This document shows positions 1-64,000 of a stretch of 64,000 bases of DNA, piece by piece. Source of the stretch: Dactylellina haptotyla (lineage: Eukaryota; Ascomycota; Orbiliomycetes; Orbiliales; Orbiliaceae); NCBI GenBank assembly GCA_031310005.1, contig CM062381.1, positions 248,001 to 312,000 of the forward strand. Reading direction: 5' to 3'. The notes beneath the pieces were generated by a model that saw only the letters and a list, made by a program, of their open reading frames with translations, ran no database searches and was not told the origin of the DNA. A program made the translations under genes and the position numbers. Every line of letters begins with the position of its first letter. Within the stretch, counting starts at the first letter, position 1.

Positions 1-991
1 CTGGCGGTATGGTAGTGCACTCTTCGCCTTTTATTAATACCTATATTGAATACTATTCCACCGTTCATCATACTATTCTTCTCGTTCTTTTCGCAAAGAA
101 TCTTAGTCTCGTTGCCAAATGAGCGTCTGGCAACGAGACTAATAGACTCTGAAAATATTAGACAAATTTGGAAGAATAGTTCCAAGATCTGACTTCCACC
201 ATCAACCTTCGCACGAACCACCCCAAAACCAACGTCACCTGGCTTTTTCCAAAAAAAAAAAGAAAGAAAGAAAAATGCCGAACGCAATCAAGGACATCCA
301 GAACCTAAACCTAAGAGCCATGAGATGGCACCACCCAAGCGAGACCACATTCTCCGGAAATCTTCCGGGGAACTTTGTGAGTTTCCATAGCTATTAACTT
401 CTCAGCAGAACATTTCTTGCTAGTACTCAAGTACAGAGATATTTATATATTCTATAAAATAAGTCATATTTTAAATCCTATTCTCGAGTTCGAACGCTCG
501 TGAAACGTCAATATATATCTAACGAGATTATTGGAAGTACCGGATGATGAAAACAAGCCATCTCCACTATCTTCCCCGCTGCAACTCAGCTCCGGGGCTT
601 TTTTCTCTAGGTCCTGGAGATACCAAATGCACTGCGCTGCTATAGCGGTTTTTTGAAAATGGCTCAAACGAAATACAAATGTATCTTTTTGGGAGGAGGA
701 CTATATCACGGGCCAGTCCAGGAATCTGGCAATCGATCACCGCTCTCGCACCTTGTCACTCCGCGGGCTGTTACTGACACCCACTAATTTTGTGCTACCA
801 TGCATATACCTACCGAGCTAATTCCAACCCTATTTAAAAGTGGCTTCCATCCACCAATTCTTCGAGAAGAACAAACCGCTTCCCGTTCAATAGACGCATC
901 GTCAATGGGGTATCAACGATCCGTCGTTTCTTTCCACTGCCAATGCCCCACCTTTGCATCTGATTAACCCTGAGAGTATCGATTTTGGTAA
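1..991. other. intergenic region, left edge
   Basis: I see no supportable gene here. Short open frames occur on both strands but lack splice structure or recognisable protein sequence. There is an A-rich run near 248-275 and a perfect 15-bp inverted repeat at 103-142, listed separately. A gene truncated by the window edge cannot be excluded for the first few hundred bases. Confidence 0.5.
103..142. repeat. perfect 15-bp inverted repeat (hairpin)
   Basis: Arm 103-117 reads ttagtctcgttgcca and arm 128-142 is its exact reverse complement, with a 10-nt loop. Two 15-nt arms matching perfectly are unlikely by chance in this little sequence. It could be a footprint of a transposon end, a structured transcript or a palindromic binding site. 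No flanking element identifies which. Confidence 0.8.
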
Positions 992-1234
992 CGGGGGGCC
1001 AAAGCGAAGTTTAATTTCCTTCGAAAGATTTATCCAAATGCTAGACAAGCTCGAGTTTCGGGAGCCAAATACTTCATGGCAATTACTAGACCAATTCTGA
1101 AGCAACATGCAGAAAGGTATGAAGCAAGGTTGAGAAGATTGAGAGCAGGGAAAGAAGAGGATTCGGATATTGAAGAAGCAGACGAGGTCCCGGAAGAAGG
1201 CGAAGAATATGTAGATCCTGATGCAATAGATTAA
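992..1234 (+). pseudogene. possible terminal exon or gene remnant, unknown
   Basis: The frame is open from just after an in-frame TAA to a TAA at 1232-1234. It reads a basic, helix-like stretch (FLRKIYPNARQARV, then ILKQHAERYEARLRRLRAGK) followed by an acidic tail rich in E and D (EEADEVPEEGEEYVDPDAID). The switch from a basic helix to an acidic tail looks like the end of a real protein. The first in-frame ATG is at 1076 and would give only 52 residues. No upstream exon with a convincing donor was found, so it may be the last exon of an unrecognised gene, a decayed copy, or chance. Confidence 0.25.
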
Positions 1235-1948
1235 GGAGTTGAATGTGATTTTGAAATTAGCTGCTAGTAAAATGTTGTTTCATCGTTCTGCAAGCTGTAG
1301 TTTTTAGCGGTGGTCTTCTCTGTGATTATATAGAAAGATAGGGGACAGAAGTTCAAATTTACACTGCAGTACAGGGAAATAGCTATAAATCGACTTTGCA
1401 CCATTTTACAGGCTTGCGAGACAATTGTCGACAAGCAAGATCATGCGAATAGCATGTAAACTAGTAATACAGATGCGAGTAATACACAAAGTATTAGCCA
1501 AAATCAACTATCCACGAGTACAAAGAAGTATTTGGAAACCAGTTAGTGAGGTGGAACGGAGACAGGGCTGACTGTTCAGATATCCAGGTGAATACGTGTA
1601 TCCTAGCAACGATGCGCACATAAGAAGCTATGATATCAAGTCCACACTGATTATAGGGCTCATTGGGAACACAGGTTAACCTGACTTATGCGCCTATTGA
1701 CAGTATTGTTATCAGAGTCCTGTATGATTTGACTTAAGTAGAATCGTTTAATGCTTGCTAGATAGGAAAGTTCTAGAAGTGACTGTTTTCTCAGTGGGAG
1801 AAAAAATAAAATTCCAAAGAGAGTCAGAGGGCAACCCAAGGAGATCATAGTTCAAGCTCCATCCATACCACATCGCGATTCCTTCACCTGCCTTCACCTA
1901 CCACTTACCAAGCTTTCACCGTACCCAGTGCGATCCAAATCTCACAAG
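1235..1948. other. intergenic region
   Basis: AT-rich spacer with no convincing coding sequence. The last ~100 bases (cacc/ccttcacc runs) look like the pyrimidine-rich promoter or leader of the gene that follows. Confidence 0.5.
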
Positions 1949-2856
1949 ATGGATTCGCCTGTGTCTTCCCGTGCCTCTTCTCCGTTGTCACTGTCGACCC
2001 CAGGCATTCTCTGTCGTTTTCATCATCAACTTCCTCCTCCTCCTTGCCATCGTCCTCCTCTCCAGCCTTGTCCCCGCCACCCCCTTCAATTGCATCCGGC
2101 CCGGACGACGAAGCCCCTCTCGCGCCACGGGGACCGTCCAGCAGCGCGGTAAGTTATCGTTTGATTTCAATTTCAGTCGGTATAGTCCCTAACCTCAAAC
2201 TTTATATCATTGATAGGCTGCCAGGGCGGTATTTGGCGCACCATTTGCGTCAAGCACGCAATGGGCCCAAAGAACCAATCGGGCAAAATACTCGTACGAG
2301 CAGCGAGTCTTCCTGATAAATAACAGGAAGAAGTCAGGAAAGGAGCTCCTGGCAATGCTCCTGGCTGGTGTGCCCGGGATGTTAGAGCCCGACGTAGATG
2401 TAGCCAAGACAGCTACCGGAGTGATCGCCCTCATCACTCATCTGCTCTCGAAGATTAACTCTTCTTTGGTAAGGACTTCATCTCCGAGTGCTTACCGTCT
2501 TTCATTGTATATATTCGTCTGTCTATCCAGTCAGATATCTGGAGTTCCAACTTGAAATCTTTGCACTGTCAGTGTACGGCCTGGGTTTTGATTAAACTAA
2601 CAAGATGGCATTTTGTAGGCACTCCACGGCCTGGGGAGTCTTGATAGGCCGAGAGTGGTCCGACGACGCCGCAGAGTCGTCGACGAGTCTTCCGAAAATT
2701 CGGATGCTTCGGCTGGGAGTTTTGAAGGCTCCCAAGCCCAGGTGGACGGGTTTTTGGATGATGAGTCTTCGACTCACGACCCGTCGCCTGCCGACGGCGT
2801 AGACTCCTCGGTGTTGGAGGCAAACGAGGACGACTACGATGACATCGACGACAACA

Positions 2857-2887
<31 letters not shown>

Positions 2888-3105
2888 AGATGACGACGAA
2901 GATGACGAAAGTGCCGGCCGGCGCCTTGAGCATCTTTATGACGAGCCAGAGGTATTTACTACCTGAAATTTTTGAATGTGTGTGGGCAGTGCTAATTCAG
3001 AGTACATAGATACTCGTCATGAAGATGGCAATTGTTGGGCTACTTGTAGCAATTACCCTTTTGGTCGCAACGAATCATCGCTTCTTTCATATGATTAGCA
3101 TGTGA
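1949..3105 (+). CDS. hypothetical acidic protein with C-terminal membrane anchor
   Basis: I do not recognise the family. The model has four exons: about 1949-2148, 2217-2468, 2619-2951 and 3010-3105. Three introns (68, 150 and 58 nt) have GT...AG ends and keep one frame. The protein starts with a Ser/Pro-rich segment, then a mixed helical part (LLAMLLAGVPGM, GVIALITHLLSKI). Exon 3 begins with a basic run (VVRRRRRVVDE) and carries an Asp/Glu-rich block encoded by GAT/GAC repeats near 2830-2910. Exon 4 encodes one hydrophobic segment (MAIVGLLVAITLLVA) close to the stop, as in tail-anchored proteins. The 5' end is uncertain: the ATG at 1949 lies in a different frame from the rest of exon 1 (the SSSSLPSSSPALSPPPPS frame). 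Either a very short intron, an upstream start exon or a frameshift is needed. Function unknown; a membrane-anchored adaptor is only a guess. Confidence 0.55.
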
Positions 3106-3533
3106 AAAGGCCGATATCAAGGCCTCTTGCTCTCTAGATCAGTGATCAGCTGTGACAGCGGAAATTGCAAGGGACAGAATTTTTTGTTTCTTAGTTTTTA
3201 TACAAATAATATTGATTTTCATGCTACGGCAGAAGTTTTGAGTGCACATTCATAGTGAATCCCCACAGTTGCGTAACCTAAGCTAGATCGTTGACCGTAT
3301 ACCCCTTACTCCCGAGCGGAGATACTGGGATGCTAAAACGAAAGACCCATATATCCTCTCACTTGATCTAAGCTGCGGCGCAACGGTCTAGAGATCGTAA
3401 TACAATCTCAAAGAGTTCTATTATCTTTGTTGCTAAATACAAGCACAGTATCCAATTTTAAGTTAATGTTTTAACGACTGCGGAGATGGACCTTCAAGTT
3501 CTAGAAATCATCCCGCATTTAGCTCTATAATCA
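3106..3533. other. intergenic region
   Basis: AT-rich spacer between two genes whose 3' ends face each other. Presumably it holds both 3' untranslated regions. No gene or repeat seen. Confidence 0.5.
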
Positions 3534-4724
3534 TCACTGGGCCTCGACTTCGGGCTCTTGGTTCTCCTTCTGATTTTGATTGTCGGCTCCGCGATATTTG
3601 AGTCTGCCGTCCGGGCCGCCAGAAGCATAGTTGACGCGGGCGACACCCCAGCTGGTCTCCCTGTTGTTCAAGAAGCGGACGGCCAATCTCGCGTCCTTAA
3701 CGTTGGCGAGATCGATGAAGCAGTAGCAGTTGTTCTCTGTGTTGGCAAACTTGCCCCTCTTGCTGGAGAAAATATTGCTGAGAGATTCGCTGCACATTAT
3801 TAGATACGTAGAATGAAAGTCGGGGAAGTAACTTACATGTGGAATCCGTTGAACAACTCGTGCATCATATCCTCCAGCTCGTTGATATTTTCGATATGGG
3901 GAAGGCCACCGACGAACAGACGGGTGGACTCCTGGATGTGAAGGTTTGGGGTTTGCTGGACTTCACTCCTGGGTTGGGGATTGTTGTCTTGGAGAGACAA
4001 TTCCGAGATGTCGACGGGGACATCACTTTGAGGGTTAACCGGTTGTTGGGGGTCAGTTGGCTGCTGGGTGTCAGTTGGCTGTTGGGGTTCCGCGTGGCCG
4101 GCGCTGGAAGCCCTTTGGTGCTTGCTCCTGCTGAGGTCGATTCGAACAGGGCGGTTGCGCATGAGGCGGCCGTTAAGGGCCATTTTGACCGCGTAGGTGT
4201 CTTCGGCGGAATAGAACTCAACGAAGCAGTAGACCGGACGGTTTGGGATCTCAGGATGGACCGGCATGTCGACAGATTTCCTAGATACCGTCAGAATATT
4301 CGAGACAGGGAATAGGCCATACTCACAAGGTGTATCCGGCACCTTCGATCCAGAGGGCGACATCACCGGGCTTGGTCTGCCAGTCGAGATTCCCAACGTA
4401 GAGGCGGCGGCCTTCATCCGTAGCTCTCCAACACTCGGCTGCGTAGGGAGGATTAGCTTCCTGGAAAACGTACTGGTTGTATTCTTGGATCCATCTGTTC
4501 CATCCTTTGACCGGGTGGTTCTGATTATGGCCGCCATGATTACGGTTACGCCAGTTGTTGTTGGCACGAGACTTGAGGGGACGACGACGCCCAGGTGGGG
4601 CCTCGACGTTGGCGGGAGGAGCAGCAGATGGAGGAGCGGGGGCGGGGGCAGGAAGAGGAGCGGGGGCGGGGGCAGGAAGAGGAGCGGCAGGACCAGCTGC
4701 GTCTTGGCTCTGGATCTCAGACAT
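3534..4724 (-). CDS. RNA-binding protein with two RRM domains
   Basis: Three exons read on the minus strand: 4724-4327, 4280-3837 and 3789-3534. The introns of 46 and 47 nt have GTGAGT and GTAAGT donors, and the model gives 365 residues in one frame. After a Pro/Ala-rich N-terminus (repeats of PAPAPLPAPAPAP) comes a basic RG/N-rich patch. RRM1 has RNP2 LYVGNLDW and RNP1 CFVEFYSA, continuing to RNRPVRIDLSR. A Gln/Pro linker (QQPTDTQQPTDPQQP) follows. RRM2 has RLFVGGLP and CYCFIDLA, then VARVNYASGG near the C-terminus. The domains imply single-stranded RNA binding, in mRNA processing or translation control. Sequence alone does not name an orthologue. Intron 1 falls inside RRM1 and intron 2 inside RRM2. 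Confidence 0.85.
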
Positions 4725-6080
4725 GATGGATCGAGGGATCTAGACGATGGACGGGCTGTGATGAAAGAGAGAGAGAAGGTGGTTGATGGGATAGAGAAGG
4801 AGAGGTTGCGATGCCGTGGGGATGCGAGGATGCTTGAGCACTTAGGTAATAGCAGCAAAGAGCAAGGTGGTAACCTCGGCGGGCGTGCAATTGCTTCTCC
4901 CACCGCCTTCGTGCTTCCACAAGCATTCGCCAGGCACCTCTCCAATCACGCCTGGATGCATCTTGATATCCAACAGATTCAAGACGAATAGGCCGTAGTA
5001 AAGACGTAGCAAATCGGAACTTGGCACGGTTCAAGCCCACATCCGTTGGGCGTACCTTACTTTTGTCTCACCCCGGTAGAGTCCTCCCTGGTTGTATATG
5101 TATAGATGACATCAGCCCATTACTGATCAGTAGCAGGGTATACTTAAATGTCGTCTGGGGCTTAAGTCGCCTTCCTTCGACCCCCATGTAATTCCCCGGC
5201 ACCGGAACTTATCAAGTATACTGCGGAGATATTCAAAACTCTCTAGCCCTGAGTATATTCGGATATCATCCGTCGCCGACAATGTTTCGAATTTGCGTTG
5301 TTCAGACACGGATTTACCATATACCACATGCGCCCGTACATAAGTACGCACGCAGGTTGGCTATGTTTAGCCCGGTCGACGGTCATACGTTCTCATCCTT
5401 GTCGCCTTGCGGGGCGCGGGGCCAGTCCAAGCCTCAAAGCTTAACGAGGAGTTTAGAGATATAAACAGGTTCGCCCGAGATTCTGGAAGATCCTCTCCCC
5501 CAGATGCCAAGAACCGACCGATTCCCCCTGCCAGGCCAAATGCCGACTGAGGCGACCAAGCAAAGTTGGGCCGACTCTGCGATTCTCGACAGGGGAGCCA
5601 CCAAGCGAGCCAGTAATACGGCGGCGGACTTAGCAAATGCCAAGCGCTTCTCGTCGTCGGCCAAATCTATCTCGATCGACAGTGTTCGTGATGCGTCGCA
5701 GATATATTCAATTCTGCTAGAGATTTCATCCGTCGGTGCCGTCACCGTTATTTCGCTACCTCCGCTCTGCGACTGGCATCCAATATCTCGATAACTCCAT
5801 CTGCTCAATTCCATATGTGCGGCTATCTTTAGACCGAACACCGCTGAAATGAATTGGAACGAAATGTATAAATATGGCTGGCTACGGACCCAGCTGGAAT
5901 CATCTTTTCGGTATCATCAGCATAAGCTTCAAAGTCGGTTCTATCATACGCAGAAACCTAAACAATCAATCAATCCATACATCGAAACATTCGCGCCATC
6001 TCACCACCAGCAGCACTCAGTCTTGTACCTAGAGCCGCGCTTCCCAATCAGAAAATACCACATAAACAACGCAGTTAGAC
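4725..6080. other. intergenic region between divergent genes
   Basis: Contains the promoters of the RRM gene (minus) and the SDR gene (plus). A 135-codon minus-strand frame at 5434-5841 (start at 5841 or 5814) has a plausible stretch (IDLADDEKRLAFAKSAAVLLARL). However, the other minus-strand frames are also open there and no family is recognisable, so I leave it uncalled. Confidence 0.4.
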
Positions 6081-6938
6081 ATGTCTCAAACAGCCAAGAC
6101 TATCGCCTTCTTCGGTGCCACTGGCGGGTGCGCTCTTACCGCCTTCGAGCACTCTCTCCGCGCCGGATACCACTGCGCAGCTCGTAAGTATCTCTTTAGA
6201 TGCGTGTTTGTTTAAAATTTTCTAACAATATCTGCAGTCGTCCGCTCCGGTGACAAGCTCAAGGGGATGCTCTCGAGAACCACTCCAACCACCAACCTGC
6301 GCATCGTCGAAGGCGACGCTACCAATCCACAAAGCGTGCGCGATGTCCTCGTCGATCCGACTACAAACGCCGTCGTCGACAGTTTGGTCTACGGTCTCGG
6401 CTACCGCCCAACCACCAACAACCCCCTCACCTGGAAATTCACCACGCCAACTCTCTGCGAAGACACCACAAGGCTCATCATGCAGACTCTCGAAGACCTC
6501 AGACCCGCTGTCCCGCCTTTCGCAACCTTCATCTCAACCACCGGCACCGATCACTCCGGCGATGTCCCGACCCTGATGACCCCGTTCTACCATTACAGCC
6601 TCAAGGTGCCCCACGCCGACAAGGCCAAGATGGAGGAAGTCGTTTACGCCGCTCGTGACAAGGGGGCCATCAGGGACTGGCTCATCGTCCGCCCGTCCCT
6701 CCTCACAGACGGCGAAGCCACCCACGGCCAGACCAAGATCGGATTCGAGGGCAGCGACAAGAAGGAATTGAAGAGCGAATTGAATCTCTCGGAAGGTGGG
6801 TGCGGATGGAGGAGCGTCAACGGTCTCGCCGTCGGATACACGATCTGCCGGAAGGATGTCGGCGCCTTTGTGTTTGAAGAAGGGGTTTTCAACGGTGGCG
6901 AGAAGTTCAAGGGCAAGAAAGTTAGATTGACTCATTAG
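6081..6938 (+). CDS. atypical short-chain dehydrogenase / NmrA-like NAD(P)-binding protein
   Basis: Two exons, 6081-6183 and 6238-6938, joined over a 54-nt intron (GTAAGT...GCAG) inside a leucine codon, give 267 residues. The N-terminus has beta-strand TIAFFGATGGC, a Rossmann glycine motif of the GxTGG type seen in atypical (NmrA/HSCARG-like) SDRs. It is followed by LVRSGDKL and the IVEGDATNPQSVRDVL segment typical of that group. The classical YxxxK catalytic pair is not evident, so it may be a redox sensor or an enzyme of unknown substrate. A later segment (WLIVRPSLLTDGEAT) fits the family's C-terminal half. It converges on the repeat-oxygenase gene at 7251-8961. A link between the two is possible but unsupported. 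Confidence 0.8.
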
Positions 6939-7250
6939 ATTATTTACTCGGATAGGGTTCTGGTTGTACGATTATAGCTCGTGGGGGGTTCATTGGCACT
7001 TTGGAGTTCGCTGTGTTGTTTGGTTTGTTTTGAGACTGGGAGTTCGAGTGGAAGTTTTTACAGGCTATGGTGTTTCTCTGTTTTGATAATCTTTGATTTC
7101 ACTGCCTAGATAGTTCTTATTCCAATCCTTCAATAGAATCTTGCTTATAAAAACACTCTTTCTCTTCCATATGAATATGCTAAGTCTTGATATAAAGTCA
7201 TTTGAAAGAGACTACCCGAATCTACACAGGTAAAACAATAGATGGCACAT
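6939..7250. other. short convergent intergenic region
   Basis: T-rich 3' region of the SDR gene facing the 3' end of the minus-strand repeat-oxygenase gene. Nothing else seen. Confidence 0.6.
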
Positions 7251-8961
7251 CTAACCGAAAATCAAACACCTAACCTCCACGCTCTCCCTCATCTTCCACC
7301 CCTGCTTGCTAGCCGGGTCCACAAACGCGGTGTGCGCACATCTACCCTCCGTCTCGGTATCAAAGCACATCAACAGAATAGCCTCATCGCTGTCCAACTC
7401 GGAGCAATAATACCACTTTTGCTCCTCATCGTGTTTGACACCCAGAGTAGCCCCCGTCCACTCGGGATACCGATGCTCGACTTCAACCAGATTATCCTTC
7501 TTCACGGTCTTCGTATCCGCGAAACACAACGGATGGCACACGACGGTGCCGTTCAACGGCATCCAGAAATTGATAAGCCTGACGCGACGGCTGAGTAGAT
7601 CCGGTGCGCGTTCCGGTAGGTGTCTGTGCACTCTCGCTGCGGCGGACCAGTTCGATTGGTCGACGTGGGTTCGCACCACGGGTCCGCGGTTGTGGTTTGG
7701 CCGGCGGATGGTGTGGTCGAAGATGAAGACTTCGTCGGCACCCAGGCGCTCCTGGAGGACCGATTGCAATCTTGGATAGAAGGACGATTTTATATTTTCG
7801 TCATCTCGCCAGTTGACGTCTCCGAAGGAGAGGTTTTGGAAGATCTGGAAGGCGTGCGAGTCGCAGGTGTACGAGGAGACGGTTGGGCGGATATCTTCCA
7901 GCTGGACGTCGTGGACCGCCGAACGAAAGTTGAACGATGGACCGCCGTCGGCAGGTGGTTGGACGTAGTTGTACGGGAGCGCATTTGGATCGGTTGGTGG
8001 GAGATAGAACGTAAGGGGGACGGTTATCGGGCCCGTGGATGGTTTCTGAACCGGTTTTGACGGCGCCGATTTGACAACGATTTGTCTATCCACCGATTGT
8101 TAGCTGACTCACTTTCACCGAGTTTCATGATAATCCTCACCCTTGGTGGAAATTGCCAGCATGGAAGTTGTCCTTCTTCAAGGCACCCTGATGGAAGTTA
8201 CCGGCATGGAAGTTCTTCTTCAGATCACCTTGATGAAAGTTGCCTGCGTGGAAATTCTGGCCGGTATGGAAATTGTCCTTCTTTGCCTCTCCTGCATGGA
8301 AGTTGCCCGCATGGAAGTTGCCCGCATGGAAGTTACCCGCATGGAAGTTCGCATCCTTATTCTCGCCAGCGTGGAAATTTTGACCTTCGTGGAAGTTTTG
8401 ACCTGCATGGAAATTCTCTCCAGCATGGAAATTCTCTCCAGCATGAAAGTTCTCTCCAGCATGAAAGTTCTCTCCAGCATGGAAGTTCTCGCCTGCGTGA
8501 AAGTTTTCTCCAGCGTGGAAGTTTTCGCCGGCATGGAAGTTTTCTCCAGCGTGGAAATTATCCTTCTTCACCTCGCCGGCGTGGAAATTCGACGAGCTCT
8601 CTCCGGCATGGAAGTTACCAGCATGAAATTTACCAGCATGAAAGTTACCGGCGTGAAAGTTGGAGTTGTTTTCCGTCTCGCCGGCATGGAAGTTTCCAGC
8701 GTGAAAGTTATCTTTGCCCTCCACCTTGACATCATTCACAAGACCTGCGTGGAAGCTAGATAATATCATGTCAGCATATCTCCAGAAGAGATGAAACATC
8801 CTATACGCACTTCTTATTCCTGATCAATTGAATCCCTTCATGGTAGTTCCGACGCTCCTCGTCGACCTAGCCAAAGCTCATGTTAGGAACAATACCGAAT
8901 AGCAACTTTGCAAGAGATCTCTACGAACCAAGCCCATGTGGAAATTGCACGCTGGCGCCAT
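7251..8961 (-). CDS. N-F-H-A-G repeat protein fused to CmcJ/NvfI-like dioxygenase domain
   Basis: Four minus-strand exons (8961-8929, 8866-8811, 8755-8141, 8085-7251) with introns of 62, 55 and 55 nt close exactly in frame, giving 512 residues. The start context is cacaATGgcg. Residues ~6-235 carry about 32 copies of N-[FY]-H-x-G, mostly NFHAG. The first two are NFHMG and NYHEG; later variants are NFHEG, NFHTG, NFHQG and KFHAG. Many copies are joined by a single Glu. Residues ~236-512 match the fungal CmcJ/NvfI/AsaB-type family of 2-oxoglutarate/Fe(II)-dioxygenase-like hydroxylases and desaturases: LTFYLPP at the start, THVDQS (H375, D377), then LINFWMPLNG and RCAHTAFVDP (R483, H486) as the rest of the putative metal and co-substrate site. 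Intron 2 interrupts a repeat unit, and intron 3 falls directly after the last unit. No signal peptide, membrane segment or KR site is seen. Repeats and enzyme domain are observed; the substrate is unknown. Confidence 0.85.
8141..8755 (-). repeat. coding tandem array of NFHAG units
   Basis: Exon 3 of the fused gene encodes 30 units of five residues, the first completed by splicing from exon 2. Nine consecutive units are spaced by single Glu (NFHAGE period 6, 18 nt). Other blocks are directly abutted (NFHAGNFHAG, period 5) or separated by short linkers: ETENNS, ESSS, EVKKD, ENKDA, EAKKD, DLKK, ALKKD. Codons for N, F, H, A and G vary from unit to unit (AAC/AAT, CAC/CAT, GCC/GCT/GCA) while the residues stay constant. 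Selection on the peptide would explain this better than recent DNA slippage alone. Confidence 0.95.
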
Positions 8962-10179
8962 TGTGATAGTTTAGCACCGATTGAAGCTCTGTAAAATAAT
9001 CAAGAATCTCAATTGACAGCTGGTACACTCAAATCAGACTACGATGATACTGACGGGGCCTCGGGCTACAATCCACTGCTGGCGGCGCACTATTTATACT
9101 TATCCCGTTCACATTCCTAAACGTCACCGCTTCCCCTCATTCCAACCCTTCCCGTCCCCGAACGCGGAAGATAACGCGACTGCCATCTCCTCCACCCGCT
9201 CGCCCTTTATTCCGAGTATAGATCCACGCTAATCAGCGGCAGAGAAAAAACAAGAGCCTAGTATACATGCACGTGTGTATGCATGCAATGCGTTCGAAAC
9301 CTCGCACGGCTTTCAGCTGAAGGAATTCCCAAAATCGCAGATCGACAACGCAACCCGCCCCTCCGGGAACATGTTGAACCTGATAAATGCGAGGGATTTC
9401 TCTCATTCGCCAACTCGGTTATCTTTTCGTCGGGGAATTTAGTTTCGATTGCGTGTAATAAATGCCAATTTTTGGACGGGGGTGGAGAGATCCAGATAGA
9501 CTTTTTCGTGGAGAACCCGGCTGAGCTTTCCCAGCCGGGGAGGATTTGCTGCGGTTAGTGGTTTGTGATAATGCATGCAAGTCGCGTCACAGCCAGAAGG
9601 AGGGATCGAGTGACGTAGGCTCTATTCTTCCCAACACCGAATCCGCCTTGGAACATCTGGGATCGTTCGAGATCTTCCTCTTCGGGCAAGCTCCAGATTC
9701 CAAGATCAAGATCGATATCGATCGATTGAAAACAAGGATGGTAGCTGCGAACTACAACAACAACACACGGCTTCAAAATCGCGAGATGGTTGTGATTATC
9801 CATTGAATGAGTGTAGTATTTGTGTTTATGCTAGCGAGCGACTATGGTGGGTGTTAAGTAACATCATACTATCGTATCATGTGTTTAATCAGGGGTCATT
9901 AGGAAACAAAATATTTTGGTCTGATGTATTGTATAAGAGGGGAAGAGAACAGGCCAGACATTCGACACCAACAGTCGCTCATACCTCAAATAAAACCTTT
10001 AAAAGTACAGGATCGAGAATGTAATCCTGAAGGGGGGTGGATATAATAAAGAGACGAGGATGGTTTTGTGATCACAACTTTGAGAGACATTCTAATAGGA
10101 AGAGGAAATTATTAAATAGAAACACAACTAGATGACTATCAGTACAGTCCACCGTCAACGACTCGGAATCACTTACCTT
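8962..10179. other. intergenic region
   Basis: Upstream region of the repeat-oxygenase gene (minus) running into the 3' side of the next minus-strand gene. Open frames near 9283-9806 show no recognisable protein or splice pattern. An octamer-rich spot near 9700 (atcaagatcgatatcgatcg) is locally palindromic. No RNA gene seen. Confidence 0.45.
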
Positions 10180-11713
10180 TTAAACTCCACGGATCCTACC
10201 ACTACAGAACGAGCATCGCCAGAAACCGTGAGCTTGAACGGATTTGAGGTCAAGCTTGGAACATTCGACCTCGTTTCTACACCCCCATTTCTTTCTCTCT
10301 TTTAGCTTCTTGGCGGTAGCATCGTCAACAAGCTCGATTTTCAAATTTGGGCTGGATCGCATCTGGATCAAACGAGGAGAGAGCTGTCGGGTAGCCAAAG
10401 AAGCGGTGCCGATGTGAACAAAACTTGATGGAGCCGGGTAGAGTCCGTTCTGGACCCCATCCTTAGCCTCGATGGTGCCTTCAAAGTCGTACTCGCTGCC
10501 GAGGGTGCTAGCCGAGTCAGCGATGGAGGCATAGTCGCTCTCGATGTCGTCTTCACCGAGGTCTTGCTCACGGTCATCTTCATCTTCGGATTCAGAGTCA
10601 AGGTAAGATTCATCGGCGCCTCGCATTGGCGCCGGGGGCTTCAAGTCTTCCGGGTTAGCGCGAAAGTTGCTATACGGCTTACGCATTTGAGGATTCCTGA
10701 GGAATGTCTTTGTAGCCGCTTCTGTGGTAATTTGTTTTGGGTGTTGGCTGGTGCTGCTTCTCCTCCTGGCGCAGGCAGCATCGCAGATAGTAGAGATGGT
10801 TTTCTTTCGACGACCAAGCAAGGTGATAGACTTGGCGCGGCGGAGGGGAGCTCCAAACGAAGAGACCCAGTTTGACTTCTTCGGAGATGGAGGGGCAGTC
10901 CCGGGTGTAAAGGTCGGTCCCTTAAACGGCCTCTCGATTCCATCGAAAGAATCCGCAGCTCTGACGGGAAAGTTGTCGCCAAAGACATTACGAAGGTCCT
11001 TCTTCTCCTTCTTCTTGAACTGGTCATCAGCTAGTCCGGTACGCCCGATCCAATTGAAGTCAGTCGCTTCAAAGCTCTCCCAGTCCTTCTCTGATATGAA
11101 GTTACAGCCGATGCCGCGACCGCCACAACCGCACTTGACGTTGATATCGGCAGTGCAGCCCCCTGGGAATCTACCATACGCGCATTCGATAACACCAGCG
11201 CGTTCGAACATTTTAGCCTGTTCTGCTTGCCAGATCGTGGCATCGCCGACGCAATCGCCGCAGAGCATCGTCTTGGATATGAGACAGTGACAAAATTCTT
11301 TCTCAGAGCAATCTGTATCACCGCTAAGGTTGGTCATGCTAAGTTGATGGTTTGAGAGATAGACAAATCCAACATTGGAAGGAGTCGAGATACTAGAAGC
11401 TTCTTCGGAGACAGGTGGCTTTCCACCTGGAAGCTCAGATAAGTGCTTCTCACAGAGACGGTGATATGGAAATCGGTCAATAAAGGCCGTAGTGCCAGTG
11501 TCACATTCCTTGAAAGGTATATAAGTATCGACCAAACGACCTACTAGGCACAGAGATACTTACAAAGCAATACAGAGACTCGCACCAGATGCATCTCCAG
11601 GATCGATGCTCCCTGCAGTCGTGGCCCCAGGGCTTGATGCTGACTCGCTTGCTGAGGCTGCCTGCAGGTTCCATCGGGAAACCGCCTTTACGGGCTCGGG
11701 TGACAGCAAGCAT
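10180..11713 (-). CDS. hypothetical Cys-rich fungal protein
   Basis: Two exons, 11713-11564 and 11508-10180, joined at phase 0 over a 55-nt intron with a GTAAGT donor, give 492 residues. The N-terminal third has many Cys and His residues (HDCREHRSWRCIWCESLYC; CSEKEFCHCLISKTMLCGDC; CGCGGRGIGCNF) that could bind zinc, and the far C-terminus adds CRNEVEC and FWRCSFCSGR. Between them is a Ser/Pro/basic disordered stretch (PPSPKKSNW, RRAKSITLLGRRKK) and an acidic block (SESEDEDDREQDLGEDD). I do not recognise a named domain. The pairing of N- and C-terminal cysteines around a disordered middle suggests a zinc-stabilised scaffold, which is inference. The start ATG at 11713 is the first in frame. Confidence 0.7.
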
Positions 11714-13197
11714 GGTGTTGTCGATGTACGGGTAGGAAATTAAAGTTATATTTGGGCTCAAAAGGAAAGTACTTTGACCTATAGCAGAGATAATCTAGGG
11801 GATGCCCGTCTGAGGGGTAATCTAAAGAGATGAAAATAGGAATCTTCTGACAGAAAGGTCAGTACGGGATACTACTTGTGGCAAGAACAGGCTCATAAGC
11901 CAGCAGTGAACCAGTGCAAGTCCCACCGGAATATGATAACTTATAGAGGTAGAGAGATGTGAGGCCACTCGACTACGATCGACCCGGTCACCTGGACGGG
12001 TCAACCGATACGAGATTGGCGTATATATAAAACTATGTTGGATGTTGTATCGGATAACAGAGGGAGGAAGGGAGTGTGATAGTGATGATGGTGTTGGTGA
12101 TGGGAAAGAAGAAGTCGAGGAGGTGTGTGCGGAGGGGAAGATAACAGGTGAGGTCAACGTTGTGGGAGGGCACGCAGCACTGGCACCCTTCATCCACTGT
12201 TACACCACACCACACCAGAAAACCTGTTTGATATAAAACATACCTCCTCATTCCACTCTCGCAGCCTGTTAACCACGATATCGAACTCGCCATCTCCCAA
12301 ACCAGCCAAGTTGTTCGACTCTGTCATGATCAAATTTCGTGGTCATTGACTCCATGTTGTTCAGTGTGTCGAACTCGCGGTTTCGAAGCCCAATCAAAAA
12401 CCCGTACCTGACCCAGCAGTCCGTCAACGGAAGTGAACTCCTAAGGCCACGAATCAAATGGTCTACGGTACCCGAGAAACGCCGCTTCCCAGGAGAGCCC
12501 ATCCTCAGTGTTACACGAGAAACGGCATTGTACCTGGTTAGCTCAAACCGGAGCGAGAGCCGATTCCATTGGCCAGTGGACCCCGGTCCAGGCCTCAGAG
12601 GGCTTATACAGATGGTTTAAGAACATGTACCTTCCCTCCCGTTGACACTGATATTTGACATCCGGGCATCTAAGCTGCTTATCATATTTATTAACAGAGC
12701 TCCAATTTGTTGAAATTGTGCGGAAGCTTGCAAACTCTTGTTAATAAGACAATTCTACTCTTCAATTAATGAATTTTCCCCCAAATTTTGGTGTTATATC
12801 CCACTAAACAACCTCTCGGAATCAAATTATTCACGTTGGCGTGAATTTGCCTCAATGAAGTACCAATGCCATGAAATGACATCTTGAGAATCAAGCATTA
12901 AGTTTTGTTGGATGGTAACACACACTAATCGAATAGAGAACTGTCTGACAGGTTTCCCGTACAACAGAAACCAAGAGCTCGTTCTTTCAAATTTTTTCTC
13001 CTAGGTAATATTGTGTAGATTGTAGGCCGGTATTGGCGATTTTATGGCTAAAACTCTTACTCTCAGTCGAAATTACAAAATGCTCGATAACCATGCTAAG
13101 AAATAAGAAATAGCTTCCATCTCTACCTGCAGAATGTAATATTAATAAAATATACCAACTACTACTCAAACAACCCGCCGTGAGACCCGTGAACAAA
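11714..13197. other. intergenic region
   Basis: Holds the promoter of the Cys-rich gene and, further right, an AT-rich stretch (about 12700-13180) that is probably the 3' region of the oxidoreductase gene. No supportable gene; short open frames overlap on both strands. Confidence 0.45.
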
Positions 13198-14408
13198 CTA
13201 CTCGGCAATCTTAATCACGACTTTACCGCCTTTAGGACTTCCATTCCCCTGCACCAACTCCGCAGCCTTTATACACCCAGCCTCATCGAAATCAAACACA
13301 TCCCCAACAACAGCCTTGACCTGCCCACCCTCTACCAGCTTTGCCACAGCGCTCAAATCCGCCCCGTTGGGGCTGAGCCTATGATATTCGTATATAATGT
13401 TCTCCTTACTCGCCGGTCCCGTGATCTTCCACCGTGAGTTCATGTTCAACGCGAAAGACACATACCACGGGGTATCGGGCATCATGTTTTTCATGTCGGA
13501 ACCAGAGGGCATAGCGGCTATCGAAACAAAGCGGTGGTTCTCCTTGAGAAGGTGGAAGAGCGGGTGGATAGTGCCTCCGGCTGTGTCTAGGATAAAGTCG
13601 AGCGAGCGGGGTTCGATCACCTTCGCTGGATCTTCCGTTTTATAGTCGATATCTGTAAAAAAAGAAGACCGTTAATCTTCCATATATATAATAACCTGCG
13701 TAATTATCGTCACTTACATCGATCAACTACATCGCCAAACAACTCCTTGGCTCGGGGCATCTTCGACCCAGAGATCGTGGTGATAACTTCCTTGACACCA
13801 AATGCCTTCATCAGCTGTACTCCGATACTTCCAGCTCCACCCACTGTAACAATCAAAGCCGTTAGCAATCTGTCTCATTGAAAATATCACAGCAAAATTT
13901 ATTGGACCGGCGACATACTCCCAGCGGTGACCAGCACCGTTTTCCCTTGCAACGCCTCCCTACCACCTTCGAACCTCCCCATGGCCTGATACGCCGTCAT
14001 ACTGACCAACGGCAAACTAGCCGCCTCCACGTGCGAAATATTCGCAGGCTTCCGGGCGATATAATACGTCGTCGTCAAAGCGTACTCGCTAAGACTACCC
14101 CTATGCTCGTGAGGCAGCCTCACAAACACCTCATCCCCGACCTTCCACCCGTCCGTCTTCGCGGCCTCGCCGAGTTCTTCGATGACGCCGCTGGTGTCGT
14201 AGCCTAGCTTTGACGGGAACTCTTGGGTTGGCATCATCAGTTTCATCGTACCCTCCGCGTAGCGCATGTCGATTGGGTTTAGCGATGCGGCGTAGACCTT
14301 GATGAGGATGTGGTCCGGTTGGGAGACCGTCGGTTTGGGCAGGGCGCCGAGCTTGTAGGTGGACGGCTTGCCGAAGCCCGGTAGGTAGAAAGAGCGCATT
14401 GTAGCCAT
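13198..14408 (-). CDS. zinc-type medium-chain dehydrogenase/reductase (quinone oxidoreductase-like)
   Basis: Three exons, 14408-13919, 13843-13718 and 13652-13198, with introns of 75 and 65 nt, give 356 residues in frame. The MDR fold is clear. The GroES-like half contains AASLNPIDMRYAEG and LGYDTSGVIEELG, then GDEVFVRLP and AASLPLVSMTAYQAM. The Rossmann half begins TVLVTAGMGGAGSIGVQL with the GxGxxG pattern, followed by the characteristic IDYKTED. Cysteines of the structural zinc lobe are absent, which fits the zinc-free quinone oxidoreductase/enoyl reductase branch that uses NADPH. Substrate unknown. It may belong to secondary metabolism or detoxification. The ATG at 14408 precedes MRSFYLPGFGKP; a nearby in-frame ATG would shorten it by only three residues. 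Confidence 0.88.
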
Positions 14409-16080
14409 GTTTAAACTTTGTATTCGCAGTGAATTCTGTCGTTCGCAGTGTCGTATCAATGATGTATATAACTATTGGTGGTAATTTCAATTTAAGCGAT
14501 CGAAAGTGGTGTCGTTGATACCAGTGACGCAAGATGTTATAGATTCAGCCAATTGGTGATTCTAACTTAAATCATGAGCTCGCACTCAACAGCGACGCTT
14601 AACCCCCTTTTATACAAATCTCGGTTACAGACATTTCCACGATTGCATGACGAAACGTCTGCGGCATCAGCCGCATGCATCATGCAACATACCAAGCTTG
14701 GGCAATATCGAACAGGCCCGGCTAGCCCGAGTGTGTTGAGTTCGTCCCATCGCGACCCGGCGACCCTTAAGGTTAAACATGGGGGGTTTGCCGCGGAATT
14801 TCCCAGATTATGAAATCAATATAATGGACGGATCGACGAACATCCGCAAGGGAAGGTGAAGCACTACGGTAGTTGCTGTGCATCGGCAGACGTTCTGCGA
14901 CAGGAACTCGACTATTCGGGGGGAAGATATGTTCCGAAGCCCGACGGTCCCACAGCCAGGATTTGTTCCTGGAAGCGAGGTGTGCGAGCTAAGCAGCTTT
15001 GCATTACGCCGGTCCTTACTTAAGCATCCAGCAGAAACATAGCCTGGTCAGCAACCCACATGCCAAACGTCGTTTAATATCCTCGGTCTGGGAATTTTTA
15101 TACGACAGAAGTTTTAAGCTAGGTTGCGAAATGCGATCATAAAGCTTGTCGTCCGAGAACATCCCTAGTCGGGCCAGCCGACGCCTTCAATACAATTCTC
15201 CAACCTTCATATTATGCATTCGAATTCACTTCGGAGGAATTGTGATCTCCGAGTTTTCACATAGCCAGGTTTCAAATTCACCCGTGCGAGACTTTAGTTT
15301 TTGTTTTTTATCAAATTTTTTCATTGGACGAAAAGAAGAAAAGAAAGATAAAAAGATAAACGTACTACAAGTATATACTGCTATTGTTTATTTTGTCGAT
15401 ACAAAAAGGAAAAGGAAAAGGTGGCGAAGGCGTCGAGGGTCAAAGGGTTAGGAGATAATAGGATGATGGAGAAGTGAAGATGGATACCAAAAACACAGAA
15501 TGGAAGCTCGCACGTTTCGCCGTTAAGGCGTCCCGTGGAGTGAGAGGAAAGACACGCGGCAAAAGGAAACCATACAAAGGAAAACACCGAATCGACGACG
15601 ATAAAGGCATTAGACCTTCCTCCCCTGCTGCTGCCCCTTCTATCTTTTGTTCTTTTCCGCACAGCCGTCACGGAAACAAATATCTTGCGCTATATTCGGA
15701 CTTTTTCTGCATCTTAAGCTTGCTGCTCTTGAACTTGACTAATAGTATCTGTTAAAAGGTGGTTGGTTTAAGAATAGAAGAGAAGGAAATGACAACAAGG
15801 AGATTTTGGTTTGACGTGGAGTCAGTGAATGATATCCGGAGAGGCGGCGGGCGAGGAGTGATTTTCGATTAGATGGGAGGGAGAGAACAACACACAATCC
15901 GCTCAGAAAACAAGCCTGTTAGATGAAAAAATGGCGACAAAGGGGATATAATAAAAAGAATACAAAAGGCGTTCGAAGGTCGTGTGTGAGAATGCGTGGC
16001 AACAAGGGTTCTCCTGTGGATAGAAAGTCCCAAAGCAGTAGGAAGCTTTCCGTTCAGAAGGTTCTGTACGCTGCGTCCGA
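14409..16080. other. intergenic region
   Basis: Promoter of the oxidoreductase gene at the left; the right half (about 15300-16080) is probably the long 3' untranslated region of the septin gene. Several frames are open for 60-100 codons but look low-complexity (Lys/Arg runs). No gene called. Confidence 0.45.
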
Positions 16081-17573
16081 CTAGTTTCGTAGCGAGAAAC
16101 CCTTTCTCTTGCCCTTCTCCTCGATGGGCCGTCCGCTCTCGACTCTGTTCTTCTTATCCTCGAGATCGAGCCTCTGTTTTTCTAATTGCTCCTTCATCTC
16201 ACGATGTCGGGCATACAACTCTTCTTCGCTCTGCATCAGTTTGCTCTCCTTCTCTGCGACCTTTTGGCTGAAGACCATCTTCATCTCGGCTTCCATCTTG
16301 GCCAGCTTGGCTTCGTGGAGAGCTCGCTCTTCTTCTTGCTTGACAGCTGGGTTGACCTCCTTGAAGACGGTGGGGTCCTGGATGACACCCATGGTCTCGA
16401 GCTTCTCGCTTCGATAGTTCTCGTAGAGGGTGTTGGCGGTGTGCTCCTTCAACTCCTCCATGTGAGTGCGGATGAGCATCTGGCGCAGCTTGACAAAGTC
16501 GCAGTGCTCCTCGTTGTCGACCTCGATGACACCCCATGGATAGCGTCTGCCACGGACGAGGCGGCCATTGTTGTCGGTGACTTCGGCGTTGGCACCAACG
16601 ACAGCGAATGGGACCTTGGACATGATTTCGTTGTTTTCGGCGATGGTTTCGTCGTCATCGAGCTCATATCGTGGGCCCTCGAAGATCTGGATCGAGTGAT
16701 GTTGGATATCGGACAGAATCTACAAATCAAAAAGTTAGCCACCAATATTTCGAGAAGGTAATAGAGATGATGTACGTACTCTCTTCTTGAAGAGGGTGAC
16801 CTCCTCGTCGGTAAGGGTATCAGCCTTAGCGATGACTGGGATGAGGTTGACCTTGGTGTGCAACCTGCGCATGACCTCGATGTCCAATGGCTTCAAGGAG
16901 TGGCCGGTTGGCTGGATGAAGTAAACACACGCGTGGATTCTGTTATCAATAATATTGATACGGTTGACCTTGTTCTCAGCATCGAGGTACGCGTCGAAAC
17001 GCTGCTCAATGTTGTCAATAATTGGACGCCAGGACTCATCGTTGTTAACAAAGTCTCCGAATCCGGGAGTGTCGACGACGGTGAGGCGGAGTCTGACGCC
17101 GTTCTCCTCGATGTCGGCGGAGATGGACTGGATGGAGACGGTCTTGGGGATGATCTCGAGGGAGGGTCCCTTGCGCTCCTTTGGCGGGTAGAGAGATGTG
17201 TTGAAGAGAGTATTTACGAGAGTAGACTTTCCGAGACCGGATTCACCTGCAGAGTTTCCGGAATTAGCAATCTGTGGCTGTTTTCTCCTGAATTGAGCTT
17301 AAAGTCACGTCAACCGCGGGCGAGTTTGACAATTCACCACAATCTCCAGTAGTTGGAGGTCAAACTCGCGCGGGAGGCGTCTACGAACAGGAACATCACG
17401 TATTGGAAGCAATTGGGATACGTACCGACAACCATAACATTGAAGTTGAAACCTTTGCGAACACTCTTTCGGTGCCATTGGTTCGGCAGATTGGCAAAAC
17501 CGACGTAGCCGGTCAGCTTTCTCCTGACGATGTTCTTTGGATCTGTGGCGGATGGTGCGTAGGGCAGGGTCAT
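16081..17573 (-). CDS. aspB: septin, CDC3/AspB type
   Basis: Septins are GTP-binding proteins that assemble into filaments and rings at septa and hyphal tips. Exons 17573-17426, 17246-16780 and 16719-16081 join in frame to 417 residues. The protein has the septin polybasic/entry region ([19 protein letters not shown]) and P-loop GESGLGKS at ~50-57. Switch II DTPGFGD follows at ~108-114, then AKAD for guanine recognition and the septin unique element ([14 protein letters not shown]). A C-terminal coiled coil (~330-410) ends in [10 protein letters not shown]. The N-terminal sequence and coiled coil fit the CDC3 group. The start is uncertain: in-frame sequence continues upstream ([19 protein letters not shown]) before a stop, and the CDC3 class normally has a longer N-terminus. 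A 5' exon may therefore be missing from this model. The first intron (179 nt) is longer than most here. Confidence 0.9.
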
Positions 17574-19282
17574 CGACTCCGACTTTGCTGCCGGAGAAGA
17601 GTAGCCGTTGTCTTGGGGGTAGTATGCGTCGGCTGCAGCTCCTCGAAACGGGTAGGGGCGAAATAATCGTCAGTCAAACACGTCACTCTAGCGATGGTAG
17701 ATGGTTCGGAGGACAATTGGGAGGTTCCAGGGGCACGCATCGAGCCTTCATCGCGTGTTCCTGATGGAGGAACGGCGATTCGAGAACGAAAGGACACGAA
17801 TATCTGCGATGCGTTTTCGCGGTATTGAGGGAACCAGAGGGGCTTTGGGGGATGATATCTCGGTAGGAGCTTACACATTGTGTCGTGCCGGAGTAACCCT
17901 GAAGGGAGAGCTTTGGGAGAGGTCGAAGGGGGATTGTGGTATACGAAAGGAATATAATTGCTAAATAGGATCGCTCGCGATGCCGGCGAAGGAGATGGCG
18001 ACGAAGGGAAGAAGGGTAGCAGCGGATGATGCTGGTGGTGACGGGGATGGTTGGCGATGGTTGATGGACGGGGGAAGGAGTGGGAAGGGGGAAGAAGGAG
18101 AGCTTTGGCGAGAGAGCAAGTGTGTGAGAGAGTGTGTGTGGTGTTTGTCGACGGGCAGAGACGAGTTGAGCAGGGCTAACGCTGCCAATTTGGTCAATTT
18201 GGGTCAGGGTGAAGGAGAGAGAGTCCGGCACTCATTTAAACACGCCACCGATATATCTTCTTTTCTATCTATCTACCTATCTATCTGTCTATCTATCTAC
18301 TAGGTCTCGAGTATAGCAGGACTCAATGGGCATTGTGCTAGCAAGTATCTCGTAGAATACGCCGGTTGTGACGCCTCTGGGTGGCCGTCTGGCATTGATT
18401 ACTTCCCCAGCATACGAACAGCACCCGCAGGGAGAAGGCCCTCATAGACGAAGATATCGAATTTTTTTGAAACGCTCCAGCGACAAGTGGAAAAAGGGGT
18501 CATCAAGCAATTTCGCTCCACTAGCCGGCCGGGGTCGCCAGCTGAGTGGTCCCCTTTGTCAATTGGTCCCTGACCAGGGATCCAATTATCGTGCACAAGC
18601 GAGCCCTCGCCAAGGGCTCCGTCCGAAAGGAGACTTGCGACCGTTCGCCGCCGCGCGATCCCTCCCAGCATTCCCCAAGCGACTGATCTGATAAGCGAAC
18701 CGTATCTTGAATTCATGCATCCGTTCATTCTTTGAAGCAGCTGGCTGCTATCGATATTGTCTGGAATCCTTCATTTCATTCATGCATTTTTCTCAAGTAG
18801 CGGTTTCCCCCGCGTGGGCACCTGCGAATGCAACTCTGGCCGTGTTTTACCTCGCGAGATTTCTCCCCGAAATGCCCCAGACTAGAATGTCCTCCCCCTC
18901 GACCTGTTGCTGATCGGGCGAGGAACCTGTTGCGCCAATTGATCTCAGAGGAATACTTCTATATATGGCCTCAAGCCGCTTCCGGTCCAAGTAATGAAAT
19001 GCGAAAGAAGGAAACATGGATACGTCAAGCTTTTGCCCACGCGGGGATACTGCCATCCTGAAACACCAATCACCGCACTATCCGGAGAATATTTTGTAAG
19101 ATTGCGATACCCTTCGTGTTGCGCCAGCCCAGAGGTATTACTTAGCACTTTAACCGTCTAGCTGGCTGCTTCTGTAGATATATCTTTATGGATTGTAAAT
19201 TCGTGATAACCTTCAATACACGGTTTTGAAGACGTTAAAATACATGGCAATACCAAATTTGAGATATCGACAAATTGATTAT
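17574..19282. other. intergenic region / septin 5' leader
   Basis: The left part (to about 18250) is the septin promoter and leader and may hide a short 5' coding exon. It is followed by a CTAT microsatellite. The remainder up to 19282 shows no supportable gene. Confidence 0.45.
18265..18300. repeat. (CTAT)n microsatellite
   Basis: About nine tetranucleotide units with two substitutions (ctac, ctgt). It lies in the leader or promoter of the septin gene and is likely length-variable between strains. Confidence 0.9.
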
Positions 19283-20382
19283 TTACAACCTCGAAAGCTT
19301 GGGCCACCCTGTAATATCAGACGGCTGCCACCACGGATACGCATGAGGAGCATCCTTCGTTATCGTTCCCGTAAAGTTCGGCTGCCTCTTCTCCAAGAAT
19401 GATTTGACACCCTCCTTGTTGTCACTGCATAAAAGCCATCAGTATCTATTAAAATATCAAAAAGTTTCAGCCCCAGAATAGAATACTCACACGCTCGAGA
19501 ACATCTCATAAATCAGCCTGGAATCCAGCAAATGCTGCCCCTCCGCGCTTCCCGCATCTCTATACATCATCTCCTTCATCAAATACGACGCCATAGTGCT
19601 GGTATTCTTCACAATCTCCTCCGCGATTCCGAGCGCCTTTGGCAGGACATCTTCGGGCTTGTCCGCCAGCTGGGTAAACAGTCCCTCGACCAAAGGATCG
19701 TCCGCTCGGTACGTAGCACCCGTGGTGACAAGATGCAAGGCCTTCGACATGCCGATTAATCGGGGCAAGAAGTACGAAGAACAAGCTTCCATCACCAATC
19801 CGCGTCGGGAAAACACAAAGCCGATTTTAGCGGCACGGTATGCAACGCGGATGGTCATTGGGAGCGTCATGGTGATACCGACGCCGACGGCAGAACCCTG
19901 CAGGGCACCAATTATCGGCTTACGGCAATGATGGATCGCGAGTGCAGTTTGGCCGCCTCTTTTTATTTTTTTAGTTAGTATTTTAATACGTTCTTGAGTG
20001 GCTCATTAAAATTTATGAGTATGAATTTTCACAAGCAAGGAGCGTACCCATCTCTGTGATCGTTAATTCGTTCCTCGCCACCCCTGAACCCGATCTCTAG
20101 ATCCGCGCCGGCGCAGAAGATCCTGCCGTGGCCGGTTACGATGATGCACTTGACCCGGTCGTCGATATCCAACAAGCCGAACGCCTCGACCATCTCGCTG
20201 CGCATTTGCGGGGTGAACGCATTGTGTTTTCCGGGTCGGTAGAGGGTCACGATAACGATCGGAGTTGGTGTTGGGGAGGACTCCGGGTAGTGTGTGACGC
20301 GGATGTGTTCAAACGGAAGAGAACTGTACGAGGAAGGAAGGGTGATGTTCTTCTTCTCGGTTGCGTAGCTTGATGGTGCCAT
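19283..20382 (-). CDS. peroxisomal enoyl-CoA hydratase/isomerase
   Basis: Three exons, 20382-20048, 19958-19491 and 19424-19283, close in frame to 314 residues. The crotonase fold is clear: LYRPGKHNAFTPQMRSEM; IIVTGHGRIFCAGADLE with the first oxyanion-hole segment; NDHRDGGGQTALAIHHCRKP; GALQGSAVGVGITM, the second oxyanion segment; and RRGLVMEACSSYFLPRLIG, which keeps the catalytic-type Glu. The final residues, SRL, are a type 1 peroxisomal targeting signal. It therefore probably hydrates or isomerises enoyl-CoA in peroxisomal beta-oxidation. The precise substrate and the split between hydratase and isomerase cannot be settled. The ATG at 20382 is the first in frame. Confidence 0.88.
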
Positions 20383-22370
20383 GGTTGCTGGTTCTATATA
20401 TCTCGGTTCCACTGGTATATCCCTTCTATACAGATTGTATCCTTTAAAAATCCTACGGAAAGGAGCACTGAATACAATTATATCGGGAAGTAAGGTTTTC
20501 TCAAGCTACTTTTAAACCTGACCCGGTTGTACCGAATCGCTTCAAAGACACGGCTAAAGCGGAGTCAATTGCGGGGAGGAATAACAAAGATCACTAAATG
20601 CAGACACGGTCTTTGCTGTCTCGAAGATGGGAGGGACGTCTTCGACCGAGGCAACACCCCCAAACCTGACCTCGGCTGTCATTTGCGGGGCCACCAGGCT
20701 CAAAACGGGCCCGGGGCAACTTAAACTTCACCCGCCCAGTGCGATTGTGTGTGTTGTGCAAGGATGCGTGGACTAGCAAACTCGTGCTCGAGGGGTATCA
20801 ACTAAGTACTTGCCTATGCATAATGATACCGGGATTACGTATGAGTATTGGAACCATCGATTCCTTTGGACTTATCGGAACGGCGGCCGGTGCATAATTA
20901 GAGACCTGGAACAATACCATCACAATATTGCAATCAATTCTTGATTCAATTTTCAATTTTCATGCATCAAACTTGCATGAGATGTGGGACAAACATTTGG
21001 ACCCATCCAAACGCGAATCATTCGAATTAGGACTCCTACAGTGCATGGGATGGATAAGTTCTCTGTGGTGTGGCTATCGGTACCTCGAAGTAACGCTAGT
21101 AAAATAAGTTAAACTAAAGTCTAACAGATTGATATTGTGTGATGTGTCTCTTTGAATTAACAATAATTTGGTGCTAATCGTCGTAATTGCCAAGACCATT
21201 AGAATAGCGGTACCTCCAGGTACAAGTGCACGGATGGACATGGGTCATGACACCAGCGCAACTCAGCAACCAAGCCGAAGTAATAATCTTGCAATGATAT
21301 TACTACTATATCCTGAAATATTCGAAATTAGTCCTATAACCTGGCCGTACTATGTCCCTATCCGCCACGTATATGTCTGTATGCCGGCTACGTACAATAT
21401 ATACTCCAAGAAGGGCCTATATGTTTGAGCTGCAAAGCAGTACATGTACAAGTTGTCGATGAAAACTCTATTCACTAAAATCCAGGTTGCGCGATAGAAA
21501 CCAACCTGGGTACTTATCCCCAATATTAGCACAGTTGGATTTCCTTGGGGGGCTATTTATCCATGGCCAGTCGGATTTGAAGTTTCTAACGTGCACGCGA
21601 TAGCGGGGCTCTGTAGAGCTGACTTGTGTTTTTATTCTGCCATAATGAAAGCTGTCAGCCCGGTAGGCAAGCAGCTTAGTAACAACAAATTTTAGTGACC
21701 GTGAATGACACAGCTGAGTCCCACCCCCAATCGCTTGAGATTGGCAAATACAAGTATTATCTTTCTCTAGACTCGGTGTATTTCTGTATGCGTCGGATCG
21801 CTAGGCCTACATATTCGCAGATATAGTAAAAATTTAGTAACGTTGTGGCGCTTTTAATCGAGTAGGTGTATTGGATACCTAGGATTCGGTTATGCAATGC
21901 ATGCCGAAGACAGAATTGAATTCCACAGTTGTAGCTGCAACTAGTCCTAGGGCCCCGAAGTTACTGAGCAGCTAAGTGGATACCCTGGTATCAAGTACAT
22001 GGACAAAATCAAGACACATTCGAAAAGGTAAGATGTCCTGTCAGATGAGGGCACTGCAGCACTGGGACCTCACTGCTCCGGTGCTTTGGATGGAGGATAA
22101 CCATGCATGTTCCTTTTTCATTCGTCGATTGTTCAGCCTGTCCATGTGGGCTCGCGTTGCTAAAGTTGCTAAGTAACGGTAATGCCCTGACCTGAAATGC
22201 ATGGGGGGGGTGCCAGTTTGTTCTTCTTGCAGTACTGCTGCACCGCGTGTACCGGAGTCCCGCCAAAAATTGAAAGAAGGATTCTGAGTCGACAGGGGTG
22301 GCGCCTGCATAACGACTGTTCTGATATCATATCATACAGCCGCCTGTCCCGTTTGAGATGAAAACCTCGC

Positions 22371-22390
22371 ATAACCTTTCGAAAGGTTAT
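22371..22390. promoter_or_regulatory. perfect 20-bp palindrome upstream of regulator gene
   Basis: The sequence ataacctttcgaaaggttat equals its own reverse complement. It lies about 600 bases before the ATG of the Zn2Cys6 gene. A dimeric-factor binding site is a plausible but untested reading; it lacks the CGG ends common for this factor class. Confidence 0.5.
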
Positions 22391-22521
22391 TGCTTTTCGT
22401 AGCCCATACAGCCTTTACTGGGTTTGACGCTACCCTTCTCAAAAGTACAGTATACACAGTTCCGTCGCGAGCCTCTTCCCTGGTACCCCTACCCTTGACC
22501 AGGCTGTCGGGTCACCCACTT

Positions 22522-22565
22522 TGCACACCCATGCAAAATTGAGGTGCACACCCACGCAAAATTGA
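22522..22565. repeat. 21-bp direct repeat
   Basis: Copies at 22522-22542 and 22545-22565 share tgcacaccca(t/c)gcaaaattga with one mismatch and a 2-nt spacer. They lie about 430 bases upstream of the regulator gene start. Possible paired regulatory sites. Confidence 0.75.
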
Positions 22566-22990
22566 CATACATATCATCCACCTCCAGCTGAGTGATATCA
22601 GAAAGGACGGATCCCAGCGCCATGTACCGACTTCTTCTGCGGAGGATAATCTGAAGTTTCTATATAAATATTCTACCTATCTCCAAAGCCCTCTCTGTTT
22701 CTCGCTCATCACTCATTCTGAAAATCGAAACCAAATTACAATTTATTCTAATATAATAGCCTCGTTTGCACCCACGCTAGCCAGTGCTGGTATTCCTGCT
22801 AGATACAAGACCAACCGTGACCATACAAAACGGCCTGCAAGCTTGGGCAACACAGCTCCACTTTTGGCGCAACAACACATCACGAGATCTTGCTTGCCTC
22901 GAGTATCTAAAACACAGAGCGAAACCACAGTCTTTGACCAGTCTCAGCCTGCTTATTACTGCCGCGTCCCATACGTGGTATCTCACCAAG

Positions 22991-25170
22991 ATGCCGAAAG
23001 AAATCCCTATGTGTGTCCAGTGCCGAAAAGATAAGCAATGTGTATGTTTGCTAGTATATACGTCTGGATATCTACATCTGAGGCAAATATGATAACTGAA
23101 CTCAATATTCCTCACACAGTGTAGACCGAAAAACCGAGAATGGCCACGTCGATGCGATCGCTGTCAAAGACACAATTACAAGTGCTCGGCAAACACTCTC
23201 AAGCGTGATGAGACAGAAGGTGCAGAGTCTGGAAGACATCACGATAGACGGCGCCCGGCTAAAGAAATGTATTCTCCTTCCACATCTCTATTCACAATCT
23301 ATTCGTGTTACTAATTTGTAACGAAACGAATAGCATAATGCACTTGGACTACTTGCAGTATTTGAGAGCAGGGTTGAAAGATGCCGTACCCCTGGACTTG
23401 GACCCCGTCCAGCTCGACTATTTCACCGTCTTTCTATACATACCGGCCGTCGACGCTATTGAGGCTATCTTTGAAGAATTGAAGAAAGAGGCCGAGGATA
23501 TCAGAGACACGCTCATCCTAAGCGATAAGATCTTCGAGGCTCACGCAATTGATGAAATGCTCGGCTATCGTTCTAAACACGAAGAACCCTATACTACAGC
23601 ATCCTTGAAAATGCTATTAACCTCTGAAACCGGGGCAAACAATTTGAGTGGTGTGTTGGGGCATCCATTGTGGGATCTGTATTCGGGTCGCATATTCTCT
23701 TTGATAAGACGATTTCAGAACAGATCCGACTCAGAAAACTTTGATCAGTGCGAATTTATCGGTGCCGGTGCGGATAGCAGACGCAGCATTAATTTGTTTC
23801 TCGAGGCGAAAAAAGTAGAATCTAAGATCTTAGAAAAATATATAACACTCAATTTCGTCACACTATGGCGGCAGCGGTCTACAGGGCTCGGGAATGTTAA
23901 AGAGATTCTCCGAGCGATAGATCCTATCGACCTGCGTGCCGTTCGCTGCCTTGGCGATCACCACACCGTCGAGTACATCTCGGGGACAGATGCGATAACG
24001 TGTGGGTTGCGCAGCTTATCCGGTAGGGATATATTTCGGGTCGCAATCCACGAGAAGGAAGGCCAGAACCCCCTCATATGGGAATTCTTCTCAAGCAGAT
24101 TTCCCTACCGCCAACTTTTAGGGAAGCCTTGTCCACCACTACATTCACTCTATGATCCGGCGCAGATACCCCCCACGCCTGAAATATACCGGGCTACAAT
24201 ACCCGCGGACAACAGCTTTCTACATGTTGTCACGTCGGCTGGAAGTCTCTGGGCACCCAGGGAACAACCTTTGATACCGGATCTGCAACCGATGGAGCTT
24301 TACCCTCGAGTGGAGCTAAACGCCCTCGCGTTAGTGGTGGTATACGGTCGAGACGACGAAGTTGCGCGAATTCTATCCTCAGATGTCCGTCAGATCTTAT
24401 ATCGGACGAAAATATCAGATACGCCGTTCATAGCGTTTCCGGGTCCCGCACATCGTAGAGTGCACTTGCTGAATCAAGAGTTCTCAGTGTTCCATCTCGC
24501 TGCTTGGAACGCGCGTGCCACTTGCCTTGCCAAACTACTCGAGGCGCAAAGAAACTCTGTCATCTTGCGTGCTGAGGACGTCACGGACTTGTATGCGATA
24601 GCGGTCATGCACCGAAATAAAAACCTGATAAAGGTTCTTGAGAAATACAGTTGGCGGAAGTTCGTGCCGGTCGTAGAGGTGGACACTATTCACTACTCAG
24701 GGAGCCGTTTCTCTGATGTGACGAGTCTGATATTGGACCGCGCACCGTTCTTGATCGTGGAGGGAATGATTTCTGGGCAATGGTTCAAAAAGCTGGAGTC
24801 TGAAAAGGATATATTCGCGGCGTTGGAAAATCGGATGGAATATTGGACTTCTCACTTTCCTGTCTCACAAAATTCTGATACTACCTTTCTCGGGGAGCTG
24901 AAGGAAGAGTTACGTTTAGTCACTCTTTGGTTTGACCGCGCTAGACCGTGGCACCAGATTGGAGGACTCTCTCCGACACCAAGTCAGGAGGCTACCTGGC
25001 AGCAGTGTTTGAAAGATCTGACTGGCATCCTGGATGGTAGAAGGGGTGTTAAACAGGGTAGCCGAGAACCCAATATGAGACTCGAGGATGAGCCTCTAGG
25101 TAACGAGCTGTTCGAGCAGGCTTGCCGGGATGCCTTTCGATTGTATACAGTTCCAGGCATTGATTTGTGA
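22991..25170 (+). CDS. Zn2Cys6 protein with ankyrin-like repeats
   Basis: Exons 22991-23041, 23120-23268 and 23334-25170 join in frame over introns of 78 and 65 nt to give 678 residues. The N-terminus completes a canonical Zn2Cys6 cluster only after splicing: C8-x2-C11-x6-C18-x10-C29-x2-C32-x6-C39, followed by a basic linker. The long remainder lacks a recognisable fungal-specific transcription factor middle homology region. Instead it has ankyrin-like helices: GRDIFRVAIHEKEGQNPLIWEFF, ALALVVVYGRDDEVARIL, FHLAAWNARATCLAKLLEA and LYAIAVMHRNKNLIKVLEKY. A DNA-binding cluster with a protein-interaction array suggests a regulator responding to a partner protein; its targets are unknown. Start choice: the ATG at 22991 gives a short N-terminus typical of these clusters, but the frame is open back to an ATG at 22784. 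Confidence 0.75.
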
Positions 25171-26384
25171 GTAATATTTGCACAAGGAGGAGCGTCACAG
25201 TGGTTTGGTTTTGATGTTTGTGAGGGACTTTGGGTTTGGCTGCTATTCTTTGTAGCTATTCTTTGTATACGTTACGCGGATTGGGTTGTGTTTCATTGCG
25301 TATCAAAAGAATCTTTTTTCGTTTCATTCTAACTTTTGCTAAATATATCGTTTCCTTATGGCTTCTTTTTTTCTTTATCTTTCTTTTGAAGCTGTTTTGC
25401 CTGTAACGTAACCAGACGGAAACGAGTATGAGTGTACTGTTGCAATTCGAGTGTTGAATCTTATCTGCACAGCCACGCGAATCTAATCAGCGGCACCGCC
25501 ACAGACGCATCTTGGTCAGAAGACTGCCACCTGCTGTATGCAGAGGGAGGGGACAATGCTATTGAACGGCAGAGCCCTTCGGGTTCCGGCAAGCAGATGC
25601 ATTTGCATTCCTCTGGGCACCAGGTTCGAGGCCTCGAGCTGTGGCTGGAGGCACTGCGGGCTAGCGGGCAGATGCAAGCATGATGACGTTTGTATGAAAT
25701 CTTCCCTGTTTGAAACATCGTCACAGGCCGGACACTCTTCTTTCTCTCTCTCTTTTTTATTATATATATTTAAACTGGACGGACGAACTGTCAAAAGAGA
25801 AATAGACATCGATTCAAAACCTCAGACACTTCGCCATCGCCGTACTTATCGCTATATATATCCACCCAACAATCAGGTGAGTTTGACTAGTTTGCCTTGT
25901 TCGCAGCCGGCGGCTTTGGAAGTTCGTCATGTGCGTGATCTTTTGCGCACACGATCAGGCTCCAAACCCACAGCCTTGCCTGCCCTTCCTCTCCCTTTGC
26001 GCCCTTACATTCTGTATTCCCCTGAAGCTGTACTCTGGCCTCTGTTCGCACCTTCGTAAGAGCTGACGTTGTGGTGCCGGTTGGTGTGGCTAGTCAAAAG
26101 CAGCTCTGCGTGCAAAACGTTTGCAGCACCCAAACGCCCCACCCAAACGCCCGTCGTCATTCTTCCACACCGCCGCCGTTGTCAAAGAACACCGTTTCCA
26201 TCCATCACCACCGCCTCCAGACAGAGCAATATATCAGCGTCCCGTACCTCACCACCACCTCGAAGACACATCTGAACGATCGTATTCTGTATATCCTGTA
26301 CAAATAAGCACTCAAGGGACAGACTCAACAAAACCAATCCTGGTGCTGTTAGTATAAGCTGAAGCAGCAAAAAACTCCCTCAAG
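25171..26384. other. intergenic region
   Basis: 3' region of the regulator gene, then the promoter and leader of the Pom33 gene (CT-rich run and TATA-like tatatatattt near 25760). Open frames here are Pro/Ser-rich leader sequence and are not called. Confidence 0.5.
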
Positions 26385-27414
26385 ATGGCACCTCCGACAA
26401 CCCAGGCTCCCGCTGGGCCTATGCCTCTACCCCAGAGACTCATAGCTCTTGCCCAAACCCTGCAGTTTGGATGGTTCATCGGGTATGCACTTTTTGTCCG
26501 AACTCTGAGGTTCTCCGGGTCGTTTACTAACTCACAGTTGATACTGGCAGTCATCTCACTCTCCTCCTCGCTACCCTCAGATACACCATCTCCTTCATCA
26601 AGTTCAACACAGCTACAACAGCAGCCCAGGTCTCCTACAGACTCGGCTTCCTCGCTTGTGCAGTTACCTATGGCATCGTCGTATATAAGGCCTACCGTGC
26701 CAGGATCAAGCAGGCTGGTAACAACCGCATGGCCCTTCAACAACACCTGATGGCTATGACAGGAGACGAGAACGTTCAGTATTTGGGTAAGACTTTCCTC
26801 CACGAAAGAAGAAGAGAGAAAAAATCATGAATGCTAAAGAAAGATAATCTGTAGTTATGGCCCTCATCTGGCTGTTAACCAGCCCAATTTACCTTGCCCT
26901 TCTCCCCTTCACCATCTACTCCACCTTCCACTTCCTCACATACCTCCGCACCGCCCTAATCCCCACCATCATGCCCGCACCCGCCACATCAGCCGCCGCC
27001 CCCGCACCCTCCGGTAGCGCCGGCAGCCCAACCCAACCACCCCGAAAGGCCGGAGCCAACGTCGTCTCCGACACAATCTCCAAGTTCGTCAAGTCCCACT
27101 ACGACACCTCCATGGCCATTGTCGCAAACCTCGAACTGGCTCTGTGGTGCAGACTGTTGCTCGGATGCCTCATCTTCATGAACTCATGGATTTTGTTGAT
27201 CATCTACACCGTCTTCCTTAGAATCAGAGTTGCTCAATCCCCGTTCGTCAGACAGGCGTTGGCAACCGCTGAGGGACTCGTTGATGGATATGTTGCCGAC
27301 CCAAGGGCCCCACCTGCAGCTAGAAACGTCTGGGCAAGTGTTAAGGATGGTGCCAAGAAGTTCGCCGCATACACCGACTTTGATCAGAGCAGAACCCAGA
27401 GGAAAGCTCAGTAA
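26385..27414 (+). CDS. POM33: Pom33/TMEM33-family nuclear pore and ER membrane protein
   Basis: Three exons, 26385-26482, 26551-26786 and 26855-27414, join in frame (introns 68 nt each) to 297 residues. The family pattern is recognisable: a first hydrophobic segment LAQTLQFGWFIGHLTLLLATLRY, then SYRLGFLACAVTYGIVVYKAYRAR. Next come DENVQYLVMALIWLL and LALLPFTIYSTFHFLTYLRTALIPTI, then a late segment LLLGCLIFMNSWILLIIYTVFLRIRV. Pom33 is a multi-pass protein of ER and nuclear envelope that helps distribute and assemble nuclear pores in yeast. An Ala/Pro-rich loop (residues ~150-180) is variable. The ATG sits in a good context (caagATGgca). Confidence 0.85.
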
Positions 27415-28642
27415 ACGGGGATTGGGAGAAGAGGAAAGGAATTGGTTGCAGCAAAGGGGATGGTAGTTGCACGGAAGCTGTAACGCAAGGAGTTTTATTC
27501 GTGCTTGTATGATTTTGGCGGGGTAAGAAATACACGATTTGGGAAAGATATAGAGACGTAGAGAGGGGGGAGGGAAGAAGTTGTGGAAGGAGAGCGCTCG
27601 GATTTGTTTTACTAGGTCGAAGAAACGCGGTTCGTTATTGGTGCTTGCTTGATTCCCTTTGAGAGTTTGTTTCCTCAGTTTCTTTCTTTCTTTCTTTGTT
27701 ATATGTTATAAAAAAAAAGGACAACGGCTTTTTGTTGTGTACGTATGTATCCCGTTTTCTCTCACTTGAGCCAATCGTGACAACACTCGCTGTAAACTCC
27801 GATATATCTGGATGTGGACTGTAAACCGTGTGCAGGTGGCTTTTGGGAAGTTTTTACCTATAGTAAACGAGGCGTCGTCCATCTACTGCGGTTTATACTA
27901 ACCTCTTCCTCGGATGGCATCACGGGACGGCATCCCGGTCGGTTACGAACGGCTTCGAAATTGGAGCTGCATATGCAGTATCTTAGGCAGACAATCCCGA
28001 TATCGGGTCGGCTCTCTTTCGTGCTTCATCCCGATGGCATCGGATGGTTTAATTGGGTGAGAAATATATGTGTACGCTCGGTCATCGCCGGTACGATATC
28101 ACGCTATGCAAGAGGTCACGCCTTTTCCTTTGGATAATTAGTCAGCCGATCTTGCGAATTTAAAGCTAATTCCGCTGGACTTAACCAAAGCCAAGCGAAT
28201 TAAGCTTGCGACTCATCTCGGTTGGGCGAGGGACAAGACTCGCTCGTCGATCGAGGAGTTGGGTTGGATTTGATATTGGAATTACGGAGATGAAATGCAA
28301 AAAAGCGGGTGAAGATTTTATAGCGATTCATTTATGCGACGAATGATGGTAATATTGATAATCTGCGTACAGGACGAAACTAAAGAACGCAAATAGCTAA
28401 TCTAGAGCTATGGTTGTGAATGAAAAAAGTGTATATGTAGTGTAAACGAAAGATATTCTGGGCTTTCAAAAGTACACAATTGTAGTGAGATGGAATAACT
28501 CAATAATAGCTGAAACTTGATGATATTTAGAACTGCCCCAGCTGAGGTCTTAATGAAAAAGGCAAATAAATGTTCATGAGGATAAAGAAATGGTAAAACC
28601 ATGTTTGCTCTTAGTCGCTGCCGTTTAGCAAGCAAACCCGAC
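27415..28642. other. convergent intergenic region
   Basis: 3' region of POM33 with a TTTC/TTTCT microsatellite (about 27677-27698), a stretch with repeated atcccgatggcatcgg-like words near 27910-28045, and the 3' region of the minus-strand aminotransferase gene. No gene supported. Confidence 0.5.
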
Positions 28643-30176
28643 TCACGCAAGCACCTTACCTCTCCCATTGCTAACCGTCAACCCTTCAACGCCCTTTTCA
28701 ACACCGTTAACACCCTTTTTCACCTCCTCAACGTGCACATCCACACTTTTCACTCCATTCGTGCCCTCTGTCTTATTTTCTTTCCCATTGACATCCTTTG
28801 TAGCTAACTTTTTAACCCGTTCGTTGATGCCATCACACTCCTTCTTCAAGATTTCAGCGATCCAGGTGAAATCCTTGGTTTCCAAGTAAACTTGTGCACT
28901 CAACCTAACCCACCAAGCGCCATGGTGGACGTACACCTGCACGAACGTATTCTCTTTCGTGCCAACTTCCTTGGTAAAAGTGTGATACACAGACTCGACC
29001 TCGCTCTGCGGGATAGGTAGTAGCGGCAAACGAATGTTCACCATGGCGCATCTACCGCCGTCCGGCGAAGAGGCATCTGGGGTCATGATTTCCGTTCCGA
29101 GGATCTTGGCTACCTCGGCGCCGCCCTCGAAGGCCAGCGTGTTGCAATAGTTGATGATTGCGTCCTCGCCGCCAATTTCCTCGCGAAACTTGATCGCGGC
29201 GGGTACGGAAAGGTAGGTTGTCATGTCGACCGTTCCGTTGAATTCGAATTGTAGTTCGAAGTTTGATTTGGCGCCCGAGCGGAGCGGGGACCAGTACTGC
29301 ACTTGGGATTTGGGGAGGTAGTAATGGGATGTGGGGATCGAGGTGGATATCAGGTTTTGGTTTCGGAGGGGCACGAAGAGGACGGCCGCCGGCCGCGGGG
29401 TGTATAGCCATCTAGTGATCGAAATTGTTAATTAAATAAAATATGCTTCTCAAACTCAACCTGAAGGCTACTATAGGGTGAACTTACTTGTGGCAGTTGC
29501 TAACGAAGAAATCGGGTTCGTGTTTGCCGAGATCGATCTTGATGTTACCCACGCCGTGGGCGCCATCGATCAAACTCAACACGCCGTCCTCTTTAGCTGC
29601 CACGATCATCTTCTCCCAGGGGAAGCGCATGCCCGGCATGCTGCTGATGGTGTCAAAGATGACAAGCCTCGGTTTCTTTCCCGCATTTTTAAGCTCGGCG
29701 ACGGTGCTACGGAAGAGAGTGATAATCTGAGCATCGGAAACCGGGTAGGAAAGTGGGATGGAAACACATTCTGCTGCTGTTGTGTCGGTGATATAGTGCA
29801 CCGTTCGACCACAAGCACCGTAGATGGTGCCGAAGTGGATGATAATATCCCCTTCCTCGTAGGTAAGATTCCTAAGGACGGTGTTGACACCCGATGTGGC
29901 ATTGGTCACGAAGACGGTCTCTGCGACGGAGACGTTGAGGAGTTTGGCGAGAAGCGCACGAGATTCATCGAGGAGACTGATGGAATGGTAGCGCATAAAG
30001 TTGTCAGGGTACTGCTCTGAGAGTAGGATCAACTTCTGACGGTGGGCGAGCACCGAAGAGGGGATGGCACCGAAAGAACCATGGTTCAGGTTTGTATAGT
30101 TTTCTGGGAAGAGGAATTGTTTGCGGAGGACCCGACCGAATGTAGGGGTTGGGGTGGTTGTGGTTTGATCCGCCAT
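28643..30176 (-). CDS. class V aminotransferase-like PLP enzyme (isopenicillin-N-epimerase/LolT-like)
   Basis: Two exons, 30176-29488 and 29411-28643, join in frame over a 76-nt intron to 485 residues. The fold-type I class V pattern is clear: YTNLNHGSFGAIPSSVL near the start, LLNVSVAETVFVTNATSGVNTVLRNL, VIFDTISSMPG, and LSLIDGAHGVGNIKIDLG with the PLP-binding Asp. NCHKWLYTPRPAAVLFVP carries the Schiff-base Lys at residue 230; the intron splits that Lys codon. This branch includes epimerase-like, LolT-like and cysteine C-S lyase-like enzymes, so the reaction is not fixed. An unusual charged C-terminal tail of about 60 residues (KDVNGKENKTEGTNGV, VEEVKKGVNGVEKGVEGL) extends past the normal domain end. 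The start ATG at 30176 begins MADQTTTTPTP. Confidence 0.85.
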
Positions 30177-33100
30177 TTTCTATCGTTAAATTCTACACTC
30201 TAGTAGAGAAGAGTAGGGTATGCGCTTATGTAAATGCTTATATAGATACTCAAGAAGTACCCAATTGAAAGTCTTTGGTGTCCTGGAGAAAGAAAAAATG
30301 TATTCTGAGCCAGACCGGATACCAGGCAATATTTATATCGGGAGTTGTTGGAGAAATTGCGTTGTTTGGGTGCTGCGAAAGGTTACACGCGGACGAGGCT
30401 AGCGCGGTAATGCTCGAAAGGGAAGACCGCCAGATTGGGAGAAAAAGCGGGTTTGAAGATGTGATATGTGATCAGGAAAACCTGGACTACCGAAAGGTAT
30501 AACTTTTTATATGGGAAGCAAACCGATTGGCAGGTTCGAAGTGGCCGGTGATAATGAGTCACGGAAATTGCGATATCGGGCAGAATGGGAAAGGCAATTG
30601 GATTGTATAACGGGGTCGGCGGGGTGCAAACTAACGGGTTCTGTTCTACGGCGGTTTGCTGTCGTGGTGGAGGATCTAATCAATCAAGGGTATCGCCGGA
30701 TATCTTGGATGGGTTGAATTGCATATGAAACCGAAGCTAAATTTATAAAAAGAGCAAGCTCTATCTGGACAAGGGCGCTAGTCTCATACCAGGAATGAAA
30801 AACATAAACTGCAGAGACGAGCTAGAGCTTTTGATCTAGGCGAGGTGGAAGCCCGGAGCGAGGAATGAATTACTAAGGACGAAGAGCTAGGCAGCAAGAC
30901 TGAGTGGGGCGACAGAGGTGGAGGAGATCAAGTTCGCTGGTTTTAGGGCTTTATTTGATACGAAAATATCTTGGAATAGCAAGGTTCAAGAAGGCATACG
31001 GAATGGTATTTAATGTTTATCAAGCAGAAGAGGGGCAAATCGCAAAAAAAAGAATCAACGGCGTCATGGAGGCCGGTTGATCAAGAGTGTCGAGCGCATC
31101 TATGCGTCTCAGGTCGCACAAATGCAATCAATACCGGCTGGGTTATTGCATTGCGAAGGAAGAGAGAATTGAGCTATTCGCGCTGGGTTGTATTATAATT
31201 CACAATATCAAGGCCTGATCGAGTTATCGAATGTGATATCACATTTTTCAGCCTCGGATCAACTGGATCCCAAACCGATTGATACGATTGCCGATGCCCG
31301 CTGGCGGCAAATACAAGAGTCCATCGAAGCATGTTTGCAGCAGTGTTTGGCAAGCGACCCGATTGAGGGTCGGTTGAATGGCAAGATGCATTAGAAACGG
31401 GCAGTACGTGGGAAGTGGGGTTTGCGCAATTTGGCCGGTATGTGTTGGAGCTAGCTATTATTGTGGGAGTGAGGCCTGACAACCTGTTTGAGGAGCTCCT
31501 GTCCTAAAGAATCCTTAGGAATGAACGGTTGTCGCACAAACAGCTTTAGCATCCCTCGCGCGGCGCGTATCCAGCCCATTTGGATCGAGTTGCACTGGTT
31601 TTAGTGTTGTCGAGTTGTCTACTAAGCAGGATGTGATTGACGACCACAAGCATTCTAAAATAGTTTATTTATTATTATTATTATTTATTTTAACGAAAAG
31701 CCTCTAGTGGACGGATAATTAGATAGATCTAGGTTCGTAAACGAAGCGATAGGCTTGTGTGGGGAAAAGGGAGAAAGCTTCGAAAGGGACGCTGCATGGC
31801 GGAGAATATCCGTCGAACAGAACGTGGCTGCCCAGGTGATGCGCCTGCAAATTGGACGTAAAATTAGAGCTGGAGTGTAGCAACGGGCAGCGGTCAGCAG
31901 CGTCGATGCTTCTCGAACGGGAATTGCTCAGTCGCACATCGGCGAGGATGCAAACTCTGTTTCTATGCGAAGCGACGAGACCGACGGGCAGATGCACACG
32001 AAGATGCCAATTCTCGCTCGCGATGGGCGCGGTATCGCCTGAGCAGGGCAGCGCCCTGCGAGCTGTAGGACACCGTCGCTACAGAAGCTCGCTGTTATTA
32101 TTATAAGATTGGATCCTGCACCACGAGTTGCATAATTTAGAAGCGGCCAGAGTGAAATGTTCTTTTTCGACTCGACATCCTCTCCTTCATCGTCGCTGCT
32201 GTCTTTCTAAAGCTGTATGCCCCTATCTGGATCTGTAAGTGAACATATATTTCCTTGTTGACGATTATTGTCTCCCTTGTATCAACTGCACATCTGCACT
32301 TCCGTTTCAAGCCAACCAGAAGGGTTTTGTTTTTCTTTGGTTTTATTTCCTTTTATGGCACCGCACGTTGGCGAACGTTCGGATTAACTCCATTGTATGT
32401 ATGGGTATGCTGGCCTCAACGCCGTCGCAGGAACTTTAATTGCGCTTGCTTCGGAGAAAAAATTTTTCACTGGAAAGTGAGAGACAAAAAAAACAAAACA
32501 AAAAAAAACATTAAAAAATCTGAACAAGGAAGAGGGCGATAATGAAACGGGTAGAAGGAGGGAGAAGCCCTGAGGTATCACTGGCGTCTTTGTTGTGTGC
32601 TGCCTACGGAGGAATTCCTATGGGAAAAAAACTCTCACGATAGGAAGTCGAGTAGATACGACTTATCCGGGCGGCCCCAACTAGGGCTCGATACCTCTTT
32701 TCTGTTTAACCTCACTCGTTCACTCGCTCTCGACCCGCCGGCCACCCTCTTCCAGAAATTCCATAGTCGGTCCCTTGCCCGGTCTTGTTTGACAATTTTA
32801 TACGCAAGCAAAACAGCTAGCACGGCGCGATCGAGCTTTGCAAACAAGCAGCAGGCAAGCAGGCGGGCTATCATCCTCGTTCGCACAGCGTCCTTGCTTG
32901 GCCGCAGAAGCCCCGATTTCTTATTTGCCATTAGCTTGTCCCACTCGGTGCTTCAGGGAATAGTTGCGTCCAGGCGCAGCGCAACTGCAACCGCAACTGC
33001 ATTTGCAACTGGAGCTAGCATTGTGCATATCTCGTTTGCACGTACGTACGTACCGTACCCCATTGTCCTGCCTGTGCTTGCATTTGCTGCTGCAGTACTG

Positions 33101-34409
33101 TGCTTGGTGGTTCGAATTCTGCTGTCCGGCCCCGATCCACTCCCTCGCTAGCCTGCTTACGACAGACACGTCTCATAACTTCTCCTCTCCTCTCCCTCTC
33201 CCTCTTCCCTTCCTGGATATAATATACGTACTAGTATATCATATCGACTGTTTTTTCTCTCGCTTGCTCGCTTGCTCGCTCTCACCTGTTGGCGTGTTCG
33301 GTACCTGCCGGACTCGTCTAGCCTTGCCCCTCTCTTTGTCTGCTCTTTTTTCAAATTCTTCGAATCTGTTTTTATTATTGCTGGCGGGCTGGCTGTTGAT
33401 TCTTGTTAGGCCCAAAAAATCCCCGGCCAAGCAAAAACGTTAATTAAAACGTCGTCCTTCCCTCATCAACCCAACCCAACCCACACGACCACCCGGTGGC
33501 ATCTCGCATTCGATCCCATCGCGCCCACTCGAGCCCGTCTGTGGACCCCGTCTTCGGTCTCCGCTGCCGACGTCCGGTCGTCGTTTTTATACGTTTCTTT
33601 GCGCTTTTTGTTTGTTCCGTGCCGGCACCCTGTCCGCGCCGCTTTGTGCTGCCCGGCGCCAGCCAATCCAAACGACTATAAACGCCCTTGTCAACCAGAC
33701 CAGACCAGACCAGACTAACTACCCGCCATATCCGTTGTCGTCCTCGTCGTCTTTTCTCAGATTGATTGAGCGATTGATCTACCGCAGAACCTTCTTCCAA
33801 CAGTGGCGCCCCGACGACCCGCATAACAATCGACCAATTCAGCCAACCGGAAGTAACTCGCACGTTGTGTTCTACTCACCTCTTACCTATAGCTCGGGTT
33901 TTGTGTAGCGGTAGCGTAACTTACCCCAGACAGCAGCATCCTACGTCTTCGATCTAACGTCTCCACGCGGCAACGAATTTTTTTATTATTTATTAATAAT
34001 TGACAATTCCGAAACAACAAAAACACTTTTTAAAACTACTCTGTCGAAAAGAAACCAAAAAGAACAGCTAAGTGCTCTTTTTTCGAAACTTCGTTATTTG
34101 CTTCTGCATAGCCCCGGTGTTCGTTCTTCGTTGCTTTGCCGTGCCTTGGACCATAATTTTTATTGTTTTATTTTAAAAACCCTTCCTCCCCTCTGACCAA
34201 AAGAGACCGGAAGACTTACTTGCCTTTGAATTAGCGGCGAGTTTTTTCTTTCTGGAAACCCGATTGTTCATTAGCGCTGTCCCAAATTTTTTTCTTTAAA
34301 AAAGAATTTTCTTTTCCTGCGTCGCTTCTGCCACGGATACACGTGGTTTCCCTGCTCGCTGCAATAACCTCTTTAACTATAACTGTCTAGCTGTCTCTGC
34401 TCTCTCTGT

Positions 34410-34444
<35 letters not shown>

Positions 34445-35628
34445 GACCTCTTTGTGTGCGTGCGTGAAAGAGCCTCACGCGCACAAGAGTCACCAAAGAA
34501 GAAGGACAACCGATCTCGCACATTACCCGCGAGAAAAGAGATCCGAAAAGAAACAGCCAAATATTCTGCTGTGGCTAGTGTCTTTTCACCCACCCACACT
34601 CGATCTCTCTCTGCAAATCTCTGCTCTTTCATACTATTCGAACTGCTGCGAATAGAAAGAAAAAAGACAACAATAACAGGAGCAACAACGGTCAGTCTCC
34701 TCCCGCCGGTGGGCTATTTTCGGACGTCGGGTTTGTTTTATACGGGCAGGCTGCTGCTGTTGGCGTGGTTGCGAACGTGTTGCGGGTGTTCCTGTTTGAG
34801 GGCGAAGGGTGTTGTTTGGCCAAACAAAAAGAAAAGAAATCTCTGCTCTTTTTCTTTTTCGTCGAATAATTTTCTCCTCTCATTTTTATTATTCTCCCAC
34901 ACCACACCACCACACACTCCACCACCACCAACCAACCACACTTCCTCTCCCATCACACCGCCAGCCAGCTTCGAAATCAATCACGAACGACCGGATACCT
35001 CCCCTTCCATCGAGTCCCGCTCAATCGTCCCTCGCACAGTCCGCTCCGACGTCGTCTTTGTCCCTCTCGAGACTCGCAATCGACCTGGCCAACTGACGCT
35101 CCTGTCGACCGCTTTCCTGTCGCGAATTTTCCTTCCCGCTCTCGCAGACCCTGAACGCTCGAGGACCCCGTTTCCCCCGGATATCAAACGCCTTCTTGCC
35201 CTTCCGAACAAGTGGTCTTCTTGCCGTTGACCTCTTCTCCAGTCAAGGACTCGAAAGCCTCCCCTCAAGGACATCTCAACCGAGGATTTCTTTCGCTGGC
35301 GACTTTGCCACTTTTTTCTCCGGCCTGAAATTTAAATAAAAACGCACACTCTCGCACATTATCAAAACTCGGTAGTGATCCACCTTTTTTTTTTTGTGGT
35401 TGCGTGTTTGTAGTGTGGACTTTTATTTTGTCGTTACGAGCACAAGACCTCTTGCCGACTCACTTTTCCTCCCCACCAAACTCTCCATCGCCAGATATCC
35501 GGCCTTTTTGTTTTTCGCGTCATTCAGCGCTTTTATCCTCTGTCAGGATCCATTCAATAGAGATATATTAGCCTCCCGACGGCTCGTTTGTCTCTTTGTT
35601 TACGTTTGCACACATTCATATCTTAGCC
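30177..35628. other. gene-poor region and probable long leader of the GYF gene
   Basis: A 5.4-kb interval with no supportable gene. The left half has only short unrelated frames. From about 32600 the plus strand becomes pyrimidine-rich with A-rich and T-rich runs and many short upstream frames, as in long fungal promoters and 5' leaders. A (CT)n run is listed separately, and an ATT-type run lies near 31665-31690. A small unrecognised gene cannot be excluded. Confidence 0.5.
34411..34442. repeat. (CT)n microsatellite
   Basis: Sixteen uninterrupted CT units, preceded by further CT-rich sequence from 34393. It lies in the presumed promoter or leader of the GYF gene, where CT tracts often mark core promoters in filamentous fungi. 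Confidence 0.95.
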
Positions 35629-38600
35629 ATGTCTGCACAATCATCAGCGATGTCTACAAATGCTGCATCCAAAGATGCCAGCTCAATAGGAAACGGCGTT
35701 TCGTCGTCAGGAGGACCGACTCCCTCTGGGAGCCAACAGACGGAATGGTAAGTGCCTTTTTCCTCTCCCTTCTACCGCCCCACTCTTGTTGCCCCTCTTC
35801 GACCCCTCCATTCCACCTATCAGCTACATGACCCTGTGCGTCATGCAGCCTTGTGAATATTAAAAACACACACTTTCCTTATCACATAGGGCATCCCGTG
35901 CGATTTCATGGCGATTATGCGTGTCTCTCGCGTACGTCTTTGAATGGTCACTCGTGTCCCTCTCTATCGCCTTTCTCCGCGAATGACATCGCTTCTTTCC
36001 TCCCTACCTTTTAGCGACAATGTCTAATTTAACTTTCGTACCGTCTAGGGTTCGCCGAACCACCAATGGTGTATCGTCCAATGCCTCCGCCAATAACTCC
36101 ACATCCAATCAGTCGGGCCCTCGACGTCCGTCATTATCCACAACCCTCACCCACCATCCTCGAGACTACCCATCCTCGGCGTCGGCGGCTGTGGCATCGT
36201 CAGGGGTTGCTACACCTTTGTCTTCCACGGCCTACCAACCGCCCCATATCACGAGCAGAGATGCATCGAATCCCTACAAATTCTCAAAGGAGTTCATGTT
36301 GCACAAGTTCGAGGCTCTGGAGGCGAATGGCACGCTTTCGGATAATAGCAAAGTCAACAAACTGTTATTAGGGGAAAGCGAGAAGGAGGGGCTCTTTGGG
36401 GGTGGCGTGTGGGGTGCGAAGGAGCGGAACGGGAACGGGACGGAAGCCTGCTGGGACCCTCTGGGCCAACAGCGGCCCGTCTCGTTCGAGGCCATGACGA
36501 CAGAGGAAAAAGAACTGTTCCAAAGCGTCAATTCCGTCCAGAAACCTCACCATACACCCATCACCCCTGGTGGTCCCAACAGCACATCGGGAGGACCGCT
36601 GGGGCAGGGTAACCAACCCCGGAATTCAACGTCGGCCACAAACCTGAACAGTAATTACCACAAGTCAAATCCTTCCGTTTCGTCGTCGACTGGGGCCCCT
36701 GTGCCTTCAGGCACAGCTTCTCCAACCGCCCGGAATCGCCCTCGTAGAGACACTGGTGAAGGCAATGCGTTCCCTCCTATTGGTCGTCGAAGAACTGACC
36801 GGGGGGAAGAGTCTGGCAACCTATTCGAAAGGTTCGTCAGCCGATCTCAGGCCTACGCCCAATCAGGAGACGACGGACGGGAGAATGACGACTCGGCTGC
36901 AGGACCTGCTGGTCGTGGCGTATTTAAGCGTCAACCCAGCGGCGGCGCTTGGGGTGTTTCTAGTCCCGTTACTCCTGGTGGGTCAGCTCACAGTGCCTTC
37001 TCCAATGGCGCCTTTGGAGGTGTCGGTAGCTTTGTGCTTAACTCCGGTGTTCCTGTTGCCAAAGTTGAAGGCGACAAGAAGGTTGGAGGGAGCATAGGGA
37101 AAGCTGCTGGAAGGAGCCTTCTTGGCGATAAAGTCGAAGAAGAAAATGAGGATGCGGATGATTTTTCGCGCCCTGGTCCTAAATCCGAAGACGCGCAGCG
37201 ACAGGCAGCCTATGAATCATCCCTTCAACAGCTTTCTAGGGAGTCCGAAGCCGAAGCTGGTTTCCCCCGCGACGAATACGGACGTCGTCCTGGTAGTACT
37301 GATACAGATCCATACAACCCTCGGGAATCACTTCAACCTGGAGACTTGGACGTTGAAAACCCATTGGAAGACAAACGCCAAATCCCCCAAGAGTCTTCGT
37401 ATTTCAACGAGCCTTCCGTTGGTACCATCGGGCGCAACCTCATGAGCTCCCCAACACGCAACCTCAGCGGCGGTGGCGTCTTCGGATCCGGGATGGGCGT
37501 TTTGGGAAGCAATGTCGCGAGTCCTTCATCGACACAACAGGGCAAACACACTCCGTTGTCAGGATTCCACCACCTTCAAACTCAGGTTGGAGGTGGGATG
37601 TCCGGGTCTCAAGGATCGGAACCCCTTTCGCCGTCGGATACGAACCCATATCAGAGCCCGCTCCCAGAAGCTGAGGATGGTGCTGGGGACGAAGATGGCA
37701 CTGGATCGGCTGGTATTCGGAACTTCCGACCTGCGGCTGGTAGTGACCGTAGCCAGACATCTAGTGCTGGTATCATCGGTGCTGGTCTTCCTGGGATGGG
37801 AGGCCTGGGAGGCTTCAACGGCCCACTTGGAACCCCTGGACTATGGTCCAGCCTCCCCCCTCTCCCTCGCGATGGCTCTATTGGGTCCGGCACACCACAT
37901 ACCGCTGGAATCGGATCTGGATTTTTCGGCCCTTCAGCTGATTCATCGGGTATCGGTACTCCTAGTGGCGCAGCGTCCGGTGCTTTCGGCACAACAAGGG
38001 CTAGCCGACTTGGCCAATTGTTCCCTGCGGAGCAACAACAGCAACTTCAGCATCTTCAGGAGCAACAACGTCAGAACCGCTCGATGCTTGAAGACGATGG
38101 CGGTTTCGACCCAAGTGAAGCTTTCCGTGCCCTGGCGATGAGCGACAAGGCTAAGATGGACAACCGCAGTTCCATTGATAGCATGTTCGGTTCAGCATCG
38201 GGTAGACCTTCTGATGGCCCGTCGTACTTTGATGCCGAAGGTCAACCGATCCAGGGACCGCCTGGACAGATCCAGTCGAAGTCTTCCTTCCCAGTTTTGT
38301 CCAACCAAAACTCCATGTCTTCGCTCCCACAATTTACACCTGGGGGACCAACCCCCGGGGGCGGAGCGGGACCTGGAAGTCAACCACCCTCTCAGCGTAG
38401 CTCCGGTGGTCACATCATGATCATGCCAGACAAGATTTCCTGGGTGTACAAAGACCCCACGGGTAAGATCCAGGGGCCATTTTCAGGTTTGGAGATGCAT
38501 GATTGGTATAAAGCGGGCTTCTTTCAGCCGGACCTTTTGATCAAGCGCCAGGAGGAGACGGACTTTGAGCTTCTCGGCCAATTCATAAGACGAGTCGGAA

Positions 38601-41097
38601 ACTCTAGAGAGCCATTCTTGATCCCCATGCAAGGCCCAGCCTTCCCGCCCGGCGGAGGATGGAGTGCCCCGAGTCCCTGGGGTCAGAATACCATCGACGC
38701 CGCCAACGGAATCGTGCAACCGCCGTTCCCAGGAGCCTTCCCTACTTTTGGTACCACCTTGACTGCCGAACAGCAGAACGCGCTTGAGAGGCGCAAACAA
38801 GAGGAACAGTATCTTATGGCGCGACAGCGAGAATATCTTGTGCAGCAGCAAGTTATCGCGAAGCAAGTCGCTGCCGCCCAACACATGTCGAGGATGAGCC
38901 AGGAATCCCTTCACCACCACCCATCTCAGGCCAGTCTTCATAGCCAGCCAAGTTTGACCAATATTCAGAGCCCTGGTGCCTTCCCCACACCAAGTCAACC
39001 TGGCCCGTTTGGCGAGCTTAGACACACAACATCCAACCCATCATTGGAGAGTTTTGGCCCGAGCAGAGAAGAATTTAGTGGATTCCCTGGACCCATCCAG
39101 ACACCTCAAGGGTTCAGACCCAGCGGCAGTGGTGCGCCGCAGACACAGCAGACAACTAGAGAGCAAGCAGAGGTACTTGAGCGCCAGAGAGCACAAATGG
39201 CGAGACAGTACCAAAACCAGCAGCAATTGCTGGAGAGGCAGCAGCAGCAGCGAGCCCAATTGCTTCAGCAAGCAATGGGGACGCAAGGACAGCAGCAGAT
39301 CGGGAGTCAGGGTCTGGTCCAAGGACAGCAAGCCGGAGTCCAACGGGACATGCCCCCTTATCAGGTAGCTGCCGGCGATGATGCTATAGATATCACGCAA
39401 GATGTAGGTTTTGACAACGATACTAGGCCCGATATGACCGGTACGGCCCTCGCCGATGAATACGAACTTTTCCAGCAACAACACCAATTACAACTTCAGC
39501 AACATGAGGAGAGTTTTCGCAAACAGTTTGAATCAGGGCAGGGCCTTCCATACTTCCCTGGAGGCGATGTTGATTTTTCCGCTATCCACCCTCAGGGCCT
39601 GACCTTCCAACTCGATAATGAATTTAACGCGACTATCCACTCCACCAACATCACTTCCGTCTCCGCTGGACCGGGACCTCAGCAGCAACAACCAGGTACC
39701 TATACTGACGAAGCGAGCACGAATGAACCAAGCGTTGCGAATGAATCTTTGAATAATCATGATGATGACGAGGAAATCCTTTCAGAACATCCAACACTCT
39801 CTCCGCTCCCCACACATTCCGCTACGATCCCAGAACTTCCTAAGAATCCATGGGGTGTAGTTCCCCAATCCGCCATGCCCCTTCCGTTCCCCGCGCCAAA
39901 ATCGGTTACTTCTCCACGTCCCTCCACCGCCCAATCTGTCCCCAAGTCCCCATCTGTGGGCAATGCGGAGGTACCCTCCGTTCCTGTTGCGCCGTGGGCC
40001 AAGGACCTCGAAACCGCTCCTCATACAAAGGGACCATCTCTCAAGGAGATCCAAGAAAATCAAGCCAAGCAAGTCGCTAAGGCTGAAGCTGCGGCACTGG
40101 AAGCCCGCCGTCAAGAACAGGCTCAGCAAGCTGTCATCGCTGCAGCGACCGTCTCTACAACTCCCACATCTGGGCTCCCATCTACGTCAACTTGGGCCGC
40201 GCCTGCTCCTGCTCCGGTAAACACCGCCAGCGTGTGGGCTAAACCGCTCACAAAAGTCGCAACCGGGCCTGTCAGCAAGAAAACCTTGGCGCAAATTCAG
40301 AAAGAGGAGGAAGCAAGAAAGCAAAAAGCGATCGCTCAAGCAGCAGCGCAAACTCCAACTCCAGCTTCAGCAACCCCAACCCCAGCCAGCGCTGCCCGTC
40401 GTTCCGAGTGGGCTTCCAAAGCCGCAGCAGCACCACAAGGTCAGAGCCCATCTAGTAATCTTACCGGTGGAGCTTGGACAACCGTTGGCGCCGGCGGAAA
40501 GAAGGTTGGTGGGCCCGCCTCCGTGGCTAGTCCCCCTCCTCAGGCCCGACCTACTCTCGTTGCCCCGGCAGCCAAGGTTGCGAAGAAACCAGCTACTTCC
40601 GCAGCTACTTCTATTCCACCCGCGCAGAAATCCGCCAGTGATGAGTTTACGAAATGGTGCAAGATCAATCTGAAAGGGTTGAACCAAGGGGTGAATGGTA
40701 CGTTTGGTCCTAAGTTTCAGTTGAATTTATTATGAAGTGCAGATTTGCTAACAGATATTTTATAGTCGACGACTTTCTTAATATGATAATGTCATTTCCC
40801 CTTGAAGTCGACCTAATCAGTGATAGCGTGTACCAACAATCCACCACGATCGACGGCCGTAGGTTTGCCGAAGAATTTATTCGACGAAGAAAACTCGCCC
40901 AGCAGGGAGTCATAGTTGATCATGGCCATCACGGGGACGAAGCCAAATCTAGCGGTGGATGGAACGAAGTTGCGAAGAAGGGTAGAGATACTATCGCCAC
41001 AGGAACATCTGCGGCTCCTGGAGCAACCGCAGCTGGAGATGCTAGCATGGGAAACGGTAGTTTCAAGGTTGTGCAGGGAAAGAAGAAGAGAAAGTAA
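35629..41097 (+). CDS. GYF-domain protein (Smy2/GIGYF-like)
   Basis: The preferred model has exons 35629-35747, 36049-40697 and 40766-41097, giving 1699 residues in frame. Exon 1 starts MSAQSSAMSTNAA and ends ...QQTEW after a GTAAGT donor. Joining to the acceptor at 36048 gives WVRRTTNG, which resembles the W..RR..NG N-terminus of fungal GYF proteins. A start at 36020 within that intron is the less likely alternative. The GYF domain (~833-890) is intact: ISWVYKDPTGKIQGPFSGLEMHDWYKAGFF with the W-x-Y-x-D...GPF...W core that binds PPG(F/L)-type proline motifs. The rest is low-complexity: Gly/Ser/Pro-rich before the domain and Gln-rich coiled-coil (~930-1170) after it. The C-terminus, VVQGKKKRK, is basic. 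GYF proteins act in translation repression, mRNA decay or ER-Golgi transport. Confidence 0.88.
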
Positions 41098-42180
41098 ACC
41101 ACAAACATCAGAATAAGAAAGAAAAAGGCGGGAAATGATATAATGAAAAACTATACGGGTTCGCATCTTACCAGTCTCGACTGGTATATTTGGTCTCACT
41201 CTTAGTTTAGCCGTAGCGAACGTTTTTCTCTTCTCTTTTTTTCCCTCTCATCGTTGTTTTGCTTTCCTTTCGCCTGTTTTCTTGGAGCCCTACTACCTGT
41301 GTTTCTTTACCTAAGAGCCATTGTCATGCCCTGTATTATCTCTGTCGCGGAAGCCTCTTCTTTCACCCTTTTACTTTCACATTTTGCGATCATGAGTTAC
41401 CACTGGGGCGATACCCATACTTAATTTCCTTTTTCAGTCTTGTTACGGCTTAACGATTGATCGATACAAAAACACCCCACTTTGTTGTGTACGGCGGATG
41501 AAAAGAAAAAAATAATGTTGTTAGCTTAGATCTGACGAAGTGAGAATTGAAATGAATAATGCGACCGACCTAATGAATTCCGTAATCTTTGTAAGAAGAG
41601 TAGGCCTCTCCCTGCTGTAGTTCGATCCGTTAGACACGGGATATCTGTGTAGGAAAATGCGACACTATATGCAATACTGGAGAAGAGTCAACAACACACG
41701 ACGGGAGCACTGCGTCAAGCGCTCAGTTACTAGACTAATCATGAAGCATGATGAAGTTACACAAAGTCGAAAGCCTAAGAAATATGAGGCTGATGGCAGG
41801 GGCTCTAGCATAAACTCCACTACCTACTCTTTACTGGGTGTGTCAGGTTATTGTTTCACTTTCGAGTTCGATTATCGCAATCGCGGCTCGCATTTGTTTG
41901 ACAAGATGCAGACGCCACGAACTTGCGGCCGGCTTGCAGGTCTGCGGCTGAATGTGGACGAGGCCAGCAAGAATCAAATTTAAATCTAGCATCGATGCGT
42001 ATCCAGAGCACGTACGAGACGACATCCAGAGGCAGTAAAATTCGAAAGTTTTTTTTAAGGGCGCGCCTTGAGGTTATACATAAGTCATTCTCGGGGCCAG
42101 GACCTCGTCTGGCTTGCGAGGCAAATAAATCAGGGCCCTCCCTTGGTGGCGCGTATCAATATTTGATTATAGGGTGCAAT
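41098..42180. other. intergenic region
   Basis: 3' untranslated region of the GYF gene, then the upstream region of the membrane-protein gene. The frame of the latter stays open back to an ATG at 41923, so part of this may be coding. Confidence 0.5.
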
Positions 42181-44526
42181 ATGTCCGTCGAGCAGTCACT
42201 ATCACGACATCAAATTAGAAATATGACCTCACGCCCAACTTCCCATTTCGAGAATGCAGTACTTGAGCCGATTAAAACGAGCAAAATAAAACAATCTACG
42301 GCCGCAAACATGTCAGCTGCTAGTCGAGAGAAATATGGGGCCCAAATACAACAAACATACCGATGCAAACCTCATACGAATGAACGCGAACTCACAGATC
42401 GCCGGCGTTCAGCCTTAGCACTGGCTAGGACGATCGTAGAAGCCCTCGAGATCTATGTCACTTTTGCGATAACAATGGGTTTCATGGTCATCCTAGGAGC
42501 ATTTGGTTTCCTTATTGCTCTTTGGTACGAAGCGTCTCGGGCAGCAGCCAACGTCGATATACCGGTCTTTTGGCAAACTATTCTCTTAAGAAACTGGTCC
42601 GCTCGAGCTGTAACTATATGCGCGGCTTGTATTCATACTACCGTCATTGTTCAAATAGGGCTGGCAGTCGCGATGATTGCATCTCTTACCTGCGAGAGTG
42701 TAGGATGGTACCCGGCACAGCTCGCCTTGTTTTCTGTCATACGAAGTGTGGGGACTGGTTCTCATCGTCTTATCTTACCGCTCATTTATAATAGCACCCG
42801 ATGGTCCAAGCATCAGGCCTATATCTTCTTGGTCTTCGTCTATCTTTTTCTGGTGGTTTTGTCACAATTTACCTTCAATATTTTGATTTCTGATTTTGGG
42901 GCCTTGGAGATGGCGGGCGCAGCAAAGGTTTCCAATATAAAGTACGGCGTAGAGGCCGACCCACTCCTCGACCCGTTGGGGATTGCGATAGGCCTAAGAG
43001 AAGAATATGAGGTAGTGAGAGACACTAGATTGATTGGAGTTGATCCCTGGGTCACCGGCCTACAACACTACCCTAGGTTTGCGGAATGGAGCGAAACTCC
43101 TACTATCGGGAAACAATTTTACGATACAGGACATGTATTTCGCGCATTCCTCCCTGTGAAAGCAGATACCGAAAGGCAACTTATCAGAAACTACAGTGGA
43201 CCTGCAACAATAGTTAATTCTCGAGTTATTTGCGTCCCCCCGATTTTGAAAAACCCTCAGGTTTGGTCGTTAAAAGAGGAACTAAACTTTCAATCTACTG
43301 AAAATACGTATCTGATTTCGGAAGTCAGATGGGCAAGTATGTTTCAATACCTTCTCAAGATTAGACCTGGAATTTATACGGACTATCCTGAAAAAACGGT
43401 ATCGTTTAACTGTTCTCTCTTCCAACTACCGACAATGGATCAATTGGACACTGCATCTTCGCAAGAATGGGAGGTTAGCATTTGTTACAATACTTTCGAA
43501 CTTGCGAAAATTATAGATCCGTTCCCAGATGTACCACGTTTGAATTTTATAACCGATACGTACATGGTCATCAATAGTACCGGGTTCAGAGACGATATCC
43601 GCAACCTTACAGGTGGTGAGATAACTTCTGGTTCGGGGCCATGGGCTACATTGAAGAAGAAGGGTATACCGGCTTCGATCGGCATTAGCCTCTGCTTCGT
43701 AAAGCCCGAAATGGGCGATTATGACATTATGGCAAGAGGTGCCGGTGATGTTAGCGAACCCGAGCTATATTGGGACAGCAGGACAGCCGTTTATAATTCA
43801 ACGCCCATAAGAAATATCCTGGGTGTTACCGATAGCGCGACAGGGCTAACAGCCTTGGATAGAGGACTTTGGGAGCTAACACATCCAAGAGATTGGAATA
43901 GCTCGCTATTGGCCAAGAGTGAACAATCCTATTTCCCGTATGGTGCTGTCGCGAATGCCCTTCGTGCAATTTCTCTCACTACTGGTAGGGACGCAGCATT
44001 AAAATTAGTAGGTAGTAACCTGGAAAGTGGTGGCTATCGTGTTCATCGAGCGCATACTACTTTGTTTCGAGACACCATTATGAACACTAGAAACCCTGCG
44101 TTGGCGATTCAAGCTCTCTTAACCGTTTTGATGGAAATCGTGTACTATGACTACCAAGCACAGTTCAATATAGAAGCCCCCGCCAGCATGATTCTTTCCA
44201 CAACGATTAATGCTCCAACTCGATGGAGAGGGTTAATTATTGTTGGAATGATCTTAGGATCCTATTTTGTCCTATTTTCTTTCATCCTTGGGCTGTTTTT
44301 CGCCTTGTCTGAAGTTTCAATGGTTGGGAACTACCAGATAGGCGTCTCTCAAGCTGTATCTGAAGATACTCCGAAGGGTGTCGCTCTAGCGGCGGATAAA
44401 ACTGAAGAAGGGGGTAGAAAGTGGTATAAAGAACACGAGCCGGAGATTTCGAGTGTTCGTATATGTACTGCCTCTGAGCCGTCCATGAGGAGCGAGGCTA
44501 AATATCGGAAGCTTCAGCCGGAGTAG
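42181..44526 (+). CDS. four-pass membrane protein with large extracytoplasmic loop, unknown function
   Basis: I recognise no named family. The uninterrupted frame gives 781 residues from the ATG at 42181; alternatives at 41923, 41995, 42226 and 42310 are in the same frame. A basic N-terminus (ELTDRRRSALALART) precedes TM1 (~85-115, FAITMGFMVILGAFGFLIALWY), TM2 (~140-170, VIVQIGLAVAMIASL) and TM3 (~212-237, IFLVFVYLFLVVLSQFTF). A loop of about 440 residues follows, with several N-x-S/T sites and cysteines. TM4 (~683-710, LIIVGMILGSYFVLFSFILGLFF) comes next, then a charged cytoplasmic tail. This three-plus-one layout with a glycosylatable loop recurs in uncharacterised proteins of filamentous ascomycetes. 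Base composition is more AT-rich than the housekeeping neighbours. Confidence 0.75.
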   Translation: MSVEQSLSRHQIRNMTSRPTSHFENAVLEPIKTSKIKQSTAANMSAASREKYGAQIQQTYRCKPHTNERELTDRRRSALALARTIVEALEIYVTFAITMGFMVILGAFGFLIALWYEASRAAANVDIPVFWQTILLRNWSARAVTICAACIHTTVIVQIGLAVAMIASLTCESVGWYPAQLALFSVIRSVGTGSHRLILPLIYNSTRWSKHQAYIFLVFVYLFLVVLSQFTFNILISDFGALEMAGAAKVSNIKYGVEADPLLDPLGIAIGLREEYEVVRDTRLIGVDPWVTGLQHYPRFAEWSETPTIGKQFYDTGHVFRAFLPVKADTERQLIRNYSGPATIVNSRVICVPPILKNPQVWSLKEELNFQSTENTYLISEVRWASMFQYLLKIRPGIYTDYPEKTVSFNCSLFQLPTMDQLDTASSQEWEVSICYNTFELAKIIDPFPDVPRLNFITDTYMVINSTGFRDDIRNLTGGEITSGSGPWATLKKKGIPASIGISLCFVKPEMGDYDIMARGAGDVSEPELYWDSRTAVYNSTPIRNILGVTDSATGLTALDRGLWELTHPRDWNSSLLAKSEQSYFPYGAVANALRAISLTTGRDAALKLVGSNLESGGYRVHRAHTTLFRDTIMNTRNPALAIQALLTVLMEIVYYDYQAQFNIEAPASMILSTTINAPTRWRGLIIVGMILGSYFVLFSFILGLFFALSEVSMVGNYQIGVSQAVSEDTPKGVALAADKTEEGGRKWYKEHEPEISSVRICTASEPSMRSEAKYRKLQPE

Positions 44527-45163
44527 ATATCAAAAAATTCAAATACAATCATGTGTTGTATCCCTTTAGTCAGGGAAACTATCTTAAAGAAAATGATATT
44601 TAATAATAAATCTCAGGGTAAATTAGTAATGAACCTGCAGCCTCCTGTTGGTTGTGGCTACATGTCGTGTTTTGGATTGGGGGCCTTTTCAAGTTTGGTT
44701 ACGTATTTTGCCAAGATTACAAGATGCAGCCTCATAACGTTAACATCCTCCTTTCCCGATGCTAGTCCGGGGCCTAAGACGCGATCGCGCAGGGTATGGC
44801 GATCATGCTATTTTCGGCCGGACTACGGCCTGCCTAGAGTTTGAAGGAAGGCCGTGCAGCAAGTTTTCTTGTTTGTCACGAGCTATGTTTCTTGGTGGAG
44901 CTTCACGTTAGCAGGCAAGGCAGCGAAACGTCTTCGCCCAAGAATTTGATTACGATCTGGGATGCAAGAGGGGGGCGGTAGATATAACGTTGGCGGGGTC
45001 GCCATGTTGGAACTCTTTGTTTTTCAGCGCTCTAGGGTCTTTATTTATCCTTTGGTCGGGTATATTTCCCTTTCATCTCTCGCCGCTTTCGCATTCCGAT
45101 GGTTGAAGCGCTTTTCTTTGAACCTCGATTAATATTTGGCAACTTACGTAGACTACCTTCACG
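44527..45163. other. intergenic region
   Basis: 3' region of the membrane-protein gene and promoter of the TPR gene. A 97-codon frame at 44551-44844 has no recognisable content. Nothing else seen. Confidence 0.55.
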
Positions 45164-48100
45164 ATGGACTACACACGACTTTCCCAACCGATAGCTGATA
45201 CATTTGCAAAAGTATCTGCAATTTTCGCAACAATCGAAGCACCACCCCCATGGAATACCGAGCTGAACAAATTCTCAGTCTGGGGCAATGCCGCTGGCAT
45301 AGGGCCTTACGGACCTAGAAGTCCAGCGTTCGCGGACGAAGTGATAAGAGAAGATGTCTTGGCGTCTCTCCAGTACTTCGAGGAAGATTTCGCAAACGAC
45401 AGAGGTCTACCCATTAGAACGGGCTTAACGCATAAAAAAAAGGGCGGAGGCGTGTTCAAGAAAGGGCTCAAGAAACTTGCAGGGAAAGGGAGCTCGAATA
45501 GTGAGGGAGGACAGAAATTGGTAGTACAGTTTCCTGATGTGTGGGCCTCAAAAATGGCACTGATTTCTCAGGAAATCGATGCCCTCAGAGTTATTGTGCC
45601 GGTTGACGAGAGTGGCATGAGCACTGTGACAACAGGTATGGGGGGTCTGGCAGTTTCAGACCAACAGCCTCAGATGCCGGTACCCCCACCAGCACCTACT
45701 ACTGCCGCTGCTGCTGCCTCTACAACAACGGCCGCGGCTTCCACAGCGAATGACGAACCTTCTGAAGCAGAGCAGGAGCGAATGTGGGCTGAGATGGATA
45801 AACTTGAAGAGTTTATTCGAGTCAAGGATAAGGGCGCTCTTGGGGTGATTTTGTCACCTTCTACAAACTACAGTACGAGGGTCAGGGTCAGTGTATACTA
45901 TGACGATGAGAATACCTCGAAGTTTTGGCAGGATGAAGCTATGGGGTACGTAAAGATGGGTCATGGAAGCTTTGGTGAGTTTTCAAGCCCATATCCTGTA
46001 TCCTAACATCACTGACGAATTGTATCCTTTAGAGCTTTATCACCGACGCAGATACATGAAGCCAAGCACCTCAAAATACAGCACCGATACTGACGAGGAC
46101 TCTGTTCTATTCGACGTCGAAAGTAATCCGAAGTATGAGAACATAAACCCTGGCACTTGTACTCTAGAAGGATTTGGAATGGAAGCTTGGGATTACGAAC
46201 TGGCATTCGGAAGGCCTAGAGACAATACTTGTTTTGTGTCATATGCGACGCTTCCCGATGTTTCAGCGAAGCAGTTAATCCGAAGGATGGATGAGTTCCA
46301 GAAGAGTATCGGATCAAAGTTCGGGTGGACACCAAAGAAAGATAAGCATGATCTCGAAGAATTCTTTGGGAATATGGGGTAGGTGTCGAAAGATTCCTAA
46401 CTCTAAGCAATAAGTGCTAACTTTGGCTTCTAGGATTACATATTATGTGAACGTCCCAGATAACTCTCCTATGCGCATTGGAGATCTCTATCAGCAAATG
46501 AACCGTCGCGACATTTTCACCGATTTCACAAGCGTATCTAGTATATCCACTCAATGGTCCCAGCCGCGTGGTGAAGGTGTAATGGGTGTTTGGAATTTTC
46601 TTTACCAGCTTGTTCTCGCGAAGGAATTGGCCCTTCGTCTCCTTAATATTGCCGATGGATCTTATGCCGGCTTCACAGCTCGAGTCCTTGCATCCCTAAC
46701 GGTACAAGACCTATGGCTTAGCAATGTCAGGATTGAACTCTCGGAACCACCTATCGCCGCCGAGTTGCTCCACAAAGCGAAAACGCCAGAGGATGTAGCG
46801 GAAGTAGAGAGGCATATGAACCAGGGGCATGAAGCCGCTAAGACTGGTCAATGGCAGGTGGCTGTGGATGAATATACCGAAGCTATGAAGATTGATAATT
46901 CCGTTTCGATGTACAGTACATATCGAGCACTGGCATATATGGCCCTCAGCAAGCACGAACACGCACACGATGACGCGACGGCTGCCGTGAGACTCAACCC
47001 AAAGGATAAACTCGCATGGTCGGCTATGGGTGACGCTGGCATCGGGATTGGAAACTTAACACGAGCAAAAGAGGCGTATCAAAACGCCCTCGCTTTGGCA
47101 GGCGGAGTAGACGAAGCTATCAAGAAGAAGCTAGACGATGTGACCAAAAAGATTAACGAAAGAATTGATGCGATCAACAAGGAGGCAAATGAAAATCTCG
47201 CATTTACGATGGAGAAGAAGCACAATGACGAGAAATTTGACATTGCGGGCAGGACTGTGGAATTTCACTCAAAGATCCACGAGCGACAGGTGGAAGGATT
47301 GATTCTATTTGCGGAACGCATCAAGTGGCCGTGGGTTCACGAAGTACGCGAAGCTGCGGAGGATGTCTATGGCAAGATCCGAGGTGGCGCAATAACACCA
47401 TTCCATGTTGTAGACTGGATATTCGGGCTCACACTACCGGGCGAGTGGATGTCGCTGAAGATTATGAGCGCGTTAGTGCTACTCACAGAGAGCGTGAAAA
47501 AAGAAGGAATAGCACCGTACTACGATTGCGGATTCGTTGCAAAGCAAAAGAGCTACCATCGGATTAGGAATGTTCTTGGTAGGGTCCTAGGGTGTCTACC
47601 AGGTGTCATCTCGCTCTGCGGATGGATTGGACCATGTCCACCTGTAACATTCGACCCCCCGCTGCTGGAAGGTATTGGAGCTGGTAAGAAGGGGAAACAT
47701 ATAAGGGTTAAAGCCAGAAGGATTGGTTTAGTAGACCCACCAGATCCGGCCGACAACGTGATACGAATCGGAGGCGGCGGTTCCCATCTGGCGCTACGCC
47801 CTAAACCCGGTGACGATTTTGATAAATACGTCTTGGAGATCAAGGATCCCGCTAATTGGGTTGCCCCGCCTGTTCCGCAAAAGACAACAAGCACAACCAA
47901 ATTGCTTGAGATAATCCTCAAGGCGTTACCGCTGGAATCTGGTGTTGATACAAGCGATCCAGACAATGTTGAGCGGAATACAGAATACCGAGCCACTCTC
48001 AAATTTGATGTTGATGGTGAACGGGTGTCATATAGCCTGTACACCAACCCAGTCTTCGCGACACCACCTCCATGCTCTGGTGGAACCAAAGGAGTTCACG

Positions 48101-48351
48101 AAATTCATAAACGAGAGCTCAGCCAGTATCAGAATAGTATTGAAGCCGAAAAGCTGAAAGAGTACACGCCAGAAGATGAAGACATCGTCCTTATTAATGC
48201 TACAGGTACTGGAGCTGAAGTTCTAGCGAGAGCATGGTGCGCAGAACGAGGAAGAGCTGCTGTTATAAGGAGGATCGGAGGACCATGCCTCGCATGCACG
48301 ATGAAGACGGTGGTAGAGCTCAAACAGAAGGTTGTCATTTGGGTATCATAG
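45164..48351 (+). CDS. TPR-repeat protein of unknown function
   Basis: Exons 45164-45974, 46033-46378 and 46434-48351 join in frame (introns 58 and 55 nt) to 1024 residues. The N-terminal part is unrecognised, with a Lys/Gly-rich patch (HKKKGGGVFKKGLKK) and an Ala/Thr/Pro linker (PPPAPTTAAAAASTTTAAA). TPR-type helical hairpins lie at ~510-605: HMNQGHEAAKTGQWQVAVDEYTEAMKI, YRALAYMALSKHEHAHDDATAAVRLNP and AWSAMGDAGIGIGNLTRAKEAYQNAL. A coiled segment (DDVTKKINERIDAINKEAN) follows. The last ~60 residues, ...TGAEVLARAW then GGPCLACTMKTVVELKQKVVIWV, recall the AE...PCxxC layout of zinc deaminases. The His or Cys expected just before AE is Gly here, so activity is doubtful. TPRs imply protein binding; role unknown. 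Confidence 0.75.
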
Positions 48352-48507
48352 TGTACAAATTTACGACTACGCCGACAGTCATATAAGGTCCGAAAGCCCA
48401 AGAGATGGAATCGATATTGACAGGCGGTTGAATCTGAGGCGGATTTAACTTTGGTATATTGCAAAAGGTTTAGTTATAGTATAGTCTTGAAACTTAATAA
48501 ATTCTAA

Positions 48508-49269
48508 TTATCTCATTGATTCCTTTTCGCCGAGTTTTTGTTCTAATAAAACGAGCTTCTTCTCCATGTCTGCAAACTTCTGCTGCATTTCAGCAAATTT
48601 ATTATTTGAACGCTCAACTTGCTTTAGAAGTCTGGCTGGTCGAATAACAGGCGATTTATTCACATCGAAAGGTACCTGTTTGACTTCCTTCGTAGATGGG
48701 ATACGGTCATCCGGTCTTGTCTTTATATCCATTCCACCAAATTTACTTTCCATCGATTCTAGCTTAGCTCGCTGTTCGGGTGTGAGAGCGTCCGCGTCGT
48801 CGATATACGACTTGAAAGCCATCCTCTTTTCCAATCCTGCAAGTCTCTCTTCCATCGCGGCGAACTTAGCTTCTTGTTCAGGTGAGATGGCGTAGGTGTA
48901 AGATCTGAATGATATTCGCTTTTCCAAACCTGCGAACTTTGCCTCCATAGCGGCAAGTTTCTTTTCCTGTTCGGGCGAGAGGGTGTCTTTATCCCCTTTG
49001 AATGTCATATGCTTGCTCAATCCGGCCATTGCAGGCTTTTTCTCCAAATTTGCAGGCTTAGCCTCCTGTCTGGACCATCCAGGTCCTTTCATTTTGCCCT
49101 CCACCTGGGCGAGTTTCGCTTCTTGCTCAGGAGTTAAGGCATTCGTTGATGATCTAAAGGTCATTCTCTTTTCCAGTCCCTCAATTCTTCCCTCCACCGC
49201 AGTAGGAGGTGCGGCTAGGACGGAAGAGTTGAGTAAGGAAATGGCAAGGACTGTAGCACTGAACTTCAT
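48508..49269 (-). CDS. secreted repeat protein with LEKR processing-like sites
   Basis: Single exon, 253 residues. A signal peptide is evident (MKFSATVLAISLLNSSVLA, then APPTAVEG). Four diverged repeats follow with the pattern GLEKR-[MI]-x-F-[RK]-...-[LI]-[ST]-P-E-Q-x-x-K-[LF]-...-E. They start near residues 31, 83, 114 and 145. Dibasic KR lies at 34-35, 117-118 and 148-149; the second repeat has KH instead. The C-terminus is a coiled-coil-like helix (NNKFAEMQQKFADMEKKL). Secreted fungal proteins with Kex2-cleavable repeats include pheromone, repellent-like and RiPP precursors. Here LEKR also fits a helical heptad, so KR may be structural. No cysteine is present in the mature part. Function unknown. 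Confidence 0.75.
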   Translation of the reverse strand: MKFSATVLAISLLNSSVLAAPPTAVEGRIEGLEKRMTFRSSTNALTPEQEAKLAQVEGKMKGPGWSRQEAKPANLEKKPAMAGLSKHMTFKGDKDTLSPEQEKKLAAMEAKFAGLEKRISFRSYTYAISPEQEAKFAAMEERLAGLEKRMAFKSYIDDADALTPEQRAKLESMESKFGGMDIKTRPDDRIPSTKEVKQVPFDVNKSPVIRPARLLKQVERSNNKFAEMQQKFADMEKKLVLLEQKLGEKESMR

Positions 49270-50402
49270 CGTGATATAAACGAATATTTTGTTTATTGGG
49301 GTATATCGATTCTATGTGTAGATTAAGTTTATGCGGATTCGATCTGCTGGCGTCGAAGCCATACATAAATCTGTATTATCTCCTTCAAATTTAGTAAAAA
49401 GTAAGATATATTTAAATTTGCTGAAGGTTTGCGATAAGAGTATGAACACGTAAGAAAAAGACTAGGCCAGCTAGGAGTTTGGAAGTTGTGGTTGATAGTA
49501 GAATGCGGATGAATTGCAGGTGCACCTATTCTGGTGATCAACATTGCTATTTAAGAATTATGTAAACTGTCACTAAATCTCGAAGGCCATATGATCTGAA
49601 CCAGATCCTACCAACAAAAGGGGTGGAAATGCCAGGTCTTTTCGACATATGATACAACAGCTGTCTCACAAGGGGTCGCACATTTAAAACTGCTTATATT
49701 TACCAAAGTTAAATTCCGGATCGTGCATTAAACTAGTCCTTTTGATGCTTCGTGTTACTTTATAAGCAAGTAATGCAAGAGCGGGAAGAGGCTATGACGT
49801 CCAGAATGAGAGTAATGGTTAGTAGCCCTCCTGACAAATGTGGCGTGTTATTTCGGATTGGGGTTCCGGAATGACCGAACGACTGATATAGAGGTCCACC
49901 AAGAATATAGGGAGAAAGGCCTCTCTTGCTATAGCTCCACGTTTTGGCTCGTGCTAGTTCTAGAGGGAATAGTGCGGGGACGGGTGGTACAACCTTAATT
50001 TGCAGCTAACGATATAACTCGGCTTGAGTAACTGTTTAGTTTGATCAAATTCTCCGAAAACTGACGCATGATATTCTAATATTTCTTCTTTTCGAACTTG
50101 AAGTTTGCAGAGCGCATAGTGTCCTGAAATATAGACAAGTATAATAAAACTATAATAACAGAAAGGTTGGGACAGCAAAATACCAGTAAACCTTCCAAGT
50201 TAGTTTGTTTATGCGTTCCTATATTTTGAAGAACCAATCTCTCACTTCTGCTCTACAACATGGAGCTCCTCTCCTGGCCTGGTAGGTTCCGATGTCACAG
50301 GATACTGTTCTAGAAGCTATTTCTAACAACAGTTTGATGTAGGATTTCTGCAGTAATGACACAATCTCCAAATGGACCTGACCGGAGACCTTTACTAGTG
50401 AT
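49270..50402. other. intergenic region
   Basis: AT-rich promoter region of the secreted repeat gene and an upstream stretch for the hypothetical gene that follows. An ATG at 50261 (MELLSWP) followed by a GTAGGT donor could be a 5' exon of that gene, but I could not close a model. No repeat or RNA gene seen. Confidence 0.4.
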
Positions 50403-51369
50403 GTGGAGGTATTGCCAATGGGTGGGATCTTGGAGATATCAACCGAAACCTCTCCTCAAAAATTCAAAATGGCTACAACTTCTTCTAAGACTGACAACTT
50501 CCATCACATTCTAGCAACGGTTAGTAACAGCTCACGTTTAAATTGCTTCAAAGCTGTCGACTACGCGGGCAATTCGTCGGAACTGGTAGATGACAGCCTA
50601 AACCATAGGAGCATCATGGATTCCAATGAGGATGCCATTTTCAGCTCTGAAGTTGGATTGACGCCCGAAAATAGTTCACTGTTAGCCGCCAATACACGCC
50701 AGGTAAACATTCGCCTCAAATATCCCAAAACTGTCCCGTTCTGCCGTCGCACTGTAATCGACCATGCCTTATTCTTTCCCGTACCGTTTACGGATGGAGA
50801 TGTCTCAGCAGCAATTGAAGAACTAGTCGACACTATAAATTTCAATACATTGACGGATCATTCTTTGTTGTATGGGTACGTTGCAATTGTTCTCGCCCCA
50901 GTCTCGAATCCAAACCAAAACACAACAGTTCTCGCCCCTCTCTTCTTCGTTTTTTAGGACTGTGAAAGGTGACCGCGATTTCTCTGAGAGTTCTTAGTAC
51001 CGAGTCTCATCACCAACAGCATGGGAATACTCCTTCGTATTCCGTCGTCCAAGCAATCTCTCCTGGGTCCAACAACTCACTTCCACGCACAAACCAGTTT
51101 GGATCGTTATAAAGCTGCATGAGCCTATGGTGGAAAGTTTTATGAGCTCCCTACCGACGCCTATACAATCTTCATTTATGGTCCTCGGAGGCGGGCTTAT
51201 TTTGGGTATAGCTCCAAGGGAAGAGGTTCCAAAGCAAGCACTACTTGCTCTAATCATTCTGATTTTGGTGGATATCTTAATTCATGGATTGTTTGGGCTC
51301 ATTAATTATATGGTTCGCGGGCGCGGGCGCCAAGAGACACTCTCGAGATATCGTCATATGATCATATGA
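50403..51369 (+). CDS. hypothetical gene, exon boundaries uncertain, C-terminal membrane segment
   Basis: Two long plus-strand frames lie close together. The first runs 50403-50957 and has a plausible soluble sequence (FSSEVGLTPENSSLLA, then KYPKTVPFCRRTVIDHALFF and VSAAIEELVDTINFN). The second is open from about 50998 to the stop at 51369 and contains VWIVIKLHEPMVESF, then LGGGLILGIAPREEVPKQ and one strong membrane segment (ALLALIILILVDILIHGLF) before a basic tail (RGRGRQETLSRYR). Splicing from a weak donor at 50901 to the TAG at 50997 would join them in phase 0, giving one membrane-anchored protein. The donor GTCTCG is poor, so this is tentative. The start may be 50403, 50469 or an upstream exon. 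No family recognised. Confidence 0.4.
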
Positions 51370-51669
51370 GTTTTTCTTCCATTGAGTATCCAACAATTGC
51401 TGGTCAAAATCGACTGTTTAGAAGAGCTGAAATCCGGCCAATAAATTTTGGAGATCAATAGGATTGCGTTAGGTCCGCTTTTCATATTGAAATTCTTTTG
51501 AATAGTCCACATTTTCTGAAATCTCACGTATGAAAATTACATGCAATTAACGGGGCCTAATATCCTTGAACGATGGAATCATTTTACAAACGCAGTCGAT
51601 GATTTATGGGCACGATAATTTAATTTCAATAGCCAAAACTATTACACCAGAGAGCGATAATTGAAAGCC
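51370..51669. other. convergent intergenic region
   Basis: AT-rich 3' regions of the hypothetical gene (plus) and the FAD oxidase gene (minus). Nothing else seen. Confidence 0.6.
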
Positions 51670-53529
51670 TTAAAATCCTAGATCATCCAGGCCAAAAATG
51701 CTTCCTGCTGTGGCAGTCTTGAAACCAACGTCGATACCCTTCGCTGGTGGAAGTGTATACGAATCCCAAGCTTTCGTAGCTATGGCATCTACCGTCTCCT
51801 TGTAACTAGGAGGTGGGTCCATGGCAGCAGCCTCCTCGTGCTTGGTCTCCGCTAGGTTCTCCGGATCGATTTCCTTAACCTCCACCGCTACTGACATTGA
51901 CATGTTTGCGGCCCTTCTGTATACGTTGGCGCTTTCCATGCTTGCAGCTGCAGTAGGTGCTTCTTCTTGTTGGTTGATGCCCACGGGAAGCCTGACACCG
52001 TGGTGCCATTTGAAAAAGTTAGTCGGATCCCAGCTTCCTTTGATCTGTTGTAACTTCAGATGATTATTGCCGTAGTAAGCTTGCTCATGACTATCCTCGG
52101 TCATATCCCCATCTGGGAAGTTGATGAATACGGCCTTCTTTGCCATAGAAAAGTGTCTCAATTTATTGGCGAACTTTTGAAGGAATCCCTTCATCTCCAA
52201 TTCGAGGTATTTGCCTTCCCACTGGATCATGATATACGCGTGATAATCTCCACCACGCCACCTGTATGCGGTTTCGTGTCGCTTCTTTTCATTTGAGTAG
52301 CCACCGGAATGTATCCAGGTAACTTGAAGGGTGGCAGTCTCTCCCTTAAACTCTCCTTTGAAAAATCCCATCTCCTTGTGAATTATATCCGTGATTTCTT
52401 TGATCTTTTCGATCTTTTGCCTGAATATGAAAGAGGTATAGATAGCATAGGTCTTGACATCAGGGAGAGATTTGATTATCTCTTCTTTCCATTGGGACAC
52501 TAGAGTTTCGTGAAGGAAGCGGGAGGACGATTCTTCAAGACAACGTCTTTGCAATTGTGGCTTCACAACTTCATGAGTGATATTGTCTTGGATCATGGTG
52601 TTGAATTCTCCCTTTTTGCCGTCAAAGTAAACCAGGAATCTGATCTTGAAATCTTTCCCAAGTTCGCAAACCCAGGATGTATCAATCGTCGCACCGTTAG
52701 GCCATGCGGTATTATAAAATTTATTCATGGTGTCCAGGAAGATGGAAGATCCGTCTTCTTTCTCCTTAAAATCGGCCTCCGTGGGCGGCCACTCATACCT
52801 CCCAGCAACGACGCGACCTTCTTTATCAGCTAACTTCTCGATCCGAAGCTTCATCTTGACAACGACACCAAAGTTGCCGCCACCGGCACCGCACAGCGCC
52901 CAGAAGAGTTTGCCATTCTCTGAATCCTTCGGATCGCTTTCCTTGACCGTGAGAATGGTACCATCAGCGGTAACAATCCTCGCCTCAATCAAAGTGTCGC
53001 AGCCCATACCGAAGCTTCTAGTGAACGGGCCAAGACCACCACCCAAGATGAAGCCACTGACACCAACAGTAGGACACCGGCCACCGTTGATTATATATCC
53101 ATCGTGACGGCCGTTAACAAGATGCTTGTATGCATGGCCCCAAAGCGCGCCACCTCCAACGGTAGCGGTCATAGAGTTGATGTCTACTGTGACTTTTTTC
53201 ATCCTGCGAAGATCAAGTGAGATACCTTTCTCAGTGGTAGAGAAACCGGCGTAAGAATGCCCTCCGTTCTTGATAATTATGGGGACCCTGTAGTCCTCTG
53301 AATTCGCGGCCATCACAACCGTTTGGACGTCGAGTTCATTCCGGGGTATGACAACGCAATCTGGCCGCGAGAAGCGGTAGAGGAGATTGGAGGTTGCCAC
53401 GGAAAGTTCGTACTCTTCATCGCCGGCGACAAAGACGGGGATGTCTTCGTCTCTTAAGTGGGCGATTAGTTTTTGCATCTTTACGGGATCAACTTGATCC
53501 TTCCCCGGGGGAGGGCTAGTTGCCGACAT
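51670..53529 (-). CDS. FAD-linked oxidase, berberine-bridge-enzyme type
   Basis: Intronless, 619 residues. The FAD-binding type 4 domain is clear: PRNELDVQTVVMAAN, NGGHSYAGFS with His91, VGGGALWGHAYKHL, then GRCPTVGVSGFILGGGLG with Cys152, and WALCGAGGGNFGVVV. The His/Cys pair is the signature of bicovalent FAD attachment in BBE-like oxidases. The BBE C-terminal motif YYGNNHLKLQQIKGSWDPTNFF is present at about residues 488-509. Two features are odd. No N-terminal signal peptide is seen (MSATSPPPGKDQV), unlike most secreted BBE-like enzymes. About 85 residues also follow the BBE motif (...DPPPSYKETVDAIATKAWDSYTLPP). These oxidases commonly serve secondary metabolism, oxidising alcohols or forming rings; the substrate is unknown. 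Confidence 0.9.
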   Translation of the reverse strand: MSATSPPPGKDQVDPVKMQKLIAHLRDEDIPVFVAGDEEYELSVATSNLLYRFSRPDCVVIPRNELDVQTVVMAANSEDYRVPIIIKNGGHSYAGFSTTEKGISLDLRRMKKVTVDINSMTATVGGGALWGHAYKHLVNGRHDGYIINGGRCPTVGVSGFILGGGLGPFTRSFGMGCDTLIEARIVTADGTILTVKESDPKDSENGKLFWALCGAGGGNFGVVVKMKLRIEKLADKEGRVVAGRYEWPPTEADFKEKEDGSSIFLDTMNKFYNTAWPNGATIDTSWVCELGKDFKIRFLVYFDGKKGEFNTMIQDNITHEVVKPQLQRRCLEESSSRFLHETLVSQWKEEIIKSLPDVKTYAIYTSFIFRQKIEKIKEITDIIHKEMGFFKGEFKGETATLQVTWIHSGGYSNEKKRHETAYRWRGGDYHAYIMIQWEGKYLELEMKGFLQKFANKLRHFSMAKKAVFINFPDGDMTEDSHEQAYYGNNHLKLQQIKGSWDPTNFFKWHHGVRLPVGINQQEEAPTAAASMESANVYRRAANMSMSVAVEVKEIDPENLAETKHEEAAAMDPPPSYKETVDAIATKAWDSYTLPPAKGIDVGFKTATAGSIFGLDDLGF

Positions 53530-55294
53530 CTTGTAAATGTTGACACAGAAAATACGAATATTGATATTTTATATATAAATGAAGTTGGTTTCAGTATGAA
53601 GGGTTGGTGAGCTTTCAAAGACCTCTTCTCCACCAATTGATGGGCCAATCTAGGCGGTATTTATACTCTCGCATGCTCGGATTCAGCGACGGTTATTGCG
53701 GGTCTAGACACTCAATTGTGGATGCATCGGTGTCGCATTCGGCCCTTCGATGGCTTATAACGTGCAGAAATAAGACTTTCGGGACGCAAGAGAGCGTCCC
53801 GCAATGCGGTTCAGCCCCAGCGCACATCGGAAACGGGTCAACACGGCGACTGGTCGGCCAATTAGCTACGGAGTTTTCTGGCAGGCTAGCCGTTTAGAGG
53901 TTAAACTGTAGGGAACGCCAGCTGAACGAAAAGCTGGAGTTCGACCCCGCTCGTGTTGTCGTGCGTGTTCATAATGCCGGAAAGTGGGATGATACATGTG
54001 ACTAAATATGTGGCAACTTGTTTTGTAGCGGCAAATGTAGCCAAAAATGTTGAAGATAATGCCGATTGAGTTTTTGGAGAAAAGAAGTGCGGGTATAGAT
54101 CACTAAATATTTATTTATGTGTAGAGGACTTATATCGCGGGTTCAAATGGAGTGGATATCTAGATATGTTTGTTTTAGTACTAGCTCGAAAGCTTTGAAA
54201 GCACAGCATGCTGACCAAAAATAACTCCGTTTGGTATTTGAAAGTTTGCCGCTAGCTATGATCAAGCTTTCTTTCGAAGACTGCAAAACAGAGTTACCAA
54301 GGTATCTTGTTTACGCTATGGAAGGAACTACATCATGTTAATATGGCCTCAGTTGAATTGAATTGACACACTGTAGATATGCGTATTGAATTGTGGGTAG
54401 TTGAATTTGTCTAGACCACGGTCCGCGAACAACACAACCCGATCTAGTGTGTTATTATTATAAAGGGTAATCATGACGTTTAGCCTCTCTCCGCGCGCAG
54501 TCATGACACCATTGACTGGATGGGATATCCGATCGCGATTGGAGAAACCCATTCGCGCCGGATCGTAAACGGGTTAGCGAGTTCGGGGCTATCCGTGGGT
54601 GACTACGATTAAGGCGTACCCCTGGCATCAAACGCGCTCCACGATTCTCTCTTGACCGATTCACGATTGAGGTTTCTAATGCCTAATAGCAGTAGTCGAT
54701 AATCAATGGTACCTAAGGGCTAAGCTAGGATGTGCCCGGGGTTCGATACGTCCACGATTGGAAATAGTCCGTTTCCAGGGATCCGTGAAACGAGATCGAG
54801 CCGATTGCCATATCTAAATCAACCTTTGATCAGGCTGAGTCATCATAGGTCTCTGCATCTGGATAATTCGATCTCGCGAATATGAACTCGATTCGAACGA
54901 TTTCGGAGAGTTCCACGATCCAATTGACGCTCGCGGCCATAAGATATCGCGTGAGATCGCGTGAGATCGCGATTCCGTGGTTTTGCGAACCACGTAGCAC
55001 CGATCCTGGGGATCTCGACTGGGTATGGCTAGAAGGTCAACAAGCTATACTGGGTCATGATATCATAGAGTCGGAATCAGAGAATGACGGAGGACAGACG
55101 TCGTTGATAGAGATTCGAATTGAAGGTGGGAGGATCAAGTGAATCCGTGAAGCCAACCGAATATAAATAGACGGCCAAATCGCTTTGGAAATCCATCTTT
55201 TTTTCATTATCCACAGCGATACAACAATACCAACCGAATAAATCAATATACCATATATAAAATCTTCAGAATCTTTTCAATCAAGCTTAAAGCA
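53530..55294. other. intergenic region
   Basis: Promoter of the FAD oxidase gene at the left. The right half (54400-55200) is rich in gatcg/cgatt words, with a 10-bp tandem gtgagatcgc at 54951-54970. A frame of 86 codons at 54882-55142 has no recognisable content. No tRNA found despite a GTTCGA-type word near 53940. Confidence 0.45.
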
Positions 55295-55679
55295 ATGTCT
55301 TCGAACACATACAAGCCAACTGAGCACGGTGGTTTGAAGGAGGACGGTAAGCTATTCCTGTAGAGAATACGTTGTATAAGTTCCATGAAACTCACGAAAT
55401 TTGATGAATACAGGAACCCCAGATAAGCGTGTCAATTCCGAGCACGGATTTGGCGGACAAGATCGCGAACAAGTGTCTGAGATTGGTCGCAAGGGCGGCC
55501 AGACCCAGCCAGACGATATCTACAAGCCATCCGAGCACGGCGGGCTGAAGAAGGACGGAACGGAAGACCAGCGCACCCGTTCTGACCACGGGTTCGGGAG
55601 TCGCCCAAAAGAAGAGGTGCAGGAGATAGCTCGCAAGGGAGGACAGGCCCGTGGAGGCCAACAGGACGAAGATGATTAG
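55295..55679 (+). CDS. KGG-motif stress/conidiation protein with internal duplication (con-10-like)
   Basis: Two exons, 55295-55346 and 55414-55679, join in frame over a 67-nt intron (GTAAGC...ACAG) to 105 residues. The protein is very hydrophilic and consists of two ~47-residue copies: YKPTEHGGLKEDG...SEHGFG...VSEIGRKGGQ, then YKPSEHGGLKKDG...SDHGFG...VQEIARKGGQ. The KGG motif (GRKGGQ, ARKGGQ) defines the small stress-induced group that includes Neurospora con-10 and bacterial general stress proteins. Members act as hydrophilin-like protectants expressed in conidia and under stress, by unclear mechanism. Doubling of the unit within one gene explains its length relative to single-unit relatives. 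Confidence 0.85.
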
Positions 55680-56638
55680 GGTAATATATTTACCGGGGAC
55701 ATGATTGGCAGCTCGCAAGGCGCATTCTGGTGGGCGGGTCTGATGGAGTGGCTGCGTAGACACATTACCACATAGGAGTCAATTGATTAATAATATATTA
55801 TGGTCCTATAATGTTATAACTCATCAAGTCACCTGTATTTGGTAGCTGCAAGTTCAATTGAAACAGTTGACCGAATGGCAAATTGGCATCAAAGTGCTGA
55901 AATTAGGCTTGTTGCGTTTGTGATACCTGTAGCCCGCTAAGTGAACATGCAATCTAGCGTAACAACGATACGCACGCCCGTGACGTTGGCCAGAGTGTGC
56001 AGTCTAATTTAATACCAGAATGCCGCACCGTTCAATTGGAATGACTCCTGGCTGATATTTTAAGAATCGAATGTGAAGAGCAATTCGGAAATGAATTTGT
56101 AAAAATGTGTTGCTGATGACGCGGGCAGCCAAATTCGGCACGGGCAGCTCGAGTTGGAAGCCGGCAAGCTGGGCATCAGATCAGACGGAGCCGCGCCGTG
56201 GTTTCAGGCTGAAGCACAAGCACCGCTCCGCCGGACTGACTAACTGCCATCGCCAGATTCAAAATAAGTATTATCTTGTAAACGTATTCGGCCTTGCGAG
56301 GTTATTATTTCCAGCTGTGGCGGAATCTTGAGCTTGCGTAACACAACCTCATCAAACTCGCTCGCCCGCCGACGGATTCGATTGGGCGTAGCGTTACCGT
56401 TTTGGCCGGCGCACAAGACACCACCTGGCGAGTTAACCTCCTCGCCCTCATCCTCAACCTCGCCCAGCTATCACCACCACCTCAATCCTCCTCCTCGAAA
56501 CTACGAGCACCCCGGCCGCCGTCGTGCATGTTACCGGGTCTGTTGCCGTTGCCGCTGCTGCCGACTATCTAGGTGCTGGCCACGCTTCCCTCAGCTCATC
56601 TTTATACACCACACGGAACCAGCGGGTCTGCCCCCTTG
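55680..56638. other. intergenic region and SEC7 leader
   Basis: 3' region of the KGG gene and promoter/leader of SEC7, becoming GC- and CT-rich after about 56330. An in-frame ATG at 56573 would add 22 residues to SEC7. Confidence 0.5.
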
Positions 56639-59600
56639 ATGGCGAACCCAGAGGACAAGCCAGCTCTCCCAGAGGGCGAGAGCATCGCCATTCCCATTGA
56701 AAACGCCCCTCCCGAGAAGGACGATGACCTGGAGATCATAGAGCACCGCGATGGGGCGTCGGATGACGGAGAGGAGCGCGAGAGCATCAACGACGAGCCC
56801 GCAAATGGCCATGTCCCCGAAGACGAGCTTGCCGACAAGGAGGCATCTATCTCACCTCCTGCTGGCCCCGAAGATGTTGCAGTCGCCCTAACGACTGATT
56901 CGACGACCGAGCTCCCAAATCCCCCGACGAGCGAGGATCCTCCCTTACCACCCGTCGTTGTTGAGGTGCAGGAGGTGGAAGAGGAGAATGAGCGAGATGT
57001 TCCACACACAGATGTCGACGAAACCGTCACCGCATCTGGCGAGCTGGCAGAACCCACATCGCAGCCTACCGGACTGGGCATCGAAGGAAGCCATCCTCCT
57101 GAAGATAACGTAGATGCTGAAGGCGAACGCGTAGCCCCCATATCCGAGGTCCCTTCGAGTCCGACTCCCCAAATCATCACGACCTCCTCGGAACCATCAT
57201 CCCAACCCTCATCCCCCTCCGCTCGACCCACATCCTCCTCTTCATCGATACCACCACGTCCTTCGAACCCTACCCCTCAGCATGCGGAACCCGTCCGTTA
57301 CCATCTCCCAAACACCGTCTTCATCGTCCAGACTCTCGAAACAATTGCCGCCAGCCGTGATGCCAGAAGACGCGCTGACCTCGCCGAGGCTACCCGCCGC
57401 GCCCTCGAAGCGCTGCGAGATATGGTCCCAGACGCTCCTGATCCGGAGATAGTCTTCGAGCCCTTGCGACTGGCATGTATGACGCACACCACTACTCTCA
57501 CTGTTACATCCCTTGACAGCATCGACAAGCTCATCTCATATGGTTATTTCACCACAACGCCGTCTTCCACCACCACGACCCCCCTTATCGAACGTGCCAT
57601 CGATACCATAGCAGGATGTTTTATCGGCGATGTCACCGACGACAAGGTTCAAATGCAGATCATCAAAGCTCTGCTCTCCGCAGTGCTCAACGACAAGTTT
57701 GTAGTCCACGGTGCCGGTCTTCTCAAATCCATCCGACAGGTCTACAACATCTTCCTCCTCAGTCGAAACGCGACAAATCAAACAGTAGCGCAAGGTGCGC
57801 TCACACAAATGGTTAACTCCGTGTTTGAGAGAATGAAGACCAGGATTGTAGCTAGAGAAGCGCGCGCGGAACTTGGAGGGATGCAAGATACGGGTGGCAG
57901 CTCGGTCACCATAAATGCCCCTCCGAGTACAGCTGGCGGAGACGAAGGAGATGAGGAGAGCACAGCATCCGGAGAAGCACCAACCTCGGCTGGGTCGCCC
58001 GCCCCACCAGGCGAGAAAATCACCCTCCAGAGTTTCGAACATAGGAAAAGCTTCGATGATGAGAAAATCATGGATAATGCACCGACGACGATAACTATGC
58101 GGCCGCATAGTAGTAATGGCGTGCCTGGAAGCCAGATAGAGATCCACCCCGAGGGTTCCCAGCAATCTCAGTATGAAGCCGAGGACGAAGTTTTCACCAA
58201 AGATATCTTCCTGGTCTTCAGAGCTATGTGCAAGCTATCGATTAAAGTCTTGCCCCCGGAACAGATCGCGGATCTCAAGTGCCACGGTATGAGGAGTAAG
58301 CTACTATCGCTACATCTAATCCTTACTCTTCTTAAACAACATGCCCTCGTTTTCACAAATCCTTCGGTCACAATCCGAGGGAGTGGCACAGAGCAGCCGA
58401 CCCAATTCGTGCAGGCCATAAAACAGTATCTCTGCCTCTCCCTGAGTAGAAATGCCGCCAGCGCGGTGCCCTGGGTTTTTGAAATCTGTAGCGAGATCTT
58501 CTGGCTCGTCGTGCGGGATATGAGAAGTACTCTCAAGGTAATATCTCCAAAAATTGACGTATATGATTGTGTGGTTGCTGATGCCCGGTATAGAAAGAAC
58601 TCGAGGTCTTTATGAAGGAAATATATCTTGCGATTCTTGAAAACAAGAATTCAAACCTCCAACAGAAGCATTCGATCCTCGGACTCTTCGAACGCATATC
58701 GTCGGACCCGAAAGCCCTTGTTGAAATCTACCTTAACTATGACTGTGATAGAACGGCCCTCGATAATCTCTTCCAGCGAATCGCTGAGCACATCGCCAAA
58801 GTCGCAGCATTACCGGTAGGAATGAGCAATATGCAACAGCAGGCTTACATTGATAACCACCCTCGACGTGGGCCGGACGGTCACTATCACCTAATGCACA
58901 TCCCTCCTTCGTTCTCTGTAGCTTCGATCGGAGCTGCTCCGCCAGCAGGTCACCAAACCGAAGGACAATACCCGCAGGAATATATCCTTAAGCGACACAG
59001 TATGGAATGTTTGGTGGAAGCTTTGCGATCTTTAGTATCTTGGGCGCAGAAGGGCATCGAGGCAGCCTCTGTCGAAAATTCACGGGAGTCAGTCGACAAC
59101 CGCGATTCTTTGGATCATACGCCAATCAAAGGACTTAGCGGGCCCGGAACACCACAGCTAGAATTCGAACGTCGCGCTTCTTCGAACACTGAGCTTGCCA
59201 GCCTTGCAATTTCTGATGATCCTAGCCAGTTCGAAAAATCGAAGCTACGCAAGAACGCGCTTACGGAGTGCGTTCGCAAGTTCAACACGAAACCTAAGCA
59301 TGGAATCAAGACATTGGTTGAGCAAGGGTTTATCAAGAGCAAAGAACCCCGCGATATCGCAGAGTTCCTTCTCAGTAATAATGCAATACTCGATAAGGGC
59401 AAAATTGGTGAATATCTCGGCGAAGGTGACCAAGAAAACATTGATATTATGCATTCATTCGTCGATCTCCTCGATTTCAACCGGATGCGCTATGTGGATG
59501 CGCTTCGTCGCTTTTTGCAAACATTCAGATTACCGGGCGAGTCTCAAAAGATCGATCGACTCATGTTGAAGTTCGCCGAACGATATATTTCTGGGAATCC

Positions 59601-62600
59601 GAATGCCTTTGCTAATGCCGATACCGCCTACGTCCTGGCTTATTCCGTGATTATGCTGAATGTTGACCAACATTCCTCTAAAATCAAGCGACGAATGAAA
59701 AAGGAGGATTTCATCAAGAACAATCGTGGAATCAACGACGGTGCGGACTTACCGGAAGAGTATCTGATCGGTATATTCGAGGAAATTGCTCAGAACGAAA
59801 TTATTCTGGAAGACGAGAAGGACGCGATCCGAGAAAGCAAGGAATCGGCTACTAAGAACGCGGGCTTGGCGGCAGGTATCGGACAGGCGCTGGCTACAGT
59901 GGGCAGGGACTTACAGAGAGAAGCGTACTTGCAGGCATCCGAAGAAATGGCCAACAAGACCGAACAGCTTTTCAAAACATTGCTGAGATCTCAGAGGACG
60001 AGCTCGAAGAAGACGAATACCACGATACGATTTGTGCACGCGTCGAGCTTTAAACATATCGGGCCCATGTTTGAAACGGTTTGGATGTCTTTCTTGAGTG
60101 GCCTCAGCGGTCCTACACAGGATTCTCAAGACCTCGAGAGTATTAGGCTCTGCATGGAAGGCTTCAAACTCGCCATCAAAATCAGCTGTCTCTTCGATCT
60201 AGAATTACCCAGGATATCTTTTGTTGGAGCCCTTACAAGGTTTACGCAGCTCAGCAACCTTAGCGAGATGAAGCCAAAGAACGTGGAAGCGCTTAAAGTC
60301 CTGCTTGATGTTGCGCAGACGGAAGGGAACCTTCTCAAGACGTCATGGAAGGATGTGTTGATGGCAGTTAGCCAGTTGGAGCGATTTCAGCTTATTTCGC
60401 AAGGTGTTGATGAGACTTCACTGCCGGATATGATCAAGTCGCTTCGAGGACAATCTGACGACCCCAGACGAACATCGTTCCACTCGACGAGATCATCGAA
60501 ATCCATCAGGAGCAAGGTGCCGAGTTATTCCTCAGATGTGGCCGAGGAATCCCGTAGCAGAGAGGTGGTCATCGCGGTCGACAAGATCTTCGCTAACAGT
60601 TCCAAACTTAATGGTGATGCTATCGTCCATTTCGTGCGCGCGTTGTGTGAAGTTTCCTGGCAGGAAGTCCAATCATCGGCGTCGAGCGAGAACCCTCGCA
60701 TGTTTAGTCTTCAAAAGCTCGTGGAAATCAGTTTCTACAACATGAACCGTATCAGATTTGAATGGTCGAATATCTGGGCCATCCTCGGAGAACATTTCAA
60801 CAACGTCGGATGTCTGCCCAACACTAGCATCGTGTTCTTTGCGTTGGACTCCCTGCGGCAGTTGAGTATGCGCTTCTTGGAGATCCAGGAACTGCCGCAT
60901 TTCAGATTCCAAAAGGACTTCTTAAGGCCGTTTGAGCACGTCATGGCCAACAGCTCGCATGCAAAAGTCAAGGATATGGTGCTGCAGTGCTTGAATCAGA
61001 TGTTGCAGGCGAGGGGCAATATGATCAAATCTGGCTGGAGGACCATGTTCGGAACCTACAGCTTTGCGGCTAAAGAGCAATATGGTATGATATATCTTCA
61101 CTGTTCTATCGTTATGGGAGGTAATGCTAACAGTTCAATCGCGTAGATAATATTGTCGAATTCGCCTTCAAATCAGTGCAGTCAATCTACAAGGAGCGAT
61201 TTGGCGTGATTGTGGCGCAGGGTGCCTTTTCGGACCTCGTCGTGTGTCTGACAGAGTTCGCGAAGAATCTAAGATTCCAGCGGATCTCACTTCAAGCAAT
61301 TGAGATCTTGAAAACAATCGTCCCTAGGATGCTTGATACTCCCGAATGCCCGCTCTCTCCCAAATCTGCTGCTTTCGAAGGTCCGAATGGAACTTCAGAA
61401 AATGGCATGGAAACCGTAATGGGTGGTGCTAAGGTTAAGACTGCAAAGGAAGATCCTATGGTTAAATTCTGGTTCCCAGTATTATTCGCTTTCCACGATG
61501 TTCTTATGACCGGCGAAGACCTTGAAGTTCGTAGTCGAGCTTTGAATCATCTCTTCGATACACTGATCACATACGGTGGGGCGTATCCGGAGGCCTTTTG
61601 GGATCTGGTCTGCCGCCAACTATTGTTCCCAATCTTCATGGTTTTGAAGAGTAAGAGCGAGATGTCACGATTCAACAATCACGAAGATATGTCTGTGTGG
61701 CTCTCTACAACTATGATTCAAGCGCTGAGAAACTTGATTCAACTGTTCACACACTTCTTTTCTAATCTTTCTCGGATGTTGGACGGTTTCCTAGAGCTAC
61801 TAATTACATGCATATGTCAAGAAAACGACACGATCGCGCGAATCGGCAGCTCTTGTCTGCAGGGTCTTATTCTGCAGAATGTCAAGAAACTCCAGAAAGA
61901 ACATTGGGGTAAAATTGTTGCCGCATTTGTGATATTATTCGAGAGAACGACGGCACATCAACTTTTTACTGCTATCAACAATCTCGCAACCGGGGTGCCT
62001 AACAGTGTGCCTGGAATCCTTAGTGCTGGCAGTCTCGATGAAGAAATTGAGCTCCTGGAAGATGACGGTGCTAATGGTCTTAAGATCGATCTCGAGAATT
62101 CCCAAAAGGACGCCACCCTCTCGCAACAACCGGAGCCGCAACCGGAGCCAATTGAAACCGAGCTATCTACCGATATTCCACCGGAGCAACAACTAGAAGA
62201 TTACAGGCCAACTCAGCAGACCCCACAGATCACTGTACCCGTCACTGCAGCAAGAAAGCGGTATTTTGCCCGCATTATAACTAAATGTGTTCTCCAGGGC
62301 CTCATGATTGAAACTGTATCGGAACTGTTCTCCAATGATGATGTCTACAACCTTATCCCCTCGCCTGAACTTCTCCGACTCATGTCACTTCTCAAGAAGA
62401 GTTTTGCTTTCGCCAGAAAATTCAATAACGACAAGGAGCTGCGGATGAAATTGTTCCGAGAAGGTTTCATGAAACAGCCGCCCAACTTGCTCAAGCAGGA
62501 GAGCACCAGTGCGGCGACATATATCTCCATTCTCTTCCGCATGTTTTCGGATGAGAAGAGCGAGAGACGGGATAGCAGGCGAGATGTAGAGGAGGCGCTT

Positions 62601-63005
62601 GTGCCGTGAGTATATTGCTCTTACCCTAAAATATTAATTTCTATCAAATATTAACTAGAGATGATCTTTAGCTTGTGCATTGATATTATCCACGGATATG
62701 TCATCCTCGATCGAGAAACGCAGCATCGAAATATCCTAGCCTGGCAGCCGGTTGTCGTCGATGTCATGGAAGGGTATATGGCGTTCCCGGATGCCGACTT
62801 TGAGCGAAACATCGTGTCTTTCTACCCTGTTGTGGTCGAGTTGTTGAGACAAGATTTGAGCGAGGAGATGAGAAAATCGTTGATGGGAATTCTAAGAAGA
62901 GTTGGAGAGATGAAGTTGGGAGCTAAAATTCTCGAACCAGTTGTTAACGGTGTCGCTGTAGCGACAAAAGGGAGAAGGAGAACCGGAAGTGTGATGAGCC
63001 GGTAA
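56639..63005 (+). CDS. SEC7: Sec7, large Arf guanine-nucleotide exchange factor
   Basis: Sec7/BIG proteins activate Arf GTPases at the trans-Golgi to drive vesicle coat assembly. Exons 56639-58537, 58594-61084, 61147-62605 and 62672-63005 join in frame (introns 56, 62 and 66 nt) to 2060 residues. An acidic, Ser/Pro-rich N-terminus (~1-220) precedes the DCB-HUS region, with the conserved VFMKEIYLAILENK in exon 2. The catalytic Sec7 domain is at ~860-1043: FNTKPKHGIKTLVEQGFI, then FRLPGESQKIDRLMLKFA with the glutamic finger at E949, then ADTAYVLAYSVIMLNVDQH. HDS-type helical repeats follow, including NRIRFEWSNIWAILGEHFN and FAFKSVQSIYKERFG. The C-terminus ends RRRTGSVMSR. Start: the ATG at 56639 (MANPEDKPALP) is preferred over the in-frame 56573. 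Confidence 0.95.
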
Positions 63006-63311
63006 GATAATGCAGCATATAGTGGTGGTAGAAACTAAGCATAGAGAAAAGAGAGGTTTTGGTGGCAAGGAGTCCCTTTCAGGTTCTTTTTCCTTGAATG
63101 TTCTTTTCTTTCTTTCTTTCTTTCTTCTTTCTTAGATTGCAAGGATAAATATTCCTTCACTTTCTTACGTCTGTTATTGTTGATATATTTGATTTTTGCA
63201 TTTAATATTCTTGCACATACTAGTACTATATGTTACAAGTTACGGCGTCCATAATGAAGTCCTGAATAAGACCCTTTTTTGAAAATAGAATCTATTAAGT
63301 CACACCATTTA
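63006..63311. other. convergent intergenic region
   Basis: 3' regions of SEC7 (plus) and the edge gene (minus), with a TTTC microsatellite near 63107-63134. Nothing else seen. Confidence 0.65.
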
Positions 63312-64000
63312 CTATACGTTTTCTTCTACAGTGCTGTTGGAGGTCACGCCAAGCTCACGAAGCAACCTCTGTGCCTCCTCGATTTCACCCCTAAATCGGC
63401 CTAGTGTCCCAGGTTGCTTGTGAACGAACCGCCCGCAGAGTTCCAGACTTCTTGTCTCTTGGGTCATCATCTTTGTAACTACTAGAGGATCCGAAGCAAA
63501 ATATCTAGCCCTATCGTTTCGCACTTCAAGAACAGAGAATAGAGCGTGAGATATGCGCGCTTCGACTTCATATACGAGTAGTTGTTTCTTACCCTCGCAC
63601 TCCTTGCGAACTACGGTCGTGTCTGTCATCGAAATTTTCAGTTCCGTGGCTAGAGTATCTTGGAGGGCTCCTTTGACATTCATCTGCACGTTGTGATCAG
63701 TGGATATTGTGTGCCAGTCCCAGTATAACAACATTTTTGCTCGGAATTCTAGACATTTGCCTCTGAAGCCTAGTCCTGTTTGTATCTTAGTTTCGTCGAA
63801 TATAAAAGTTTGGTTGTCGTCATCGTTGTCGTCTGAATTACCCCTTCGAGCGACCGCGGAGATGTAAAGATCGTGTACCTTTGAGAGCGGTTGTTCTTCT
63901 TTCATGACAGATCGGTTGAACCTCTGGATAGTTAGTAATAACATTCTTCCGCCTCGTTTATAGTTGTTCAGTATCTTCTTATAGCCGTCTGGGGGGGTTT
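63312..64000 (-). CDS. 3' part of an unrecognised gene, cut by window edge
   Basis: The minus-strand frame is open from the window edge to a TAG at 63312-63314. An internal ATG at 63944 gives 210 residues, but in-frame sequence continues upstream to the edge (GYKKILNNYKRGGRMLLLTIQRFN), so the start lies outside. The visible part is mixed alpha/beta: KVHDLYISAVARRGNSDDNDDD, then KCLEFRAKMLLYWDW, VYEVEARISHALFSVLEVRND and EIEEAQRLLRELG. No signal peptide, membrane segment or known motif is seen. It converges on SEC7. Function unknown. Confidence 0.65.
   Translation of the reverse strand, partial: TPPDGYKKILNNYKRGGRMLLLTIQRFNRSVMKEEQPLSKVHDLYISAVARRGNSDDNDDDNQTFIFDETKIQTGLGFRGKCLEFRAKMLLYWDWHTISTDHNVQMNVKGALQDTLATELKISMTDTTVVRKECEGKKQLLVYEVEARISHALFSVLEVRNDRARYFASDPLVVTKMMTQETRSLELCGRFVHKQPGTLGRFRGEIEEAQRLLRELGVTSNSTVEENV

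Follow-up and report, generated by a model that had tools for sequence, protein, structure and literature searches.

The window analysed here, a stretch of 64,000 nucleotides from Dactylellina haptotyla, carries on its minus strand a predicted gene of four exons that, rebuilt from the DNA, closes in a single frame of 512 codons plus a stop codon (Table 1). In this frame an N-terminal array of short repeated units precedes an oxygenase domain, the arrangement that an earlier note on this DNA had read from it. The three predicted introns all follow the GT..AG rule, within each of them a CTRAY branch-like site begins 18-20 nt upstream of the 3' end, and the start codon lies in the context TATCACAATGGC, which we take to resemble the fungal Kozak sequence. 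Introns 2 and 3 each lie within a unit, so that splicing rebuilds the motif. As read from the splice phases, the interrupted codons are those for the N of an NFHAG (codon 30) and for the G of the last NFHQG (codon 235). We regard the unit-restoring junction as good sequence evidence for the intron 2 splice; the junction at intron 3 says less, since the Gly codon is completed whichever base comes third.

Table 1. Predicted array-oxygenase gene and overlapping features, in window positions
Feature	Positions	Strand	Remarks
Exon 1	8929..8961	(-)	MAPACNFHMGL; NFHMG is the first unit
Intron 1	8867..8928	(-)	62 nt, GT..AG, phase 0
Exon 2	8811..8866	(-)	contains unit NYHEG
Intron 2	8756..8810	(-)	55 nt; interrupts Asn codon, residue 30, unit 3
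Exon 3 (array exon)	8141..8755	(-)	615 nt; phase 2 at both ends
Intron 3	8086..8140	(-)	55 nt; interrupts Gly codon, residue 235, last unit
Exon 4	7251..8085	(-)	CmcJ/NvfI-family oxygenase domain and stop codon
Array, 32 [NK][FY]HxG	8141..8946	(-)	interrupted by introns 1 and 2; final base of last unit at 8085
H375 and D377, HxD of metal triad	7659..7667	(-)	align with NvfI H135 and D137
W444, array-linked residue	7458..7460	(-)	in stretch matching NvfI substrate-gating loop II
H486, third metal ligand	7332..7334	(-)	aligns with NvfI H250
R501, conserved Arg	7287..7289	(-)	aligns with NvfI R265
NYHNG, unit-like	8957..8971	(-)	overlaps start codon; frame differs from the gene's
Two long ORFs	8082..8763	(+)	215 and 206 aa, opposite the repeat

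Given its length and its phase at both ends, the array exon is skippable in frame, and its skipping would yield an array-less oxygenase of 307 aa. Across the six frames of the 64 kb, the N[FY]H.G motif occurs once outside positions 7251-8961, as the NYHNG that overlaps the start codon. This unit-like sequence is preceded by TTTTACAG, which resembles a 3' splice site, and may represent a remnant unit, an alternative first exon or a chance overlap with the start context. The two plus-strand ORFs were taken for shadows of the repeat and not for genes.

The oxygenase domain and its metal site

The earlier reading of the C-terminal part as CmcJ/NvfI-like was borne out by a profile search, in which residues 236-512 matched NF041278 nearly end to end (203.3 bits against a cutoff of 80, 5e-60, profile positions 9-262 of 263); CmcJ/NvfI was the only match for the domain in NCBIfam. 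Compared with NvfI (7de2), the same residues gave 1.6e-25. By its profile match and its predicted ligands, we assign the domain to the CmcJ/NvfI oxygenase family. The metal triad that the earlier note had recognised is kept, with H375, D377 and H486 aligning with the NvfI ligands, and R501 occupies the place of NvfI R265, which we take to have a role in 2-oxoglutarate binding. H375, D377, R483 and H486 are invariant in 13/13 array-bearing proteins, and the columns of the triad (2-His/1-Asp) and of the C-terminal Arg are invariant in 54 aligned rows. We infer Fe(II)/2-oxoglutarate (2OG) chemistry for the domain from this homology. NvfI numbering is given here as the chain number minus 20, which places the Trp at 199 as in PMC8292354; the excerpt of that paper prints the NvfI triad as His135-His137-Asp250, and the chain sequence reads His, Asp, His at these positions. 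The window protein itself departs at four positions kept in at least 43 of 47 others, and one of these departures, R410 to Met, suggests that its own active site may have drifted.

One residue of the domain, Trp444, is associated with the array. It aligned with NvfI K205 in one alignment and with D206 in another, both within loop II, which in the excerpt of PMC8292354 spans Trp199-Pro209 and moves upon substrate binding. Trp was found at this column in all 13 array proteins and in 0/35 of the near array-less relatives; in a wider set it was present in 2/84 array-less proteins (P0050 and the N-terminally cut P0089). The usual residue of the array-less set at this point of loop II is Arg (60/84). 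This wider set leaves out P0085, P0086 and three proteins of at least 700 aa, and 3/84 of its members are gapped at the column. The association was found post hoc by looking through all columns, nine of which satisfied a looser criterion (at least 12/13 array proteins against at most 30% of array-less ones). Two of the nine lie in mobile loops of NvfI: besides W444 in loop II, this holds for G369, which falls in loop I. Outside any loop, F337 is about as array-specific as W444 (12/13 vs 1/84). Since loop II makes up about 11 of the 260 domain residues used, a chance match there is not very unlikely, and we take the position of W444 as a hint.

Conservation and history of the array

The translation of the predicted gene contains 31 N[FY]H.G units and one KFHAG between residues 6 and 235, and this total of 32 [NK][FY]HxG units agrees with the earlier count of about 32. 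Their earlier description as a pentapeptide array is imprecise: unit starts lie 5 to 16 residues from one another, and no Pfam pentapeptide-repeat match was obtained. The same two observations, irregular spacing without a strict five-residue phase and the missing Pfam match, ruled out an A(D/N)LXX solenoid of the Pfam pentapeptide-repeat type. Spacing reaches up to 56 residues in relatives, and irregularity of this kind fits a flexible tether better than a solenoid.

At the DNA level, the 32 units of the window gene have 29 distinct 15-mer spellings, which rules out a recent DNA expansion. Codon choice varies freely at the conserved positions. The Asn position is encoded by AAC in 22 units, AAT in 9 and AAA (Lys) in 1; the Phe position by TTC in 23, TTT in 8 and TAC (Tyr) in 1; His by CAT in 20 and CAC in 12; and Gly by GGC in 11, GGT in 10, GGA in 10 and GGG in 1. 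Over all unit pairs we obtained a pS of 0.92 against a pN of 0.07, using a site-counting method in which pS can exceed saturation. The units are thus near-saturated at synonymous sites, and together with the near-absence of the motif elsewhere in the 64 kb this argues that the array is not a product of chance.

The same constraint is evident among the related proteins. With leave-one-out anchoring over about 240 units from the N-terminal portions of all 13 array proteins, some of which are near-copies, we recovered N in 235/245 cases (95.9%), F or Y in 235/244 (96.3%), H in 235/240 (97.9%) and G in 235/243 (96.7%), while unit position 4 is free, with Ala in 177/235 (75%). Eight representative array proteins gave the same conservation pattern as all 13. 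In four disjoint close pairs, with every aligned residue pair counted from both sides, differences amounted to 24/527 (4.6%) at the N/F/H/G positions, 321/1258 (25.5%) in the linkers and 126/2038 (6.2%) in the catalytic domain. Units were defined there by an exact motif match in either sequence, which favours conservation somewhat, and P0008/P0012 is the noisiest of the pairs (18/90 core positions changed). By these estimates the units appear to evolve about as slowly as the enzyme, and the linkers at roughly four times its rate. We take the array to be selected at the peptide level.

The earlier note had proposed looking for such arrays beside this domain in other fungi. A protein search with the full protein returned 84 matches, of which 12 carry 4 to 29 strict units ahead of the domain and the other 72 carry none. 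These 12 further predicted proteins, some near-copies of one another, share the architecture of the window protein; the species named among them are Acephala macrosclerotiorum, Coleophoma cylindrospora, C. crateriformis and Hyaloscypha finlandica, genera that we take to be Leotiomycetes. Across the 13 array proteins the units are kept; the number of strict units ranges from 4 to 31, and linkers and spacing vary as well. A search with the array alone gave two matches lacking the domain, P0085 with 11 strict units and P0086 with 3. By eye both look frame-broken, and the array of P0085 is close to that of P0006. A profile of the 13 array proteins gave 82 matches, 15 of them new (P0087-P0101), and none of these 15 contains a strict unit. 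The protein searches were word-based and scored the best ~8000 candidates within length limits, so that some array-less clade members or more distant arrays may have escaped them. In the genome of the window (39.8 Mb, 11 contigs), the array matched at one place only and the domain at nine, one of them the array gene.

On the inferred tree of 86 rows, the 13 array proteins fall on one side of one branch with 99/97 support, and a tree of 55 rows, with distant rows left out and partial sequences included, supports the same branch at 90/90. The window protein lies on a long branch with P0009, a compact relative of 333 aa with 4 strict units, whose domain is 55% identical; identity to the domains of the other listed array relatives is 44 to 47%. 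The simplest reading of this distribution would be a single fusion event, retained while the domain diverged to about 45% identity.

Candidate functions of the array

Beyond what is evident in the sequences (the fusion, an intact metal site, motif-level constraint, a shared history and one array-linked lid residue), we estimate a probability of roughly 0.4 that the protein is a probably non-secreted Fe(II)/2OG oxygenase that binds and oxidises its own N-[FY]-H-x-G array, which stays on the protein. The N-terminus would be flexible and multivalent, offering many N-[FY]-H-x-G units for recognition, and the tether suggested by their irregular spacing would present them to the active site. The units would be bound by the oxygenase domain of the same or of a sister molecule, with a remodelled lid loop containing Trp444 accommodating each unit, and family chemistry makes hydroxylation or desaturation of the invariant Asn, Phe/Tyr or His the most plausible reaction. 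Hydropathy gave no signal peptide, no cleavage site is conserved and no cluster was recognisable among the ORFs scanned, which suggests that the modified array would then stay on the protein as a matrix, a metal ligand or a switch responsive to O2, iron or 2-oxoglutarate. Somewhat more tentatively, we propose that such a self-modifying enzyme oxidises dozens of its own units and so produces a densely modified protein array and not a small molecule; this array might keep a cumulative record of O2, iron or 2OG, or serve as a metal-binding matrix. To our knowledge, the characterised CmcJ/NvfI relatives act on small molecules only, tailoring natural products, which counts against self-oxidation; a lineage in which an enzyme of this family is coupled to a strictly preserved peptide motif suggests a protein or peptide substrate, possibly with autocatalysis by a non-heme iron oxygenase. 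Shared history, constraint on four of the five unit positions and the post hoc array-linked Trp lend indirect support to the array as the enzyme's own substrate.

A binding partner of the array would impose the same constraint on the motif, which speaks against self-oxidation. The strongest rival reading is an unmodified multivalent ligand or scaffold. The array would in that case bind a partner protein, self-assemble as a condensate or fibre, or locate the enzyme, and the substrate of the oxygenase would be some small molecule that has nothing to do with the array. A short linear motif of any kind could show such constraint on N, F/Y, H and G, array copy number and linkers vary freely, and the nearest characterised domain, NvfI, acts on the small molecule asnovolin A according to the excerpt of PMC8292354. 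A scaffold alone, however, does not predict that each complete array should be found on one domain, a weak point in view of the word-based, length-limited searches, nor that array bearers should have a lid-loop residue in common, likewise a weak argument; we consider this explanation less likely than self-oxidation.

The richness of the array in histidine (32 His in 235 residues in the window protein; each of the 12 relatives has 5 to 38 in its N-terminal part) would suit a store of Fe, Zn, Cu or Ni, acting as a metal buffer or as a supply for the iron site. The sole match of the whole protein in Pfam, at E 0.3, was to the Plasmodium histidine-rich proteins (PF05403), which also carry short His-rich repeats. 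This compositional match is weak, at 14.7 bits far under the cutoff of 45.8, so that the protein was not assigned to that family, whose members have another motif and no enzyme domain. Plain chelation does not need N, F/Y and G to be as constrained as H, and each array contains few Cys (0 to 4), making a metal store improbable.

The earlier note had also proposed that the protein is a peptide precursor, and this part was not supported. In Kex2-processed repeat precursors of the dikaritin/UstA type, a signal peptide is followed by repeats with dibasic sites between them. A simple Kyte-Doolittle hydropathy analysis detected no signal peptide in the 13 array proteins (first-60 maximum -0.39 to 0.85), and no conserved dibasic or cleavage site was found between their units: dibasic pairs in the N-terminal parts number 0 in 3/13 (P0001, P0002, P0007), 1 in 8/13, 2 in P0012 and 5 in the window protein. 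Kex2-processed cores were rejected on these grounds. The surroundings of the gene were scanned in Pfam over 41 of the 57 little-overlapping window ORFs of at least 110 aa (2 of the 57 are the gene itself and 14 were unscanned) and over 7/13 ORFs of at least 90 aa in the 10 kb before the window; the scan used ORFs and not spliced genes, so that misses are possible. No PKS, NRPS, P450, protease or UstYa-type match was obtained among the ORFs scanned in the window and the preceding 10 kb. Above the Pfam cutoff, the window ORFs encode an NAD(P)-binding protein, alcohol dehydrogenase, septin, enoyl-CoA hydratase, TMEM33, aminotransferase class V, GYF, TPR, FAD/BBE oxidase and Sec7/BIG, and the preceding ORFs a POT transporter and a GNAT acetyltransferase. 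The aminotransferase (29.5-30.2 kb) and the BBE oxidase (51.7-53.6 kb), both of types capable of belonging to clusters, are each over 20 kb away from the array gene. On the ORFs scanned, we rejected the view that the locus is a biosynthetic cluster of the ordinary kind.

A fusion of precursor and enzyme from which small modified peptides are released would have the layout of the fused burpitide pathway (excerpt of PMC12186524) and of borosins (excerpt of PMC7878506), and a POT-family (PF00854, peptide transporter) fragment at a distance of some 16 kb (L012:296-1114, G000:C3:238296-239114) is the sole neighbour that could speak for a peptide pathway. Against release stand the missing secretion and cleavage signals, the irregular linkers, the lack of tailoring-type matches among the ORFs scanned and the distance of the two cluster-capable genes. 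We consider a released RiPP-like peptide less likely than a self-oxidised array that stays on the protein, and give it only a small chance.

An erroneous gene model, with array and oxygenase on separate transcripts or fused by annotation, might account for the NYHNG overlying the ATG in another frame and for the array-only prediction P0085, and is rendered almost negligible by introns 2 and 3 lying inside units and by the 12 other predicted proteins that join array and domain.

Comparison with known systems

FIH and similar protein Asn/His hydroxylases also belong to the Fe/2OG enzymes and act on Asn or His residues within repeats. The substrate of FIH is presented in trans, and the enzyme belongs to another 2OG-oxygenase branch than CmcJ/NvfI; it differs on both counts from the array protein, whose activity is proposed here from sequence. 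SptF, which we take to represent a different 2OG-oxygenase branch, was set aside as a comparison. NvfI shares the HxD...H triad and the Arg with the array protein, but its solved chain of 298 aa is too short for an array.

Among fused systems, enzyme and precursor, often multicore, form one autocatalytic polypeptide in the fused burpitide pathway described in the excerpt of PMC12186524, so that the plant BURP-domain cyclases likewise combine an oxidative metalloenzyme with a multi-unit peptide. They use a copper BURP domain and release their peptides, whereas the array protein has a predicted Fe/2OG-type domain and no release site was seen in it. Borosins such as OphMA (excerpt of PMC7878506) resemble it as a fungal enzyme fused to the peptide segment that it modifies, self-modification being a proposal for the array protein; they differ in having an N-methyltransferase, a C-terminal core and a clustered protease, whereas the array protein has an oxygenase, its array is N-terminal and no cluster of that kind was recognised. 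Neither a BURP nor a borosin methyltransferase domain was found, with the whole protein searched in Pfam and the domain in NCBIfam. In layout alone, an enzyme and a repeated peptide on one polypeptide, the array protein corresponds to a fused RiPP precursor, but it is a member of neither burpitides nor borosins. If the proposed self-modification is true, it would constitute a further kind of precursor-enzyme fusion beside these two.

In the open-licence literature, a scope that excludes most subscription papers, we found no description of an array-oxygenase fusion and nothing relevant on oxygenase-precursor fusions or His-rich repeats; the letters NFHAG led there to one paper, on pig butyrylcholinesterase. 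The N-[FY]-H-x-G motif provides a search key for related proteins in fungal genomes.

Other fusions of the CmcJ/NvfI domain were predicted among the relatives, with amino-acid permease domains in P0059 and P0061 (Daldinia) and with O-methyltransferase domains in P0081 and P0101 (Hypoxylon, Clohesyomyces); these may be real or may be merged gene models. Elsewhere in the genome of the window, a minus-strand frame of NGHT/NGHA repeats lies near an array-less CmcJ/NvfI paralogue (L013, G000:C1:4992001-4999500) and is probably ordinary low complexity. Three domain fragments lie near each other within G000:C4:299555-304924 (299555-299830, 300170-300427 and 304670-304924), and their proximity suggests tandem or intron-split CmcJ/NvfI paralogues.
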